NCBI RefSeq assembly: GCF_000982415.1
Contig: NZ_LANI01000021.1
Location: 62,001 to 126,000 of the forward strand
Direction of reading: 5' to 3'
From: Kiloniella litopenaei
Lineage (GTDB): Bacteria > Pseudomonadota > Alphaproteobacteria > Kiloniellales > Kiloniellaceae
Length of the DNA: 64,000 bases
The notes beneath the pieces are model-generated. The model did no database searches, had not been told where the DNA came from, and saw nothing but the letters and a program-made list of their open reading frames with translations. Below, piece by piece: positions 1 to 64,000 of the stretch. The position numbers and the translations under genes were made by a program. Numbering within the stretch: the first letter of the stretch is position 1; each line of letters starts with the position of its first letter.

Positions 1-614
1 TGACGTTACTTTCGGTCTTTGTTGGAACCTGTAATGCATTTCTGTTCGAACGCCATAACTTCCCGGGTAAAAATGTTCTCTACATTTTTGCCTTGATGCC
101 GCTGGTTATTCCCGGGGTGATTTTGGGCATCTCGATTTTGATCTTCACCAATTCGATTGCCAATGGTGTTGAAGACAGCTTTGGATTGGATCTGGACTTC
201 CTGCGCCCCGGTTTGTTTATCGTTATTATGGGGCAATTTGCTTTTGTCACGACAATCACGACCTTGGTGATTTCGGCGCGGCTTCGAAAGTTTGATACCA
301 GCTTGGAAGAAGCTGCTTTGAACTTGGGGGCAACAAAGTGGGAAGCGGTGAAAACCATTACGCTTCCCTTTTTGAAGCCAGCAATGATTGGGGCCGGGAT
401 TGTCTGTTTCCTTATGTCTTTTGAAAACTTCAACACGACCTTGATGTTGGTGGGATCTGACTCGCCGCTAACCATCACGATGTTTGATCGCCTCAAGCAA
501 GGATCAACCCCTGCATTGAATGCTGTATCGTTGATGTTGATGGTCGTATCGGGTGTTCTGGCATTGATATCTGTTTTTGTTCAGCGCGATAAAAAGGCGG
601 TGGATGATGAGTAA
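1..614 (+). CDS. ABC transporter permease, PotC-type (5' partial)
   Basis: The reading frame is open from the window edge to a TAA at 612-614, so the N-terminus lies outside. About 200 residues with several hydrophobic segments remain. The cytoplasmic EAA loop of binding-protein-dependent permeases is clear (EEAALNLGATKWEAV...LPFLKPA), which contacts the ATPase subunit. The sequence style matches PotC/YdcV permeases for spermidine, putrescine or similar cations. A strong terminator follows at about 745, and a PotD-like binding protein gene starts 480 bp downstream, which may serve the same transporter. The substrate is inferred from family only. Confidence 0.9.
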   Translation, partial: TLLSVFVGTCNAFLFERHNFPGKNVLYIFALMPLVIPGVILGISILIFTNSIANGVEDSFGLDLDFLRPGLFIVIMGQFAFVTTITTLVISARLRKFDTSLEEAALNLGATKWEAVKTITLPFLKPAMIGAGIVCFLMSFENFNTTLMLVGSDSPLTITMFDRLKQGSTPALNAVSLMLMVVSGVLALISVFVQRDKKAVDDE

Positions 615-1094
615 TAGAAGGGTACTGTGCTTGGATTGAGGCTTCTCGGTTCTGCTCAGACCCACGAGTTATGCGCCGTCCGATCCGAAAGGCCGGCGCA
701 TAAAAAGGAAGTTGCTCTTCGAGTAACTTACCCCACATGACTTGGCCGGGCTTTTTGCCCGGCTTTTTTTTGCCGGCCTTTTTTGGGCTAGTCTTTTGGC
801 CCCCAGCTACTTTTTGTATCACGCAGCTGTTATATCCAATGGATGTGGATTCAAGGTATACGCTTGTTGGTCGGGATGTACCTGAGTGAGAAACATGTTC
901 GGGCTATTTTCTTTATGGCTTTTTGCAAAGCTGGCTATTATGCTCGCTATGTGGCGGTCAAGGAATTGGGGACTGATCTTTGGCGGGTCACTAATATTTT
1001 ACAATAAAGCTTATTTTATCTGATCAGGTAAATGTGTTGAGTGGGGGCTTGATGGCATTATCTGAAAGGGAAATTAATTGGGAAGTTTCAGTCC
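615..1094. other. Intergenic region, 480 bp
   Basis: This gap holds the intrinsic terminator at 745-771 and otherwise no coding frame that I can support. The remaining 320 bp should contain the promoter of the substrate-binding protein gene, but I see no convincing -35/-10 pair. Confidence 0.5.
745..771 (+). terminator. Intrinsic terminator after the permease gene
   Basis: A perfect 7-bp stem (GCCGGGC / GCCCGGC) with a five-T loop is followed directly by eight T residues. It ends the transport operon transcript. Confidence 0.9.
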
Positions 1095-2279
1095 ATGGCC
1101 TTGCCGTATCGTCCTGTTGTGTCTGACAAAAGTACTAACTCCGTTAAACAGAGTGTGCCCCTTTTGGGACGTCGTAGCCTTCTTAAAGGGCTGACTGGCC
1201 TTGCGGGGGTCAGTTGTGCGTCCACCCTTTTTTCTTCGCCAGCGATCAGTGCGGCGCAAGAGCTCGAAGTTTTTTCCTGGAGAGGGTATTTCAGCCAGGA
1301 AATGATTGATGAGTTTAAAAAGGATACAGGTATTCAGATATATCTGACGGAATATGACAGTAACGACGAAGCACTCTTAATGCTGAAAGCTACCAAGGGA
1401 TTGGGTTTTGATCTTGTCTTTCCATCATCAACTTATTTGACAAACTGGCACCTGGCCAGAGATCTCTTGCGGCCAATAGACGAGACCCGGCTAAACCTTG
1501 ATTCCGTTCATGACAGTATTTTGTTGAATGCCGAGCGGATGGGAACGGTATACCGGGGGCGTCGTTATGCTGTGCCTTTTGCATGGGGGTGTGAGGGTAT
1601 TATCTATGATAGCCTTTTAAGAGACTATCAGCCGGGCGAAATTTCCTGGAATGACCAGTGGTCGTTTATTAATAAAGGTTTTGTTGCGACACGCCCTGAA
1701 TCTGCTTTGATCTCTATGGCACTAATGATCGATGGAACAGGGGAACGATTGAACGATGCCTATGTAAATGAGGATCTGTGCCGCGAAATATTTGGCGAAG
1801 CGCTCCTTTTTGGAAAGGAACATAAATCGCATGTTCGCCAGTTTTGGCGTGATACCGATGGTTTGGCATCAGCTTTTACCCTTAACAATTGCGTTGTTGG
1901 GCAGGGATGGTGCGGTCCGGCACATGCGTTATGGAAACAAACAAAAAGCAGGTTTAAATTTTTAGCACCGAAAGAAGGTGCCTTGGCCTGGATGGATACC
2001 TTGGCTATGCCCAGTGGCACCCCAAATGTTGATCAGGGCTATGAATTGATCAATTGGTTACTATCAACCAAAGGTGCGGGAATGTTTATGGCGGCATCGG
2101 GATTTAATTCGGTTGTCGAGGGTGCTCAGAATGAATTGGATTTAGCCGCGCAAGAACGATTTAATTTTTCCTATAATGATGGCGCAGCCATTGATCAGCT
2201 ATATTGGCTTAAACCTGAAGCAGCTTGGTTCAGGGACCTACGTGATATTTACGTTCGAAAATATATTGAATCAGCGTGA
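1095..2279 (+). CDS. Periplasmic substrate-binding protein, PotD/spermidine-putrescine type, Tat-exported
   Basis: A protein of 394 residues. Residues 25-50 form a twin-arginine signal (GRRSLLKGLTG, then a hydrophobic stretch and an Ala-rich cleavage region), so export in folded form is likely. The mature part begins LEVFSWRGYFSQEMIDEFKKDTG, the usual opening of PotD-like extracellular binding proteins, and ends with the helix-rich C-lobe (GYELINWLLS). It probably delivers a polyamine-like ligand to the permease encoded upstream. The N-terminal 24 residues before the RR motif are longer than usual, but I see no better start. The exact ligand cannot be read from sequence. Confidence 0.88.
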   Translation: MALPYRPVVSDKSTNSVKQSVPLLGRRSLLKGLTGLAGVSCASTLFSSPAISAAQELEVFSWRGYFSQEMIDEFKKDTGIQIYLTEYDSNDEALLMLKATKGLGFDLVFPSSTYLTNWHLARDLLRPIDETRLNLDSVHDSILLNAERMGTVYRGRRYAVPFAWGCEGIIYDSLLRDYQPGEISWNDQWSFINKGFVATRPESALISMALMIDGTGERLNDAYVNEDLCREIFGEALLFGKEHKSHVRQFWRDTDGLASAFTLNNCVVGQGWCGPAHALWKQTKSRFKFLAPKEGALAWMDTLAMPSGTPNVDQGYELINWLLSTKGAGMFMAASGFNSVVEGAQNELDLAAQERFNFSYNDGAAIDQLYWLKPEAAWFRDLRDIYVRKYIESA

Positions 2280-2502
2280 TTGCTGAGGATTGTTGGGTAT
2301 TCTTTTTCGGGGCAATTGCGATTGAGCCAAGAAAATTTCGGGGTATTATTTCGTGTTCAACCAGGTATCATTATGATCTTGATTCTGCATAGTTTTGAAA
2401 TATTGTGTCATTAAGTGGAGAAATAAAGTCGTTTTTGTATAAAAGTGTGGTTGTTTTTGATCTATACTGATTGTGTAATGCACAGGGAAAAGGAATTGTG
2501 TT

Positions 2503-3045
2503 ATGGCGAATACCATTATCCTTACAGTTATTGGGTCTGATCGACCGGGGTTAGTAGATGACCTGTCTACCATGGTGAACAAACACGGTGGAAACTGGCT
2601 GGAAAGCCGGATGACCAGGTTGTCCAGTAATTTTGCGGGTATTGTCCGTGTTTCTGTGCCTGAAACCAATCACGAAGCACTAGAACGTGATATTCAGTCT
2701 CTTGGGTGTGCCAACTGTCAACTTATTATTGAGCAAGAAGCCAAAGCTGGTGCTGATGAGGCATTGCGAGAACTGAGCCTGGAAATTATCGGTCCGGATC
2801 ATCCCGGTATTGTTCAGGACATTTCTCACGCACTTGCAGAGAAAAAAATTGGCATTAATGAAATTTCGACAGACTGCCAAGATGGCGCGATGTCTTCGGA
2901 AAGAATTTTCAGTGCAGAGATTAATATTGCAATCCCGACATCAATACCGGTCGATAGTATTCGCGATCAGCTAGAAGAACTGGCAAATCAGTTATTCGTC
3001 GATATCACCATGGATGATTTACAGGGTACAGTGACACGGATCTAA
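2503..3045 (+). CDS. ACT-domain protein, GcvR-like
   Basis: A protein of 180 residues with two tandem ACT domains: residues about 4-75 (start ANTIILTVIGSDRPGLVDDLS) and about 90-170 (LEIIGPDHPGIVQDISHAL). The double-ACT layout and length match GcvR, which modulates GcvA control of glycine cleavage in enterobacteria. No gcv gene is nearby, so the target is unknown and 'amino-acid-sensing regulator' is the safer description. AAAAGGAA lies about 8 bases upstream of the ATG and fits the start. The gene stands alone, convergent with ung. Confidence 0.85.
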   Translation: MANTIILTVIGSDRPGLVDDLSTMVNKHGGNWLESRMTRLSSNFAGIVRVSVPETNHEALERDIQSLGCANCQLIIEQEAKAGADEALRELSLEIIGPDHPGIVQDISHALAEKKIGINEISTDCQDGAMSSERIFSAEINIAIPTSIPVDSIRDQLEELANQLFVDITMDDLQGTVTRI

Positions 3046-3080
3046 CTGTCTTTATTCATTCAAGCTTATCAAATACAGAA

Positions 3081-3144
3081 GGCAGCCATCATCTGGTACA
3101 GGGGGCATTACGGGCTTTCGGGGAGTAACCAGTTGATGGCTGTC
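3081..3144. repeat. Inverted repeat across the 3' end of ung
   Basis: Arms 3081-3097 and 3128-3144 are complementary at 15 of 17 positions, with a 30-base loop containing the ung stop codon. It sits between two convergent genes and may act as a transcript end or stabilising stem. No clear T-run follows on either side, so a classic intrinsic terminator is not supported. Confidence 0.55.
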
Positions 3145-3809
3145 TTGTTCTGTTGTTCCAGATAAGTATTTGTCTTTGAGAAGTGTTGATTACCAAAAAA
3201 TCCGCGATGGGCACTTAGTGGTGAGGGGTGCGGCGATTGCAAAACGAGATGTCGGTTTCTGTCTATAACCGCACCTTTCTTTTGGGCGTAACTTCCCCAA
3301 AGCAGAAATACCAGCCCGCTATGTTTCTGATTCAGAGTTTCTATTATTTTATCTGTAAAGATTTCCCAGCCACGTCCTTGGTGGGATCCGGCTTTATGTT
3401 GTTCTACGGTCAATACAGAGTTTAAAAGTAAAACGCCCTGTTCTGCCCAAGAACAGAGGTATCCATGCGGAGGCTGGGAAATGCCCAGATCCTGTTCCAT
3501 CTCTTTATAAATATTTTTAAGGGAAGGTGGGATTGGAACGTTAGGTTTAACGGAAAAGCACAGTCCGTGAGCTTGACCGGGACCGTGATAGGGGTCTTGT
3601 CCCAGAATAATAACTTTCACCTTGTCAATTGGGGTGAGGTCAAGGGCCTGAAAGTATTCATTCCCTTTGGGGAAGATAACCTTATCATTGTTTTTTTGCT
3701 GCTTTAAAAAGGCCTTCAGACTTCGCATATAGTCTTTACTAAACTCGGAGGCCAGGGCCTCTTTCCAACCGGGTTCAAGCTTGATGGTGTCTGTTGTCGT
3801 ATTCATCAC
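3108..3809 (-). CDS. ung: Uracil-DNA glycosylase
   Basis: A protein of 233 residues, normal for family 1 UDG. It removes uracil from DNA in base excision repair. The water-activating motif [17 protein letters not shown] lies at about residues 70-87, and the DNA-intercalation loop [13 protein letters not shown] near residue 194. [11 protein letters not shown] provides the core strand before it. All signature residues are intact. The gene is convergent with the GcvR-like gene and is followed by the inverted repeat that overlaps its stop. Two ATG codons in a row open the frame; either may be used. Confidence 0.97.
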
Positions 3810-3858
3810 TGGTATCAGTAGTTTCTATCGTCGATTAGTGAAGTCAGCTTTAACTATT

Positions 3859-4776
3859 TCAATTTTCCCGGTCAGCTTCCTGCAGTAACTTTTCCACATC
3901 CAGACGCTTGGTGTGTTTAAAAAATTCTTTCGCAATGGGGGAGCTGGGCTCTCTTTTCGCGATAATCATACCGATTTTGTTGACAAGTCTCGGTTCCGAC
4001 AAGGGGATAGCAACGACGCCCTCCAAATTCCTGAGAACATGAATTAGGCTGATTGGGACGATACTGGACGTATTGCCAAATCGTGTTTCATGAAGAAGCT
4101 GAGTGATCGAGTTGGTCTGGGTATGGGGAGTGATAAAGCAGTCCAATTCCTCAAAGGTCTTATCAATAATGCGCCGATACTGCATATCCCGTGTTAAAAG
4201 GCTTAGCGGTAGCTCGGCAGCTTCTTGCCAGGTTATTGTTTCTCGGTCCTTGAGGGGGCCGTCTGCCTTATGGATAAGGGAATATTCTTCGTGATAAAGC
4301 TCGTGGCTTTCTACGTTGGTGCTGAGTTCGTTGCTGAGGTAGGTGACACCGACTTCGAGGTCGAATTTTTCCAAACCGAGCTGTATTTCAGCTGATGAGA
4401 GCGATAGAATTGAAACGGTTATATTGGGATGTGCTTCGCAAAAAGGGTTTTTAATAAGTGACATCATTGGCATTGCTGATGGAATGGCCCCGATACGGAG
4501 ATGACCCGCCAGACCCTTGCTCATTTGGCTGAGGGATTGTTTCAGTGTGCGGGCTTCGGCCAGAATGCGCTGTGCAATGGTAACAACCAGTTCTCCCTCG
4601 GTGGTCAGCCCTTGGAAGCTGCGTTCTCTCTTTACGATTGGAACACCCAGTTCATTTTCCAGCTGTCGAATTCTGGCGGAAAAGGCAGGCTGTGAGATAT
4701 TGCAATTTTTCGCAGCTCGCCCGAAATGTTTTTCGCGCGCCAGCGCACAGAGTAGTTCCAATTGGCGCAAATCCAA
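3859..4776 (-). CDS. LysR-family transcriptional regulator (TTG start)
   Basis: I choose the TTG at 4776 because AGGAG lies nine bases upstream and the product then begins MDLRQLELL, the usual LysR opening. The longer frame from an ATG at 4905 would add 43 residues with no LysR match. The protein has about 305 residues: a winged helix (residues about 1-60, with AAKNCNISQPAFSARIRQLE) and a periplasmic-binding-fold effector domain (from about 88, GHLRIGAIPSAMP). From memory the effector domain resembles regulators found beside formate dehydrogenase clusters, but no such genes are in view. Target and ligand are unknown. It lies downstream of the UbiH-family gene on the same strand. Confidence 0.9.
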   Translation of the reverse strand: MDLRQLELLCALAREKHFGRAAKNCNISQPAFSARIRQLENELGVPIVKRERSFQGLTTEGELVVTIAQRILAEARTLKQSLSQMSKGLAGHLRIGAIPSAMPMMSLIKNPFCEAHPNITVSILSLSSAEIQLGLEKFDLEVGVTYLSNELSTNVESHELYHEEYSLIHKADGPLKDRETITWQEAAELPLSLLTRDMQYRRIIDKTFEELDCFITPHTQTNSITQLLHETRFGNTSSIVPISLIHVLRNLEGVVAIPLSEPRLVNKIGMIIAKREPSSPIAKEFFKHTKRLDVEKLLQEADREN

Positions 4777-4941
4777 AGTCGTGATCTCCTGTAGTGCAAT
4801 AAAATTAATTTTTTTGTTTTGAGAACTACGGCGTGCCGAATTCCTGACAGAGGCTGTATACAACATATCCCTAAAAGATATAAGGGGATATGTTCTTAGA
4901 GCCATGACTCAAAACGGCAAAGTCATATAACCTTGGCGACA

Positions 4942-6222
4942 TCAGGCTTGTTTTTTTATTACTTTGCCTGTCATTAAGCTTGGTGTCCCAAGCGGCGATG
5001 TCATGCCTGATTTCATCATGAAATGGCGTAGCGGAGCAAAATTTCGCACGGCTGACAGGCCTAGGTCTCTTACCTTGTGAAGAATGGCGCTGTCATTTGA
5101 TGCAAATCGGTTAAGACCATCCGCAGCAGCGAGACGGCTGACAACATCGAACCGTCTGGCTCTGTCGTATTCAGCAAGTAACTGGCAGTCGCCCAAATCA
5201 TAACCTTTATTATGCTGGTCGATTAACTGTTCAGCCAGAACGGCGACGTCGCGCAAGCTAAGGTTAAGGCCCTGAGCCGCAATTGGGGGCAGCGCGTGTG
5301 CTGCTTCTGCAATAAGCGCAAAGCGGTCTGTATGGAAAGAATTGCTAAGCATGGCAGAAATAGGGAAGCCACCGCGTCTGCCAAACAACTTCACACTACC
5401 CAAGCGGCCTTTGATCTTCTCTTTTAGGGCCTTGGTGAAGTCATCCTCGCTTAGTGCGAGCATTTTTTTTGCCAGAATAGTTTCTTCGACCCAGACAATA
5501 GATGATCGCTTCCCGGTCATGGGAACAAGAGTAAAGGGGCCAGCCGGATAATGCGTTTCAGTCGAGATGTTTTGGTGTGATTTACTATGTTCAATATAAC
5601 AGGTTATCGCCGTTTGCGGATAAGGCCATGACATGGATTTGATACCAACAGCTTTTCGACTGGCGGAGTTTTTTCCATCAGCGCCAATTGTTAGTTCTGC
5701 GGTAGATTTTTGTCCGTTTGACAAGGTGAGAATATGGCCTCTGTCATCTTTTTGCAGAGCTTGCATTTTTGTTGATGTCAGGTGCGTGACAGCGGGGAGT
5801 TTATCTAGCCTGGCGCACAAGGACCTGCGCAAAACCGCGTTGGGAACATTAAAGCCAAAGGGGCTGTCATTTATCTCGCGGGAATCAAAATCTGTTGAAC
5901 TGGGGTATTTTTGTTTGCCGCGGGGCAGATTAACAATGCGCATCACTGTTAATGCTGTGGCGTATTCTTCACATCCAGTCCAGGCTCCACAGGCATTAAG
6001 TAGGTTAATCGAATTTTGAATCAGAGCGGTAGTTCGGTTATCTTTGGCATCCTGATAAGGATCTTCCGGGAGGGGAGGCTCAAGGTCGACCAAAAGAGTT
6101 TTTATACCTGCTGTACCCAGTGCAGCGGCTAAACTTAATCCGGCCAGCCCGCCACCAATAATCTGAACCTGATTTGTGAGCATTGTGGAAGAATTCTGGT
6201 CGGTCATGGTTTTGGCGTGCAC
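4942..6222 (-). CDS. UbiH/UbiF/Coq6-family FAD-dependent hydroxylase
   Basis: A protein of 426 residues. The dinucleotide fold (IIGGGLAGLSLAAAL, residues about 21-36), the central IGADGKNSASRK motif and the second FAD motif around LIAEAAHALPPIAAQGLNLSLRD are all present. This is the pattern of ubiquinone-biosynthesis ring hydroxylases, which add hydroxyl groups to the quinone head using NAD(P)H and O2. Which ring position it acts on cannot be decided here. A second ATG lies five codons in (MTDQNSS), so the start is uncertain by a few residues. EAAH replaces the more usual GDAAH. Confidence 0.9.
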   Translation of the reverse strand: MHAKTMTDQNSSTMLTNQVQIIGGGLAGLSLAAALGTAGIKTLLVDLEPPLPEDPYQDAKDNRTTALIQNSINLLNACGAWTGCEEYATALTVMRIVNLPRGKQKYPSSTDFDSREINDSPFGFNVPNAVLRRSLCARLDKLPAVTHLTSTKMQALQKDDRGHILTLSNGQKSTAELTIGADGKNSASRKAVGIKSMSWPYPQTAITCYIEHSKSHQNISTETHYPAGPFTLVPMTGKRSSIVWVEETILAKKMLALSEDDFTKALKEKIKGRLGSVKLFGRRGGFPISAMLSNSFHTDRFALIAEAAHALPPIAAQGLNLSLRDVAVLAEQLIDQHNKGYDLGDCQLLAEYDRARRFDVVSRLAAADGLNRFASNDSAILHKVRDLGLSAVRNFAPLRHFMMKSGMTSPLGTPSLMTGKVIKKQA

Positions 6223-6330
6223 CTGTGCTGAATGCGGACAGTATTATTGATATTCTGAGGTACCCCCAAAGTAACAGTGGCGCAAGGCGTTGTCTTGTCA
6301 CAGTTCACAGAATCTTGTGAATTGATAAAG

Positions 6331-6367
6331 AAAATGGGGTCACTCTTGATCAGGGACCCCATTTTTT
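6331..6367 (-). terminator. Bidirectional intrinsic terminator
   Basis: AAAATGGGGTC and GACCCCATTTT form an 11-bp stem with A and T runs on the two sides, so it can stop transcripts in both directions. It lies just after the AsmA-like gene. Confidence 0.85.
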
Positions 6368-6391
6368 ACGTTTCCTTATATCGGTTTGTGA

Positions 6392-7228
6392 TTAATCACC
6401 AAGCAAACCCTTTAACGCTTTTCCGGCGCCATCCGCTGCACCCTTTAGCTCTTCGGAAGCCCCCGAGGCAGCGTCTCCAACTGTATCTGTTACAGCTGAT
6501 GCACTGCTTGCCGCTCCCTCGGACAGGTCCTGTACGCGGCCTTTTACATCTTTGGCTATACCTTCAAGATCTACTGAGTTCAGCGCGCTAGTGATATTTT
6601 TCGTTACCGCCCCAAGTGCTGCTTTTAAAATGACATCTGGGCTTGCGCCATTGCCGCCCTTGCCAATGTCCTTGAGGTGAATATTCGGCAGGTCAACGTC
6701 AATCGTTTTATCCCCAAGAGGTGCGGCAGCCACGGAAACTTCGCCATCGTTCAGGTAAAGGTGCTCAACAATGAATTTAGGGCCAGAATCTGTGCCGTTG
6801 CTACTATTGTCACTTGAACCGCTGTTTGATTGGGCATTTTCATTAATGGTGTCGATATTACTTTTTTGTGGTCCTACTTCATAGGTGATGTGTGGTGCTT
6901 TGATACGGATCTCATTAATAACAACCACGTCGCTCGCGATAGAGGCTGGATCAACCTTTATTGTGATTTCCTCGAATTTAAAGGCGTCGCTTGATTTGAA
7001 ACCTTTCGGGTTGCTCATTAGAAAGCCGGATAAGCTGCCTTCACCTGTCGTTGGTGAAATTGAGACATTATCCAAAGTGACTTCGGTTTGCGTCATGTCC
7101 GAAGCAACACTCTCGACAGCAGCTTTTACAATTGAATCCAGTGACGAATATATGAAAATGACGCCGGCAACGATGAGTACAGCAATTGAAATAAGTGTGA
7201 TACCGGCAACTTTAATGGTCTTGTTCAT
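6392..7228 (-). CDS. AsmA-like membrane-anchored periplasmic protein
   Basis: I place the start at 7228 (MNKTIKVAGITLIS) rather than 7273 because the signal-anchor helix (about residues 5-28) then sits at the N-terminus. The 278-residue product continues with a beta-rich part (VTLDNVSISPTTGEGSLSGFL, VINEIRIKAPHITYE) typical of AsmA/TamB/DUF748-like proteins that line the inner-membrane face of the envelope. A low-complexity Asn/Ser stretch follows (about 125-150). The C-terminus is rich in Ala, Gly and Asp and ends GKALKGLLGD. A role in envelope lipid transport or assembly is family inference. It is shorter than full AsmA proteins. Confidence 0.6.
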   Translation of the reverse strand: MNKTIKVAGITLISIAVLIVAGVIFIYSSLDSIVKAAVESVASDMTQTEVTLDNVSISPTTGEGSLSGFLMSNPKGFKSSDAFKFEEITIKVDPASIASDVVVINEIRIKAPHITYEVGPQKSNIDTINENAQSNSGSSDNSSNGTDSGPKFIVEHLYLNDGEVSVAAAPLGDKTIDVDLPNIHLKDIGKGGNGASPDVILKAALGAVTKNITSALNSVDLEGIAKDVKGRVQDLSEGAASSASAVTDTVGDAASGASEELKGAADGAGKALKGLLGD

Positions 7229-7937
7229 AGTTTCAGGCTTCCCCGAGGTTGATCTGATAGGGCACTTAAACATTTGTGACGTCTAAAATCTATAGGTATA
7301 TGCCGCAAAGACCATGTCAAATTTGGGGACGTTTTTTTGTGAATCCTTGGAAAACTTGGTTTTGTTTACAGTAAATATGGTTAACGGGTTAAGTAAAAAG
7401 GTTAATGAAAAAGCAGTGAGAAACAGGGGCTATCGAATGCCTTTTACCTGTTGTAATTTTGCCACGTTGTGTTTTTTAAATAAAAAATATTAACGCCAAG
7501 AATTCGCTTGAAAATTATAAGGTAAAATAAATTTATATATATCAGCATCTTGGGGTGTTTTTTAGATTTTGAAACTTTGGTCTCATTTTTATCACAATAA
7601 ATATCAGTATTTTTAATTAGGCGGCATAGGTTGCATGCGAAAGTTGCATGGCTATTTATTTTTTATTTAAAGTAAAAATGCATTTGTTAAAGTAAATGTT
7701 GTTTTTAGTTAGTGTATTCATGGGTGTTGTAAGTAGTTTTAGTCGTTTTTGTCTCTAATTCATGATAAATATTTCTTTGACTCTTTGTGTTAATCTCTTG
7801 TAAAGATTTGGGCGTAACAGGCGACACAGGGTTGCTTGTTTTTAATTCATCCCCATATCGGGGTACGCTCACAATGATACAGGCTGTGTGGGCACGGGCT
7901 TGAAGAAGCTGCTGAAGTGATAAACTGAGGTACTTAA
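7229..7937. other. AT-rich intergenic region, about 710 bp
   Basis: This is a long, very AT-rich gap between divergent genes. I find no coding frame worth calling. A perfect 5-bp hairpin, CCCCATATCGGGG, lies at 7851-7863, upstream of the hydrolase gene. A TTGACT at 7777-7782 with TGTAAA 16 bases later is a possible promoter for that gene. Confidence 0.5.
7777..7804 (+). promoter_or_regulatory. Possible sigma-70 promoter of the cell wall hydrolase gene
   Basis: TTGACT (7777-7782) is followed after 16 bases by TGTAAA (7799-7804). The -35 matches five of six consensus bases and the -10 four of six. The 130-base leader to the ATG would contain the CCCCATATCGGGG hairpin. Confidence 0.3.
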
Positions 7938-8627
7938 ATGAGACGTGGTTTACGACAGATCAGACGTGTAGGGTATAGGCTACGTGGCCAATTCCGTAAC
8001 CATTGGTATGGTTTTTCGTCATTCTTGTTCGCACTTGTTATCAGTGCTGGGTTGATTGCACCCGAGGCACAGCAAGGTGCGCAAGCTGTGCAAGTCGCAG
8101 AAGATGATTTTATTTCCCCTGTAGATGTACGGCCATTGGCACGTGATTACGCTGTTTTGCCCGAGCTAGAGCGTCGCCGCCCAACACTGGCCAATTATGA
8201 CACCGAGCTTGAGTGTCTGGCACAGAATATTTATTTTGAATCCCGCAGTGAGAATACAAGTGGAAAACGTGCAGTAGCGCATGTTGTCCTTAACCGTGTT
8301 GCCAGCAAAAGATTCCCGTCAACTATTTGTGGGGTCGTGCAACAGGGGGGGTCTTCTCGCCTACACAAATGTCAGTTTTCCTGGTGGTGTGACGGCAAAA
8401 AAGACGAGATTAAAGATCTGGCCGCATGGGACGAAGCGCAGAAGCTTGCGCGTTATGTGTACTGGGGTGTGTCTAACGATGTTAGTGAAGGTGCTCTGTG
8501 GTATCACGCTGACTATGTGAACCCCAAATGGCGCACTGCTTTTGATGAGGGACCAACGATAGGCCGTCATATTTTCTATCGTGAGAAAACGGATGATCTT
8601 GAAGTTGCTTCGCTGGATGTAGAGTAA
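7938..8627 (+). CDS. Cell wall hydrolase, SleB-type
   Basis: A protein of 229 residues with an N-terminal basic stretch and one hydrophobic segment (about residues 25-45), so it is inner-membrane anchored or exported. From residue 94 the Hydrolase_2/SleB domain is clear: ECLAQNIYFESRSE with the catalytic-type Glu, AVAHVVLNRV, CQFSWWCDG and ALWYHADYVNPKW. Such proteins are lytic transglycosylase-like peptidoglycan hydrolases, common in several copies in alphaproteobacteria. An intrinsic terminator follows 25 bases after the stop. It stands alone, so its role in growth or division is not shown. Confidence 0.88.
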   Translation: MRRGLRQIRRVGYRLRGQFRNHWYGFSSFLFALVISAGLIAPEAQQGAQAVQVAEDDFISPVDVRPLARDYAVLPELERRRPTLANYDTELECLAQNIYFESRSENTSGKRAVAHVVLNRVASKRFPSTICGVVQQGGSSRLHKCQFSWWCDGKKDEIKDLAAWDEAQKLARYVYWGVSNDVSEGALWYHADYVNPKWRTAFDEGPTIGRHIFYREKTDDLEVASLDVE

Positions 8628-8651
8628 GATATCTGTCGAATGCCGGAATTG

Positions 8652-8683
8652 AAAAAAGCGCCAATTTTGGTGGCGCTTTTTTA
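8652..8683 (+). terminator. Intrinsic terminator after the cell wall hydrolase gene
   Basis: AGCGCCA / TGGCGCT form a stem flanked by a run of A and a run of T, so it may also work in the minus direction for the 8718-9119 gene. Confidence 0.85.
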
Positions 8684-8717
8684 TTGTGAGCAATTTGATT
8701 TTTAACAGCGATTATCA

Positions 8718-9119
8718 TTATTGCGCTTCGTGGGATGCAAAAACTTCTTTTGCAGCATTTAATCCGTTAATCGCAGCTGGCAATCCACCATAGACAGCCA
8801 TTTGCCAGATTGTTTCAGAAATTTCCTGTTTATTTGCACCGCTTTTAAGGGCGTGTTCGATATTGATTTTAAGTTGGGGGGCTGTTTGACCTCCAAGCAC
8901 AGTCAGGGCGGCTACGGTACAAAGTTGTCTCGTTTTTGGATCAAGGCCATCTCGGCAATAATGACGGCCGTAAGCCCATTCAATAAGACTTTCTGACATG
9001 CCAGGAACCAGGTCATCGTAGCGTTCGCCTAAAATTTCTTCCAGATTTGGAGTGAGATTTTTTGCGGCGTAGTCTCGCCCTTTTTGTAGGGCTGATTTAT
9101 CTGTTGTCTCAATCGTCAT
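8718..9119 (-). CDS. Carboxymuconolactone decarboxylase-family protein
   Basis: A protein of 133 residues. The CMD fold is recognisable from AYGRHYCRDGLDPKTRQLCTVAALTVLGG (residues about 49-78), ALKSGANKQEISETIWQMAVYGGLPAAING near the C-terminus, and the all-helical composition. The length fits the 4-carboxymuconolactone decarboxylase (PcaC) subgroup. No aromatic-degradation genes are nearby, so a redox or stress role is equally possible. Its start overlaps the end of the MerR-type gene by 11 bases, so the two are co-transcribed and the regulator probably controls it. Confidence 0.88.
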   Translation of the reverse strand: MTIETTDKSALQKGRDYAAKNLTPNLEEILGERYDDLVPGMSESLIEWAYGRHYCRDGLDPKTRQLCTVAALTVLGGQTAPQLKINIEHALKSGANKQEISETIWQMAVYGGLPAAINGLNAAKEVFASHEAQ

Positions 9120-9531
9120 TTTTCAAAATACCTTTGGTTTGAACTCTGGCTTCCAGCGGAGAATTTATCGTGGTGTTGGATGCTTCCATTTTTTCGTAGA
9201 GATCGATTTTGTGATTCAGCAAATCCAGACAGTCAGAAAGTTCTGCAATTTTATTTTTGACGATTTCCCGACGTTCTTCGAGCATCTCGCGTCGTTGATT
9301 TGCTGTCTGTGGCCCAACTTCTCGCAATGCGGCGTAGCGGGCCATATCTTTGACGCCCATACCAGTGGCCCGAAGCTTCTTTAAAAAGCTGATCCAGTCT
9401 GTGATCGAAGGTTGGTAAACCCGTCGCCCACCGTGATCTCTATTGGTGTCAGGGATTAAGCCAATCTTTTCGTAATACCGAAGAGTATCTATGGAAAGGC
9501 CACTTTGGGCTGAAAGCTCGCCGATATACAT
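9109..9531 (-). CDS. MerR-family transcriptional regulator
   Basis: A protein of 140 residues. The N-terminal winged helix (MYIGELSAQSGLSIDTLRYYEKIGLIP) has the hallmark DTLRYYE motif, followed by the second helix-turn-helix part and a dimerisation coiled coil (about residues 80-122). There are no C-terminal cysteines in a metal-binding pattern, so it is more like the organic-stress or NmlR-type MerR proteins than metal sensors. It is the first gene of a two-gene unit with the CMD-family gene. A self-regulated stress response is inferred from this pairing. Confidence 0.92.
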   Translation of the reverse strand: MYIGELSAQSGLSIDTLRYYEKIGLIPDTNRDHGGRRVYQPSITDWISFLKKLRATGMGVKDMARYAALREVGPQTANQRREMLEERREIVKNKIAELSDCLDLLNHKIDLYEKMEASNTTINSPLEARVQTKGILKNDD

Positions 9532-9715
9532 AATTTTCCGTCCATCTGTTGTAAGTAAAAATGACTGTCACCAGCACGCTTTTCAGGACAATGAAGGTGC
9601 TTTCGGGTGCAGACACTTTGTACCGTAATTGCTGGAGTGCACTCTAGGTCAAGAGTGTTTTTATGAAATGTATAAAAATATTAGAAACAGGTGATAACGA
9701 CAGTATAAGAGATCG

Positions 9716-9892
9716 CTATTTATCCAGCTTGTGGTCGTCAAGAATCTTTGTTTGGCGTTTCTTTTCGGTCTTTGAAATTTCTTTTTCAGCTTTTGTGCGA
9801 CCGAACTCGATACGGTTATCAGCAGCCTTTGACGCCTTTTCTTTCCGTGCCTTGCTTTTACGGGCCTGCTTTAGATTGATAACATTGCTCAT
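9716..9892 (-). CDS. Small basic protein, DUF4169 family
   Basis: This 58-residue frame starts MSNVINLKQARKSKARKEK and contains the family core NRIEFGRTKAEKE, then a Lys/Arg-rich helix ending at LDKHKLDK-like residues (LDDHKLDK). The pattern matches the short DUF4169 proteins that are nearly confined to alphaproteobacteria. Their function is not known; the high positive charge and helical character suggest nucleic-acid or ribosome contact, which is only a guess. The ribosome binding site is weak. It lies between the MerR gene and protease II. Confidence 0.85.
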   Translation of the reverse strand: MSNVINLKQARKSKARKEKASKAADNRIEFGRTKAEKEISKTEKKRQTKILDDHKLDK

Positions 9893-10017
9893 GGAATATC
9901 TTTGCTATTTGTATGTGCTGTCGCCAGATACAATTTCCTGTGATTTCTTGTTTCCTAATATGATGTAACCATTTAATGCTTCTGTACCAGAACTTTTTAT
10001 GACCAGATGGAGCCAAG

Positions 10018-12119
10018 ATGAGCCGCAGTCCTGTATCTGAAAATACCTTTGCCCCAAAAGCACAGCAAAAACCACATGTGCATGAACTGCATGGTGATCG
10101 ACGCGAAGATCCCTATGCATGGTTGCGGGCAGATAACTGGCAGGAAGTCATGCGGCAACCGGATAAACTTGCGCCGGATATTCGGGATTATCTTGAACAG
10201 GAAAACGGATACTGCAAGGCTGTTATGGCCGATACAGAAGATCTGCAAAAGGTACTGTTCGAAGAACTGAAGGGGCGGATTAAGGAAGATGATTCATCCG
10301 TGCCATCACCGGACGGCCCCTGGCTTTATTATGTGCGTTATGAAGAGGGGCAACAGCATCCGATTTTCTGTCGCAAACCACGGGATAATCAGGGGAGTGA
10401 AGAGGTTCTTCTGGACGGGAATGAGAAGGCTGAGGGAAAGGATTTTTTTCAGATTGCAAGCTGTTCCCATAGCCCGGATCACCGCTATGTCGCCTATAGT
10501 GTCGATGAAAAGGGATCTGAATACTACACGTTGAGAATTAAGGACCTGGCCACCGGGGCCGAATTGGACGATGTTATCGACAGTACATCTGGTTCGGTGG
10601 TCTGGGCAGCAGACAACCAGACGCTGTTCTACACTGTACTGGATGACAACCACCGTCCATCAAAAGTACTGCGACACTATCTGGGCGATGACGAGAGCCT
10701 TGATGTGCTTGTCTACGAAGAAAGTGACCCGGGTTTTTTTGTTGGTATTGGCAAAAGCGAGTCCGGCAAGTTCATTCAGATACTGCGCACGATCATCAGA
10801 CTTCTGAAGTTCATCTGATCCCGGCAGATAATCCTGCGTCAAAACCTTCTGTTGTTTCCGTACGAGAGCCGGGAATTGAATATGAAGTCAGTGACCATGG
10901 CGATCGCCTTCTTATCCTGACCAATGCCAGTGACGCGGTTGATTTTAAGGTCTGTGAAACGTCTTTGGATCAGGCTGGACGGGAAAACTGGCAAGACCTT
11001 GTTGCCCATAAGCCCGGCGTTTTGATTCTAAGCCTGATTGTGTTCCAGAATTTTATGGCCAGACTGGAACGTGTCGAGGGGCTACCCAAAATTATTGTGA
11101 CGCATTTTTCAGACAGTCAGGAGCACGAGATCGCTTTTGATGAAGAGGCTTATAGTCTTGGTATTTCCGGTGGATATGAATTTGATACCAAGACACTGCG
11201 GTTTAGCTATTCCTCTCCTTCCACACCCGCGCGGGTTTTTGATTACGATATGGAAAACCGGGAACGGACGCTGCGCAAGGAAGATGAAATCCCGAGCGGG
11301 CACAACCCGGATGACTATAGTGTTCGCAGGTTGTTGGCGCCGTCGCATGATGGTGCGCTTGTGCCGATTTCACTGATACACAGAAAAGATACTGCACTGG
11401 ATGGCAAAGCACCACTTCTGCTTTATGGCTATGGTTCCTACGGGAATGCCATTCCAGCAGGTTTTATGCGCAACAGCTTCTCATTGGTGGATCGGGGCTT
11501 TGTCTATGCTATCGCGCATATTCGAGGCGGTACAGACAAGGGCTATGGCTGGTATCTCGATGGTAAGATGGATAGGAAGAAGAATACCTTCATCGATTTT
11601 ATCGCCGCTGCAGAACACCTGATTGCTGAGGGCTATACCGCGGCGGGACAGATTGCGGCCCATGGGGGCAGTGCGGGTGGCATGCTGATGGGCGTGGTTT
11701 CCAACATGCGCCCGGATCTTTTCAAGGCAATTGTTGCGGATGTACCCTTTGTGGATGTCCTGACAACCATGTGTGATGAAACCTTGCCGCTGACGCCACC
11801 GGAATGGCCGGAATGGGGTAACCCAATTGCCAGTAAAGCGGCTTATGACTATATCAAATCCTACTCGCCTGTGGATAATGTAACGGCACAGGATTACCCG
11901 AATATACTGGTCACAGCTGGACTGACCGATCCGCGCGTGACCTATTGGGAGCCAGCAAAGTGGGTTGCGCGTCTGCGTGAGCTTAAAACAGATAGCAATC
12001 ATCTGATCTTCAAAACCAATATGTCCGCAGGCCACGGGGGCGCGTCTGGTCGTTTCGAGCGTCTAAAAGAAGTCGCTCTGATGGATGCGTTTCTTTTGAA
12101 GGTATTTGGTTTGGTGTAA
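10018..12119 (+). pseudogene. ptrB: Protease II / oligopeptidase B (prolyl oligopeptidase family), frameshifted
   Basis: The N-terminal frame runs 10018-10818 and the C-terminal frame is open from about 10786 to 12119. Homologous text passes from one to the other near 10780-10786 (..GKFIQI then TAHDHQTSEVHLI), so one base is missing there. The combined product would have about 700 residues: a seven-bladed propeller, then an alpha/beta hydrolase with the Ser nucleophile in HGGSAGGM, Asp in LTDPRVTYWEP and His in AGHGGASGRF. It would cleave small peptides after basic residues in the cytoplasm. All catalytic residues remain, so the lesion is recent or is a base-calling error. Confidence 0.9.
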
Positions 12120-12153
12120 GTGCTGTGCTGCTGGGGATTATGAAAGGGGTGAT

Positions 12154-12801
12154 ATGTTTAGAAGAATAATTTCTTGTTTGGTTTTATCTTTGACAATTTT
12201 TACGCCTCTTTCTTCTATGGGTAGTGAAACTCAAGCGCATGAGAATGCTGTTACCCTACGGTTTAAAGCCTTCCACGATCCAGGATATCTCTATTTTTCT
12301 GATAAGGAAGGCAAGGAAGTCGAAGCAGGATTTTTCTATCGTTTCATAACATTTGAAATGGTTGATACGTGGGAGGCGGGAGAGGAATTTCTTCTCTTTA
12401 TTAACCCCGATATAGGGGTTGGGATAAAGCGTATTGTTGATGGGACGATTTATAAGGCCATATTTGCATCAGACAACCCGATTGATAGAGCTGAAGCAAG
12501 CTGCCTGTCTAAGGCAATAAGCACCTTGGATATCTCGGGATGTTATTATGAAAGCCGCTCTCACTGGCTGCGCGAGATAGATTTTTTGATGAATGAGCTT
12601 AGGAAATCGAGTTCTGAAAGCTTGGTTTCAGAATTGTCAGCCGCTGAGCAATCTTGGCAGGGATATGAAACCGATCTCATGAATAGCTTCTATATTCATG
12701 CCGAAGAACAGGGCGGTTCTATAAAAAAAATACAAGCCGCAGCTTTGCAGAGTGAGCTTATGAAATCCAGATATAAACAACTTTTAAGTTTCTTTGAATA
12801 G
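12154..12801 (+). CDS. Exported protein with LprI-like (DUF1311) C-terminal domain
   Basis: I choose ATG 12154 because AAAGGGG lies just upstream and a signal peptide (FRRIISCLVLSLTIFTPLSS) then opens the protein. The 215-residue product has an unknown beta-type N-terminal half. Its C-terminal half is a helical LprI-type domain: CLSKAISTLDISGC, WLREIDFLMNELRK, LSAAEQSWQGYETDLM and EEQGGSIKKIQAAAL follow the Cys-pair and QxxW.xY pattern of that family. LprI-type proteins are periplasmic lysozyme-inhibitor-like or of unknown role. It sits 34 bases after the ptrB stop. Confidence 0.7.
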   Translation: MFRRIISCLVLSLTIFTPLSSMGSETQAHENAVTLRFKAFHDPGYLYFSDKEGKEVEAGFFYRFITFEMVDTWEAGEEFLLFINPDIGVGIKRIVDGTIYKAIFASDNPIDRAEASCLSKAISTLDISGCYYESRSHWLREIDFLMNELRKSSSESLVSELSAAEQSWQGYETDLMNSFYIHAEEQGGSIKKIQAAALQSELMKSRYKQLLSFFE

Positions 12802-12817
12802 CAAGAACTTTTCTTTG

Positions 12818-13609
12818 TTATATCTTTGTAATTGCTGCGCGAATATCTGTAACTTCTGGGCCTTCTGCTGCCAGACCACGGCTGGAACTGACGATAATTC
12901 TCTTTAGGTCAGGGGTGAGGGCCTTCACATCTTCTGGTTTTGCGCCCTGCTTTCCGATGCCTGGTGTCAAAAAGTAAGCGTTAGGGAGTTGTTCGAGGGC
13001 ATATTTAAGGTCGCTGGGAACGGTAGCGCCGACAACCGCACCTATGGTTTTGTTGCCGTGAATTGCTTCCCAAGTGCCGATGTCATCCAAAATTGTTTGC
13101 CATAATTTGGGGGAGCCGTGTTCCTGCAAAACCGTGCCTTCAGGGTTTGATGAGCGGGTTACAACAAAGACGTAAGCACCAGCATCATGGGCTCTTTCAA
13201 GCAGCGGTTTTAATGAACCAAAACCAAGGTATGGCGTAACGGTAATGGCATCCACCTGCATCGGTGCTTTGTCGCCAAGCCAAGCTTGGGAGTAGGCATC
13301 AATAGTGGAACCTATATCACCTCTTTTTGCATCTGCGAGAACAAGAAGCCCCATTGATCTGGCTTCCTTGATGATATCAGTCAGCACACGATAACCTTCG
13401 GCCCCAAAACGTTCGAAATAGGCGACCTGGGGTTTTACTATTGAGGCATTATTGTGAGCTGCTTCTAACATCGTTAGCGCAAATTTTTGAGCACCAGTTG
13501 CGGTGTCATCCAGCCCCCAAGCTGTGAGCGTATCTTGAGTAGGATCAATCCCCACACATCTGGTTAGAGCATCACAAGGAGCTTTTGATAAGGTTTCGAA
13601 GAGTGTCAT
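12818..13609 (-). CDS. pyrF: Orotidine 5'-phosphate decarboxylase, type 2
   Basis: A protein of 263 residues that decarboxylates OMP to UMP, the last step of pyrimidine synthesis. The catalytic Asp-Lys-Asp region is LADAKRGDIGST at about residues 102-113, and phosphate-binding loops are near VTRSSNPEG and FLTPGIGKQG. The N-terminal CVGIDPTQDTLTAWG and the length mark the type 2 (actinobacterial and some proteobacterial) subfamily rather than the 230-residue enterobacterial type. AAAGGAG precedes the ATG. It is the last gene of a minus-strand run with the phosphatase, close to carAB, which supply carbamoyl phosphate to the same pathway. Confidence 0.96.
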   Translation of the reverse strand: MTLFETLSKAPCDALTRCVGIDPTQDTLTAWGLDDTATGAQKFALTMLEAAHNNASIVKPQVAYFERFGAEGYRVLTDIIKEARSMGLLVLADAKRGDIGSTIDAYSQAWLGDKAPMQVDAITVTPYLGFGSLKPLLERAHDAGAYVFVVTRSSNPEGTVLQEHGSPKLWQTILDDIGTWEAIHGNKTIGAVVGATVPSDLKYALEQLPNAYFLTPGIGKQGAKPEDVKALTPDLKRIIVSSSRGLAAEGPEVTDIRAAITKI

Positions 13610-13665
13610 TTATTGGTGCTCCTTTTAAGATGTGTTGCTACCGATCAGATTAAGTTGTTGTTCGT

Positions 13666-14244
13666 TTAGTCCTTATTCACAAAGCGTCGTAACCAAAGAG
13701 GGTTTTTTGCGTTTGGCGGGGTATGGTGACAAAGGGCGCAGTTAGGGAGGGGCTCGTAATCTGGCAAATCGAAATAATGTTTTATGGCTCCATAGAGGCC
13801 GCCGTGGGCAGCGATTAAAACTGGCCCGGGGTAATCAATTGCTGTGTTAACAGCGTTGGTAGCGCGTTGGATAAATTCTTGTCTTGTTTCTGCGCCTTCG
13901 GGGGTGAATTCGCCGTCTTTCCAGGCTGTAAACCATCCGTCATCGACAAGTCCTTCCTGAACCCCAAAGCCTGCTTCTTTTAAATCATCCAGAATGACTA
14001 TTTCACAGTTGAGGACCTGGTTCAGAATTTCTGCAGTTTCCAAGGCGCGGCCCAGTGGACTGGCACAGATGGTTCTGATTTTTGTGCCTTTAATCGCTTC
14101 TGCTGCTTCGTAAGCTTGTTTTCGCCCCGTTTCGTTCAGCGGAATATCTGTGAAGCCCTGCATCAAACCTTTGGCATTCCAGTCTGTTTGACCGTGGCGA
14201 ATATAATAGAATTCTTTGTGATGCAGCATAGTTAATTCACTCAC
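13666..14244 (-). CDS. Histidine phosphatase family protein (phosphoglycerate mutase-like)
   Basis: A protein of 192 residues. The RHG motif YYIRHGQTDWNAKG near residue 13 holds the phospho-accepting His. CASPLGRALETAEI supplies the second Arg and AAHGGLYGAI near residue 148 the second His. The size fits broad-specificity phosphatases or cobalamin/sugar phosphatases of this superfamily; the substrate cannot be told. The start shown is a GTG; an ATG five codons later (14229) is equally possible. It lies between greA and pyrF, separated from greA by a terminator. Confidence 0.9.
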   Translation of the reverse strand: MSELTMLHHKEFYYIRHGQTDWNAKGLMQGFTDIPLNETGRKQAYEAAEAIKGTKIRTICASPLGRALETAEILNQVLNCEIVILDDLKEAGFGVQEGLVDDGWFTAWKDGEFTPEGAETRQEFIQRATNAVNTAIDYPGPVLIAAHGGLYGAIKHYFDLPDYEPLPNCALCHHTPPNAKNPLWLRRFVNKD

Positions 14245-14253
14245 TCTACTTAA

Positions 14254-14288
14254 AAAAATACCCGGTATCTCAATGGAGTACCGGGTAT
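14254..14288 (-). terminator. Intrinsic terminator after greA
   Basis: A 10-bp perfect stem (ATACCCGGTA / TACCGGGTAT) is followed on the minus strand by a run of seven T. Confidence 0.9.
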
Positions 14289-14311
14289 TATCTTAGCCAA
14301 AAAATTGTGGC

Positions 14312-14788
14312 TTAAATATATTCAATCTTGACGATCTCGTAGCCTTTTTCACCCGCAGGTGTTCTGACTTCGACGGAATCACCTTCTTCTTTACCGATCA
14401 TTGCACGTGCCATAGGTGACGTAATCGCAATGCGGCCAGCTTTGACATCTGCTTCCAGATCGCCAACCAGTTGATAGGTGGATTCTTCGTCAGTATCTTC
14501 GTCAGCAATGGTTATCGTTGCGCCGAACTTCACGGTTGAACCGCTCATGGCTGCGACGTCAATAACCTCTGCACGGGAAATTCGTGCTTCAAGCTCAAGA
14601 ACGCGGCCCTCAATAAAGCTCTGCTTTTCGCGGGCGGCGTGATACTCGGCGTTCTCTGACAGATCGCCATGTTCACGTGCTTCGGCAATAGCGCGAATCA
14701 CTGCCGGACGCTCGACAACTTTTAGGTTACGGAGCTCTTCTTCAAGACGGGCAAGGCCCTCCTTGGTCATTGGGAACTTATCACTCAT
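14312..14788 (-). CDS. greA: Transcription elongation factor GreA
   Basis: A protein of 158 residues, the standard GreA length. It rescues backtracked RNA polymerase by stimulating transcript cleavage through the secondary channel. The N-terminal coiled coil carries the acidic tip ([21 protein letters not shown]), and the C-terminal FKBP-like domain contains [23 protein letters not shown]. It follows carB at about 80 bases on the same strand, a common alphaproteobacterial order. Terminator-like hairpins lie on both sides, so it may have its own promoter or receive read-through from carAB. Confidence 0.97.
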
Positions 14789-14818
14789 TCGCTTTTCCAG
14801 GCGTTTATAAAAACAGTT

Positions 14819-14858
14819 GCTCCCGATTCCACCACCGTTTTACGGCAGAATCGGGAGC
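14819..14858 (-). terminator. Terminator-like hairpin between carB and greA
   Basis: An 11-bp stem, GCTCCCGATTC / GAATCGGGAGC, lies nine bases after the carB stop. The U-tract is offset (AACTGTTTTT), so termination may be partial. Confidence 0.65.
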
Positions 14859-14866
14859 CACTTAAA

Positions 14867-18127
<3,261 letters not shown>

Positions 18128-18205
18128 GGTCTGCTTTACTCATCTTTTGTCTGTTTGCTCGTGCCTTGTGACGGGCAATGAGCTGTTCAGCTGTCTTGTT
18201 AAAAC

Positions 18206-18236
18206 AATGGCGGCTGCTGTCGAAAGCGCCGCCATT
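18206..18236 (-). terminator. Hairpin between carA and carB
   Basis: AATGGCGGC / GCCGCCATT form a 9-bp stem; on the minus strand it is followed by GTTTTAAC, a weak U-tract. It lies between two genes whose products work together, so it may tune the carA:carB ratio rather than stop transcription fully. Confidence 0.5.
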
Positions 18237-18241
18237 GCAAC

Positions 18242-19456
18242 TTATTTTCGGCGGTCTGCCATAAGATCGCGGAACCGCTTGAACAGGTATTGGCTATCCT
18301 GTGGTCCGGGCGAAGCCTCTGGGTGATATTGAACAGAGAACACCGGGCGGTCCTTCAGACGGATGCCCTGATTCGTGTTGTCGAAAAGTGAGATGTGTGT
18401 CTCTTCAACATTTTCAGGCAGGCTAACTTTATCCACCATAAAGCCATGGTTCTGGCTGGTGATCTCTACCTTGTTTGTGGTGAAATCCTTGACGGGGTGG
18501 TTTGCACCACGGTGGCCTAGATGCATTTTCTTCGTGCGAGCACCAAGCGCGAGAGCAAGGATTTGATGGCCAAGGCAGATGCCAAAGATTGGCAGGTCTT
18601 TTTGTTCCAGAAGGCTCTTTACCATTGGGATGGCATATTCACCTGTTGCAGCCGGGTCACCTGGGCCGTTAGACAGAAAGACGCCGTCAGGCTTGTGAGC
18701 CAAAATTTCATCTGCAGTTGCGTTGGCCGGAACCACCGTCACGCGACAGCCTTGAGAGCTAAGAGAGCGCAGAATATTGCGTTTGGCTCCGAAATCAACA
18801 GCGACAACATGAAATTCGGGATTGTCTTCGCTTTGATATCCTTCTTCAAGTGTCCAGCGTTTTTCGTTCCAGTTTGATGTCTGGGCACAGGTAACCTCTT
18901 TGGCAAGGTCCATACCATTTAGGCCGGGAAAGTCTGCAGCTTTTTTGCGGAGGGTTTCCAGATCAAACTTGCCATCAGCGTGATAGGCGATACAGCCGTT
19001 AGGCGCGCCATTGTCACGGATCAGACGGGTAAGAACACGGGTATCAACGCCTGTGATAGCGCTGAGATTATGAGATTTTAGCCACGCATCTAGATCACGG
19101 GTCGCGCGCCAGTTAGAGGGCTGCGTAATATCCATTCGCAGAATGGCACCGCGTGAAGAAGGGGTGATTGTCTCAATGTCTTCATCATTGGTACCAACAT
19201 TCCCGATATGCGGGAAAGTAAAGGTGATGATCTGTCCAGCATAGGAAGGGTCGGTCAGGATTTCCTGATACCCGGTCATTGAGGTGTTAAAGCAGACTTC
19301 TGCAACGGCTTCACCTTCTGCGCCCAAACCTCTTCCCCAAAAAACTTGCCCGCTGGCAAGAACGAGGACTGCGGTTGCTCCCGCAGGTTGTTTGCAGGCA
19401 GAATCAATAGCCCCTGTCTGGGAGACGGAGGTTTCTTTTGATGTCATAATACTCAT
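18242..19456 (-). CDS. carA: Carbamoyl-phosphate synthase small subunit (glutaminase)
   Basis: A protein of 404 residues. The N-terminal domain (AVLVLASGQVFWGRGLGAEG, NTSMTGYQEILTDPSYAGQI) contacts CarB, and the C-terminal class I glutamine amidotransferase domain carries the nucleophile Cys in IFGICLGHQILALALGA and the His/Glu pair in SVQYHPEASPGP. It hydrolyses glutamine and channels ammonia to CarB. About 25 residues before the conserved start are extra; MTSKE three codons in is another start. The 200-bp divergent region with yqeY should hold both promoters. Confidence 0.97.
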   Translation of the reverse strand: MSIMTSKETSVSQTGAIDSACKQPAGATAVLVLASGQVFWGRGLGAEGEAVAEVCFNTSMTGYQEILTDPSYAGQIITFTFPHIGNVGTNDEDIETITPSSRGAILRMDITQPSNWRATRDLDAWLKSHNLSAITGVDTRVLTRLIRDNGAPNGCIAYHADGKFDLETLRKKAADFPGLNGMDLAKEVTCAQTSNWNEKRWTLEEGYQSEDNPEFHVVAVDFGAKRNILRSLSSQGCRVTVVPANATADEILAHKPDGVFLSNGPGDPAATGEYAIPMVKSLLEQKDLPIFGICLGHQILALALGARTKKMHLGHRGANHPVKDFTTNKVEITSQNHGFMVDKVSLPENVEETHISLFDNTNQGIRLKDRPVFSVQYHPEASPGPQDSQYLFKRFRDLMADRRK

Positions 19457-19656
19457 GGATGAGGCGTCCTTTAGGCAGACGTAATCGTCAGCGATTTAAT
19501 AGCTGAGGCCTTTGTATAAGCATAAGTGGCTTTTAGGTCAAGAAAAACACGAAAGAAAATATTGTTTAATAACAGTTACTTAGAAACTTTTTAAAACTTT
19601 GCCATTTCTTTGTTTTTAGAGTAGGTTCTGGTCCTTTCTAAACTTGTTCGGGGCAA

Positions 19657-20112
19657 ATGATGCTACGCAACAGCTTGAATGATGCTCTCAAAGAAGCCAT
19701 GCGCAACAAAGATAAGCAAGCAATATCAACGCTTAGGCTTATTTTGGCTGCTTTAAAAGACCGCGATATTGCGGCGCGTGGCGAGGGGAGTGATCCTATT
19801 GGTGAGGAAGCGGTTCTGGAAATGCTCCAGAAAATGATTCGCCAAAGAAGAGATTCGATTGAAATGTACGAAAAGGCTGGTCGTACAGAACTCGCAGAGC
19901 GGGAACAGAGCGAAATTGAGGTAATCGAAAAGTTTCTTCCGAAGCAGATGTCTGCTGAAGAAGTTGAAAAGATTGTCGAAGACCTTATTTCAGAGCTCGG
20001 GGCAGATTCCATTAAAGATATGGGAAAAGTCATGGGCGCTCTTAAATCCAAGTACGCAGGTACAATGGATTTTGGTAAAGCCAGTGGTGTTGTAAAAGCC
20101 AAACTGGTTTAA
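19657..20112 (+). CDS. GatB/YqeY domain protein
   Basis: A protein of 151 residues consisting only of the helical YqeY domain also found at the C-terminus of GatB. Features are LNDALKEAMRNKDKQAISTLRLILAALKDRDIAARG at the start and MGKVMGALKSKYAGTMDFGKASGVVKAKL at the end. Free-standing YqeY proteins probably bind tRNA or a synthetase, but the function is not proven. It sits directly upstream of dnaG and rpoD, the usual alphaproteobacterial order, and is divergent from carA. Confidence 0.93.
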   Translation: MMLRNSLNDALKEAMRNKDKQAISTLRLILAALKDRDIAARGEGSDPIGEEAVLEMLQKMIRQRRDSIEMYEKAGRTELAEREQSEIEVIEKFLPKQMSAEEVEKIVEDLISELGADSIKDMGKVMGALKSKYAGTMDFGKASGVVKAKLV

Positions 20113-20240
20113 ACCTGCCAAAAGCTGATTATATGTTAACAGAACTCATGGGATGCCTATGGGTTCTGTTTTCTTTTGCACTGCTGTGATAAGCTAACTT
20201 TCAGATCAAGGTACTTGTTGGTTTGGGAACACGCCCTTCA

Positions 20241-22244
20241 ATGTCATTCACGCCAGAATTTTTAGATGAACTGCGCGCACGTGTGCCGGTTTCCGGTGTG
20301 GTCGGGCGCAAGGTAAAATTGACCAAACGTGGCCGGGAATTCAGCGGCCTCTGCCCTTTTCATAATGAAAACACCCCTTCGTTCACGGTTAATGATGATA
20401 AAGGTTTTTATCATTGCTTTGGTTGCGGTGCTCATGGGGATGTCATTACCTTTGTCACCGAGACAGAGGGACTTTCTTTCCCCGAGTCTGTAGAACGTCT
20501 TGCCGAACAGGCAGGTTTGCAGGTGCCAAAAGCCAGCAAAGAAGAGGCCGAGCGGTCAAAGAAACGCGCCAGTCTTTATGATGTGATGGAAGAAGTCGCC
20601 AAGTGGTTCGAAGAGCAACTGGCGGGTGATGCAGGCAAGGAAGCGCGTGATTATGTTAATCGTCGCGGACTTAGGCCAGAGACTGTTAGCCGTTTTCGTC
20701 TTGGGTATTCCCCCAATCAACGGGGCTTGATCCGCAAAGCAATGAACGCGCGCGGGATTGACGACGAACAGTTGGTCGATGTCGGGGTGATCAAGCACAG
20801 TGATGAGGACCGACGTAAAGACGGGAATGAATACTGGGATTATTTTATCCATCGCCTGATGTTCCCGATTACTGATCGTCGTGGTCGAATTATTGCTTTT
20901 GGTGGGCGTGCGCTTGGTGACAGCAAAGCCAAGTATTTAAACTCGCCAGATACGATCCTATTTCATAAAGGCAAGATTCTTTACAATCTGGCAAACGCCC
21001 GTCAGGCGGCCCACGATCTGGGCGAAGTCATTGTGACCGAAGGTTACATGGATGTTATCGCGCTTGCCCAAGCGGGTTTCCCGTCGGCGGTTGCGCCGTT
21101 GGGCACAGCGGTAACCGAAGATCAGATACAGGAACTCTGGCGCATGGTGCCGGAACCCGTGCTGTGCCTTGATGGCGATACCGCGGGTATTCGCGCTGCG
21201 AACAGAGTGGTCGAGCGGGCTTTGCCGATCATTCAGCCCGGGAAATCCCTCAGCTTTGCAACCTTGCCCGAGGGCGAGGATCCGGACAGCCTTATCCAGA
21301 CCCAGGGCCCGGCGCAAATGCGCGAAGTTCTGCGCACAGCAAAACCCTTGTCAGAAATGCTATGGCGAAAAACCACCACAGGCGCGGATATTGAAACACC
21401 TGAACGGCGCGCGGCCCTGAAAGCGGAGTTACGCCGACAGTTCAGTGTTATCACGGATAAAGATCTAAGGTTCGAATATCAAAAAGAGATGTTCAGGCGC
21501 TTTGACGAGTTAACGGGCGTTATCAGTAAAGGCGCGGCACAACCTGCTGCTCAATCTTATGGTGGACCCAGCTATAATCAAGGGTATAACCAGGGAGGGG
21601 GTGGTTATGGTGGAAATAGCTATCAAGGCTATAACAAGCCCTTCAAGAAACAGGCCGGGCGCAAGCAGAATCGCAACCGCCAATGGGGGAAGAAGGATTC
21701 GTTTGAACTGGACCCACGGATCCCACGACCGAATTTACCCACGAGAAAATTAGCACAACGACAGGAACAGGTTTTACTGGCGACGCTGATCAATCACCCC
21801 AATGTTTTGTCCAAACAGCTAGAGGATCTGGCGAGTTTGAGGCTGCCGAGTGAAGAATATAACAGGGTGTTACAAGATCTCGTGGATGTTATTGTTCGAG
21901 ACCCAGATCTTGACAGAGAGGCACTTAAATGCCAACTCTGCGATAAGGGATATTCTCGACTAATGGATGAACTCTTGAGTCCTGCTGTTATGGATCACGG
22001 AAAATTTGCGCGACCGGCAACGGACAGCTACGCAGCTGAGCACGGTGTGACGCATATAGCGGCTATGTTCCGCGAGAAACAGGCAGAACAGGAAAAAGGT
22101 GTTCACAGTCGCGAATTTGCGGCGAATATGGATGAAACGGGATTGACTCAGCTGGAAGCGCACAAGCAACTCCGGCAAGAGGCATCTGGTATAGCTATTG
22201 ATTTGGACAGCTATGACCCGGATGCTTATGAAGACAGTCACTAA
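20241..22244 (+). CDS. dnaG: DNA primase
   Basis: I take ATG 20241 (MSFTPEFLDELR) as the start, six codons inside the longest frame, since that is the family N-terminus. The product of about 667 residues makes RNA primers at the replication fork. The CHC2 zinc-binding domain is near residues 36-62 (CPFHNENTPSF, YHCFGCGAHGD). The TOPRIM core has the catalytic Glu in VTEGYMDVIALAQ and Asp pair in LCLDGDTAGIRA. A Gly/Tyr/Asn-rich linker at about 440-475 (QGYNQGGGGYGGNSYQGY) precedes the C-terminal helicase-binding domain. It lies between yqeY and rpoD. Confidence 0.96.
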   Translation: MSFTPEFLDELRARVPVSGVVGRKVKLTKRGREFSGLCPFHNENTPSFTVNDDKGFYHCFGCGAHGDVITFVTETEGLSFPESVERLAEQAGLQVPKASKEEAERSKKRASLYDVMEEVAKWFEEQLAGDAGKEARDYVNRRGLRPETVSRFRLGYSPNQRGLIRKAMNARGIDDEQLVDVGVIKHSDEDRRKDGNEYWDYFIHRLMFPITDRRGRIIAFGGRALGDSKAKYLNSPDTILFHKGKILYNLANARQAAHDLGEVIVTEGYMDVIALAQAGFPSAVAPLGTAVTEDQIQELWRMVPEPVLCLDGDTAGIRAANRVVERALPIIQPGKSLSFATLPEGEDPDSLIQTQGPAQMREVLRTAKPLSEMLWRKTTTGADIETPERRAALKAELRRQFSVITDKDLRFEYQKEMFRRFDELTGVISKGAAQPAAQSYGGPSYNQGYNQGGGGYGGNSYQGYNKPFKKQAGRKQNRNRQWGKKDSFELDPRIPRPNLPTRKLAQRQEQVLLATLINHPNVLSKQLEDLASLRLPSEEYNRVLQDLVDVIVRDPDLDREALKCQLCDKGYSRLMDELLSPAVMDHGKFARPATDSYAAEHGVTHIAAMFREKQAEQEKGVHSREFAANMDETGLTQLEAHKQLRQEASGIAIDLDSYDPDAYEDSH

Positions 22245-22320
22245 GCGTTACGAAAGAGCACGTTGGCTAATGAGTAGAATCGGCTAGCGTGCTAAATTGC
22301 TATTTGGGGTACAAGGTTAT

Positions 22321-24330
22321 ATGGCGACCAAGGCGACCGAAACCGCTGAAAAGAGCACGGAAAATCGGGAAGAAACTTCCGACGGACCTCTAATGGATAT
22401 TACATCGGCGACCGTCAAAAAGATGATCGCGAAGGCAAAAGAAGTTGGCTATGTCACTTATGACGAGCTCAACAAGGTTTTGCCATCTGATGAGATGTCA
22501 TCCGAACAGATCGAAGACATTATGGCCCTTCTTTCCGAGATGGGTATCAATGTTGTCGAAAACGAAGAATCAGACGAAGCCGTTGACGAAGAAGCAAAAC
22601 CCGACGAAGCCGTTGTCGGGAACGTAAAGGAAGAGGACGCGGGTCGTACCGATGATCCTGTCCGGATGTATCTTCGTGAAATGGGTACGGTTGAATTGCT
22701 GTCTCGCGAAGGTGAGATTGCGATTGCAAAACGTATTGAGGCTGGTCGGGATAAAATGATTGGCGGGATTTGCGAAAGCCCGCTGACTATTCGGTCCTTG
22801 CTTCACTGGCGCGAAGGTCTGATACAGGGTGATCTTCTGCTCAGAGATATTATTGATCTGGATGCCACCTATGGCGGCGGGCCAAACGACGATGATATCG
22901 CGTTTGAAGAATCCGGTGCGGGTGACAAGACAGATGTCGAAGACGAAATCGTCAGCCAGCCGGGTGAGCAGGTTGATGATGACGATGACGACGACAAGCC
23001 TGCCCCTGCCGAAGGGGAGGAAGAGTCTGGAGAAGGTGGCGAAGATGACGGCGAAGAGAACAACATGTCTCTTGCTGCCATGGAAGAAGCATTGCTGCCG
23101 CAGGTTCTCGAGATGCTCGAAAACATTGCCAGCCATCAACAAAAGCTGAGCAAGGTTCAGGAAAAGCGCCTGACATCTCTGCTTGCTGGTGACAAGGTGC
23201 CGGATGCTGTAGAGAAAAAATACAGCAAGATGAAGCAGGAAATGATCGAGCTTATGGAAGGGGTTCATTTTAACTCTAACCGTCTTGAACAGCTTATGGA
23301 TCAGCTTTACGGCCTGAACAAAAACCTGATGTCTCAGGAAGGTAAACTTCTGCGTCTGGCTGAAAAGTCCGGTGTTGCACGTCAGGAATTCCTCGATACC
23401 TACTTTGGTAGTGAGCTTCACCCGAACTGGCTGGAAGAAATCAAAACTTACAAAGGCAAGGGTTGGGATAAGTTCGCAGAACGTTACGCGGACGACATTA
23501 CAAAAATCCGTGGCAGCATTTCCAAGGTTGCTGATGATGTTGGCCTGCCAATTCCAGAGTTCCGCAAGACTGTTAAAGTCGTGCAGACCAGTGAAAAGGA
23601 AGCCAGCCGCGCCAAGACCGAAATGGTCGAGGCCAACTTGCGTCTTGTGATCTCTATTGCCAAGAAGTACACCAACCGTGGCCTTCAGTTCCTGGATCTT
23701 ATTCAGGAAGGTAACATTGGCCTGATGAAGGCGGTGGACAAGTTCGAATACCGTCGTGGTTACAAGTTCTCGACCTATGCGACCTGGTGGATCCGTCAGG
23801 CCATTACCCGCTCTATCGCGGATCAGGCCCGGACAATCCGTATTCCGGTTCACATGATTGAAACCATCAACAAGCTGGTTCGCACCAGCCGTCAGATGCT
23901 TCATGAAATTGGCCGCGAGCCACAGCCGGAAGAATTGGCAGAACGTCTGGGCATGCCGCTTGAAAAAGTGCGCAAGGTCCTGAAGATTGCCAAGGAACCT
24001 ATTTCGCTTGAAACCCCGATCGGGGACGAGGAAGACAGCCATCTCGGTGATTTCATCGAAGATAAAAATGCTGTTATTCCGCTTGATTCTGCAATCCAGT
24101 CAAATCTGCGCGAAACCACAACCCGTGTTCTCGCCAGCTTGACCCCACGTGAAGAGCGCGTGCTCCGTATGCGCTTTGGTATTGGTATGAACACTGACCA
24201 CACTCTGGAAGAAGTTGGTCAGCAGTTCTCGGTCACACGTGAGCGTATTCGTCAGATTGAGGCGAAAGCACTGCGTAAGCTCAAGCATCCAAGTCGTTCG
24301 CGCAAACTGCGCAGCTTCCTAGATACATAA
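22321..24330 (+). CDS. rpoD: RNA polymerase primary sigma factor (sigma-70)
   Basis: I choose ATG 22321, where the product begins [12 protein letters not shown]; an AAGGT lies seven bases upstream. It has 669 residues. Region 1.1 is at about 20-90 and region 1.2 near [21 protein letters not shown]. The non-conserved region contains a very acidic insert with runs of Asp and Glu at about 210-245. Region 2 ([57 protein letters not shown], abbreviated pattern) and region 4 ([22 protein letters not shown]) are intact. It directs housekeeping transcription and is the third gene of the macromolecular-synthesis cluster. Confidence 0.98.
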
Positions 24331-24345
24331 CTATTGGAACCTGAA

Positions 24346-24828
24346 ATGGTTGATAATCCACTTCGGGAATCAGATGAAAAGCTAGAGGCGTTTTGGAAAA
24401 GCTGTTGGGACTATGTCCCGGCACAAGACCGAAACGCCTCTTTTTCGTCGTGGTTCTTTGGTGATAGTCCTGAAATGGCCGACGATCTTCTGGCTCTTGT
24501 TATGAAGGGTCAGAAAATGGCAACCTGTGGTGCGCTTTTTGATTACGAGCATGATAACGAAGATCCACCCGAAGATGGCAGTTATCATATCCTGACCGAT
24601 TTTGACGGAAACCCACGCTGTTTGATCCAGATGACATCGGTATCACGCGCTGCCTTCAAGGACGTTACCGAAGACTTTGCGCTGTCAGAGGGGGAGGGAA
24701 GCTATCAGGAGTGGCAGCAAGTTCATGAGGAATTTTTCGAACGCCGTGCTGCGGCAACTGGAAACAGCTTTACACCTGACACTTTATTGGTGCTTGAGCG
24801 TTTCAAGTTGATCTATCCAATAAAATAA
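24346..24828 (+). CDS. ASCH domain-containing protein
   Basis: A protein of 160 residues from ATG 24346; a TTG four codons earlier is possible. WFFGDSPEMADDLLALVMKGQKMATCGALFDYE and the following beta strands (PEDGSYHILTDFDGNPRCLIQMTSVSRAAFKDV) fit the ASCH fold, a PUA-like beta barrel thought to bind RNA or modified nucleotides. The C-terminal part (GEGSYQEWQQVHEEFFER) is typical of the bacterial subgroup. It starts 15 bases after the rpoD stop, so it is probably on the same transcript. Some relatives are amidohydrolases on modified cytidines, but the substrate is unknown here. Confidence 0.85.
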   Translation: MVDNPLRESDEKLEAFWKSCWDYVPAQDRNASFSSWFFGDSPEMADDLLALVMKGQKMATCGALFDYEHDNEDPPEDGSYHILTDFDGNPRCLIQMTSVSRAAFKDVTEDFALSEGEGSYQEWQQVHEEFFERRAAATGNSFTPDTLLVLERFKLIYPIK

Positions 24829-24961
24829 TACCAATAAAACATTATAGTTTCATTTGATACTTTTTCTGTGCAAAGTACAAAGACAAGAAGCCAGTTAAAA
24901 AAACGTGTCATGACGTCCGCATCAAGACGGATTTGATGTGCCGGATAATAGAGAGGTAAAG

Positions 24962-25876
24962 ATGGATATCACACTTTTGGGAACGGGATGTCCGGCGGTC
25001 CATACGGAACGCTATGGGGCGGGGCAATTGATCCGTCATTCTGGCGTCGATGGTGATACCGAAATCCTGATTGACTGTGGTTCCGGTGTGACGCAGCGCC
25101 TCGTCGGTACGGGATCATCCGGGGCCAAGCTGGATGCTATTTTGCTTACCCATCTGCACTCGGACCATGTGATTGATATCTATCAGGTTATTGTCTCTGC
25201 CTGGCATCAGGGCCGAACAACGCCGCAACGGATCTATGGCCCCACGGGGACGCGCAAGTTTGTTGAGGGATTGATGGCGGTCTGGAAAGAAGAGCTGGAC
25301 CTGCGCATCGCGCATGAAAAGCGCCCTTCGACTGCGGCGCTGGAACTGGATATTACCGAAATCAAAGCAGGCGAGCGTCTCCAGTTTGGCGAAGTGACCG
25401 TTGATATTGTTGCGGTAGATCACCAGCCGATTGATCCGGCCTTCGGTTTTGTCTTTGCTGCGCCAAAGGACGCTGGAAAGGATAAGGGAAGGGCGGCAAC
25501 CAAGATCGCACTGTCTGGTGATACCACCTATTGCCCGGCCTTGATTAAGGCAGCCAAGGGCGTTGACCTTTTGGTGCACGAGGTTTTTGTCCACCGGGAA
25601 ATGCACGTGGTCGAAGGCGTGCGTTCCGCCGAGACTATCGCCGCCGTTGCGGGCTATCACACCTTGTCAGACGAAGTGGGGAAGGTGGCAAGTGAGGCTG
25701 GTGTTGGATGTTTGCTTCTGACCCATATCGTGCCGCCAAACAGCAACCGCGATGACCTGCTTGCCGAAGTCCAGAAGTCATTCGATGGCCCCGTACTGGT
25801 TGGTGAAGACCTGATGCGAGTTGATCCGGTCAGTAAATCCGTCTCTTACGGTGCCGCTCGACTTTCCTATGCCTGA
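24962..25876 (+). CDS. MBL-fold metal-dependent hydrolase (RNase Z-like)
   Basis: I choose ATG 24962 because AGAGAGGTAAAG precedes it and the product starts MDITLLGTGCPAVHTERYG, the usual opening. The 304-residue protein has the metal-binding motif THLHSDH near residue 65, a later Asp in LSGDTTYCPAL and a final His in LLTHIVPP. Arrangement and length fit RNase Z/arylsulfatase-type members. The signature region differs from true tRNase Z, so a small-molecule esterase or sulfatase role is as likely. It is monocistronic, with tRNA genes only downstream. Confidence 0.88.
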   Translation: MDITLLGTGCPAVHTERYGAGQLIRHSGVDGDTEILIDCGSGVTQRLVGTGSSGAKLDAILLTHLHSDHVIDIYQVIVSAWHQGRTTPQRIYGPTGTRKFVEGLMAVWKEELDLRIAHEKRPSTAALELDITEIKAGERLQFGEVTVDIVAVDHQPIDPAFGFVFAAPKDAGKDKGRAATKIALSGDTTYCPALIKAAKGVDLLVHEVFVHREMHVVEGVRSAETIAAVAGYHTLSDEVGKVASEAGVGCLLLTHIVPPNSNRDDLLAEVQKSFDGPVLVGEDLMRVDPVSKSVSYGAARLSYA

Positions 25877-26061
25877 TACACTGCGTGTACCATTTTGTTT
25901 ATAGGCGTGTATGATGCAAAGAGTGATATCCATCGTCGGTTATTAGGCTCAATATTTGATAGGTAAAATTATCAAGTCGAAAATTTTAATGATTATGTTC
26001 CAGAATCGAACATTTAACACTTGAAGATTCCGAGCGCCTGAGCAACATTAGGCGCTCAAGT

Positions 26062-26138
26062 GGGCCTGTAGTTCAGTTGGTTAGAACCCTCCGCTCATAA
26101 CGGAGATGTCGCAGGTTCAAGTCCTGCCGGGCCCACCA
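26062..26138 (+). tRNA. tRNA with CAT anticodon (probably Ile2, lysidine-modified; Met possible)
   Basis: The 77-base cloverleaf folds fully: acceptor GGGCCTG / CGGGCCC, D-arm GTTC / GAAC, anticodon stem CTCCG / CGGAG with loop CTCATAA, variable loop ATGTC, T-arm GCAGG / CCTGC and an encoded CCA. The acceptor GGGCCTG is more like isoleucine than elongator methionine tRNAs of this group. A CAT anticodon on such a body usually means Ile2, read as AUA after lysidine modification by TilS. The D-arm is unusual in having T-A pairs where GCTC/GAGC is typical, with both sides changed together. Confidence 0.95.
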
Positions 26139-26186
26139 ATTTTCTGTTATATTTATTGATGACTATGGCTCATTAATTTCGATGTT

Positions 26187-29132
26187 TTACGCGACTACGG
26201 ACAGGATTTTCTTTACCTGAAAACTTGTACCTTTTTTATCTGGCGTGATTTCTACATCCAATTTTTGGTTTAATTGAATTTGATCTCTTTTATCTTCTGG
26301 AAAAACTGATACGTGAAAAAATGCAGTTCTCGCATTGCCATCTAGTTTGACAAACCCATATCCTCGTTCAGGAAATAGTCTTATTATTTGACATTTTACG
26401 CTCTCAACTTTGGCAGAATCTATTTCTATATCATGTATTTTTTGAATGAAGATACCTTTTGGTCCGCGAGCTAAATCACATAATATGCCGTCTCCATCAC
26501 TCAACGATTTGATTCCATGTTCTTGTAACTTTTCAGCATGAATAAATATCCTGGAATCAATGCCTTCAACTTCTGTAAAACCAAATCCTTTTGAAGCATC
26601 ATAATAATCGACAACGGCAATCACACCGCTTTTTACAATACCTTCTTTATATTCTTCTCCAAGGGTCGCCACTAAGTCATTATCAACAGGCGATTGAAGG
26701 AATTTATTTAAATTATTTATTAGTTCTATTTGGCAATTGTATTGAGGAAGTTCCACTCCGATTGAAAAATGTTGATGATCTTCTGCAATTAGATAATCAA
26801 GAAACATACTTCTAATTGCCTCAACTTTTTGTGGGAATGGAGTTTGGGCTTTGTATGCACTGTTTATTTTTAATGAAGTATCTTCATCTACAATCGCTGT
26901 AGTTAAAGCCATTTGGTAGAAAAAAACGCTGTTATGAGAGGCGAGTCTAAGGTGAACCATTCCACGGTATGAAATTGCGAGTTTTTGTTTTACAGATAGT
27001 TCTCTATTTGAGACGTCGTATGGTTCAATCAAATTGGCTTCAAGCATAGATGCAAGAGCTTTTTCAACTGCCGATTCTGAACATCCAATTGCATCAAAGT
27101 AATCAATTAAAGATTGTAGATCGAGATGTTTTTCATCAACGGAGCGGCTGTTTTTGTGAATTGAACTCAATAGGGTTAATATTCTGAGATTCAATAAAGG
27201 AGATTGCCTGATTTCACTGTCAACTTGGAATATCGGGTAAATTTCATGATTGTCACCCTGTTTATAAGCATCGTAATCACCTTTCATGAGAGCATCCATG
27301 AATTTAGTGAAGTTTGTTGTAACAGGCTCGTCGTTTAAATAAGATTTAATTAGGTCTTCAATCTTAATAACTGAAGAGGTTATTACTCTCTGTGATAATA
27401 ATAATGTTCTTCTTATGTTATAATTTGTCAGTTCTCCAATTGTTTTTGAAGTGTAGTCATGATCAACAAAAACATTTTCTAGTACTTGAGCAAATCCATC
27501 AAGATTATCAATTGAAATTTTTATACCTTTACTAGAAAAATATCCTTTTTTCTCTTTCTTTTGAAATTTATCTTCTGCAAGCTTTTGTTTTAAAAAATCG
27601 ATACGTTTTCTGAAAACTTCTCTAGGGGAGGGAGTGGGTAGAAAAAATGATCTAGATTTATAAATGCCAAAGAGGTCTGTTTTTGAAAATGACCAAGCTG
27701 ATTTGTCTGTTACGGGAAAAATAACAAGACAGTGATTCGTATGTCTTCTTAGTGCTTGTGTAAATTGAAATATTTTTTGTTTATACTCTGCTGAGAATTC
27801 ATCAATATTGTCCACCAATATAATTGGAAGCATTTTCCTATTTTTTACGACATCATCAAGAACACGCTTTAAGTATCCTTCTCGATCTCCTTCGACTTGG
27901 CTATCCAAATACTGCCCAAATTTTTCTTTAAAACGCTCTTTGTCTTTATCGTATAGCTGTGCATCAACGCCCTTTGAGCGCCTTAAATATTCTCCATGAT
28001 ACAGACCTAATAAATCGTCCCAGCTTGGTGAAGCATCTGGGTATGTCGCTTTTTCTAATTCGGAAATAAGGCGCTCTGTTATCCACTCTAAAGCTGTATC
28101 TTCTCTACCTGTTGCATCTAAACAGTTTACACGAGCTAGAACACATCTTTTTCGTATGGGGTTGGTGAGAGTTTTTTTGAAAAATCGATCTAAGAATGTT
28201 GTTTTTCCCGCGCCAGTTGGTCCTACAATAAATATTGTTTGTCCTGATTCTGATGGTGATACTTCGACCTCAACATTTGATTTTATTAAGTTGGTAAGTT
28301 CTATATCAACATTCTTTTCTGATGGTGTGATATTTCCTAATATGCTTGTTGTCATTTTCTCTAAGGAGAAATCTGCAATTCGGCTTTCTCTGGTCTCAAC
28401 AAAGCATTCAATTAGTAAATTCTCGTCTTCATCGCCAGTTAGCCTTGAAAAAAAACTTGAAAAAACTCGATCTAAGTCAAATGCAATTTCTGATTTATGA
28501 GAAAGTTGTATATCTTCCTTTTCTAGGGGGGCTTTTAAATCTTGAGACAACAATAGTCTTTTATTGTGAATTTGGTCAAAAAGCGAATTATATATCTTTT
28601 TACAAAACTGCTGTTTTGAAAGTAGATCATAAAATTCAGAAAAATCAGAAAGCACAGCTTCTAAACTTGGAAAAACAATAGCTTCTTTTAATTGGTAATT
28701 TTCTCCGGGTACAAATGTTTTAAATATGATCCAAGTTATACCGTCAGTTAGAACTGCAATAGGAAAGCCGTTGGGGGTTGAGTAACTCGCAGCTTGATGG
28801 ATACCTTGTGAAGCTTTTTTTAAACTTGATCCAGAAATTTTTAGATACTTTACTTTGTCTTTTTCTGCTGTTGCTACATCTATTATGCCAATACGTTTGG
28901 CCTCGATAAGTAGTAAAGGTGTTTCATTATCGCTTAGTATGTAATCGGAATATCCATTATCGTGTTTACGTTCAGTTCTGAAGTCTTGATAGGACCAACC
29001 AAGGCATTCATTTAAAAATCGATTGATAATTTTAATTTTAGCGTCTTCTTCAGATATAATCTCGTTTAGATTTTCTTTTATATCTGTTATGATTTCGAAA
29101 GCTTTTTCTTCTGCTACGTCTAGTGTCCCCAT
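26187..29132 (-). CDS. PD-(D/E)XK nuclease-like, P-loop NTPase and double cold-shock-domain fusion protein
   Basis: I prefer ATG 29132 (MGTLDVAEEKAFEI), giving 981 residues; a TTG at 29198 would add 22. Residues about 30-80 resemble the HsdR-type restriction nuclease N-domain: SDYIL (Asp63), ten residues later IEAK (Glu77, Lys79). Walker A GPTGAGKT is at 304-311 and Walker B PIILVDNIDEF at about 436-446, a STAND/AAA-like NTPase. A winged-helix-like part follows at about 645-705. The C-terminus has two cold-shock domains (835-904, with KGFGF and RIFIH; 912-980, with RGYGFV and AFFHV). The gene is much more AT-rich than its neighbours, uses unlike codons and lies 48 bases past the tRNA. Function is inferred: a single-gene defence candidate. 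Confidence 0.75.
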   Translation of the reverse strand: MGTLDVAEEKAFEIITDIKENLNEIISEEDAKIKIINRFLNECLGWSYQDFRTERKHDNGYSDYILSDNETPLLLIEAKRIGIIDVATAEKDKVKYLKISGSSLKKASQGIHQAASYSTPNGFPIAVLTDGITWIIFKTFVPGENYQLKEAIVFPSLEAVLSDFSEFYDLLSKQQFCKKIYNSLFDQIHNKRLLLSQDLKAPLEKEDIQLSHKSEIAFDLDRVFSSFFSRLTGDEDENLLIECFVETRESRIADFSLEKMTTSILGNITPSEKNVDIELTNLIKSNVEVEVSPSESGQTIFIVGPTGAGKTTFLDRFFKKTLTNPIRKRCVLARVNCLDATGREDTALEWITERLISELEKATYPDASPSWDDLLGLYHGEYLRRSKGVDAQLYDKDKERFKEKFGQYLDSQVEGDREGYLKRVLDDVVKNRKMLPIILVDNIDEFSAEYKQKIFQFTQALRRHTNHCLVIFPVTDKSAWSFSKTDLFGIYKSRSFFLPTPSPREVFRKRIDFLKQKLAEDKFQKKEKKGYFSSKGIKISIDNLDGFAQVLENVFVDHDYTSKTIGELTNYNIRRTLLLSQRVITSSVIKIEDLIKSYLNDEPVTTNFTKFMDALMKGDYDAYKQGDNHEIYPIFQVDSEIRQSPLLNLRILTLLSSIHKNSRSVDEKHLDLQSLIDYFDAIGCSESAVEKALASMLEANLIEPYDVSNRELSVKQKLAISYRGMVHLRLASHNSVFFYQMALTTAIVDEDTSLKINSAYKAQTPFPQKVEAIRSMFLDYLIAEDHQHFSIGVELPQYNCQIELINNLNKFLQSPVDNDLVATLGEEYKEGIVKSGVIAVVDYYDASKGFGFTEVEGIDSRIFIHAEKLQEHGIKSLSDGDGILCDLARGPKGIFIQKIHDIEIDSAKVESVKCQIIRLFPERGYGFVKLDGNARTAFFHVSVFPEDKRDQIQLNQKLDVEITPDKKGTSFQVKKILSVVA

Positions 29133-29297
29133 CGTATTATCCAAAAATGTTTCAATGTTTTTAAAGCTTATGGCTTTATAGTAGCTATAAATTTTCAATT
29201 TATTCTAGAGAAAATTTAATCTTATGTTAGAAATATAATATCAAATAATTGCTAATAGTTGCTTTTTGGGGGAAGTGATTAGATTGAATTAAATTAT

Positions 29298-29939
29298 CTA
29301 TTTCCGCGCCACAATAAACATTGAATGGCTCTTTTCCGGTTCCCATGAGCTGATGATGTCAAAGCCTGCGTTGGTGATGCTTTTTTCCAGATGTTTGGCA
29401 GAGAAGAATTTTACCAGTGGCATAAATCCGAAGAGTCTGCCGATGGGGACAATCAGCTGCAGGAACCTCATCATTCCGGTCAGGCAGACGGTGCTGCTGA
29501 TGAAATAGCCGCTGGGTTTGAGCATTTTATGGATGTTGGCGATGGTGGCTTCTTTGTCTTCGAGCAGATGAAGAACGCTGTGGGTCATGATAATGTCATA
29601 GGATTGATCCGGGACACTGAAAGTATCAATGGCCGCCTGATCAAAGGTGACGTTCGTGATGTTCTGTTGTTTTGCTTTGTCCTGTGCGATTTCAAGCATA
29701 TTTTCCGAGATATCAACAGCGCGGATATGCTTGACAAAGGGCGCGTGAATAAGGGCTGTTGTGCCTGTGCCGCAGCCAAGTTCCAGAACTTCCATGTCCG
29801 GCGTGAAGTAGCTTTGTGTGATCTCAAGCTTCTTTTCATAGGCGGCCTGATTAGAGACGGGAGATTTCGAATAGCGAGCTGCCATTTTATTCCAAAATTT
29901 CGCCGAGGGTGCTTCTCTTGATGATGTGGTCATATTCAT
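29298..29939 (-). CDS. Class I SAM-dependent methyltransferase
   Basis: The frame is open to 30026 but I place the start at 29939 (MNMTTSSREAP) because the added N-terminal text lacks family match; an ATG two codons later is another choice. The 213-residue product has motif I VLELGCGTGTTAL (residues about 56-68), AVDISENMLEIAQDKA and the later YDIIMTHSVLHLLEDKE, the Rossmann-fold methyltransferase pattern. The C-terminus has a short hydrophobic segment (MRFLQLIVPIGRLFGFMP) that may touch a membrane or lipid. The substrate is unknown. A perfect 18-bp palindrome lies in the upstream divergent region. Confidence 0.85.
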   Translation of the reverse strand: MNMTTSSREAPSAKFWNKMAARYSKSPVSNQAAYEKKLEITQSYFTPDMEVLELGCGTGTTALIHAPFVKHIRAVDISENMLEIAQDKAKQQNITNVTFDQAAIDTFSVPDQSYDIIMTHSVLHLLEDKEATIANIHKMLKPSGYFISSTVCLTGMMRFLQLIVPIGRLFGFMPLVKFFSAKHLEKSITNAGFDIISSWEPEKSHSMFIVARK

Positions 29940-30036
29940 TTCTCTGGTTGCTCTGTTAATCACGTATCGGGTTTCTGCACTTTGATGAAACGCTTCAATG
30001 AGAGGGTGCTCGTACTGTGATCGCATTTAATGGTGG

Positions 30037-30054
30037 AGTCAAATATATTTGACT
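30037..30054. promoter_or_regulatory. 18-bp perfect palindrome, probable operator
   Basis: AGTCAAATATATTTGACT is its own reverse complement. It lies between the divergent methyltransferase and membrane-protein/XRE genes, about 100 bases from each start, a typical place for a dimeric repressor. Confidence 0.6.
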
Positions 30055-30152
30055 TTGAGTATGATTTACTTGATATTGTGTCGTGAAAATAAGACCCGCA
30101 GAAATAAGACGGGGAAATGTAATTGGCCCTTTAACCAAATGACAGGAAGATA

Positions 30153-30608
30153 GTGGCAATGTCACAACAGGAAAGAAGAGTTGGTGTTTCTCTATTAACC
30201 ACGATGATTATGTTTGGGGTGTTTGGTTTTTATATGTTCGGCCTCTATCAGGACGGGGCAATGGACGGGCCGGATAGTTATCGTTTGATCGGGAAAAGTT
30301 TCTTTGTTCTTGTGGGCGGTGGTATTGTGGTTAGCATTGTGGTGCATATCCTCTTTACCATTATTCATTCGATCATCACCAAAGACTATGAACCCATGAT
30401 GAATGACGAACGGGACAAGCTGTTCGACCTGAAGTCCATGCAAATTATTCTGCTGGTTTTCAGTTTTGGCTTTATGGTGTCCATGGGTATTTTGGCATTG
30501 GATATTCTGGCCCCTTCGCTGGTTTTCCTGTTGATTATTTTCTCCATGTTTATCGCCAACGTCATTGGTGATCTGGTTAAGCTGTTCCTCTACCGCGGTG
30601 GCATTTAA
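30153..30608 (+). CDS. Four-helix membrane protein, DUF2178-like
   Basis: A protein of 151 residues with four hydrophobic helices at about 13-31, 45-68, 100-118 and 122-145, and a cytoplasmic loop NDERDKLFDLKSMQI between the second and third. That loop (NDERD near the middle) is what one sees in DUF2178-type proteins that are usually encoded just before a small XRE regulator. The next gene is such a regulator, starting 16 bases later, so the pair should be one operon. Exact biochemical role unknown; the protein may be the regulator's membrane partner. Confidence 0.7.
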   Translation: MAMSQQERRVGVSLLTTMIMFGVFGFYMFGLYQDGAMDGPDSYRLIGKSFFVLVGGGIVVSIVVHILFTIIHSIITKDYEPMMNDERDKLFDLKSMQIILLVFSFGFMVSMGILALDILAPSLVFLLIIFSMFIANVIGDLVKLFLYRGGI

Positions 30609-30624
30609 AATGGTCAAAAGAGAG

Positions 30625-30843
30625 ATGATGAAAGGCAAGATTACCAATAACATTCGCCGATTACGTTTTGACCACGATGAAATGACGCAAAAACAACTGG
30701 CAGAAAAAACCGGGGTATCCCGGCAAACGATTGTGGCGATTGAAAAGGCAAAATATTCTCCGTCGCTAGAACTGGCCTTTCAAATCGCCCATGTATTTGG
30801 TTGTTCGCTGGGGGATGTTTTTTCCTATGAGATTACTGAATAG
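30625..30843 (+). CDS. Small XRE-family transcriptional regulator
   Basis: About 72 residues, starting at MMKGKITNNIRRLRF; the start could be 30610 (MVKRE) or 30628. The whole protein is one Cro/CI-type helix-turn-helix: MTQKQLAEKTGVSRQTIVAIEKAKYSPSLELAFQIAHVFGCSLGDVF. This is the YozG-like subgroup, which lacks an effector domain and is commonly paired with a DUF2178-type membrane protein, as here. The 18-bp palindrome upstream of the pair is a candidate binding site, so autoregulation is plausible but not shown. Confidence 0.9.
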   Translation: MMKGKITNNIRRLRFDHDEMTQKQLAEKTGVSRQTIVAIEKAKYSPSLELAFQIAHVFGCSLGDVFSYEITE

Positions 30844-30900
30844 TTTACTCTCAAAGGGGCTATTCCTTTATTAGGGAAAACGAACTCTTCGTTTCGCATA

Positions 30901-30936
30901 AAAAAAGACGGCTCACCCTTTTGAAGGCGAGCCGTA
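30901..30936 (-). terminator. Intrinsic terminator of the ADH-cupin-OYE-VOC operon
   Basis: ACGGCTCGCC and GGGTGAGCCGT form a long stem with one mismatch; on the minus strand it is followed by CTTTTTTT. It ends the four-gene minus-strand operon. Confidence 0.9.
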
Positions 30937-30967
30937 AGAGGCAGGTCAAACTGAATTTTCGTGTGAT

Positions 30968-31978
30968 CTAGAAACCTTCCAGCACAATTTTTCCCTTCAC
31001 ATTGCCGGCTTCAATCAAGGCATGGCTTTTTCGAATGTTCTGGGCATTGATGGGGGAGAGAATATCCGAAACGGTGGTTCGGATATGTCCGGCATCAATC
31101 TCTTTGGCGACGTGGTTTAGCAGCTTGTGTTGCTCGATCATGTCGGGGGTATTGTGCATGGCACGGGCGAACATGAATTCCCAGTGCAGGCTGGCAGCCT
31201 TCATTTTCATTCCGGCCATGGGCATTGGTTTGTCCGTATCGTCAATAGTGACAATACCGCCTTGGGGACGAATGAGCTCTACGGCTGTTTCCCAATGGCG
31301 CATGTCGTTGAAGATGGCAATGTGATCGACATGTTCCATGCCAAGGGCGCGCACCTGTTGAACCATATCTTCGCGGTGATTAACGACGTGATTGGCGCCA
31401 AGTTCTTTGACCCAGGATGTGGTTTCCGGGCGAGAGGCCGTTGCGATCACTTTCAAACCTGCGCGTTTGGCAAGCTGAATACCGATAGAGCCGACACCGC
31501 CCCCGGCACCAATGATAAGAATACTCTCACCTTTGTTTGCGCCGTTGATATCAAGGGAGAGGCGATCAAAAAACGCTTCATAGGCGGTGATTGTGGTCAG
31601 GGGAAGGGCAGCAGCCTGAGCGTGAGAAAGCGATTTGGGCTTGTGTCCGACAATGCGCTCATCAACCAGTTGAAATTCGGCATTGGTACCTGATCTGGTG
31701 ATATCCCCGGCGTAATAAACCTCGTCACCAACCTTGAATAACGTGACATCTTCACCAACAGCTTCAACGACACCACTGGCATCATAGCCAATGACACGCG
31801 GGGTTTCTTCGACTGTATCCTTGGGGGCACGTACTTTGGTGTCAACCGGGTTCACGGCAACCGCCTTGACCGAGACAAGGATATCTCGGCCCGTTGGTGT
31901 TGGCTTTTCAAGATCGGCATCAAAGAATGAATTGGGATCTTCGATGGGAAGGTAACGGGTTAAAGCAACAGCTTTCAT
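30968..31978 (-). CDS. Zinc-type alcohol dehydrogenase / quinone oxidoreductase family protein
   Basis: I start at ATG 31978 (MKAVALTRYLPIED) because the longer frame adds 35 residues without family match. The 336-residue product is a medium-chain dehydrogenase: N-terminal GroES-like domain (VAVNPVDTKVRAP, VIGYDASGVVEAVGEDV), then a Rossmann domain with ILIIGAGGGVGSIGIQLAKRAG. No zinc-ligand Cys/His set is visible, which points to quinone oxidoreductase-type enone reductases. It is the last gene of an operon with a cupin, an OYE-family reductase and a VOC protein, so a role in reducing reactive enones or quinones is likely. Confidence 0.88.
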   Translation of the reverse strand: MKAVALTRYLPIEDPNSFFDADLEKPTPTGRDILVSVKAVAVNPVDTKVRAPKDTVEETPRVIGYDASGVVEAVGEDVTLFKVGDEVYYAGDITRSGTNAEFQLVDERIVGHKPKSLSHAQAAALPLTTITAYEAFFDRLSLDINGANKGESILIIGAGGGVGSIGIQLAKRAGLKVIATASRPETTSWVKELGANHVVNHREDMVQQVRALGMEHVDHIAIFNDMRHWETAVELIRPQGGIVTIDDTDKPMPMAGMKMKAASLHWEFMFARAMHNTPDMIEQHKLLNHVAKEIDAGHIRTTVSDILSPINAQNIRKSHALIEAGNVKGKIVLEGF

Positions 31979-31997
31979 TTTGTGTTTCCTTTGCAGG

Positions 31998-32414
31998 TTA
32001 TCTGTTTTTGATTGTGTCAAAGTGTCGGGTTGCGTCCGAAGTGACAGGGTGATCAACAGGGGAATGGAACTCGACAGTGACAAAAATCAGTGGTGTATTT
32101 CCGTTATTGGTCAGATCGTGCACAAATCCGCTTTCGGGGGTGAGATCAGGGAAATGCTGGGTGTCTCCGGCTTTGTATGTAACGGCCACTTCTCTACCAT
32201 CGTCAAAGCGGGATAGCCCTTTACCGTCGGTCATAACCGTCCAGAAATAAGGACGGTCATGACGATGGGGCGCAATGGTGTCGCCGGGATCCAGCCGCAG
32301 ATGCCAAATGGTCATATCATCGGTATCGAGAACACGTTCTGTACCAATGTTACCATTCTGCCAGCCGGCTTGAATTTCCTTGGGTGTTAGAGTTTCGCCA
32401 GTGGATAAGGTCAT
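31998..32414 (-). CDS. Cupin-domain protein
   Basis: I start at ATG 32414 (MTLSTGETLT), which overlaps the OYE stop codon by four bases (ATGA), showing translational coupling. The 138-residue product is a small beta barrel: LRLDPGDTIAPHRHDRPYFWTVMTDG carries the first cupin motif (H-x-H, then further down Glu/Gly), and PESGFVHDLTNNGNTPLIFVTVEF the second. The metal-binding pattern is only partly conserved (PHRHDRPY). It may bind a small molecule rather than catalyse; the operon suggests a role alongside OYE in electrophile handling. Confidence 0.8.
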   Translation of the reverse strand: MTLSTGETLTPKEIQAGWQNGNIGTERVLDTDDMTIWHLRLDPGDTIAPHRHDRPYFWTVMTDGKGLSRFDDGREVAVTYKAGDTQHFPDLTPESGFVHDLTNNGNTPLIFVTVEFHSPVDHPVTSDATRHFDTIKNR

Positions 32415-33514
32415 GATGCCTCTTTCCATGCGGGGTAATCGCTATAGCCCTTTTCTGTGCCGCCAAAGAGCGTGCTTCCGTCAAAGTCCGCGAGAGGGAG
32501 GTTGTTGGCAAAACGATGCGGTAAATCCGGGTTGGCGATGAAGGGGCGACCATAGGCAATGACATCAGCCAAACCATCAGCGATAATTTGTTCGCCGCGC
32601 TCTTTGGTGTATTTTCCGGCAACGATAATCTTGCCGGAATAGCACGCGCGCAGATCGTGGCGAAACTGGACCGGCACCTGCGGGGCATCGTCCCAATCCG
32701 CTTCGGACAGATGGATATAGGTCAATCCTATACGGTTGAGCTCTTTCGCAGATTTGAGGATAACATCAATAATTTCCTCGTCAGCCATATTGCGCTGGGT
32801 GATGTAGGGTGACAAGCGAATACCTGTGCGTTCGGCACCTATTTCATTCGCAATCGCTTCGGCTACTTCGACCAGAAAACGAATACGATTTTCCTGTGAA
32901 CCACCGTATTCATCTGTGCGTTGGTTTGATGAACGGCGCAGGAATTGATCAATCAGGTATCCATTGGCACCGTGAATTTCGACACCGTCAAAACCCGCGG
33001 CGATGGCATTGGCTGCGGCTTGTCGGAAGTCGTTGACGATGGCTTTGATCTCGTGCTTTTCCAATGCGCGGGGGATCGGGCAATCAACCATGTTTCCTTC
33101 GCCAGTAGCCGGGTCAACAACCCAGACCTGTGCATCAGGTGACAAGGCCGAAGGGGCAACAGGTTTACCGTCGGCATGAAAACTTTCGTGGCTCATACGC
33201 CCGACGTGCCATAGTTGCAGAAAAATTCTGCCATCCTTTTTGTGAACGGCATTGGTTACAAGTTTCCAGCCGTCTATGTGTTCGTCAGAGAAAATGCCCG
33301 GCGTGAAGGAGTATCCCTGACCTTGCTGAGAAATTTGGGTCGCTTCGCTGATGATCAGTCCCGCAGATGCCCTTTGTGCGTAATATTCGGCCATGCGGGC
33401 GTTGGGAATGTTGCCGGGCTGAGTTGTCCGTGCGCGGGTCATGGGCGACATGGCAATCCGGTTTGGTAAATTTGCCGGGCCAAGTGAAAGCGGTTGGAAC
33501 AGAGAGCTGGTCAT
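32411..33514 (-). CDS. Old yellow enzyme family flavin reductase (alkene reductase, NemA-like)
   Basis: A protein of 367 residues, full TIM-barrel length. Hallmarks are the opening LFQPLSLGPANLPNRIAMSPMTRAR, LQLWHVGRMSH, the catalytic VEIHGANGYLIDQFLRRSSNQRTDEYGGS with its His/Asn pair, and a later FIANPDLPHRFANNLPL. It binds FMN and reduces enones, nitro compounds or maleimides with NAD(P)H. It is second in an operon between a VOC protein and a cupin, under a divergently transcribed LysR regulator, like other electrophile-response loci. Confidence 0.95.
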   Translation of the reverse strand: MTSSLFQPLSLGPANLPNRIAMSPMTRARTTQPGNIPNARMAEYYAQRASAGLIISEATQISQQGQGYSFTPGIFSDEHIDGWKLVTNAVHKKDGRIFLQLWHVGRMSHESFHADGKPVAPSALSPDAQVWVVDPATGEGNMVDCPIPRALEKHEIKAIVNDFRQAAANAIAAGFDGVEIHGANGYLIDQFLRRSSNQRTDEYGGSQENRIRFLVEVAEAIANEIGAERTGIRLSPYITQRNMADEEIIDVILKSAKELNRIGLTYIHLSEADWDDAPQVPVQFRHDLRACYSGKIIVAGKYTKERGEQIIADGLADVIAYGRPFIANPDLPHRFANNLPLADFDGSTLFGGTEKGYSDYPAWKEAS

Positions 33515-33519
33515 AGTGA

Positions 33520-33945
33520 TTATCCTTGTTCTTTATGAGGGCGTTTTTCATCGGGGGCGTGATCCGTAAAATCAGAAGCAGCGGCTGCGAATACGGCTTC
33601 GAGAAGAGGGCCGCAGGGCGTGCGAAAGAAAAGCCGTCTTTCTTTGATTTCAGGAAGATCCATACAGCTGTAACGGATACCCAGGGTGTGGAGCTTTTCC
33701 TTGAATTTCTGGTAATCGTGTAATCGAAAAGCAACGTGGTCAAAAGCTTCGGCAGCGCAGTCGATACCATGACCTTGTGAGCCGATCAGATGCACGATCG
33801 GCTGATCATTTGAATAGAGCCAGTGACCGGGAATACGTTTAATTGTCTGGGGACGGTCGTGTTCTTCCAAATCAAAAAGACTGATAAAGAAGTCACGTGT
33901 GACCGCAAGATTCCGTGTGCGTATGGTGACATGATCGAGTTGCAT
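33520..33945 (-). CDS. VOC-family (glyoxalase-like) protein
   Basis: A protein of 141 residues with two beta-alpha-beta-beta-beta repeats. MQLDHVTIRTRNLAVTRDFFISLFDLEEHDRP opens the first and FDHVAFRLHDYQKFKEKLHTLGIRY the second; conserved His6, His and a terminal Glu (GPLLEAVF) could bind a metal. The fold is shared by glyoxalase I, ring-cleavage dioxygenases and fosfomycin-resistance proteins, and nothing here tells them apart. It is the first gene of the OYE operon, five bases before it and divergent from the LysR gene. Confidence 0.9.
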   Translation of the reverse strand: MQLDHVTIRTRNLAVTRDFFISLFDLEEHDRPQTIKRIPGHWLYSNDQPIVHLIGSQGHGIDCAAEAFDHVAFRLHDYQKFKEKLHTLGIRYSCMDLPEIKERRLFFRTPCGPLLEAVFAAAASDFTDHAPDEKRPHKEQG

Positions 33946-33964
33946 AAGAGGCTTTTCCTTTCGT

Positions 33965-34001
33965 GATTATCAGATAGCACTTGCTATGGCGCCTGATAAT
34001 T
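33965..34001. promoter_or_regulatory. Nested inverted repeats between LysR and VOC genes
   Basis: GATTATCAG (33965-33973) and CTGATAATT (33993-34001) pair at eight of nine positions, and inside them ATAGC / GCTAT (33974-33978, 33983-33987) form a second short repeat. The site lies in the 114-bp divergent region, 20 bases from the VOC start, and is a probable binding site for the adjacent LysR protein. Confidence 0.5.
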
Positions 34002-34059
34002 GTGCAAAATTCGAAATGATATTTTGGAAAATCCGAATAATGAATGAGGCAGTGGCAAT

Positions 34060-34971
34060 ATGGATTTGGATAATCTGACGCTGTTTTTGCGTATTGTGGA
34101 AAAGGGGGGAATGGCTGCTGCCGGACGTGAACTCGGTTTGTCCCCGGCAAGCGTTTCCGAGCGTCTTGCTGCGCTGGAAGTATATTACGGTGCGAGCCTT
34201 TTGACGCGGACCACACGCTCTATCAGTCTGACCGATGAAGGGCGTGAACTGGTTTCGGGTGCTCGACGTATTTTGGCCGAAGCAGATGAAGTTCAATCAC
34301 GTATCAGGCTTGGCGTGGAAAAGATTTCAGGCACAATTCATATCAGTGCGCCGATTGATCTGGGGTACAATCGCATTGTGCCGCTGCTGGACAATTTTAT
34401 GGAACAACACCCCGAAATCAGTATCAATCTGACCCTGACGGATGGATATGTTGATCTTGTCGGGCAAGGACTTGATTTTGCGTTACGTCTCGGGGTTCTG
34501 GCAGACAGCTCTCTGCGCATCAAAAAGCTGGGGGATAACAGGCGTGTGGTCTGTGCCTCACCTGATTATCTTGAGAAAAACGGCACCCCGGGCCATCCCG
34601 ATGATTTGATCCATCACAACTGTATCTTAATGAGGTTTGGCAATCAGGTAGATCACGCATGGCGCTTTGCCGTGGCGGGACGGGAAAAGAAGTACTTTGT
34701 CCGTGGAAACCGTACGGTGAACGATGGCCATTTGGTCCGGATCTGGTGCCGTGCCGGGCATGGACTGGCGTTAAAATCTATCTGGGATATTCAGGATGAT
34801 CTAAAATCTGGTGCTTTGGTGCCGGTTCTGGAAGAATTTGCAGCTATTCCGGCTGGACTTCAGATTGTTTACCCCGATGGGGCAATCCAGCCCCGCCGTG
34901 TTCGTCTTTTGATTGATCATCTCGCGCGATGGTTTGCAAATAATCAGGTGACATTACCAGAGACAGGTTAG
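34060..34971 (+). CDS. LysR-family transcriptional regulator of the OYE operon
   Basis: A protein of 303 residues. The N-terminal winged helix has MAAAGRELGLSPASVSERLAALE, then the effector domain (GTIHISAPIDLGYNRIVPLLDNFMEQHPEISINLTLTDG, abbreviated). The style is that of the AaeR/DsdC-like 'GxIHISAP' group, which often control a neighbouring oxidoreductase operon. It is transcribed away from the VOC-OYE-cupin-ADH operon with inverted repeats between, so control of that operon is the simple reading. The inducer may be an enone, quinone or related electrophile. Confidence 0.92.
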   Translation: MDLDNLTLFLRIVEKGGMAAAGRELGLSPASVSERLAALEVYYGASLLTRTTRSISLTDEGRELVSGARRILAEADEVQSRIRLGVEKISGTIHISAPIDLGYNRIVPLLDNFMEQHPEISINLTLTDGYVDLVGQGLDFALRLGVLADSSLRIKKLGDNRRVVCASPDYLEKNGTPGHPDDLIHHNCILMRFGNQVDHAWRFAVAGREKKYFVRGNRTVNDGHLVRIWCRAGHGLALKSIWDIQDDLKSGALVPVLEEFAAIPAGLQIVYPDGAIQPRRVRLLIDHLARWFANNQVTLPETG

Positions 34972-35420
34972 CCGAGATCAATCAACATTTTCGGAAGCAT
35001 TTTATCCTGTACTTCCGAAGGGACTTCTCCCACTCGTTTGGCACCCATGGCTTTGTAAAAACCTTCGGCGTAAATATCAGAGACAATCGTGAGGCTTGGC
35101 CAGTTAAGTTTTTGTGCTTCCTTGATCAGAAGATCAAAGGCCTGTTTGCCATAACCTTTGCCGATGTTTTCAGGCAGTAGCCAAAAGCTGTCGATCATCG
35201 GTATGTCTTCCCAGAGCAGGCTCGCCATACCAACGATTTCGCTGTCTTGCACGAACAGAAAGGTATGGGATGTTTTCTAATATTCTTCTGTGTATTCCGC
35301 TTCAAAAAAGATTTTGCATTTGTCCAGAAAGTCCTGGGGGTAATCCCAATGGCTTTTGGACCTCAAAGCAATTGATGGCAGCAGAGGAAGATCTTCACGG
35401 CGGGCAGGGACAAGTTTCAT
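34968..35420 (-). pseudogene. GNAT-family N-acetyltransferase interrupted by an in-frame TAG
   Basis: The gene starts at ATG 35420, overlapping the stop of the upstream gene by ATGA, and runs in one frame to 34968, giving 150 codons. Codon 48 (35279-35277) is TAG. Text before it (MKLVPARREDLPLLPSIAL..., then HWDYPQDF) and after it (FLFVQDSEIVGMASLLW, LPENIGKGYGKQAFDLLIKEA, GFYKAMGAKRVGEVPS) reads as one GNAT protein with acetyl-CoA loop and the C-terminal FYxxxGF-like motif. Either the gene is freshly broken or the base is wrong. It is the last gene of the operon with the saccharopine-like and DUF4166 genes. Confidence 0.85.
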
Positions 35421-36562
35421 CTGGTTTCATCTTCAAAGGTCTGGATATGGAAGGGGGCAAGCTCTTGCAAATAGTCCTCAAGAGAAACCAGCCCGACACA
35501 GGGCATTGCACCTGACGCTATCCTTTCGTTTCGGACAATTTTTTTTGCAAGGATGATGGCTGGAATTGTCGGGATCTGTGGGCCGTCACCGTCCAGGCCA
35601 ATGATAAACCATTTCTTTGTGAGTGGCTGACCCTTGTTGTCTTTTCCCTTGAGGATGATATGCATGCCACCATCACTGGTGCCAAAGACATTAAACCAGT
35701 TACTGAGCTTGAGCAAAGTGGCGGCGTACTTCTCAGGCTTTAAGGGCAGGCCCCAGCGAATAAGCCATGAGAGGCTCCATAGACCAAAGTGGAGCAGGCT
35801 AAGCTCCATCCCGGCGGAAAACTGCAGAGACTTGATCTTGTAGTGTGATGGCAACAGATCGAGATCGGGAATATCGCAATTCGCCATCCAGCGTTTGCCG
35901 AGTAAGGGGAATTCCTGGCGATAAATATCCTGCCACCCATAGCGAGATGCTGATGACCCTTGCACAGACGAGAGTTTTTTACCCAGATAACTCATAATGC
36001 CCTGTGTTGTGGCCAGACCGCGCTCGGCACCCTGTCCGGGGGAAATGCCATAGATCATCTGATCAATTTCAGAAAAGAGACCACGGTATTTGTCCAGTAC
36101 AGCAGATGACAATCCGGGAACAGTCGAAGCCCCGGAAATAACAGGTACCCCGGCCACGCAGGCTCTATCATCCAAAGTGCTGATGCCAACAACAAAATCG
36201 CGTCCATCCGCAAGGTCAATATAGGGAACAGCAGTCTCGATACAGATTTTTGCGACATCATAGTTACTGTTCTGAAAGGGACCACAGGTATTGATAACAA
36301 CTGCTGGCTTAAGGCGGGTAAGCTCATGGGCAAGGTCTTTGCGAACATCGAAACAGGCTGTTCGAACCAGCTTGTCGGGGAGTTGTGTTGCGAAGATTCT
36401 GGCTTTTTCTGCGTTGCGCCCCACGATGATAACAGGGATATCGTCACGTGTTAGGGCAGAGGCGATGCGCTTACCAAAGTTACCATAGCCCCCGAGAATC
36501 AGGACGGATTGCTGGATTTCCGGTGTTGTTTGTGTTTTGGGCGATGTTTCTATTCGGGGCAT
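35417..36562 (-). CDS. Saccharopine dehydrogenase-like NAD(P)-binding protein
   Basis: A protein of 381 residues. The N-terminal Rossmann fold starts SVLILGGYGNFGKRIASALTRDD (residues about 18-40), then VINTCGPFQNSNYDVAKICIETAVPYIDLADG, which is typical of the saccharopine dehydrogenase-like group including trans-acting enoyl reductases. The C-terminal part holds two amphipathic or hydrophobic stretches (LSLLHFGLWSLSWLIRWGLPL) that suggest membrane contact. It overlaps the DUF4166 gene by 13 bases and the GNAT gene by 4. The substrate is unknown, though the trio is often found with DUF2269 proteins as here. Confidence 0.85.
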   Translation of the reverse strand: MPRIETSPKTQTTPEIQQSVLILGGYGNFGKRIASALTRDDIPVIIVGRNAEKARIFATQLPDKLVRTACFDVRKDLAHELTRLKPAVVINTCGPFQNSNYDVAKICIETAVPYIDLADGRDFVVGISTLDDRACVAGVPVISGASTVPGLSSAVLDKYRGLFSEIDQMIYGISPGQGAERGLATTQGIMSYLGKKLSSVQGSSASRYGWQDIYRQEFPLLGKRWMANCDIPDLDLLPSHYKIKSLQFSAGMELSLLHFGLWSLSWLIRWGLPLKPEKYAATLLKLSNWFNVFGTSDGGMHIILKGKDNKGQPLTKKWFIIGLDGDGPQIPTIPAIILAKKIVRNERIASGAMPCVGLVSLEDYLQELAPFHIQTFEDETR

Positions 36563-37209
36563 CTGATGTCTGTGACTGTAAAGCTACCTGCGTACCCAAA
36601 GGTTGGCCCGAACAGAGAGTGTTTGGCGTGGGTCCACATGGAAAATTCATCATCGGAAAGTGGTTTTTCTTCGGCATAACCTTTGCCCATAACAAACGAG
36701 AGAGGCAGAGGAAGCAATTTTCCAAAGAGCCGCCAGACATAGCCCTTGTGACACAGGATAACTTTTTCACCATCCCACTCATAGGCAAGTTTCCAGCCAA
36801 TACCGAAGCGCATGAATTCAACCAATACATTGCCTTCAATCTGTTCCATACGAGAGCGAAAGGTGATATCGCCGTGATCGGGGAAATGAAAGGTACGGTC
36901 AAAATAGAAGGGTGTGTTTGCTTCAGAAGTTCTGACCTTATGATCGCTTCTGAACACAACGGTAACGGGGATGTCTTTGCCAGAGTAAGCGAGAAGCATG
37001 CCGCTAATCCGGGCCATTAAACGAACCATTGGCGAGATTTTTATATCCAGCTTGCCTTTGACCTCGACATAGTCGTTGCTATTGGAACGCACGGCATAAT
37101 GTTTTTTCATTACGGGTGGAAGCCTGTCCCAGTCTTTCCCGAAGACGGATTTGAATATGGGGTCGCCTGCTGACACGCTTTGCTCCGAAAGAAGTGCTGT
37201 GGAAATCAA
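36550..37209 (-). CDS. DUF4166 domain protein
   Basis: A protein of 219 residues. It begins DPIFKSVFGKDWDRLPPVMKKHYAVRSNSNDYVEVKGKLDIKISPMVR in abbreviated pattern, with the LPP..HY..R motif of DUF4166, and continues with alternating strands that carry conserved charged residues (FYFDRTFHFPDHGDITFRSRM). DUF4166 often forms the C-terminal part of fused saccharopine dehydrogenase-like proteins; here it is a separate gene translated into the next one by overlap. No function is established for the domain. A hydrophobic GISGMLLAYSG patch suggests membrane or lipid contact. Confidence 0.82.
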   Translation of the reverse strand: MISTALLSEQSVSAGDPIFKSVFGKDWDRLPPVMKKHYAVRSNSNDYVEVKGKLDIKISPMVRLMARISGMLLAYSGKDIPVTVVFRSDHKVRTSEANTPFYFDRTFHFPDHGDITFRSRMEQIEGNVLVEFMRFGIGWKLAYEWDGEKVILCHKGYVWRLFGKLLPLPLSFVMGKGYAEEKPLSDDEFSMWTHAKHSLFGPTFGYAGSFTVTDIRCPE

Positions 37210-37320
37210 ATTAGTTTAGACAGGATTTTGTTTGTGGAACAAGTTGAAAACAAACTAATCTTTCAAATGCTTAAGTATGTTTAATTCAGAAAGTAATCAC
37301 AAAGAGAGGGTAAGAACCCA

Positions 37321-37785
37321 ATGGACTACGAACTCCTGAAATGGATACATATCTTGAGCGCGACAATTCTCTTTGGTACAGGGATCGGCAGTGCGTTCTA
37401 TATGTTTATGGCCAATCGCAGCCGGAATTTATCGGCAATGTATTTTGTCGTACGCCATGTGGTTGTCGCTGATTGGTTGTTTACAACGCCTGCTGTGATT
37501 GTGCAGTTACTTTCGGGGCTCGGGCTTCTTTACGTCACGGGATATGATCTGGATGATACATGGGTTTTGTGGGGGATCGTCCTTTATTTCTGCGCAGGCA
37601 TTTGCTGGCTTCCGGTTGTATGGATCCAAATTCGAATGCGAAACTTGATCAAGGCAGCTCTGGATAACAATAGGGATATCTCTCCAGACTATTGGATATT
37701 CGATCGCTGGTGGATTTTGCTGGGATCTTTGGCCTTTCCTATGGTTGTAATCGTGTTCTATCTTATGGCTTTTAAACCTGAATAG
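37321..37785 (+). CDS. DUF2269 membrane protein
   Basis: A protein of 154 residues with four membrane helices. It starts MDYELLKWIHILSATILFGTGIGSAFYMF, and W-I-H-I-L-S with the following G-x-G are the DUF2269 signature; the helices at about 53-72, 80-104 and 126-149 follow. The conserved His near the first helix hints at heme or metal binding, but no role is known. It is divergent from the DUF4166-saccharopine-GNAT operon, and the same neighbours recur in other genomes I recall, so the four likely act together. Confidence 0.85.
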   Translation: MDYELLKWIHILSATILFGTGIGSAFYMFMANRSRNLSAMYFVVRHVVVADWLFTTPAVIVQLLSGLGLLYVTGYDLDDTWVLWGIVLYFCAGICWLPVVWIQIRMRNLIKAALDNNRDISPDYWIFDRWWILLGSLAFPMVVIVFYLMAFKPE

Positions 37786-37850
37786 GTTAATTTATGTTAT
37801 GCTGATAGGGACATCGTGATGTTTGCTGTAAAAAAAAAGAAGGGAAATAA

Positions 37851-38330
37851 GTGACAGCTACGTCGAATTTTGATGAAAACCTGGGCTTGGAAGCGACTCA
37901 TTTGGTTGAATTGTTTCGGTATTGGCAATCTTTGTTGCGGGTAAAGGAGTTACCCGCCCGTGCAGATATAGATCCACAAGCAATCCCCGCCTTACTTCCT
38001 TATTGTGAACTGATTGATGTTCATCGCGACCCGCTTGATTTTGAATATCGTCTTGTTGGGACCTTGATTGATGAAATTGTCACGCAGAGTTATACGGGGT
38101 TGCGCCTTAGCGAGATTCCAACGCAAAACTCACCAAGTTTGATGTTTTCGCTTTATGAACAGGTTACCAAAGAGAAAAGGCCGGTTCGTTCTGTTTTACC
38201 CTACACTGGTGAACTGCCGGATATAAAAGACGTCGAAAGTCTTGTTTTACCGTTGTCCAGCAATGGTCACGATGTGGATATGTTGCTTGGTGGTATTGCT
38301 CTAAGAAGACCTGATCGTGATAATTATTAG
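37851..38330 (+). CDS. PAS-domain protein (PAS_5-like), GTG start
   Basis: A protein of 159 residues from GTG 37851; GAAGGGAAATA sits just before it. The content is one PAS-like fold: LFRYWQSLLRVKELPARADIDPQAIPALLPYCELIDV, then FEYRLVGTLIDEIVTQSYTGLRLSEIP, as in the short stand-alone PAS_5 proteins frequent in alphaproteobacteria. No kinase, cyclase or DNA-binding part is attached, so it would need a partner. Ligand and partner are unknown. It has no close neighbour on the same strand. Confidence 0.8.
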   Translation: MTATSNFDENLGLEATHLVELFRYWQSLLRVKELPARADIDPQAIPALLPYCELIDVHRDPLDFEYRLVGTLIDEIVTQSYTGLRLSEIPTQNSPSLMFSLYEQVTKEKRPVRSVLPYTGELPDIKDVESLVLPLSSNGHDVDMLLGGIALRRPDRDNY

Positions 38331-38472
38331 TTGCTAACCGTTCTGTGCCTCTTATTTTGAAGTTTATACTTTAAAACGTTAGAAAAATATTCTGATTTGA
38401 CCTACGTCAAAGTCTGAAACTCGCATTGCCTCTATTGTTATGTTTGTAAATGGCAGCAATGAAGGAGTGGGA

Positions 38473-38712
38473 ATGTCACAGCACACACCGCATGAACTCG
38501 TAGAGGAATTTCCCGAGTTTAAGGACCGCATCCACACCAAGAAGCAGTCTGATGCACATTTTGCAAAACTCGCCGAGGATTATCACCGTATTAATAAGAT
38601 GGTCCACCGGCACGAAAGTGAGGTTGAAACGTTAAGTGATGATCACATTCATGAGATCAAAAAGGAACGTTTGGCGCTTAAGGATACGATCTACTCGCTA
38701 TTAGCTGTTTAA
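38473..38712 (+). CDS. DUF465 / YdcH-like small coiled-coil protein
   Basis: A protein of 79 residues. I start at ATG 38473 (MSQHTPHELVEEFPEF), where AAGGAG lies seven bases upstream; an ATG 11 codons earlier has no such site. The sequence HELVEEFPEFKDRIHTKKQSDAHFAKLAEDYHRINKMVHRHESE is the DUF465 pattern of short helical hairpin proteins. Function is unknown. A strong terminator follows 32 bases after the stop, so it is a single-gene unit. Confidence 0.9.
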   Translation: MSQHTPHELVEEFPEFKDRIHTKKQSDAHFAKLAEDYHRINKMVHRHESEVETLSDDHIHEIKKERLALKDTIYSLLAV

Positions 38713-38743
38713 TTTACTTGTTAAATTCCCCAAGACAAACTTT

Positions 38744-38771
38744 GGCTGCCTGTTAAGGGCAGCCTTTTTTT
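38744..38771 (+). terminator. Intrinsic terminator after the DUF465 gene
   Basis: GGCTGCC / GGCAGCC form a 7-bp stem with a 7-base loop, followed by seven T. Confidence 0.92.
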
Positions 38772-38812
38772 ATGCCCGCGTTAAGTTGTGCCCACGTTAG
38801 GTTGTACTCGTG

Positions 38813-39484
38813 TTAAGGCTCGGACCATAGTCGTAAAAGGTTGGCATGTGTCTTGGTCAAGAGGTCAAATTCCCGACTTTTTCCGTCTCGTTCAAAAAGG
38901 GTACGACGTGTTTGGTCAATGTCATAGATTATTTCTCGCTTTTCAGCGGATCGGACCAAGCTTTGTATCCAGCTGACAGCGACCTGTCTGACACCTTTTG
39001 TGACCGGGGCAACCCTATGTAATGTGGTTGATGGATATATGATGGCTGAACCTGCGGGCAGTTTGAATTTCTGTTCACCGATAGGGCTGTCCATAATCAG
39101 CTCACCACCTTCGTAACTTTCTGGATCATTGAGGAAGACGGTAAAGGAAATATCGGTGCGAAAGCCACGATCCGAGCCCATAATAGCATCATCAACGTGG
39201 CTTCCATATTCCATGCCGGGGTTATAGCGGCTAAAGAGAAGAGGGCGCATGCGTCGTAAAAGTGTTGCCCGGGAAAAAGTAGCGTTCCGTTGCAGGGAGT
39301 TGGTCAACTGCGCGGTTGCCTGTTTCGCGGCACTGTCGCGACCAGTGAGCTGGGTGTTGTTTTTTACAAGTTTTGCGTGCCAGCCTGCTGTTAACTTGCC
39401 ATCTTTAAACTGACCTTGATCAAGAAGTGCATTGATTTTTTCAAGTCCAGCTTTGTTCAGAACATCGGGTATTGTTATAAGCAT
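38813..39484 (-). CDS. PKHD-type Fe(II)/2-oxoglutarate dioxygenase (PiuC/YbiX-like)
   Basis: A protein of 223 residues. LLFSRYNPGMEYGSHVDDAIMG holds the iron-binding His-x-Asp pair near residue 98, and TTLHRVAPVTKGVRQVAVSW gives the distal His and the 2-oxoglutarate-binding Arg. The C-terminal helix set (LVRSAEKREIIYDIDQTRRTLF) is typical of the PiuC/YbiX subgroup. These genes are commonly Fur-regulated and lie near iron-uptake genes, as here beside the imelysin locus. The natural substrate is unknown. It is transcribed in the same direction as the iron operon, 100 bases after DUF1513. Confidence 0.93.
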   Translation of the reverse strand: MLITIPDVLNKAGLEKINALLDQGQFKDGKLTAGWHAKLVKNNTQLTGRDSAAKQATAQLTNSLQRNATFSRATLLRRMRPLLFSRYNPGMEYGSHVDDAIMGSDRGFRTDISFTVFLNDPESYEGGELIMDSPIGEQKFKLPAGSAIIYPSTTLHRVAPVTKGVRQVAVSWIQSLVRSAEKREIIYDIDQTRRTLFERDGKSREFDLLTKTHANLLRLWSEP

Positions 39485-39583
39485 TAAATCATACTGGTTA
39501 TAAAGGTTGATGCCCGAACAATAGCATTATAATTCACATTAAGCGATATTGCTGGGACAGACAAAATTGCTTGATGGTGTAAT

Positions 39584-40687
39584 CTATGTTTGGGTGATCG
39601 CGCTCAGGTGATTATCCCATGCGATTTCTGGATCCTGATAGATTGCCCGATCTTTTTGCCACAAATTCCCCTGTCCATCGGATATAATGAAATCTTTCCC
39701 GCAAGCGGCAACCCCGCCTGCATCGCTGTGTGATAATATCTTAACCAATTCGCGGGTTTCGCTATTCCATATGGCGACCTTATTACCTTTTGGTGCTGTG
39801 GTGGCCACCAGACTGCCATCAATGTTTGCGCTAACGGAGCCAATATATTGCTTCATTCCAAGATAGGTTTTCTCATGGGATACGGGGGTAATTTCTTCTC
39901 CTATACGGTGTGTCGCGACAAGGCTGATGTTACTGCTTGGGTCACCTTCAAACTGTCCGCCGATCCATATATGGTCTTTTGCGGCACTCATGTGTCGTAA
40001 GGATAGCTGAGTGAAGTCAGCGGGCAGTTTACTTTGTGAAATGATCTTTCCATCACGGCGATCAATATAACTTATCTGTGGTTTCATTGATGACAGATTC
40101 AGTTTCTGCCTGGGGTAGTCTGGGTGTGTGATAATACCGCCATTTGCAATGGCAATGGTAATGCCATCAGAAAGCAGGATTGCTTCGTGTGGACCTATAC
40201 CATAACTATCGTAATGCCCGATACGTGTGAAAGAATTCGTTGTATCGTATATGCCGATAATGCCACGTTCGTTTTCGTAGTCATTTTCGGTGGTGTAGAG
40301 AAGCTTACCATCGGGAGAAAAAAAACCGTGACCATAAAAATGATGACCAGCTGGGGGCGAGAAGGCTAGATGTCGTTTGTTGTTTATTAGGTCCAATACC
40401 AAGGCAAAACGCCCAGGGCGGCGAGCAAACACAACAGCAAATTTTTTGTTGGGTGTTATTGCTGTTGCATGCCCTCTGTCATCCAGGTGTTCCTGAAAGA
40501 TTAAACCTCCCTCACGATCAATAACAGCGGCAGCAAAATGCCCATCTGCTGTTCTTAGGGTCGAAACATAAGCGGCTTGCAAAGAGGAAGCTTCGGCCTG
40601 TGCAAAGGAAGCTATAGGAAGATACCCGGTAGCCAAAACACCGCTGGCTGCAATTCTGTTTAAAAACGCTCTTCGGGATAAAGGCAT
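39584..40687 (-). CDS. DUF1513 protein, Tat-exported
   Basis: A protein of 367 residues. The twin-arginine signal LSRRAFLNRIAASGVLATGYLP opens it, so it acts in the periplasm. The rest is a beta-propeller-like chain of strands (HATAITPNKKFAVVFARRPG, HFYGHGFFSPDGKLLYTTENDY, IGPHEAILLSDGITIAIANGG), the DUF1513 pattern. In many proteobacteria this gene follows an imelysin and a DUF1111 di-heme gene, which is the order here; it starts three bases after the second imelysin stop. Its exact part in iron handling is unproven. Confidence 0.9.
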   Translation of the reverse strand: MPLSRRAFLNRIAASGVLATGYLPIASFAQAEASSLQAAYVSTLRTADGHFAAAVIDREGGLIFQEHLDDRGHATAITPNKKFAVVFARRPGRFALVLDLINNKRHLAFSPPAGHHFYGHGFFSPDGKLLYTTENDYENERGIIGIYDTTNSFTRIGHYDSYGIGPHEAILLSDGITIAIANGGIITHPDYPRQKLNLSSMKPQISYIDRRDGKIISQSKLPADFTQLSLRHMSAAKDHIWIGGQFEGDPSSNISLVATHRIGEEITPVSHEKTYLGMKQYIGSVSANIDGSLVATTAPKGNKVAIWNSETRELVKILSHSDAGGVAACGKDFIISDGQGNLWQKDRAIYQDPEIAWDNHLSAITQT

Positions 40688-40690
40688 TCT

Positions 40691-41818
40691 TTAATCACCA
40701 TCCAGCGAATTAAAACCGAGGCTGAGACCAAGTTTTTGGGGGATGAGGTCACTAACGATGTAGTGTGCACCCTCTAGCGGAATAAGGGTGAAAGCCAAAG
40801 TTTCGTGGGACTCTTTTTGTTTTACCAGTTTTTCCCAGGCAATGTTTTCTTGTTCGAGTTTTCTCAGAAACTTGTTTGTTTGTTCCAGTTCAAATGACAG
40901 GGATTTTGCGTAACGTGGGGTTAGTTCTGCCAATCCCCCCTTTATAAAGAGGTCCTCTACGGCATGAAGATTGTTCTGGTATGCGTGGAGAGTTTGGTTG
41001 GATCGCCAGAAAGGGGCGCGTTTGGGCTTTGATTTTTCGGGACTTTCCTTGATGGTATTCTGTATCTTGAGGTCCCGCGTACTCTGAATCATTTCACTGC
41101 TTATGCGCAGAAGGTCCTGTATGACTTCTGCATCTGATCGGTATATCGGGTTTGTGGGGCCTGTCTCAAGCATTACCGCTGCATAGCCAGAGGGGGATGA
41201 CCAATCGCCAATAATTTTCTGTGCTGTCGTTTGTATTGCTCGGGTGATGCTTACCCCATAATTGCACCGATAGGACTGAGGATTAGCTGTTGCGAGCATT
41301 TCTGAATTTTTTCCAAAGAGAACATATTCAAGAGCAAGTACCCCCTGAACTGCAACGCTTTTCTTTTGGAGAGTTTCTTTCGTCAGGGCTGTTTTATCTT
41401 GGGTATCTATAAGTTTTCGGACCTGGCGTAATCCAATGGATTTGCGGTCGGGCCAAAAGAATAGCTTTTCTTGCCTGTTGTTTTTTATGGCGGGGCCAAT
41501 ACGATACATTTCAACGCCAGACCATGCACCGACAAGCGGACGAAAAGCCTGTTGAGCCTTCGTCAGGTTTTCTTCACTTGGTTGTTCACACAATTTTGCC
41601 AGATGATTTTCTTGTGCGTTGGCGACATCAGCTAGATTTTTGTATCCCGGCAGGATTGCTTTCTCAATAGTTTGCCTGATTATTGGTTTGAAGTTTATTT
41701 CCGGGGTTTGCCCCCAGGCGTTTACAGCGGTACCTGCAATTAAAATTCCGGCAAACACAGGACTAATTAGTCTGCTCAATCGCGGTTTTGGATTGGATTT
41801 GAAAGGGAGATTTATCAT
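40691..41818 (-). CDS. Imelysin-family periplasmic protein (second copy, degenerate motif)
   Basis: A protein of 375 residues with an N-terminal signal-type hydrophobic stretch (LISPVFAGILIAGTAVNAWG) and the helical imelysin fold. The family's GxHxxE metal motif reads GVLALEYVLFG here, so the His is replaced by Leu while Glu is kept. The other copy upstream in the operon keeps the full motif. Imelysins are periplasmic iron-binding or insulin-cleaving-like proteins, but loss of His suggests a structural or altered role. The start shares one base with the DUF1111 stop, so translation is coupled. Confidence 0.88.
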   Translation of the reverse strand: MINLPFKSNPKPRLSRLISPVFAGILIAGTAVNAWGQTPEINFKPIIRQTIEKAILPGYKNLADVANAQENHLAKLCEQPSEENLTKAQQAFRPLVGAWSGVEMYRIGPAIKNNRQEKLFFWPDRKSIGLRQVRKLIDTQDKTALTKETLQKKSVAVQGVLALEYVLFGKNSEMLATANPQSYRCNYGVSITRAIQTTAQKIIGDWSSPSGYAAVMLETGPTNPIYRSDAEVIQDLLRISSEMIQSTRDLKIQNTIKESPEKSKPKRAPFWRSNQTLHAYQNNLHAVEDLFIKGGLAELTPRYAKSLSFELEQTNKFLRKLEQENIAWEKLVKQKESHETLAFTLIPLEGAHYIVSDLIPQKLGLSLGFNSLDGD

Positions 41819-43347
41819 TACAGGGATTCCAGAAAAGTAATCAGGGATTTTCGTTCTTCAGGGGACATTGCGACAACATTGTCTCTGGCCTGTTTGGCTT
41901 CGCCGCCATGCCAGATAATTGCTTCTAGCAGATTCCGGGCCCGGCCATCATGGAGAAAATAGGTGTGTCCATTTACTTTTTCTGTCAACCCAATTCCCCA
42001 CAATGGGGGTGTCCGCCACTCGCGGCCGGTTGCGTTGCCAACTGGACGATTGTCAGACAACCCTTCGCCCATGTCATGAAGCAACAGGTCGCTATAGGGC
42101 CATATCAGCTGGAATGCTAATTCTTTCTGGGCGGCATCTCGACGGGTAACAAACTTTGGCTTGTGACAAGAAATACATCCGCTTTTGTAGAAAAGTTCTT
42201 TGCCTTTTAGAACCGTTGGGTCGTTGACGTTGCGCCGTGCCGGAACAGCTAGGTTGCGAGAATAAAAAACAACCAGATCCAATACTTTCTGTGGGGCTTC
42301 GCCTTCGCCCAGATTGTGTTGTGATCCATGCGGCTGCGAAAGGCAGCTGGGTTGTTTTTCTGTGCAATCGCCCCAATGTGCTGTCAAATCCGGGGTAGAT
42401 AGACCGATATCCCCGGCAAAAGCATTGACCGATTGGGTGTGAACGTTTCTGTTCGATGCTTTCCAGCCAAAGCGACCGATTTCCTTTTGTCCTGTTTCAG
42501 GATTGAGAACCAAGCTGGCTTTGCCGGATATACCGTCGCCGTCTTTGTCTTCGGGGTCTGCCAGATTCAAAAGGTCCTGTTCATGGATTTCTTCCAGAAG
42601 TCCAAGCCCAATCATCGGTGGGGCAACCCTGGGGGAAAGCATAACTTCCGGATCCATATCACCATAAGCTAATTCAGCAACGCTGTAGCTCGGTCTGCGT
42701 AAAGAAACACTTTCGCCCCCCTCTAGTTCGACAACTTCTTCTTCATAAGAAATTCGCATCTTACCTTCGGCGGGCAGGCCCGTTACCGCTTGGTCCTGCA
42801 ACTGTCCGCCATAGGTCGGTTCTGGAATGCGGAGTAGTGTGCCTGTGGTGATGGCCTGTTTTTCTGCATCCGTTCTGGGTGGGACTGAAAGGCGTAAAAA
42901 CATAGAGGTCGCCAAGTCTTCATTACTTTCGGGCGGGTGCCCCCGACCATCCTGTAAGTGACAGCGTTGACAGGACCTGGCATTGAATAGAGGTCCAAGC
43001 CCGTCGGAAGCTTTGGTAGAGGAGGGGGACGAAACCCAGATTTTCTTAAAAAGGCTGTTGCCTAACTTAAAATCTCGTTCTCCCTTGAAAGGTAAATTCG
43101 CCGAAGAATGGGAAAAGGATTTTGATGTGACTGATTTTTTTGATGTTGGCGCCCCTGCAGACTTGTTTTCAAAGGCCTCTGCTTTGGTGAAGTCACTGGT
43201 CGGTTGGGTGACTTTTTCAACACGCTTAAGATCTTGAACACTAAGGTCATCTCGGGATGGTTGAGCAAGGGCCGTGGCAGGGATAAGCGTCATCCCACAG
43301 AGAAGAGCGCAATAGAGGGACAGGCATTTACCAAATGACGTGGGCAT
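41818..43347 (-). CDS. Di-heme c-type oxidoreductase, DUF1111 family
   Basis: A protein of 509 residues. A signal peptide (LYCALLCGMTLIPATALAQ) precedes the mature chain. The two heme-attachment motifs are CQRCH near residue 124 and CISCH near residue 393, and each is followed by distal-ligand-rich text as in the thiol oxidoreductase-like DUF1111 family. It probably passes electrons in the periplasm, perhaps to oxidise or reduce iron for the neighbouring imelysins. It lies between the two imelysin genes, an arrangement widespread in proteobacteria and often iron-regulated. Confidence 0.93.
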   Translation of the reverse strand: MPTSFGKCLSLYCALLCGMTLIPATALAQPSRDDLSVQDLKRVEKVTQPTSDFTKAEAFENKSAGAPTSKKSVTSKSFSHSSANLPFKGERDFKLGNSLFKKIWVSSPSSTKASDGLGPLFNARSCQRCHLQDGRGHPPESNEDLATSMFLRLSVPPRTDAEKQAITTGTLLRIPEPTYGGQLQDQAVTGLPAEGKMRISYEEEVVELEGGESVSLRRPSYSVAELAYGDMDPEVMLSPRVAPPMIGLGLLEEIHEQDLLNLADPEDKDGDGISGKASLVLNPETGQKEIGRFGWKASNRNVHTQSVNAFAGDIGLSTPDLTAHWGDCTEKQPSCLSQPHGSQHNLGEGEAPQKVLDLVVFYSRNLAVPARRNVNDPTVLKGKELFYKSGCISCHKPKFVTRRDAAQKELAFQLIWPYSDLLLHDMGEGLSDNRPVGNATGREWRTPPLWGIGLTEKVNGHTYFLHDGRARNLLEAIIWHGGEAKQARDNVVAMSPEERKSLITFLESL

Positions 43348-43484
43348 CTTGTTTTAATCGATGATTAGAATATATGAAATGGGCAGCCCTGAATTCAGAA
43401 CTGCCCACAAACTAGCATAACTAAATATTTTGGATAGATAGACACGTAGTCGCAGTGACCATGTATCTATAACCATATCATTTT

Positions 43485-44777
43485 TTAGTTAAAAACCGCA
43501 TTCGGGTTGTCAAGACTATCTGAGCCTTCGACTTCAATAGCTGAAAGACCAAGTGCTACAACAGCGCGCTCAATCGAGCGTGTCTGGTCAATCAGGCCAT
43601 CAATTGCTTTTTGAACAACTGCATTCCCGACAACATTACCTTCACCAATCATTTGGTCATAGGCTTCGATGCTTTCTGCGCGTGCTTTCATGACAGCCAT
43701 GGATGTTACAGTTGCATCCAGCTTTGCGGTCAATTCGCTATCAACCGCAGCATCTTTTGCTTTTACAAGATCAGAAATGGACGGACCACTTACAACAGAA
43801 CCGTCAAGGCGACGATAGTGACCAGTGTACACATTGCGAATACCGATTTGGTCAAAGTAGTGAGAGTTATGAGTGTTATCAGAGAAACAGTCGTGTTCTT
43901 CTTCTGGATCGTTGAGCAGAAGGCCTAGCTTCATACGCTCACCCGCAAGCTCACCATATGAAAGAGACCCCATGCCTGTCAGAATTGTTGTCAGGCCGGC
44001 AGAGGCGTCCTTTAGAAGGGCCGTTCTTGCAGCGCCTTTCTCATCCCAGTTTGCTTTCATTTCTTCCAGATCTGCAATCAGAAGGGTTGAAGCAGATTTC
44101 AGGTACTGAGCGCGACGATCACAGTTGCCGCCTGTGCAGTTTTTAACGTCAAAGTCTGTTGCCGGACGGCTACCAGCCCCTGCACCATTGCCATTCAGGT
44201 CTTGCCCCCAAAGGAGGAATTCGATCGCGTGGTATCCTGTGGCGACGTTTGATTCAACTTCTTCTGCTTCGTGCAGTGTTGCAGAAATCAATTCTGGTGT
44301 GATTTTAGAGGCATCAACTTCCTTACCGTTTACGGATAGTTTGGAATTTGCAATAACGTTCACAGTGTACAACGCGTTTTCGTCTGACTCGTCACCATAT
44401 GATGTATCAACATAGTCAATCAAACCTTCGTCAAGAGGCCAAGCGTTAACGCGGCCTTCCCAATCATCAACGATGGCATTACCAAAACGGTAAACTTCGG
44501 TCTGCTGATAAGGGGCACGTGCGGAAACCCATGCTGCACGAGCCGCGTTCAGGGAGGCAGAAGTAGGCGAAGCAATTAGTTGATCAATCGCACTATCCAA
44601 AGCTTTTGCAGAGATCAGTGAATCTTCGAAACCTGCCTGGGCGATGTTTGCGTAGTTGTTCAAGACGCTTTTTGCGTCAACAGTGTCTGCAAATGCAGTA
44701 CCTGTACCGAGTACAGTTAGAACGGTAACAGTGCTTGCTACACGCGCAGCTTTTTTAAGAGCGTGACTCATTTTCAT
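43485..44777 (-). CDS. Imelysin-family periplasmic iron protein (first copy)
   Basis: A protein of 430 residues with a signal peptide (MKMSHALKKAARVASTVTVLTVLG then AFA). The conserved GYHAIEFLLWGQDLNG holds the GxHxxE motif, and the length matches the IrpA/ICMP branch. Two imelysin repeats surround it (YANIAQAGFEDSLISAKALDSAID; GERMKLGLLLNDPEEEHDCFSDNTH). The first residues after the signal start a helix bundle seen in EfeO-like iron-binding proteins. It is the first gene of the iron operon; the 390-bp upstream region holds weak Fur-like sites. Role: periplasmic iron acquisition, by family. Confidence 0.93.
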   Translation of the reverse strand: MKMSHALKKAARVASTVTVLTVLGTGTAFADTVDAKSVLNNYANIAQAGFEDSLISAKALDSAIDQLIASPTSASLNAARAAWVSARAPYQQTEVYRFGNAIVDDWEGRVNAWPLDEGLIDYVDTSYGDESDENALYTVNVIANSKLSVNGKEVDASKITPELISATLHEAEEVESNVATGYHAIEFLLWGQDLNGNGAGAGSRPATDFDVKNCTGGNCDRRAQYLKSASTLLIADLEEMKANWDEKGAARTALLKDASAGLTTILTGMGSLSYGELAGERMKLGLLLNDPEEEHDCFSDNTHNSHYFDQIGIRNVYTGHYRRLDGSVVSGPSISDLVKAKDAAVDSELTAKLDATVTSMAVMKARAESIEAYDQMIGEGNVVGNAVVQKAIDGLIDQTRSIERAVVALGLSAIEVEGSDSLDNPNAVFN

Positions 44778-45164
44778 TCCAATTTAGTTTTGGTCAGTTT
44801 CGTTTAGACCAATTCAGTTTTGGCTATTTTGGCTTTAATAGCCGGGCGATAAAACGTTTTGCTTGTAGAAGAAAGCAAAAGCAGTTGAGTGTTATTCGCA
44901 ATTAATTAGCATGTTTGAGAATGAGTTGCAATTTCGTAATTGCTCTTTTTGAGAGAAAATATCTTACTTATATGGTCGGATATTTAGGAGAAATCCTTTG
45001 TGCTTAATAGGTTATGTTGGAAAAGATAATCGCAAATTATATGAAGTGATTTGATTGGTTGTAAAAAAGCCAGCTGCAAAATGCAGCTGGCTATAACATG
45101 AAAAAAACGTCAACATATTTCAGGACGAGTCAGGCTATATTGACTCAACAGAGTTCAGGGAAGC
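44778..45164. other. Intergenic region upstream of the imelysin operon
   Basis: This 387-bp gap holds the bfr terminator and a site at 44916-44930 that matches 11 of 15 bases of the Fur 7-1-7 pattern. A perfect GCAATT-N4-AATTGC inverted repeat overlaps its edge at 44928-44943. No coding frame is supported. Confidence 0.45.
45063..45092 (-). terminator. Intrinsic terminator after bfr
   Basis: AGCCAGCTGC / GCAGCTGGCT form a 10-bp stem with a short loop and six T on the minus strand. It lies 70 bases past the bfr stop. Confidence 0.92.
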
Positions 45165-45644
45165 TTAGTCACCTTCGACTTTACTCTGGGATTGGATGTA
45201 GTTCTGAATACCAACACGTTTAATCAATTCAAACTGTGATTCCAGGTGATCCACGTGCTCTTCTTCGTCAACCAGAATTTCACGAAGCAACTCGCGGCTT
45301 CCATAGTCTTTAACGGACTCGCAATAGGCAATGCCTTCTTTGTAAACTTCGACGGCTTCCAGTTCTCCGGCCAGATCACACTTTAGGATCTCTTCGACAT
45401 CTTCGCCGATTTTGAGTTTGTTCAAGTTTTGAAGATTTGGGAAACCATCAAGAAGCAAAATGCGATCCATCAGCTTGTCAGCGTGTTGCATTTCTTCGAT
45501 AGATTCTTTGTACTCATGTTTAGCAAGACCTTCGACGCCCCAGTCTTGCAGAAGCTTGGAGTGTAGATAGTATTGATTAATCGCCGTTAGTTCATGCGTT
45601 AGAGCGGTGTTCAGGTGCTCGATGACTTTTTTGTCGCCTTTCAT
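45165..45644 (-). CDS. bfr: Bacterioferritin
   Basis: A protein of 159 residues, the standard length. It starts MKGDKKVIEHLNTALTHELTAINQYYLHS and carries the ferroxidase residues (Glu18 in HELTAIN, Glu51 and His54 in IEEMQHAD, Glu94, and Glu127/His130 in DEEEHVDHLE). Met52 in EEMQHAD is the axial heme ligand shared between subunits. It forms a 24-mer that stores iron and detoxifies peroxide. A near-perfect Fur-type box lies about 135 bases upstream and a terminator downstream, and the imelysin operon adjoins it, so iron control is likely. Confidence 0.97.
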   Translation of the reverse strand: MKGDKKVIEHLNTALTHELTAINQYYLHSKLLQDWGVEGLAKHEYKESIEEMQHADKLMDRILLLDGFPNLQNLNKLKIGEDVEEILKCDLAGELEAVEVYKEGIAYCESVKDYGSRELLREILVDEEEHVDHLESQFELIKRVGIQNYIQSQSKVEGD

Positions 45645-45777
45645 GATATCCTCGCTTTTAATTCGTTCTTCGTGAAATTTATTATCTTACTGCGGTTTGT
45701 AATCTACTTTAGAATCTTTCCAATAATGTAAATTGTCTGGCGAAAATTTCAAGTATTTTATCTGAAAAAATAGTGAA

Positions 45778-45792
45778 TGATAATGATTATTA
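45778..45792. promoter_or_regulatory. Fur-type box upstream of bfr
   Basis: TGATAATGATTATTA matches the 7-1-7 Fur pattern TGATAAT-N-ATTATCA at every position but one. It is about 135 bases before the bfr start, in the AT-rich region between bfr and the MocR gene. Confidence 0.7.
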
Positions 45793-45945
45793 ATTGCCTA
45801 ATTATTATCTTGTAAGTATATTTTTGTGTAATCTCATGTTGTTTGTAGGATGGGATTTGTTTTTATTAATAATTTGGTGTTTTTGTCGCTATTTTCATGT
45901 TTATCGTTTTTGTATAATTTGTTTAATATTCTTGCTTTTCTTTTA

Positions 45946-47388
45946 TTAAAAGAAGTCGCACGAAGTTTCATTTGGATTTGATAAAACAGTCTTAAGCTTT
46001 ATTAGGGCTTTTTCTAGTTTTTGTGCTGTTTCAGGTGCCATGATTGAGAGCCTGACATTGTGTTTTCCTGCTGTGGCGTTATTTGCGAAACGGTTACCAT
46101 CGAGAATATGGACTCCGGCTTCGGCAGCGCGTCGCACAAGTTGGGGGATTGAAATGTCTTGGGAAAATTCGATCCAGGCATGCGATTGACAGATCTTGAG
46201 GCTAGTTGCGTATGGGGAAAGAGTACGGATCGTTAAATCATGACGTTGCTTCGCCTCTTTCCTTATTTCTTCTAAAAACGAAATAAGATCGTCTTGCCGT
46301 CCAGCAATTTCTATGGCTGCGTTGATGAGTATGGGGGAAACCATCCAGGTCTGAGCTGTAATCCCTTGGGCCATAAGCATAGTGATATGGGGTGGTGCAA
46401 TTGCAAAACCTATTCGAAGAGAGGGGGAAATCCTTTTTGCCAGACCGCTTAAATAAATGGTTTGTTCAGGGAAAAGGTGTGCGTAGGGGGGCGGTGCATC
46501 TGGATATAAAAATCCGTAAATATCATCTTCTATAATCAATACATCATATTTTTGCGCAATGAGGCCAATTTCTTTCCGTCGGGAAAGCGGCGTAGTGATA
46601 CAAGTTGGATTGTGACCCGTCGCCGTTGTGACAAGAATACGGATGCGACCCTTTTTACAATGCTGCTCAAAAGAGATGGGGCAAATACCAAATTCATCGG
46701 TTTCTACTGTTATGTTTGAAAGGCCTAATTGGGATATAGCGGCCCTTACCCCCGGGTAGCTAAGGGGTTCGAGGCATATTGTATCCCCCGGTGTTGTCAG
46801 GCGTCCCAAGGCGGTGTAAACGCCGTTTTGAGCCCCATGGTTGATGAGTATTCTGTCCTCGCCGATTTCCTGAAGTAAGGGTGGTAAAAAGGCACGTAAG
46901 GCCAGTTTTTGTTGAGTGTCACCAAAGCCATCGCGATAGGTCATAAGATTAAAGCTCGATGCTTTGGTTGATGTTCGCTGAAGTGCCCAGCGAATTATTT
47001 CTTCCCCCCAGTCATTGGCAATAGCATTCATGCCTAAATCAATCATCTGCCCCAAATCAGTTGCCTGGCCAGTGTTAACGAGGGGGGCTTTCTGTGATTG
47101 CAGGGGATTAGGTAAAATAACATCAGCCCCAATATTTGTGGCTTCTTGAACAAAGGTACCCTGACCAACCCTGGCATTGACTAATCCTTTGCGTTCAAGG
47201 GAGCTGTAAACCCGTGACATTGTGCCTAGGCTGCATTTGGCTTCCCATGCAGCCGTTCGCAGAGGAGGTAGCTTCTCGCCAGGTTTTAGAATGCCATCAC
47301 GGATGGCGCCTTTAAACAGCTGTTCCAGATGGGCGTACTTTTGACCTTGGTCGGATTTGTTTTCTGCAATGAGCGTTAAAATTGTCAT
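45946..47388 (-). CDS. MocR-type regulator (GntR winged helix fused to aminotransferase-like domain)
   Basis: I start at ATG 47388 (MTILTLIAENKSDQG), because the longer frame would read through a palindromic operator. The 480-residue product has the GntR helix-turn-helix (LEQLFKGAIRDGILKPGEKLPPLRTAAWEAKCSLGTMSRVYSSLERKGL in abbreviated form), a linker, and a fold-type I aminotransferase domain with the PLP-lysine region near SGLAKRISPSLRIGF. Such proteins respond to amino acids or vitamin B6 forms. It is divergent from a LysE exporter and probably represses or activates it. One PLP-related Asp/Tyr set (IEDDIYGFLYPD) is intact. Confidence 0.93.
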   Translation of the reverse strand: MTILTLIAENKSDQGQKYAHLEQLFKGAIRDGILKPGEKLPPLRTAAWEAKCSLGTMSRVYSSLERKGLVNARVGQGTFVQEATNIGADVILPNPLQSQKAPLVNTGQATDLGQMIDLGMNAIANDWGEEIIRWALQRTSTKASSFNLMTYRDGFGDTQQKLALRAFLPPLLQEIGEDRILINHGAQNGVYTALGRLTTPGDTICLEPLSYPGVRAAISQLGLSNITVETDEFGICPISFEQHCKKGRIRILVTTATGHNPTCITTPLSRRKEIGLIAQKYDVLIIEDDIYGFLYPDAPPPYAHLFPEQTIYLSGLAKRISPSLRIGFAIAPPHITMLMAQGITAQTWMVSPILINAAIEIAGRQDDLISFLEEIRKEAKQRHDLTIRTLSPYATSLKICQSHAWIEFSQDISIPQLVRRAAEAGVHILDGNRFANNATAGKHNVRLSIMAPETAQKLEKALIKLKTVLSNPNETSCDFF

Positions 47389-47390
47389 AG

Positions 47391-47417
47391 GAACAATATA
47401 GTAATTGTTCAATGAAC
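47391..47417. promoter_or_regulatory. Palindromic operator between MocR and LysE genes
   Basis: GAACAAT (47391-47397) and ATTGTTC (47404-47410) form a perfect inverted repeat with a 6-base spacer, and GTTCAATGAAC (47407-47417) is a second perfect palindrome sharing its edge. The three GAAC-type half-sites lie between the MocR start and the LysE start, a typical site for MocR dimers. Confidence 0.65.
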
Positions 47418-47492
47418 ATTTCAATATAAATATTTAAAGGTGAATTGTAATCAGCCACCTGGTTCAGGTGTGAGTGAAAGGGGCATTATGTT

Positions 47493-48107
47493 ATGCCAAT
47501 TGAAAATATTATTCCTGCGTTGGTTTTTGCCGCGGTCATGTCTGGTACGCCAGGGCCCGCAAATATGATATTGATGGCAACGGGGGCAAAGCTCGGTTTT
47601 CGTGGCGCTTTTCCTTTTACCATGGGGGTGCAAAGCGGTTTCTTTCTGGTCCTTGCCGTTGCGGCCTTTGGGGTCACAAGTCTCTTAAAAGGTGTCCCGG
47701 GATTGGCGCCGGTTATAACAGTTATTAGTAGTGGGTATCTGTTATATTTGGCATGGAAAATAGCGCGTTCAGATCCTGGAAAGCTGTCAGGCGGGGAAAG
47801 TGTTAGTGCTGTTGGCTATTTGAATGGTTTGATTGTGCATCCAATGAACCCAAAGGCTTGGTTAATGGCAACAACCGTATTTGCCCAGTTTACAAGCCAA
47901 TCCAGCCCGGTATGGGAGCAATGGGGCGTTATGTGTTTGATTTTTATTGTTGGTGGGTTTCCCACAAATTGTATGTGGTCCTGGTGCGGTTCTAGAATAA
48001 TTTCTTCCATTCAAAGCCCGCAGAAACGTTTGATTATAAATGGGGTGCTGGCTGTTTTGACCGTTGCGATTGTGGCGTATATGGGAATTGGTCAGATGAT
48101 GGCCTAA
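47493..48107 (+). CDS. LysE-family amino acid exporter
   Basis: A protein of 204 residues with six membrane helices. The conserved GTPGPANMILMATGAKLGFRGAFPFTMGVQSG region and LNGLIVHPMNPKAWLMATTVFAQF match LysE/RhtB exporters. It probably exports an amino acid or derivative when levels are high. It is divergent from the MocR-type regulator, whose palindromic operator lies in between. The exact substrate cannot be predicted, because the family is broad. A ribosome binding site is weak. Confidence 0.93.
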   Translation: MPIENIIPALVFAAVMSGTPGPANMILMATGAKLGFRGAFPFTMGVQSGFFLVLAVAAFGVTSLLKGVPGLAPVITVISSGYLLYLAWKIARSDPGKLSGGESVSAVGYLNGLIVHPMNPKAWLMATTVFAQFTSQSSPVWEQWGVMCLIFIVGGFPTNCMWSWCGSRIISSIQSPQKRLIINGVLAVLTVAIVAYMGIGQMMA

Positions 48108-48126
48108 AAGAAAGTAGGTCAAGATC

Positions 48127-48158
48127 AAAAAAAGACGAGAGGGGCTTAGCCTCTCTCG
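48127..48158 (-). terminator. Strong intrinsic terminator on the minus strand
   Basis: GAGAGGGGC / GCCTCTCTC form a 9-bp stem (one G-U) with a three-base loop, followed on the minus strand by GTC and seven T. It faces away from lysE, which reads the other way, so some minus-strand transcript must begin upstream at higher coordinates. Confidence 0.8.
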
Positions 48159-48270
48159 CTCAGTAAGGTCGATAGAGCTTCACTGGTTACAAAGTTGGCG
48201 GTAACCAGTTTGCCTATATCCCCAAGGTGTTTTTTAGCTCGGGCGAAAACACAAACGCCCGAACAGACCT
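48127..48270 (-). ncRNA. Candidate small RNA or structured 3' end
   Basis: Reading the minus strand, three hairpins follow in series: TCGGGCG / CGCCCGA (48239-48245, 48256-48262; 10-base loop), ACTGGTTAC / GTAACCAGT (48182-48190, 48201-48209; 9 bp perfect) and the terminator. The order of stem-loops and a terminator is that of a bacterial sRNA. I see no clear promoter, and it may be the 3' UTR of the short frame just upstream. Confidence 0.35.
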
Positions 48271-48276
48271 CAGAGA

Positions 48277-48384
48277 TTAGTTCTCTGCCATAATCTGTTG
48301 TTTATCATCACTCTCTAGAGAAATGCGAACATCACAGGGCAGAAGTACGATGGCCATGCACAAAGCCACAACTAACAAAATCAA
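48277..48384 (-). CDS. Possible 35-residue membrane peptide
   Basis: From a TTG the frame reads MILLVVALCMAIVLLPCDV then a polar tail ending MAEN and TAA. One hydrophobic helix is followed by an acidic tail. The frame stays open upstream to about 48518 without an ATG. The start and coding status are uncertain; its main support is the minus-strand terminator that lies 120 bases downstream. Confidence 0.2.
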   Translation of the reverse strand: MILLVVALCMAIVLLPCDVRISLESDDKQQIMAEN

Positions 48385-48521
48385 GCACAGGGACTGACTT
48401 GTTCGTATGGTGCGAAAGTAGAATTGATTGATAATTCTGGCAATAAAACGTTGTGTTGTTTTGCAAATTTTGTAAAAATATTTAGGTAAATTTTCTAAAT
48501 TTTGTGAAAGCTGTAAATATT

Positions 48522-50036
48522 ATGGCGCGACAAGTCTTTGCGGGGCGAAAAATTCGCCATCTACGCAGCCAGATTGGCCTTACACAACTAGCCATGGCAA
48601 AGAAAATAGATATTTCTGCGGCGTACCTGAACCTTGTCGAACATAATCAGCGGCCTTTGTCGCGCAAGCTTCAAAAGAAATTGGAAGAAGCCTTTAATGT
48701 AAAGGAAGGTGAGCTTACGGGGGGAGAGGAAGCGCGGTTACTTTCGGCAATGAATGAGCTTTTTGCCGACCCGTTGTTTGAGCGATCAAGACCAGATACA
48801 ACCGTACTTGGTGATTTTGTCGCGATGCACCCTGAAATCAGTCGCGCACTTTTAAAGCTTTATCGTGCCTTTCGAAATGCCCGCGAAGATACGCTCAAGG
48901 CGCGTGAGTCTATTTCGGCGGATCCCTATTTTACTGAAACCAGTCATCAACTTTTGACCCAGTTAACGTCAATTCGATCCTTTGCTGAAATTCTGCAGGA
49001 TAATGATGATCTTTCCGAGCATCAAAGAGAACGCTTTACCAATGTTTTGGTTGATGAAAGTCAGAAGCTGACCTCTATGGTTGGAGAGTTATTTGATTTC
49101 ATTAATGGTGAATCTAAAAAGGGAACTTTGTTAAGTGAAACGCCCACTGATGAAGTTGTGGATATGCTTTCGGCCAATGACCATTATTTTCCGGTATTGG
49201 AAGCTGCAGCTGAAGAACTACGAGGTCGATTAGGTGAACCCAAGCCTTATGGGCTGTTCGATGCTTTGGCAAAGTATCTGGATCAACAGCTGGGTATTCA
49301 GGTCGAGATTGTTCCGGTTTCTTCTCAGGGGACTTTGCAGCGCGGTATGTGGGAATTGGAAGGTGAAGATGGCGGAACTCTTCGGCTTATGGAAACCTTG
49401 GCAACCAGCTCGCTTAATTTCAGGATGGCACGGATCATTGCCGAAGTGGCCTATGCCGATGTGCTGGAAAAGGTTCTTGCGGATGTGCCGCTTAGCAGCG
49501 ATGAAGCGCAAAGCTTATGTTTAAAGGCTCTGGGCAGCTATTTTGCCGGGGCAGTGATGATGCCATACAGCGTTTTCCGGATTGCTGCTTATGATCTTCG
49601 TCATGACATAGATCTGCTACGTCGGCGTTTTCGCGCCGGGTTTGAACAAGTTTGTCATCGCTTGACAACCTTGCAAAAACCCGAAGAGGAAGGCGTGCCT
49701 TTTCATTTTATTCGCGTTGATCTTGCAGGGCAAATATCAAAACGTTTCAGTGCATCCGGCCTGCGTATTCCACGGTATGGTGTTTTATCGCCGGATTGGG
49801 GTGTACAGGATGCATTCCTAAAGCCAGGACGGATTAATCTCCATTCTTTGCGGGACGAGGATCAAAGTGTTTATTTTTCGATTTCAAAGACCGTGACAAA
49901 ACCGGGTGTAATGGTCGGGCAGGCGGGAAATACCTATGCTGTTAGTTTGGGGTGTGAAGCATCATTTGCGCGGCATGTGGTTTATGCTGACGGTGTGGAT
50001 TTTTCCCATCCAGATAGTGTTTTGGTTGGAAATTAA
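48522..50036 (+). CDS. XRE-type regulator with embedded HisKA-like segment
   Basis: From ATG 48522 (MARQVFAGRK) the product has 504 residues. Residues 8-62 form an XRE helix-turn-helix (GLTQLAMAKKIDISAAYLNLVEHNQRPLS) as in ScfR/RamB-type acyl-CoA regulators. Residues about 139-195 align with the HisKA domain of the adjacent kinase at about 25 of 53 positions: SHQLLTQLTSIRSFAEIL against SHELRTPLTSIRSFSEIL. His142 is kept; the Glu after it is Gln. The C-terminal 300 residues resemble the DUF2083-type tail of ScfR-like regulators. It starts a locus with a response regulator, a small membrane protein and an SSS-type kinase. Confidence 0.8.
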   Translation: MARQVFAGRKIRHLRSQIGLTQLAMAKKIDISAAYLNLVEHNQRPLSRKLQKKLEEAFNVKEGELTGGEEARLLSAMNELFADPLFERSRPDTTVLGDFVAMHPEISRALLKLYRAFRNAREDTLKARESISADPYFTETSHQLLTQLTSIRSFAEILQDNDDLSEHQRERFTNVLVDESQKLTSMVGELFDFINGESKKGTLLSETPTDEVVDMLSANDHYFPVLEAAAEELRGRLGEPKPYGLFDALAKYLDQQLGIQVEIVPVSSQGTLQRGMWELEGEDGGTLRLMETLATSSLNFRMARIIAEVAYADVLEKVLADVPLSSDEAQSLCLKALGSYFAGAVMMPYSVFRIAAYDLRHDIDLLRRRFRAGFEQVCHRLTTLQKPEEEGVPFHFIRVDLAGQISKRFSASGLRIPRYGVLSPDWGVQDAFLKPGRINLHSLRDEDQSVYFSISKTVTKPGVMVGQAGNTYAVSLGCEASFARHVVYADGVDFSHPDSVLVGN

Positions 50037-50152
50037 GGTCATCAACATTTTCAGAATGAAATCACAGCTTGGCAAAACACCTGACCAGATTGTAATGTAG
50101 GGCCTACAGGGAATGGAAAAAGAGATAACCGGATAGTGGAGAAAGGCAGAAA

Positions 50153-50536
50153 ATGCCTCAGACGGTTCTTGTGGTCGAAGACGAGCCTCATATTGTCGAC
50201 TCATTAAGCTTTTTGATGAAAAAAGCTGGCTTCGAAGTCTTTATTGCGCGTGATGGCGATGCAGCATTGCGGATGGTAAAAAGCCGCCCGCCTGATCTTA
50301 TGCTACTGGATATCATGTTGCCAAGAAAAGACGGTTTTGAAGTGTTGAAATCTGTGCGTTCAAATGATGCATGGAAAGATATACGCGTTATTTTGCTTAC
50401 GGCAAAAGGGCGTGATGTTGATCGATTAAAGGGGATGGAACTCGGAGCAGACGATTTTGTGACGAAGCCTTTTTCCACAAAAGATGTTGTTCGACTGGTT
50501 AAGCAACATCTTGGAGTTGAAGAGAAACTGGCATAG
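50153..50536 (+). CDS. Single-domain response regulator (CheY-like)
   Basis: A protein of 127 residues made of one receiver domain. VLVVEDEPHIVDSL gives the acidic pair, LMLLDIMLPRKDGFEV the phospho-accepting Asp near residue 54, LLTAKG the Thr switch and DDFVTKPFSTKDV the Lys. No output domain is attached, so it must act by protein contact. It lies between the XRE regulator and the SSS-type kinase and is the obvious partner of that kinase; it could relay to the XRE protein. The start follows a GGAGAAAGGCAGAAA stretch. Confidence 0.95.
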   Translation: MPQTVLVVEDEPHIVDSLSFLMKKAGFEVFIARDGDAALRMVKSRPPDLMLLDIMLPRKDGFEVLKSVRSNDAWKDIRVILLTAKGRDVDRLKGMELGADDFVTKPFSTKDVVRLVKQHLGVEEKLA

Positions 50537-50597
50537 CACTCGACTTATCACGTCACTGATAAGATCTACTAGTTTGCATCCCTTAGAAGGAGTACGA

Positions 50598-50942
50598 GTG
50601 AGCCGTCCTGGTGATAAAGGCGATCGCAGTATAGCGCTTTTTCTATTGGCGCTACTGCTTTTTAGCCCTCTTTTTTTATCTATTTTTAGTGGCGAGAAGC
50701 TAATCTGGGGTCTTCCGCCCTTGTTTCTGTACCTCTTTGCCGCATGGGGCGGGATTATCTTGGCTGTCGCTTGGTCCGCATCAAAGGATGCTGATGATGC
50801 GACACGTTCTCTTGAAAGAAATGAATCGTCTGTAATTGATACTTTAGTGTCCGATCACCACAGTGATTTAAATCCAAGCCTTTCCGATCAAGAAGGGAAA
50901 GAACAGACAGCTACAGTAAAAGGTAATGATCATGCTGGTTGA
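50598..50942 (+). CDS. Small two-helix membrane protein beside SSS kinase
   Basis: I start at GTG 50598, because AAGGAG lies eight bases upstream; the longer frame overlaps the response regulator gene. The 114-residue product has two hydrophobic helices (IALFLLALLLFSPLFLSIFSG and WGLPPLFLYLFAAWGGIILAVAW, abbreviated) then a polar acidic tail (from about residue 65). The stop overlaps the kinase start region, so translation is coupled. Small accessory subunits with sodium/solute symporters exist, such as YjcH with ActP, and this may be the analogous partner of the SSS domain. No family assigned. Confidence 0.65.
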   Translation: MSRPGDKGDRSIALFLLALLLFSPLFLSIFSGEKLIWGLPPLFLYLFAAWGGIILAVAWSASKDADDATRSLERNESSVIDTLVSDHHSDLNPSLSDQEGKEQTATVKGNDHAG

Positions 50943-53688
50943 TTGGATCATTATACTTTCTTCGTTCGGTTATTTGCTTGTTTTATTTGCGATTGCCTAT
51001 GTTGCCGACAAACGTGCTGAGCGTGGTGCTGGGATTACATCCCATCCCTATATCTATGCACTTTCGCTGGGGGTTTATTGTACGTCCTGGACCTTTTATG
51101 GTTCCGTGGGGCGCGCGTCATCCAGCGGGTTGGACTTTTTGCCTATTTATTTGGGACCAACGCTTGTTTTTATTCTCTGGTGGTTGGTTGTTAAAAAGAT
51201 AATCAGGATCACCAAAGCCCACCGCATCACGTCGATTGCTGACTTTATATCTTCTCGCTATGGTAAAAGTACGCCTTTAAGTGCTTTGGTTACCGTGATC
51301 GCTGTTGTGGGCATTGTGCCCTATATATCTCTGCAGCTTAAAGCCGTTGCAACAAGCTTTAATGTTTTAAGTCAGTACCCCGAGGTTGTTGCACCGCTTA
51401 ATTCCCCCCCGATTGCAACGGTTGCTGATACAGCCTTTTGGGTGGCGTTGGTTTTGGCTATATTTGCGATCCTGTTCGGCACACGACACATTGACAACAG
51501 TGAACACCACGATGGTGTGGTGGTTGCTATTGCTTTTGAATCTGTGGTGAAGCTTTTTGCTTTTCTTGCTGTTGGTATCTTTGTCACTTTTGGGCTTTAT
51601 GACGGATTTGGTGACCTGTTCCAGCAAGCATCAAAGGTGCCCGAACTTGTGCAACTGATGACTTTTGAAAAAGAGGGGGCCTATATCACATGGGTAACCT
51701 TGACCACCTTGTCTATGGTTGCTGCGGTGTGTTTGCCCCGGCAGTTTCAAGTCATTGCTGTGGAAAATGTTAATGAGCCAGAGCTTCGTAAAGGCGTTTG
51801 GCTTTTCCCTCTCTATTTACTGGTGATCAATATATTTGTTTTGCCTATAGCGCTTGGAGGGATGCTGCAATTTCCCCGGGGCGACGTTAATGCAGATACT
51901 TTTATTTTGACGCTTCCGATGGCCCATGGGCAAGAAATGCTGGCGTTACTGGTTTTTCTGGGGGGATTATCTGCCGCCACCTCTATGGTTATTGTTGCCA
52001 CCATCGCCTTGAGTACGATGGTTTGTAACGATCTGGTGATGCCTGTGCTTTTGCGATGGAATTGGTTGGGATTAAGAAAAAGAAGCGATTTTACCGGTGT
52101 CTTACTTTTTGTAAGGCGTAGCAGTATTATCCTGATCCTCTTGTTCGGGTATGCCTATTTTCGCTTTTTGGGTGAGAGCGATGCCTTGGTGACAATCGGC
52201 CTGATCTCGTTCGCGGCAGTATTTCAATTTGCCCCGGCAATGATTGGGGGGATGTTTTGGAAAGGTGGCAACCGAAAAGGGGCTTTGGTGGGGCTTTCCT
52301 GTGGGTTTGTTATTTGGGCCTATACGCTTCTTTTGCCCTCGTTTGCAAAATCGGGATTACTGCCGATCACCTTTATTGCCGCCGGGCCATGGGGCATAGA
52401 ATTACTCAGACCCTATGAGCTATTCGGATTGCAGGGGCTGGATCATCTAACCCATGCGTTATTCTGGACAACGGTTTTTAATGCCGGGTCCTATGTGTTT
52501 GTTTCTCTCTATACACGGCATTCAGCCATTGAGAGGGTGCAAGGAGCCTTGTTTGTCGATGTTTATCGTTACGCAGATCAAGGTCCACGTTCACAGCTAT
52601 GGCAAGGTTCTGCATCTGTTGAAGATTTGTTTAATCTGCTTGTTCGGTTTTTAGGGCGTGCCAGAGCTGACAGGGCTTTTAGTGGATATTTCAGGGATAG
52701 AGGGTTAGAGCGCCGGCGGGTTATTGCTGCAGATGCGGACCTTGTTCATCTGACAGAACGTTTACTCTCTGGTGCTATTGGTGCTGCTTCGGCGCGTGTG
52801 ATGATTTCTTCTGTGGTTAAGGGGGAGGTTGTCCGGCTCGAAGAAGTTATGACGATTTTGGATGAAACGTCGCAGGTAATTGAATACAGCCAAAATCTGG
52901 AACAGAAATCCAAGGAACTAGAAAGTACCACGGCACAATTACGGGCTGCGAATGAACGGCTTCAGGAACTTGATCGTCTAAAGGATGAATTTTTATCCAC
53001 CGTCAGTCATGAATTAAGAACACCGCTTACGTCTATTCGTTCATTTAGTGAAATTCTAAGTGATCATCCCGATCTGGAGGACGAAGAAAAAAGCAGATTC
53101 TTAGGGATTATTGTAAAGGAGAGTGTTCGTTTAACCCGCCTTATTAATCAGGTGCTTGATCTGGCCAAAATTGAAGCGGGGCAAATGGAGTGGGTCTTGG
53201 AGGATCTGGACATTCCCCAGGTTGTTGAGAATGCGATGGACACCATGTCTGCAATCCTGAGTGAAAAAGACATTGTTCTTGATGTTGATTTTGAACCGGG
53301 TTTACCAGAAATCAGGGGGGATAAAGATCGACTGATGCAGGTTTTCGTAAACTTGCTTTCCAATGCGGTTAAGTTTTGTGACGAAGATCAGGGACGGGTC
53401 AAGGTATCTGTTTTTCGACAGGGGCAAGAGATTGCTATTACTGTTGCGGATAATGGGGGCGGTGTCCCCTGGCAGGCGCGTGAGCGCATTTTTGATAAAT
53501 TTCACCAATCCCGCGAAGGTCTTGCCGATAAACCACATGGAACTGGTTTGGGATTGAGCATCTCACGACAGATTGTTCAATATTTCGATGGTCGTTTGGA
53601 GTTGGTTGAGACAAGTAGTAAGGGATCAGTTTTTGGTGTCTTTTTGCCTGTATCTTCAGCTCAGATTGTCGCAAAGGCTGGTGAATAG
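50932..53688 (+). CDS. Sodium/solute symporter-domain sensor histidine kinase (CrbS-like)
   Basis: From ATG 50932 (MLVDWIIILSS) the product has 918 residues. The first 500 or so form a 13-helix SSS (SLC5) symporter domain, with YGSVGRASSSGLDFLPIYLGP and RQFQVIAVENVNE as family marks. A linker coiled coil (NLEQKSKELESTTAQLRAANERLQELDRLKDEF, abbreviated) leads to HisKA with SHELRTPL (His693). The HATPase domain has an N-box (NLLSNAVKF), DNGGGVP and HGTGLGLSISRQI. No receiver is attached. CrbS-type proteins sense acetate or similar carboxylates; ligand here is inferred. The partner regulator is probably the CheY-like protein upstream. Confidence 0.93.
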   Translation: MLVDWIIILSSFGYLLVLFAIAYVADKRAERGAGITSHPYIYALSLGVYCTSWTFYGSVGRASSSGLDFLPIYLGPTLVFILWWLVVKKIIRITKAHRITSIADFISSRYGKSTPLSALVTVIAVVGIVPYISLQLKAVATSFNVLSQYPEVVAPLNSPPIATVADTAFWVALVLAIFAILFGTRHIDNSEHHDGVVVAIAFESVVKLFAFLAVGIFVTFGLYDGFGDLFQQASKVPELVQLMTFEKEGAYITWVTLTTLSMVAAVCLPRQFQVIAVENVNEPELRKGVWLFPLYLLVINIFVLPIALGGMLQFPRGDVNADTFILTLPMAHGQEMLALLVFLGGLSAATSMVIVATIALSTMVCNDLVMPVLLRWNWLGLRKRSDFTGVLLFVRRSSIILILLFGYAYFRFLGESDALVTIGLISFAAVFQFAPAMIGGMFWKGGNRKGALVGLSCGFVIWAYTLLLPSFAKSGLLPITFIAAGPWGIELLRPYELFGLQGLDHLTHALFWTTVFNAGSYVFVSLYTRHSAIERVQGALFVDVYRYADQGPRSQLWQGSASVEDLFNLLVRFLGRARADRAFSGYFRDRGLERRRVIAADADLVHLTERLLSGAIGAASARVMISSVVKGEVVRLEEVMTILDETSQVIEYSQNLEQKSKELESTTAQLRAANERLQELDRLKDEFLSTVSHELRTPLTSIRSFSEILSDHPDLEDEEKSRFLGIIVKESVRLTRLINQVLDLAKIEAGQMEWVLEDLDIPQVVENAMDTMSAILSEKDIVLDVDFEPGLPEIRGDKDRLMQVFVNLLSNAVKFCDEDQGRVKVSVFRQGQEIAITVADNGGGVPWQARERIFDKFHQSREGLADKPHGTGLGLSISRQIVQYFDGRLELVETSSKGSVFGVFLPVSSAQIVAKAGE

Positions 53689-53810
53689 AATGATCGCTGG
53701 CTTGGGACCAATCTTTGGCTGGGGTGATTGCGTCTGACTGTTCAATAGGGTAAAACCGCATCAACGCAGGATCTCTGCAAAATTCTATATACCATTAATT
53801 GGAGCGCCGA

Positions 53811-55487
53811 ATGGCATCATATCAGTACATCTATCAAATGGATGGGGTTTCTAAAACCTTTCCCGGTGGAAAACAGGTTCTAAAAAACATTCATTTGAAC
53901 TTTCTTCCTGGCGCAAAAATTGGCGTTTTGGGACTGAATGGTTCAGGTAAGTCGACCTTGATGAAAGTCATGGCTGGTCTCGATAATGAAATAAATGGTG
54001 AAGCCCGTGCTGCCGATGGTGTAAAGGTTGGTTACTTACCTCAGGAACCCCAACTTAACCCGGACAAGGACGTGGCAGGGAATGTTTTTGAGGGCGTTGC
54101 CGAGACAAAAGCGTTGCTGGAAAATTTTGAGGCATTGAGCGCAAAGTTTGCTGAAGTTGATCCGGATGAAATGGATGATTTGATCGCACAACAGGGCGAG
54201 CTTCAGGAAAAGATTGATGCCATGGATGCGTGGGATCTTGATCGTCAGGTTGAAATTGCCATGGATGCGTTGCGCTGCCCGCCGGGTGATGCTGATGTAA
54301 CAAAGCTTTCTGGTGGTGAGCGCCGTCGTGTTGCCTTATGTAAGTTGCTTTTATCCTCGCCTGATATGCTTCTTCTTGATGAGCCAACCAACCATCTTGA
54401 TGCTGAATCAGTTTCTTGGCTAGAACGCTTCCTGGAAGACTATAAAGGGACTGTTGTGTGCGTGACGCACGATAGATACTTCCTGGATAATGTTGCGGGC
54501 TGGATTTTGGAGCTCGATCGCGGTGAAGGTATTCCTTACGAAGGAAACTATTCAAGCTGGTTGGAACAAAAACAGAAACGTCTTTCTATTGAAGAGAAGC
54601 AGGAAAGCGCGAAACAAAAATTCCTCAAAGATGAATTGCAATGGGTGCGTCAGGGGGCAAAAGCACGCCAGACAAAATCCAAAGCACGTCTGCAGGCTTA
54701 TGAGACACTTGTTCAGGAAGAAAGCTCTCGCGCGCCTGACCCTGGTCGGATTGTTATCCCGCCAGCACCGCGTTTGGGTGATCTGGTTATCGAGGCAAAT
54801 AACCTTTCAAAGGCTTTTGGTGACAAGCTGCTGATCGAAAATTTGAATTTCAAGATTCCAAAAGGAGCGATCGTCGGCATCATTGGGCCTAACGGTGCTG
54901 GTAAAACAACATTGTTTAGAATGATCACTGGACAGGAAGAGCCAAACGAAGGGTCTTTGAATGTTGGTGAAACAGTTGAAATTGGATATGTTGATCAAAG
55001 CCGTGATGCTCTATCTCCTGAAAAGAATGTTTGGGAAGAAATCTCGGACGGTCTTGATGTGATTGAAATCGGTAAACACACCTATCAGTCGCGTTCTTAT
55101 GTCGGGGCATTTAACTTCAAAGGGGGCGATCAGCAAAAGAAAGTAGGTCAACTTTCTGGTGGTGAGCGTAACCGTGTGCATCTTGCAAAGATGCTCAGAA
55201 AGAGTGCAAACGTCATTCTTCTGGATGAGCCGACGAACGATCTTGATGTTGATACGTTGCGCTCTCTTGAAGAATCCATTCTTGAATATAGCGGCTGTGT
55301 TCTGGTGACATCACACGACCGCTGGTTCCTGGATCGTATTGCCACGCATATCCTTGCTTTCGAAGGGGACAGCCAGGTTGTCTGGTTCGAGGGGAATTAC
55401 GAGGACTATGAAGCTGACCGCAAACGTCGTTTGGGCGCAGAAGCTGATCAACCACACAGGATCAAGTACAAGCCTTTGAAACGATAG
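53811..55487 (+). CDS. ettA: Energy-dependent translational throttle protein, ABC-F family
   Basis: I start at ATG 53811 ([21 protein letters not shown]), where GGAGCGCCGA precedes it. The 558-residue product has two ABC domains: Walker [10 protein letters not shown] and GPNGAGKTT, signature LSGGERRRV and LSGGERNRV, and Walker [12 protein letters not shown] and [11 protein letters not shown]. The interdomain linker ([33 protein letters not shown], abbreviated) is the P-site tRNA-interaction motif. EttA gates 70S initiation in response to ATP/ADP. A terminator follows the stop. It lies on its own after the kinase gene. Confidence 0.97.
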
Positions 55488-55518
55488 AGACCTGCTTTAT
55501 CAATTCTCAAAGATGATG

Positions 55519-55560
55519 AAAGGTGCTGGAAGCAGATTTGTTTCTGGCACCTTTTTTTAT
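55519..55560 (+). terminator. Intrinsic terminator after ettA
   Basis: AAAGGTGC / GCACCTTT form an 8-bp stem with a 20-base loop, followed by seven T. Confidence 0.75.
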
Positions 55561-55621
55561 GAACAAAGAAAAAGAACTTTAGGCAATCAGCGGCGTTTGA
55601 GAGCAGCGCTTCTTTTTCCTG

Positions 55622-55657
55622 AAAAAAAAGCCCCGGATCGTTAAACCCGGGGCTTTG
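55622..55657 (-). terminator. Intrinsic terminator after mlaC
   Basis: AGCCCCGG / CCGGGGCT form an 8-bp perfect stem. On the minus strand it is followed by eight T. On the plus strand the T-run is interrupted, so it mainly ends the mla transcript. Confidence 0.88.
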
Positions 55658-55677
55658 TCTTTTTTGTGTGATTTGTT

Positions 55678-56325
55678 CTAGCTGCTTTCTTTTGGAGCAA
55701 AATCACCCGATTGTACTTTTTTCCGCAACTTACTGTTCAGTGCCGAAAGATCACCCCCAAGGCTTTTAAGGGCAGAGGTGTAATCAGATCGGTAAGTAGA
55801 TCGTAGGCTAATGCCTTCGGCTGCGATGTCGGTGACGATATGGGAAGAAGCTTCGTCTTTCTTTTCAACACGCCACAGTATCTGGGCGGGTTCACCGTTT
55901 TCAGTTTTAACTGTACTGAAGACAATAAAAAAAGATTTTTTTGGAACAACCTTTGTTACTTCAAAATCAGAACCAGCGTACTGATTGAAGGTTGGCAAGA
56001 AGCGCTGAACCATGATGTCTTCAAATATCGCTATGAATTCGTCGCGATGCTCAGTCTCGGCTTTGCGCCAGTATTTTCCAATTACAAAGCGCGCGATACC
56101 CTCGACATCAAAGTTTTCGTTCAGGAGAGTACGGAATTGCTTTTCGCGCTCTTCTTCAGATACATCTTCGTTTGATAGCTGGGTAATCGCTTTTTCCTGC
56201 AGGGCTTTTAGAAATAGACCTGCGTCATCGTCTGCGTTGGCAGTGCCATTAAAAGCGGCCAAACAGAAAGCAGCCCCCGCTAGGAGGGCTGCAATGTTTT
56301 TTATAAAGCAAGAAATGTGCTTCAT
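55678..56325 (-). CDS. mlaC: Periplasmic phospholipid-binding protein MlaC
   Basis: A protein of 215 residues with a signal peptide (LLAGAAFCLAAFNGTANA). The Tol-Tol-like MlaC fold is clear from LLNENFDVEGIARFVIGKYWRKA, FEDIMVQRFLPTFNQYAGSDFEV and the strand WRVEKKDEASSHIVTDIAAEGISLRSTYRSDYTSALK, abbreviated. It carries phospholipids between the outer-membrane MlaA complex and the inner-membrane MlaFEDB transporter to keep outer-leaflet asymmetry. The gene follows mlaA by three bases. The mlaFED genes are not in the window. Confidence 0.93.
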   Translation of the reverse strand: MKHISCFIKNIAALLAGAAFCLAAFNGTANADDDAGLFLKALQEKAITQLSNEDVSEEEREKQFRTLLNENFDVEGIARFVIGKYWRKAETEHRDEFIAIFEDIMVQRFLPTFNQYAGSDFEVTKVVPKKSFFIVFSTVKTENGEPAQILWRVEKKDEASSHIVTDIAAEGISLRSTYRSDYTSALKSLGGDLSALNSKLRKKVQSGDFAPKESS

Positions 56326-56328
56326 CGT

Positions 56329-57222
56329 TTATTCCACAAGAGAAACTTGGTCGTCATCTTCTGGGAAGATGTCTGTTAACCCCGGTGCCAATGTTGGTTC
56401 TACATCACCGTCGTTAATTTCGTTCACACGTTTTTGGTGATATAGCGAACGAACACGTGCATAGAAGTCAACTGAATCACGTTCCAGTTCATCCAGCGTT
56501 TCAATGTTACGTGATCTTTTGTCGACACCATCGGTCACTTTACGCGCAATCAGAACTTCTGTTTTTGCAACATACGTCAATGGATCCAGAAGCGCGTCAC
56601 CGATCAGGCCAACACCGTCACGGACGTTTGATGGGCCAAGAATTGGAAGGACCAAGTAAGGTCCCTCGGGAACGCCCCAAGTTCCTAGTGTCTGTCCAAA
56701 ATCTTCTGCGTGGTATTCCAAACCAGTTTGACCGGCCACATCTGCCAAGCCACCAGCACCAGCAATTGTGTTCACCAAGAAACGAGCAAAAGTATTTTCT
56801 GCTTTTTCAATATCACCCTGAAGAAGATCATTCGCAAGAATAACAGGCGAGTATGAGTTTCTGATGAAATTACGAACAGAATCGCGAATAGGAGATGGAA
56901 CAATAAAGCGATAACCTTCTGCAACGGGGCGGAAGATCAGTGTATCTGCTGCATCGTTGAATGCGAAAATAAAGCGGTTAACGGTTTCAATTGGATCATT
57001 GTCACCTTCGTCAACTGCGGCTGCGCTTTCAGTTTGCGCCCACTGGTCATCAGTGCTTGCGTTTGCTTCTTCTTGCAGCGTTGAATTTGGCTTGCTGGCA
57101 CAGCCTGTCACAAAAATAGCAACAGCAGTAAAAGCTACCAAACGTTTAATTAGTCGAGAATTAATCTCGGACAAAATACCTAACCCCACGACATTTCGCC
57201 TATCATTTGTTTCTACGGTCAT
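56329..57222 (-). CDS. mlaA: Outer-membrane lipoprotein MlaA (VacJ)
   Basis: I choose ATG 57222 (MTVETNDRRN), which gives 297 residues with lipobox VTGC41 after a rather long leader; a GTG or TTG 11-16 codons later would shorten it to a normal signal length. The conserved MlaA core follows: DPIETVNRFIFAFNDAADTLIFRPVAEGYRF, RNFIRNSYSPVILANDLLQGD and GTWGVPEGPYLVLPILGPSNVRDGVG. MlaA sits in the outer membrane with porins and removes mislocalised phospholipid. It is followed directly by mlaC, the usual pairing. Confidence 0.94.
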   Translation of the reverse strand: MTVETNDRRNVVGLGILSEINSRLIKRLVAFTAVAIFVTGCASKPNSTLQEEANASTDDQWAQTESAAAVDEGDNDPIETVNRFIFAFNDAADTLIFRPVAEGYRFIVPSPIRDSVRNFIRNSYSPVILANDLLQGDIEKAENTFARFLVNTIAGAGGLADVAGQTGLEYHAEDFGQTLGTWGVPEGPYLVLPILGPSNVRDGVGLIGDALLDPLTYVAKTEVLIARKVTDGVDKRSRNIETLDELERDSVDFYARVRSLYHQKRVNEINDGDVEPTLAPGLTDIFPEDDDQVSLVE

Positions 57223-57618
57223 AACACTTGTCCACCAGAGACCCCCCTGACATCTGCTTTTAGTACACGATCTATTCCAAGCGTATTCCAAGGCAAATGC
57301 GTATGAACAAAACAAAATACTTAAATGCTCTTAAAAGGTAACAACAATACAGTCTTTTAAAGAGTACAAAACTTAGTATGGTTGATTATCACAGGCTTGA
57401 TAGCAAAACCAGTCATAAGAGTAATTAAATGCGGTAGAAGAAACATACTGTTGCATTTTTGCATCATCATGCATTGATTTGTTTTAAATTTTAGCGAAAT
57501 AGGGCGTGCGAATCTTCGTTAGGGTAATGTTTTTTTAATCTTTTTTCCATGGTGTGGTTTTTTATGGATTCGTCAAATAATGTGTTGGTTTCTTGTTTAC
57601 CGGTAGAGGAATAAAGGC
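57223..57618. other. Intergenic region, about 400 bp
   Basis: This is an AT-rich divergent gap between mlaA and the thioesterase gene. It should contain both promoters, but I find no strong motif, hairpin with T-run, or coding frame in it. Confidence 0.4.
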
Positions 57619-58116
57619 GTGATTAATTCGAACGAGGTAATGCCTCTGGTCACTTATAAGGGGAGTGTTCCATCCGAATGGCTTGATTACAATGGGCATA
57701 TGAATGTCGCTTATTATATGCACGTCTTTTGCGATGCGACGGATGCTTTTTTAGAATTTTTTGGTGTGACTGAAAGTTATCGGCAAGAAAAAAGCTGCTC
57801 AACCTTCGTTGTTGAAAACCATGTTAATTACATAAAAGAGCTTCATCATGGGTCGAAGATGAAGGTGGAAACAAGGCTACTCGGCTATGATCGAAAAAAA
57901 ATGAGCTATCATCATTCCCTTTATAATGTTGATGCCGGGTATTTAGCTGCGACGTCTGAATGGATATCTCTTCATGTAGATTTGGAAAAACGTGCATCAT
58001 GTGAAATGCCTGATACATTGGTTGGCAACCTGAAAGAGATATATGAGGCTCAACAAAGCATGCCCTTGCCTGTGAACATTGGGCGTTCAATAATGTCTTG
58101 GGATATTAAGTCCTGA
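57619..58116 (+). CDS. 4HBT-family acyl-CoA thioesterase (hotdog fold), GTG start
   Basis: A protein of 165 residues from GTG 57619, with GAGGAATAAAGG upstream. The motif EWLDYNGHMNVAYYMHVFCDATDAFLEFFG near residue 20 is the 4-hydroxybenzoyl-CoA thioesterase pattern with catalytic Asp and His. The body (FVVENHVNYIKELHHGSKMKVETRLLGYDRKKMSYHHSLY) is typical of the betainyl-CoA or LcdH-fused thioesterase branch. The fusion partner is absent here and no carnitine genes are nearby, so substrate is uncertain. It is monocistronic. Confidence 0.88.
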   Translation: MINSNEVMPLVTYKGSVPSEWLDYNGHMNVAYYMHVFCDATDAFLEFFGVTESYRQEKSCSTFVVENHVNYIKELHHGSKMKVETRLLGYDRKKMSYHHSLYNVDAGYLAATSEWISLHVDLEKRASCEMPDTLVGNLKEIYEAQQSMPLPVNIGRSIMSWDIKS

Positions 58117-58284
58117 GTTATTTACTCAATGGTTTGACCCAATTATGTCATGGCCAACTATGTCGTGGCCAAGGATGTCAGGGGGGGATCTGCAAGGAAT
58201 GTGGTTTGGCTCGGGCTGTAGGCTGGGAGGGAAGCAGAGGTGAATTTACTTGAAGTTAGGGCGTTGATTTCTAACATTAAGATT

Positions 58285-58785
58285 ATGAAAAAATGTCTTT
58301 ATCTTGCGATTCTCGCTTTTGCCTGTTTTCAGTCACCTACTGATGTTTATGCTGCCTGTACAGATCCGGCTGGACCAGATGTGAACTGGCAACGCTGTAA
58401 TATGGATGGCTTGAGTCTCGATAATGTTGACCTATCCAGCGCTCGCCTGCGAGATACCAGCTTTTTGCGGGGGTCGCTTGATGGCGCAGACCTTAAAAAT
58501 GTTTCTGCCTTCCGCACCAAATTTGTCAGTTCTTCCTTGGTTGATGCGAATTTCTCTAAGGCATCTTTGCCGGAAGCCGATTTCACCAAAGCTGATTTGC
58601 GGGGCGCTAACTTCACAGGGGCAAATTTGAAACGAGCCCGACTTTTTAAAACCGTGTTAAGAGGCGCAAACCTGACAAAAGCTAAAATTGAGGGGGCAGA
58701 CTTGACGAAAGCTGACTTGTCTGGTGCGACTTGGCTTGATGGAAAACGTATTTGTGCCGAGGGATCAATCGGTCGCTGTATGTAA
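58285..58785 (+). CDS. Exported pentapeptide-repeat protein
   Basis: I start at ATG 58285 (MKKCLYLAILAFACFQ), giving a clear signal peptide ending near VYAA. A GTG 15 codons earlier is the rival start, and it has a better purine-rich upstream stretch. The mature part has about 17 pentapeptide units of the A(D/N)Lxx type (ADLKNVSAFRTKFVSS, ADFTKADLRGANFTGANLKRARL), forming a right-handed quadrilateral beta helix, then Cys-containing C-terminal text. Three Cys residues in the mature part may form bonds in the periplasm. Role unknown. Confidence 0.85.
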   Translation: MKKCLYLAILAFACFQSPTDVYAACTDPAGPDVNWQRCNMDGLSLDNVDLSSARLRDTSFLRGSLDGADLKNVSAFRTKFVSSSLVDANFSKASLPEADFTKADLRGANFTGANLKRARLFKTVLRGANLTKAKIEGADLTKADLSGATWLDGKRICAEGSIGRCM

Positions 58786-59080
58786 TTCGTATATGAATGC
58801 TTTTGGCGTGAAGGTTGATAATTTTAATCGGCGTTAATGTCTATCCTTTCTAAGGCTGTTTTGAGTAATTTTATAAAAAAATCGATTGTTCTGGTGGAAC
58901 TATAATTTCCATAGCGTTATAACCATTATTAGAACTATTAAATACTTTAGCTGTGGATGGCGGTCCTGCTTATTTTAACCTGTACTTCTTATTTATCCCG
59001 GAGGATGGGGATAAACGTAATCTGTATGATCAGTTTATGCAGAAAAGCGATCCTTTATCCTTTGGTTATATGGGGCCGAT
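58786..59080. other. Intergenic region, 295 bp
   Basis: This gap separates the pentapeptide gene from the ClC gene. It is AT-rich, and I see no hairpin with T-run or supported frame in it. Confidence 0.4.
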
Positions 59081-60859
59081 ATGTCTAGGGATAAAGCGCC
59101 CCGGTTGTCGCCGTTACAACAGATCAAGCAATTCATACAGAATGAGCAGGTTATTCTTTCGTCACTTGCTGTAATTATAGGGGTGGCAGCCGGACTTGCC
59201 GCTATGGCATTCCGTCATTTCATTGATCTTGTCCAGATGTTTTTCTACGGGTTTCAAGGCGAGAAAGTATCTGCGGGAATGGCCGGGTTACCTTGGTGGC
59301 AAATTGTTCTGGTGCCCGTTATTGGTGGTGGGATCGTTGGGTTGTTTATTCGATACTTCTTGCCAGATGGTAAACCACAGGGGGTTCCGCACGTCATAGA
59401 GGCTACCGCGCTAAAAGGTGGCCGCATGTCCTTGAAAATTGGTGTCAGAGCTGCCATTGCATCAGCATTCTCGATTGGGGTCGGGGCGTCCGTCGGGCGT
59501 GAGGGGCCCGTTGTTCATCTGGGGGCATCAATTGGCGCATGGCTTTCAAAACGGCTACACCTCGGATATTCACTCTTCCGCACGCTGTTGGGCTGTGGCG
59601 TTGCTGCGGCTATTGCGACATCTTTTAATGCCCCGATTGCGGGGGTCTTTTTTGCTTTGGAAGTTGTTGTCGGTCATTACGCGCTTTCTGCCTTTGCCCC
59701 GATTGTTATCGCGTCCGTTGTCGGTACGATTATCAGCCGCATTTACTATGGTGATTTTCCGGCCTTTATTCTGCCCAAGGCAATGTCCTTGTCATCATTC
59801 TGGGAATTCCCGGCCTTTGCCCTTCTGGGCATTATTTCAGCTTTGGCGGCCATTGCTTTTATGTGGTCGGTGATTTTTGCAGAAGATACCTTTAAGAAAC
59901 TGAATGTTCCCTTCTGGGGAAAACCGATGATCGGTGGGCTGGCACTGGGTGTTATGGCTCTTGTCTTCCCACAGGTTCTTGGTGTTGGTTATGAAGCAAC
60001 CGATGCGGCCTTGTCAGAACTTTACCCCCTTTGGTTGTTATTGGCTTTGATTGTGGTGAAGACCATCGCAACCGCGATTTCCTTGGGATCTGGCTTCTCC
60101 GGGGGCGTATTTTCGCCATCGATCTTTCTTGGGGCAATGGTCGGTGGTGCCTATGGCATTATTGCGACCAGTATTTTTCCCGAACTCTCTTCCGGAACGG
60201 GGGCCTATACCGTGATTGGCATGGGGGCTGTTGCCGGGGCGGTTCTTGGGGCACCAGTCTCAACCATCCTGATGATTTTTGAGCTGACAAACGACTATGC
60301 CCTAACCATTGCCGTTATGATTGCGACTTCCCTTTCCAGTGTCATCACGCAGCAGGTTCACGGCCGCTCTTTTTTCATGTGGCAGCTTGAAAGGCGGGGC
60401 GTTGAAATTCGGGGCGGGCGCGAAGCCAGCCTGATGCGATCTATCACCATATCTCATATGGTACATTGCGAAGTATCAACTGTTGATACGACCGCGGATT
60501 TGCAGCATGTCAGGGAAGAGATCAGGAAAACACGGCTGGGACAGGTCTTTGTGATTGATGAGGAAGAACGACTTAAAGGATCGATCACTTTTATTGAGCT
60601 GGCTGATGGGCTGGATTTACAGGAAGAAAAGGGTGTTGCCCTTACGGCACTGGATATTGCGCGCACCAAGGCTGTTCAGCTAGAGGAAGATTCTAATATT
60701 GAACAGGCACTTCAGGCCCATGGGGCAAGTGGAGAGGTTTATATCCCCGTGATTGATGAAGAAGGTGTTCTGAAAGGTGTCTTACACGAACACGATGTGG
60801 CACTCGCCTATAAAAAAGCGATGGAGCAGGCCCGGGCAGAAGAGCGTGGCGACATGTAA
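59081..60859 (+). CDS. ClC-family chloride channel/transporter with CBS domains
   Basis: A protein of 592 residues. The ClC core has GREGPVVHLGASIGAW near residue 137 with the gating Glu, and SGFSGGVFSPSIFLGAMVGGAYG with the GxFxP-type motif near residue 339. About 10 or more membrane helices fill residues 25-430. The C-terminus (about 460-580) has two CBS domains (STVDTTADLQHVREEIRKTRLGQVFVIDEEERLKGSITF). It may exchange chloride for protons or conduct it, with nucleotide control through CBS. GGGGCCGAT precedes the ATG. Ion specificity is not settled by sequence. Confidence 0.93.
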   Translation: MSRDKAPRLSPLQQIKQFIQNEQVILSSLAVIIGVAAGLAAMAFRHFIDLVQMFFYGFQGEKVSAGMAGLPWWQIVLVPVIGGGIVGLFIRYFLPDGKPQGVPHVIEATALKGGRMSLKIGVRAAIASAFSIGVGASVGREGPVVHLGASIGAWLSKRLHLGYSLFRTLLGCGVAAAIATSFNAPIAGVFFALEVVVGHYALSAFAPIVIASVVGTIISRIYYGDFPAFILPKAMSLSSFWEFPAFALLGIISALAAIAFMWSVIFAEDTFKKLNVPFWGKPMIGGLALGVMALVFPQVLGVGYEATDAALSELYPLWLLLALIVVKTIATAISLGSGFSGGVFSPSIFLGAMVGGAYGIIATSIFPELSSGTGAYTVIGMGAVAGAVLGAPVSTILMIFELTNDYALTIAVMIATSLSSVITQQVHGRSFFMWQLERRGVEIRGGREASLMRSITISHMVHCEVSTVDTTADLQHVREEIRKTRLGQVFVIDEEERLKGSITFIELADGLDLQEEKGVALTALDIARTKAVQLEEDSNIEQALQAHGASGEVYIPVIDEEGVLKGVLHEHDVALAYKKAMEQARAEERGDM

Positions 60860-60901
60860 CAGTTTCTGTAAAATTAGATCAAAAATTGTATTGATATAGA
60901 T

Positions 60902-60942
60902 AAGGGCTGAAAACGCTATATGGTTTCAGCCCTTAATTTTTT
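60902..60942. terminator. Bidirectional intrinsic terminator
   Basis: AAGGGCTGAAA / TTTCAGCCCTT form an 11-bp perfect stem with an 11-base loop, between convergent genes. T-runs lie on the plus side (AATTTTTT); on the minus side the flanking T content is weaker. Confidence 0.85.
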
Positions 60943-60965
60943 AAACACGATTCTCAAAATGAGAT

Positions 60966-62099
60966 TTAGTCTTCGAGAAGATAGCCTGATTTGAGTGGTT
61001 CTTTGCCCGCAACCTTGCCGACAACAAGGCCCGGTTTGACGGCTTTGTGCTGGCGGCGTGTAAAGAAAATTCCATCTGTTCCAGCATAGATCGGCGTGCG
61101 AGATTGTGTCGGATCTTCAGCTGCGGGGTCAATCAGCGTTGCGATTTGATCGCCTTTTTTCACCATGTCACCCAGTTCTCGGCAATAGGTCACAAAGCCT
61201 GCGCCCGGTGAGGGAATAATCTCACAAGCGTCAGTACCTGTTGCATCACACAAAGGTGCAGACAGAGGGCCTGCGTCGCCTTTGATCAGGCCGCGACGAA
61301 CAAAGAATTTATAGAGTGCATCGGCATCTTTTGCCCCGATTTCGTCCGAGACGTCTGGGCGTCCGCGATGTTCAACCGTCATCGACATGGTTGCCTGCGG
61401 AATGGTTGCATCCGGGAACAGACGTGAAAGCTCCGCCCAGGGGCGCGTATATACCTCGTCAAAGCTGCCGCCACCTGAATTTTCAGCCATCATGACGGCT
61501 GCTGCGCCGAAATCGGCGGCAAAATCCTGACAATCTGGCCAGTTGAGGTCAGATATATAAAGATATGGGAGAGATTCATCATCGCAATGAAGATCAAAGA
61601 CATAGTCAGCGCGGGCGGCTTCTTTTGTCAGTATCTTGCGAAGGCTTTCGAATTCGCTTGTTGGTGTCACTTCGTCCAGAACGCCCTGCATTGTTGCCCT
61701 AATAAGTTGAACGTTGCTATCTGCATCTGTTCCAAGTTTGCCAACAAGACGATCTTTCATCATTGCGGTTAGATCATACCAACCACGGTTAAAGTTACCT
61801 TCACCGCCACGGTGAACACGCCCTAGAAGAATGTCATCTTCAAATTGATCCAGGCCAATAGGGTTGGCAAAGGGAACAACAACGATTTCGCCCTTTATCA
61901 AGCCCTGTTGATCTGCGTCTTCGAGACGTTGCAGCAAATGATGAGTGCAAGCCATTGCCGGCGTTTCATCTGCGTGTAGGCAAGCTTGTACATAAGCAAC
62001 TTTACCATCTGTGCCTGCACCGTAGCGATGCATGGTGACGACCCGTTGTGTACTTGGTGTTTCGGAAAGCAGCGCGTGGCGCTCTGTAATACGGGTCAT
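60966..62099 (-). CDS. Succinylglutamate desuccinylase/aspartoacylase family protein
   Basis: I choose ATG 62099 (MTRITERHALLSETP), since AGGAAAAAAC precedes it; the longer frame has 13 extra residues. The 377-residue product shows the zinc carboxypeptidase-like metal site: QACLHADETPAM (His and Glu) and, near residue 170, FDLHCDDESLPYLYI (second His). The N-terminal GTDGKVAYVQAC and FANPIGLDQFEDD are family marks. The C-terminal third resembles the beta-barrel extension of AstE-like deacylases. Substrate is unknown; ectoine or amino-acid acyl derivatives are possible. Confidence 0.88.
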   Translation of the reverse strand: MTRITERHALLSETPSTQRVVTMHRYGAGTDGKVAYVQACLHADETPAMACTHHLLQRLEDADQQGLIKGEIVVVPFANPIGLDQFEDDILLGRVHRGGEGNFNRGWYDLTAMMKDRLVGKLGTDADSNVQLIRATMQGVLDEVTPTSEFESLRKILTKEAARADYVFDLHCDDESLPYLYISDLNWPDCQDFAADFGAAAVMMAENSGGGSFDEVYTRPWAELSRLFPDATIPQATMSMTVEHRGRPDVSDEIGAKDADALYKFFVRRGLIKGDAGPLSAPLCDATGTDACEIIPSPGAGFVTYCRELGDMVKKGDQIATLIDPAAEDPTQSRTPIYAGTDGIFFTRRQHKAVKPGLVVGKVAGKEPLKSGYLLED

Positions 62100-62178
62100 G
62101 TTTTTTCCTGTATGTTCTTGTGGTTCAGAGTTTTGCATAACATAAAGAGTTGTTTGATCTTTAGGTCAAGAGGTAAAA

Positions 62179-64000
62179 GTGGATGAGCTTGCCGAGAAGC
62201 TGCGTTATAAACCAATCATGATAAACGAATCGCAAATGCAAAACGACGGGCTGCCGCCCTATCTTACCGGTCTTAATGAATCGCAGATGGATGCTGTTCA
62301 GACCACTGATGGACCTGTTCTTGTGCTGGCTGGTGCCGGGACCGGAAAGACACGCGTTCTAACCACACGGCTTGCCCATATTCTGGCGACGGGGAAAGCT
62401 TTCCCGGGGCAGGTGCTGGCTGTGACCTTTACAAACAAAGCCGCGCAGGAAATGAAGGAGAGGGTCGCTGGCATCCTCAATGAACCTTCTGTCGAACGCT
62501 GGTGGTTGGGTACTTTTCATGCCATTGCGGTTCGTATGTTGCGGGCTCATGCCGAGAAGGTTGGCCTGGGAACTGACTTTGCGATTATTGATACAGATGA
62601 TCAGCTGCGTCTGGTAAAGCAGCTTCTGAAAGAAAATAATCTCGACGATAAAAAATGGCCGCCGAAATCGGTTCTCGGTGTTATTCAGCGCTGGAAAGAT
62701 CGCGGGCAAACGCCGGATCATGTTTCTGCCAACGAAGCCAAGGAATTTGCCGGCGGACGTATTCATAAAATTTACCAGAGCTATCAGCAGCGCATGAAAG
62801 AACTCAATGCCTGTGATTTTGGTGATTTGCTGTTGCATACTCTGGTTATTTTTCAGACCTATCCGGATGTTTTAGCGGATTATCATCGGCGTTTTCACTA
62901 TATTCTTGTTGATGAGTATCAGGATACCAACGTGGCCCAGTACCTTTGGTTACGTCTTTTGGCCCAAGGGCATCAGAATGTGTGCTGTGTTGGGGATGAT
63001 GATCAATCCATTTACGGATGGCGTGGGGCCGAGGTTGGCAATATCCTGCGATTTGAAAAGGATTTTCCCGGCGCTAAAGTTGTCCGTCTGGAACGGAATT
63101 ATCGTTCGACCGGACGTATTCTTGCCGCGGCATCTTCTGTGATCAGCCACAACGAAGGTCGTTTGGGCAAGACGCTTTGGACGGATGATGATGACGGCGA
63201 GATGATTCGTGTTCGCGGCCTTTGGGATGGCGAGGCTGAAGCCCGGTTTGTCGGCGAAGAAACGGAAAGCTTACAACGCAAGGGGCAATCATTGGATCAG
63301 ATTGCTGTTCTTGTTCGGACGGGGGCCATGACCCGTGAGTTTGAAGAGCGTTTTTTGACGTTGGGTATCCCTTACCGGGTGATCGGCGGTGCACGGTTTT
63401 ATGAACGTCTGGAAATCCGTGATGCCTTGGCGTACCTGCGCCTTGTGAATTCGGCGGATGACAGTCTGGCGTTTGAGCGGGTTATCAATACGCCGAAAAG
63501 AGGGCTTGGTCCTGCGGCCGTCAGCGTGGTTCATCAATTGGCCCGTCAGATCGAGACATCTTTGTTTAAGGCGGCGCAGGAAATCGTTGAAACGGATGAG
63601 CTGCGTCCAGCAGCACGCAAGTCGATGGCCGGCTTTGTTGCACAGGTTGAACGTTGGCAGGGTTTGAAAAATGATATCCCGCATCCAGAGCTAGCTGACC
63701 TTATTCTGGAAGAAAGCGGTTATCTGGAATTCTGGCAGAATGACAAATCAGTTGAAGCCAAGGGACGCGTTGAAAACTTACGTGAGTTGGTGAATGCCTT
63801 GGGTGAGTTCGAGAGTCTTCCCGATTTTCTGGAACATGTCAGTCTTGTGATGGATACCAACAGCCAACAAAACCAGGACATGGTGTCTATCATGACCTTG
63901 CATGGTGCCAAGGGTCTTGAATTTGAAACTGTTTTCTTGCCGGGTTGGGAAGAGGGATTGTTCCCGAACCAACGCGCAATGGATGAACAGGGTCTGAAAG
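62179..64000 (+). CDS. uvrD: UvrD/PcrA-type ATP-dependent DNA helicase (3' partial)
   Basis: The frame opens at GTG 62179 with AAGAGGTAAAA upstream and runs past the window edge; about 607 residues are visible. Superfamily 1A motifs are Q-motif LNESQMDAV, Walker A AGAGTGKT near residue 56, motif II LVDEYQDTN, motif III VGDDDQSIYGWRGA, motif IV RLERNYRST and motif V MTLHGAKGLEFETVFLPGWEEGLFP. Motif VI and the C-terminal tail lie beyond the edge. It unwinds DNA in mismatch and excision repair. It is divergent from the desuccinylase-like gene. Confidence 0.95.
   Translation, partial: MDELAEKLRYKPIMINESQMQNDGLPPYLTGLNESQMDAVQTTDGPVLVLAGAGTGKTRVLTTRLAHILATGKAFPGQVLAVTFTNKAAQEMKERVAGILNEPSVERWWLGTFHAIAVRMLRAHAEKVGLGTDFAIIDTDDQLRLVKQLLKENNLDDKKWPPKSVLGVIQRWKDRGQTPDHVSANEAKEFAGGRIHKIYQSYQQRMKELNACDFGDLLLHTLVIFQTYPDVLADYHRRFHYILVDEYQDTNVAQYLWLRLLAQGHQNVCCVGDDDQSIYGWRGAEVGNILRFEKDFPGAKVVRLERNYRSTGRILAAASSVISHNEGRLGKTLWTDDDDGEMIRVRGLWDGEAEARFVGEETESLQRKGQSLDQIAVLVRTGAMTREFEERFLTLGIPYRVIGGARFYERLEIRDALAYLRLVNSADDSLAFERVINTPKRGLGPAAVSVVHQLARQIETSLFKAAQEIVETDELRPAARKSMAGFVAQVERWQGLKNDIPHPELADLILEESGYLEFWQNDKSVEAKGRVENLRELVNALGEFESLPDFLEHVSLVMDTNSQQNQDMVSIMTLHGAKGLEFETVFLPGWEEGLFPNQRAMDEQGLK

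Follow-up and report, generated by a model that had tools for sequence, protein, structure and literature searches.

A mobile nuclease-ATPase protein with two cold-shock domains beside a tRNA-Met gene of Kiloniella litopenaei, a candidate single-protein defence

A single large gene and its domain layout

The window, the 64,000-nucleotide stretch of Kiloniella litopenaei DNA analysed here, contains a variable slot (26139..29297) between a tRNA-Met gene with anticodon CAT (26062..26138, forward strand, predicted by ARAGORN) and a methyltransferase-like gene on its far side (29298..30026, reverse strand), which was recognised by reading and aligns in 6 of 7 congener regions. The slot holds one large open reading frame, located on the reverse strand (26187..29198), that starts with TTG and encodes 1003 amino acids. 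Homologue alignments begin near the ATG at position 29132, and from this codon the gene (26187..29132) encodes a protein of 981 amino acids that homologues match end to end. Its stop codon lies 48 bases from the convergent tRNA-Met gene, which bears out an earlier note on this DNA that had described a single-gene island 48 bp past a tRNA. A scan for promoter and terminator signals in the sequence gave no excess over shuffles.

The protein is composed of a nuclease domain, an AAA+ ATPase core, a helical or winged region and two consecutive cold-shock domains (CSDs), all coordinates below being on the reverse strand. The same note had listed PD-(D/E)XK nuclease, Walker A and B, and CSD motifs in the frame, and all of them are present, with the spacing between SDYIL (residues 62-66) and IEAK (76-79) corrected from 10 residues to 9. 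The N-terminal domain (residues 1-200, 28533..29132) has the HsdR-type N-terminal fold, with likeness to HsdR and type IIG enzymes, and the Pfam HSDR_N model matches at 25.3 bits, barely above its cut-off of 25.1. A complete D...ExK active site with QxxxY is formed by D63 (28944-28946), E77-A78-K79 (28896..28904) and Q113-x3-Y117 (28782..28796), the last of which we take to be the QxxxY element of HsdR/RecB-type nucleases. These residues, together with E28 and E54, are invariant in all 55 aligned members, in agreement with the proposed nuclease.

The ATPase core (about residues 296-500, 27633..28247) is matched by Pfam AAA_22 at 37.3 bits against a cut-off of 27, and includes Walker A (GPTGAGKT, residues 304-311, 28200..28223) and Walker B (ILVDNIDEF, residues 438-446, 27795..27821) motifs, so that the P-loop NTPase of the earlier note is confirmed. 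Invariant in the same 55 rows are G304, G307, G309, K310, D441, N442, D444, R510, N570 and R574. In the structural model, the best fold matches by VIA-align are ORC/Cdc6 and TnsC, with NLR and CED-4 folds slightly lower, and some alignments to archaeal ORC proteins extend to residues 808-810 with rmsd values of 8.9-10.3. Searches for solved relatives found mainly CSD and P-loop pieces with the single sequence, and P-loop pieces among the matches listed with the profile. ORC-type AAA+ proteins usually have a glutamate at the position equivalent to Asn442. Because an invariant asparagine stands there instead, Walker B suggests slow hydrolysis and an ATP-bound switch rather than a translocating motor. 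The region that follows (about residues 544-735, 26928..27503) is predicted from model secondary structure to comprise the ATPase lid and a helical, winged-helix-like part.

The two CSDs, at about residues 831-905 (26418..26642) and 908-981 (26190..26411), are detected by the Pfam CSD model (PF00313) as two stretches at 50.8 bits against a cut-off of 27, as had been claimed for the C-terminus, and carry KGFGF at 848, RIFIH at 861, RGYGFV at 923 and AFFHV at 937. Both the RNP1 and RNP2 motifs of cold-shock domains are found with PF00313 and in counts over an alignment of 20 rows (A4), two of which (L103 and L104) are identical in protein. In the first domain, Gly851 is present in 20/20 rows, and the aromatics are kept in 17/20 at position 850 and 19/20 at position 852 (F/Y), while the RNP2 histidine is kept in 8/20. 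In the second, both aromatics, 925 (Y/F) and Phe927, are kept in 20/20 and the RNP2 histidine at 940 in 15/20. The first domain is eroded in some members, including an Escherichia coli prophage copy, and by residue conservation the better-kept putative binding surface is that of the second. Cold-shock domains bind single strands, and by analogy those of this protein plausibly bind single-stranded DNA (ssDNA) or RNA.

Acquisition in the tRNA-Met slot

The GC content of the gene is 0.342 compared with 0.471 outside the slot, and among 29 tiled open reading frames of at least 250 amino acids in the window, the TTG-start frame has the lowest value (0.34) with the next at 0.452, which matches its earlier description as AT-rich. 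We compared seven congener regions with the tRNA-Met gene, one of which is on a contig that ends before the far side of the slot, and measured the slot interval from the end of the tRNA-side alignment to the start of the methyltransferase-side alignment. Among the six comparable slots, one is empty (53 bp) and five hold other cargo (904, 1289, 2097, 2289 and 4391 bp). Because of this low GC content and the empty or otherwise filled slots in six congeners, we judge the gene to be acquired in the window genome. A relative of the whole protein was found only in the window genome and in one of eight congeners, at another locus and with 33% identity, so a vertically inherited core gene, which the note had named as a refutation, does not apply within the genus.

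The suggestion of acquisition beside a tRNA thus stands for the low GC content and the variable slot, and falls for the tRNA as the integration route. In the six slots, copies of the tRNA 3′ end did not exceed the shuffled background, which leaves integration at tRNA-Met unsupported, and no integrase was recognised by eye among the slot open reading frames, seven of which were scanned. One of the seven congener slot proteins scanned has a T5orf172 domain, over which it matches the candidate-defence models PDC-S57 and PD-Lambda-1, and the others look metabolic or regulatory or have no match. This single defence-like domain among seven proteins speaks, taken by itself, against defence. Genes are exchanged at this slot, which is not an established defence site.

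The family and its mobile carriage

An alignment query confirmed relatives at 55 loci in genomes and at 4 in viral contigs, whereas a single-sequence query of the genome and viral contigs confirmed none, and a wider query added three further viral contigs. The family alignment (A3) consists of the window protein and 54 of the 59 loci, after dropping five truncated or broken copies (L051, L084, L100, L101 and L102); L155-L157, which are later finds, are not in it. CSDs are matched in 22 of the 55 members (E 0.01), and rows lacking them are 787-836 residues long. Since the query itself bore CSDs, these fractions apply to the found set only. In a tree of the core, the 18 two-CSD rows form one clade (100/100) in which Alpha- and Gammaproteobacteria are mixed, and the CSD label changes twice in all, the second time for two Planctomycetota, with the placement of L061 and L062 not settled by the tree. 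The 22 rows labelled there are the 20 of A4 plus L095 and L096, picked by motifs, length and match range.

As they are matched in 22 of 55 members, the CSDs are, from this distribution, an add-on to a common nuclease-ATPase core. The earlier note had proposed the cold-shock pair as the sensor that licenses the nuclease, and an obligatory role of this kind is weakened by the same count. Since 33 of the 55 found members have no CSD match, it is more probable that the CSDs are an extra module for recognition or anchoring than that they act as the sole sensor.

Low GC content recurs across the family. Of 56 loci with enough flanking sequence, broken copies and near-copies included, 53 show a lower GC content in the gene than around it. 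Where at least three neighbouring open reading frames reach 200 amino acids (53 loci), the gene has the lowest GC content among frames of that size in 43. Matches were found in 47 plasmid records, seven of them covering at least 80% of the query, and among these seven copies ISAba1 interrupts one, another has a frameshift and a third, in Robbsia, stops before the CSD part. The CSD-bearing plasmids that were read include one typed as conjugative and one as mobilizable, and in plasmid pSC52_2 genes for HsdR and an N-6 DNA methylase lie 3-7 kb from the copy.

When 5,426 E. coli genomes were searched at DNA level, each of two viral-contig queries picked up relatives in 12, a count that would miss more diverged relatives. 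In seven of these genomes the relative is a 2931-bp gene, 99.6-100% alike, which in all seven sits in a P2-like prophage with the portal protein gene on one side and the gene for the replication endonuclease on the other; the one protein compared is 56% identical to the window protein. About 400 bp upstream of these copies is without an annotated gene, and downstream there is no gene or one small hypothetical before the replication gene. The gpA-gpQ site of P2-like prophages is described in the available part of one study as a hotspot that carries anti-phage systems, and non-defence cargo too (PMC9122126). All seven E. coli copies lie between gpQ and gpA, and the window gene does not. The copies in the other five genomes adjoin guaA within an element with an integrase, repC, trbJ and trbL (5/5), have a small annotated gene directly downstream and, in the one compared, share 46% identity with the window protein.

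The IMG/VR contig L103 has a copy with the very DNA sequence found in E. coli C2, where the gene lies at NZ_CP010117.1 527171-530101 on the reverse strand, and the protein encoded by L104 is the same, so that neither contig counts as evidence separate from that of E. coli. Another copy (L105) is located between the tail-completion and baseplate genes of a phage, presumably the Z/fun cargo site of P2-type phages. Among phage records, none of 50,697 was matched by protein, and a DNA search with L103 gave no match. In the phylum sample at E 1e-60, only the window's own genome of 398 was found, a lower bound because of this threshold and of two candidates per genome being scored among the matches listed. 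A class-wide search matched 186 of 289 genomes, mostly by the CSD alone among the matches listed, and the count was set aside; core matches among those listed were present only in the own genome and in G035, as two pieces on two contigs.

PADLOC 2.0.0 gave weak matches only for the window protein, with mad8 as the best (E 9.6e-5) and mad3 on the P-loop region (E 8.6e-4). Over the 55 members mad8 is the most frequent model, in 36 members and with a best E-value of 2.1e-6, and the best match of single CSDs to CSD_V is at 3.7e-11. Seven distant CSD-less homologues yielded weak partial matches in two (PDC-M28C at 2.5e-4 and DrmMI at 7.6e-6) and none at E 0.001 in the other five. For the neighbourhoods, we took up to three nearest open reading frames per side at 19 two-CSD loci (98 in total, with L103 and L104 as near-copies), and as control the first 98 of 114 open reading frames from 19 Alphaproteobacteria regions, 17 of which were covered. 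The neighbours matched 20 models, each in one protein and including PDC-M54A, IetA and IetS, the last two fitted by the adjacent subtilase and AAA genes beside L049. The control genes matched 23, including PDC-S06, with mad3 in 6 proteins and AriA in 4. The earlier note had proposed to look for enrichment of homologues in defence islands, and PADLOC detects no enrichment in the 98 neighbours over the 98 control genes. Tmn was found beside one CSD-less homologue.

Known systems and possible function

The closest nuclease likeness, HsdR (3h1t, EcoR124I), is the motor-nuclease of type I restriction. The window protein differs by an AAA+ core in place of the SF2 helicase motor and by its CSD tail, and no SF2 helicase family is present among its 18 Pfam matches at E up to 1. 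We therefore rejected identity as a type I HsdR subunit; HsdM or HsdS genes were not recognised beside the gene by reading the open reading frames at 22000-34000 alone. Avs proteins combine a nuclease, an NTPase and a C-terminal extension in one chain, with TPR-like C-terminal sensor repeats. The window protein resembles these and other STAND-nuclease proteins in its single-chain order, but its C-terminus consists of CSDs and its ATPase fold is closest to ORC/Cdc6; no TPR family was found among the Pfam matches at E up to 1, where weak matches may be filtered, and no Avs-named model among the PADLOC matches listed, so the Avs-like or STAND layout proposed earlier is not upheld. The likeness to Mad3 and Mad8 of MADS is a weak P-loop one (E 8.6e-4 and 9.6e-5) that is limited to the NTPase region, and control genes match mad3 far more strongly (5.3e-57). 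GmrS is a DUF262-type domain, and GmrSD type IV restriction was rejected since no DUF262-type family is among the Pfam matches at E up to 1.

In the available part of their description, the CoCoNuT type IV restriction systems, for which RNA targeting was proposed, likewise combine CSD-like OB folds with an AAA-type NTPase as parts of a nuclease system, and they are multi-gene, with a McrB-type GTPase CnuB (with an N-terminal CSD in type I) and a separate McrC-type CnuC (PMC11090510). The window system, in contrast, is one gene with an ORC-like ATPase and C-terminal CSDs. Identity with CoCoNuT or McrBC was rejected because nuclease and ATPase share one chain, Pfam gives no McrB-type family and the slot has a single large open reading frame. 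TOTE/TALON conflict systems also tie a CSD protein to a nuclease-containing system, with a TPR-CSD fusion and a TATA-binding protein in the operon according to the available text (PMC12458937), neither of which is seen at the window gene. The NTP-dependent conflict systems of multicellular prokaryotes include restriction-endonuclease-fold and CSD/OB-fold domains among their parts, yet are multi-component and of vWA-MoxR type, and the window-type fusion is not among the parts described in the available text (PMC7159879). The note knew of no described system with this exact domain set; among the papers listed by our literature search there is likewise none naming it, the systems of these three papers being the nearest, while the supplementary tables of PMC9122126 may list the arrangement among untested ones.

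We regard the window protein as a candidate nuclease-NTPase single-protein defence. The strongest functional evidence is genomic position, especially the P2-like hotspot in E. coli, and since relatives occupy this known anti-virus cargo site, the gene probably encodes a bacterial defence, so far uncatalogued, against viruses or plasmids. The defence role proposed earlier is, with these E. coli relatives, likely; an ATP-switched nuclease is reasonably probable, and we favour, a little more cautiously, a defence that consists of one protein, moves horizontally and acts against phages and/or plasmids. That the CSDs serve as the trigger may be true, though we incline against it. In the mechanism we propose, the resting protein would be inactive, and nucleic acid exposed in infection (ssDNA or RNA) would be bound by the winged region together with the CSDs, of which the second is the likeliest binder. 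Such binding would lead to ATP-dependent assembly of the AAA+ core and bring the nuclease domains together, which would then cut DNA and stop the invader or kill the cell. ORC, TnsC and resistosome-type ATPases assemble on a ligand, and from their behaviour we infer that ligand-driven assembly could license the nuclease. The most specific version, a one-protein immune receptor in which the tandem CSDs sense single-stranded invader mRNA or ssDNA and a ring or filament of the ORC/Cdc6-like AAA+ domains turns on the HsdR-type nuclease, is tentative and, taken whole, rather unlikely. If true, it would be an innate sensor made of replication-initiator and RNA-chaperone parts, and with the CSDs as trigger it would show in simple form how an immune protein of one chain can read single-stranded nucleic acid. 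What the analysis provides is a family of mobile nuclease-ATPase proteins, matched weakly by the 2023 PADLOC library, with one clade carrying two putative RNA- or ssDNA-binding domains. Thanks to the 56% identical relative at the P2-like hotspot of E. coli, a laboratory strain can be used to test the idea.

Another possible account, which we doubt, is that of a type IV-like restriction enzyme, whose winged region and ORC-like AAA+ core would be loaded onto double-stranded DNA to read its structure or a modification, with the CSDs contributing no more than affinity. ORC/Cdc6 and TnsC ATPases, the best folds here, assemble on DNA, and the nuclease likeness to HsdR and type IIG enzymes fits equally, as does the CSD-less majority of 33 of 55 members; on the other hand, the CSDs appear to be under selection in the two-CSD clade because its 18 Alpha- and Gammaproteobacteria rows are well supported and their RNP1 aromatics mostly kept. 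Plasmid or element exclusion, where the protein would cut competing plasmids or conjugating ssDNA with the incoming strand held by the CSDs and phages would not be the main target, is unlikely. It agrees with established single-strand binding by CSDs and with carriage on plasmids, one typed conjugative and one mobilizable among them, and in the guaA-site mobile element of E. coli, and is opposed by P2-like prophage carriage at a site that the available part of PMC9122126 describes as an anti-phage hotspot.

We consider a non-defence role quite improbable, in which accessory cargo would encode a nuclease for DNA repair or the cold response. CSDs do occur in cold-response proteins and most scanned congener slot cargo is metabolic, regulatory or without match, yet the gene is rare and patchy (the window genome plus 1 of 8 congeners, and the own genome only, as a lower bound, of 398 at E 1e-60) and is carried repeatedly in the prophage hotspot and mobile elements. 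Still less credible, and very improbable in our judgement, is a selfish gene, restriction-like or a toxin, that persists through addiction and not through benefit. Around the P2-like prophage copies, the roughly 400 bp upstream are free of annotated genes and downstream there is none or a small hypothetical one, and no partner gene common to the prophage and guaA settings was noticed, even though a single nuclease-domain gene on plasmids and prophages would suit such a role and the guaA-site copies do have a small gene directly downstream.

The tRNA-Met slot in congeners and its surroundings

The slot beside tRNA-Met that holds the window gene carries other cargo in same-genus genomes. In G289, it is occupied by a gene (L129:2398-4125) whose 575-aa product contains a T5orf172 domain, and our PADLOC scan matched this product to the models PDC-S57 and PD-Lambda-1, both across that domain. 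The slot of G292 includes an additional SAM methyltransferase gene (L128:4844-5485), which adjoins the conserved methyltransferase-like gene. Close to the slot lies a second indel region of about 4 kb (window 30843-34967); in the alignment of congener regions, this segment is absent at the matching place in both G292 and G289, and mostly retained in a third congener, G295.

Antisense frame at the rpoD-like gene

The rpoD-like gene (22297-24330) is overlapped in antisense by a 490-aa mechanical ORF on the minus strand (window 22570-24042), which is probably a chance frame.

Relatives on plasmids

Two plasmid-borne relatives of the window gene are broken. The one on an Acinetobacter plasmid (L035:10001-14123) is interrupted by an ISAba1 insertion, with tet(X3) and sul2 found in the same region; that on a Rhizobium plasmid (L037:10001-12861) is divided by a frameshift. 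On Paracoccus sediminicola plasmid p1, a homologue consisting of the nuclease and ATPase core without cold-shock domains adjoins a gene for a 1201-aa protein (L041:834-4436) that matches the PADLOC Tmn model (7.6e-78).
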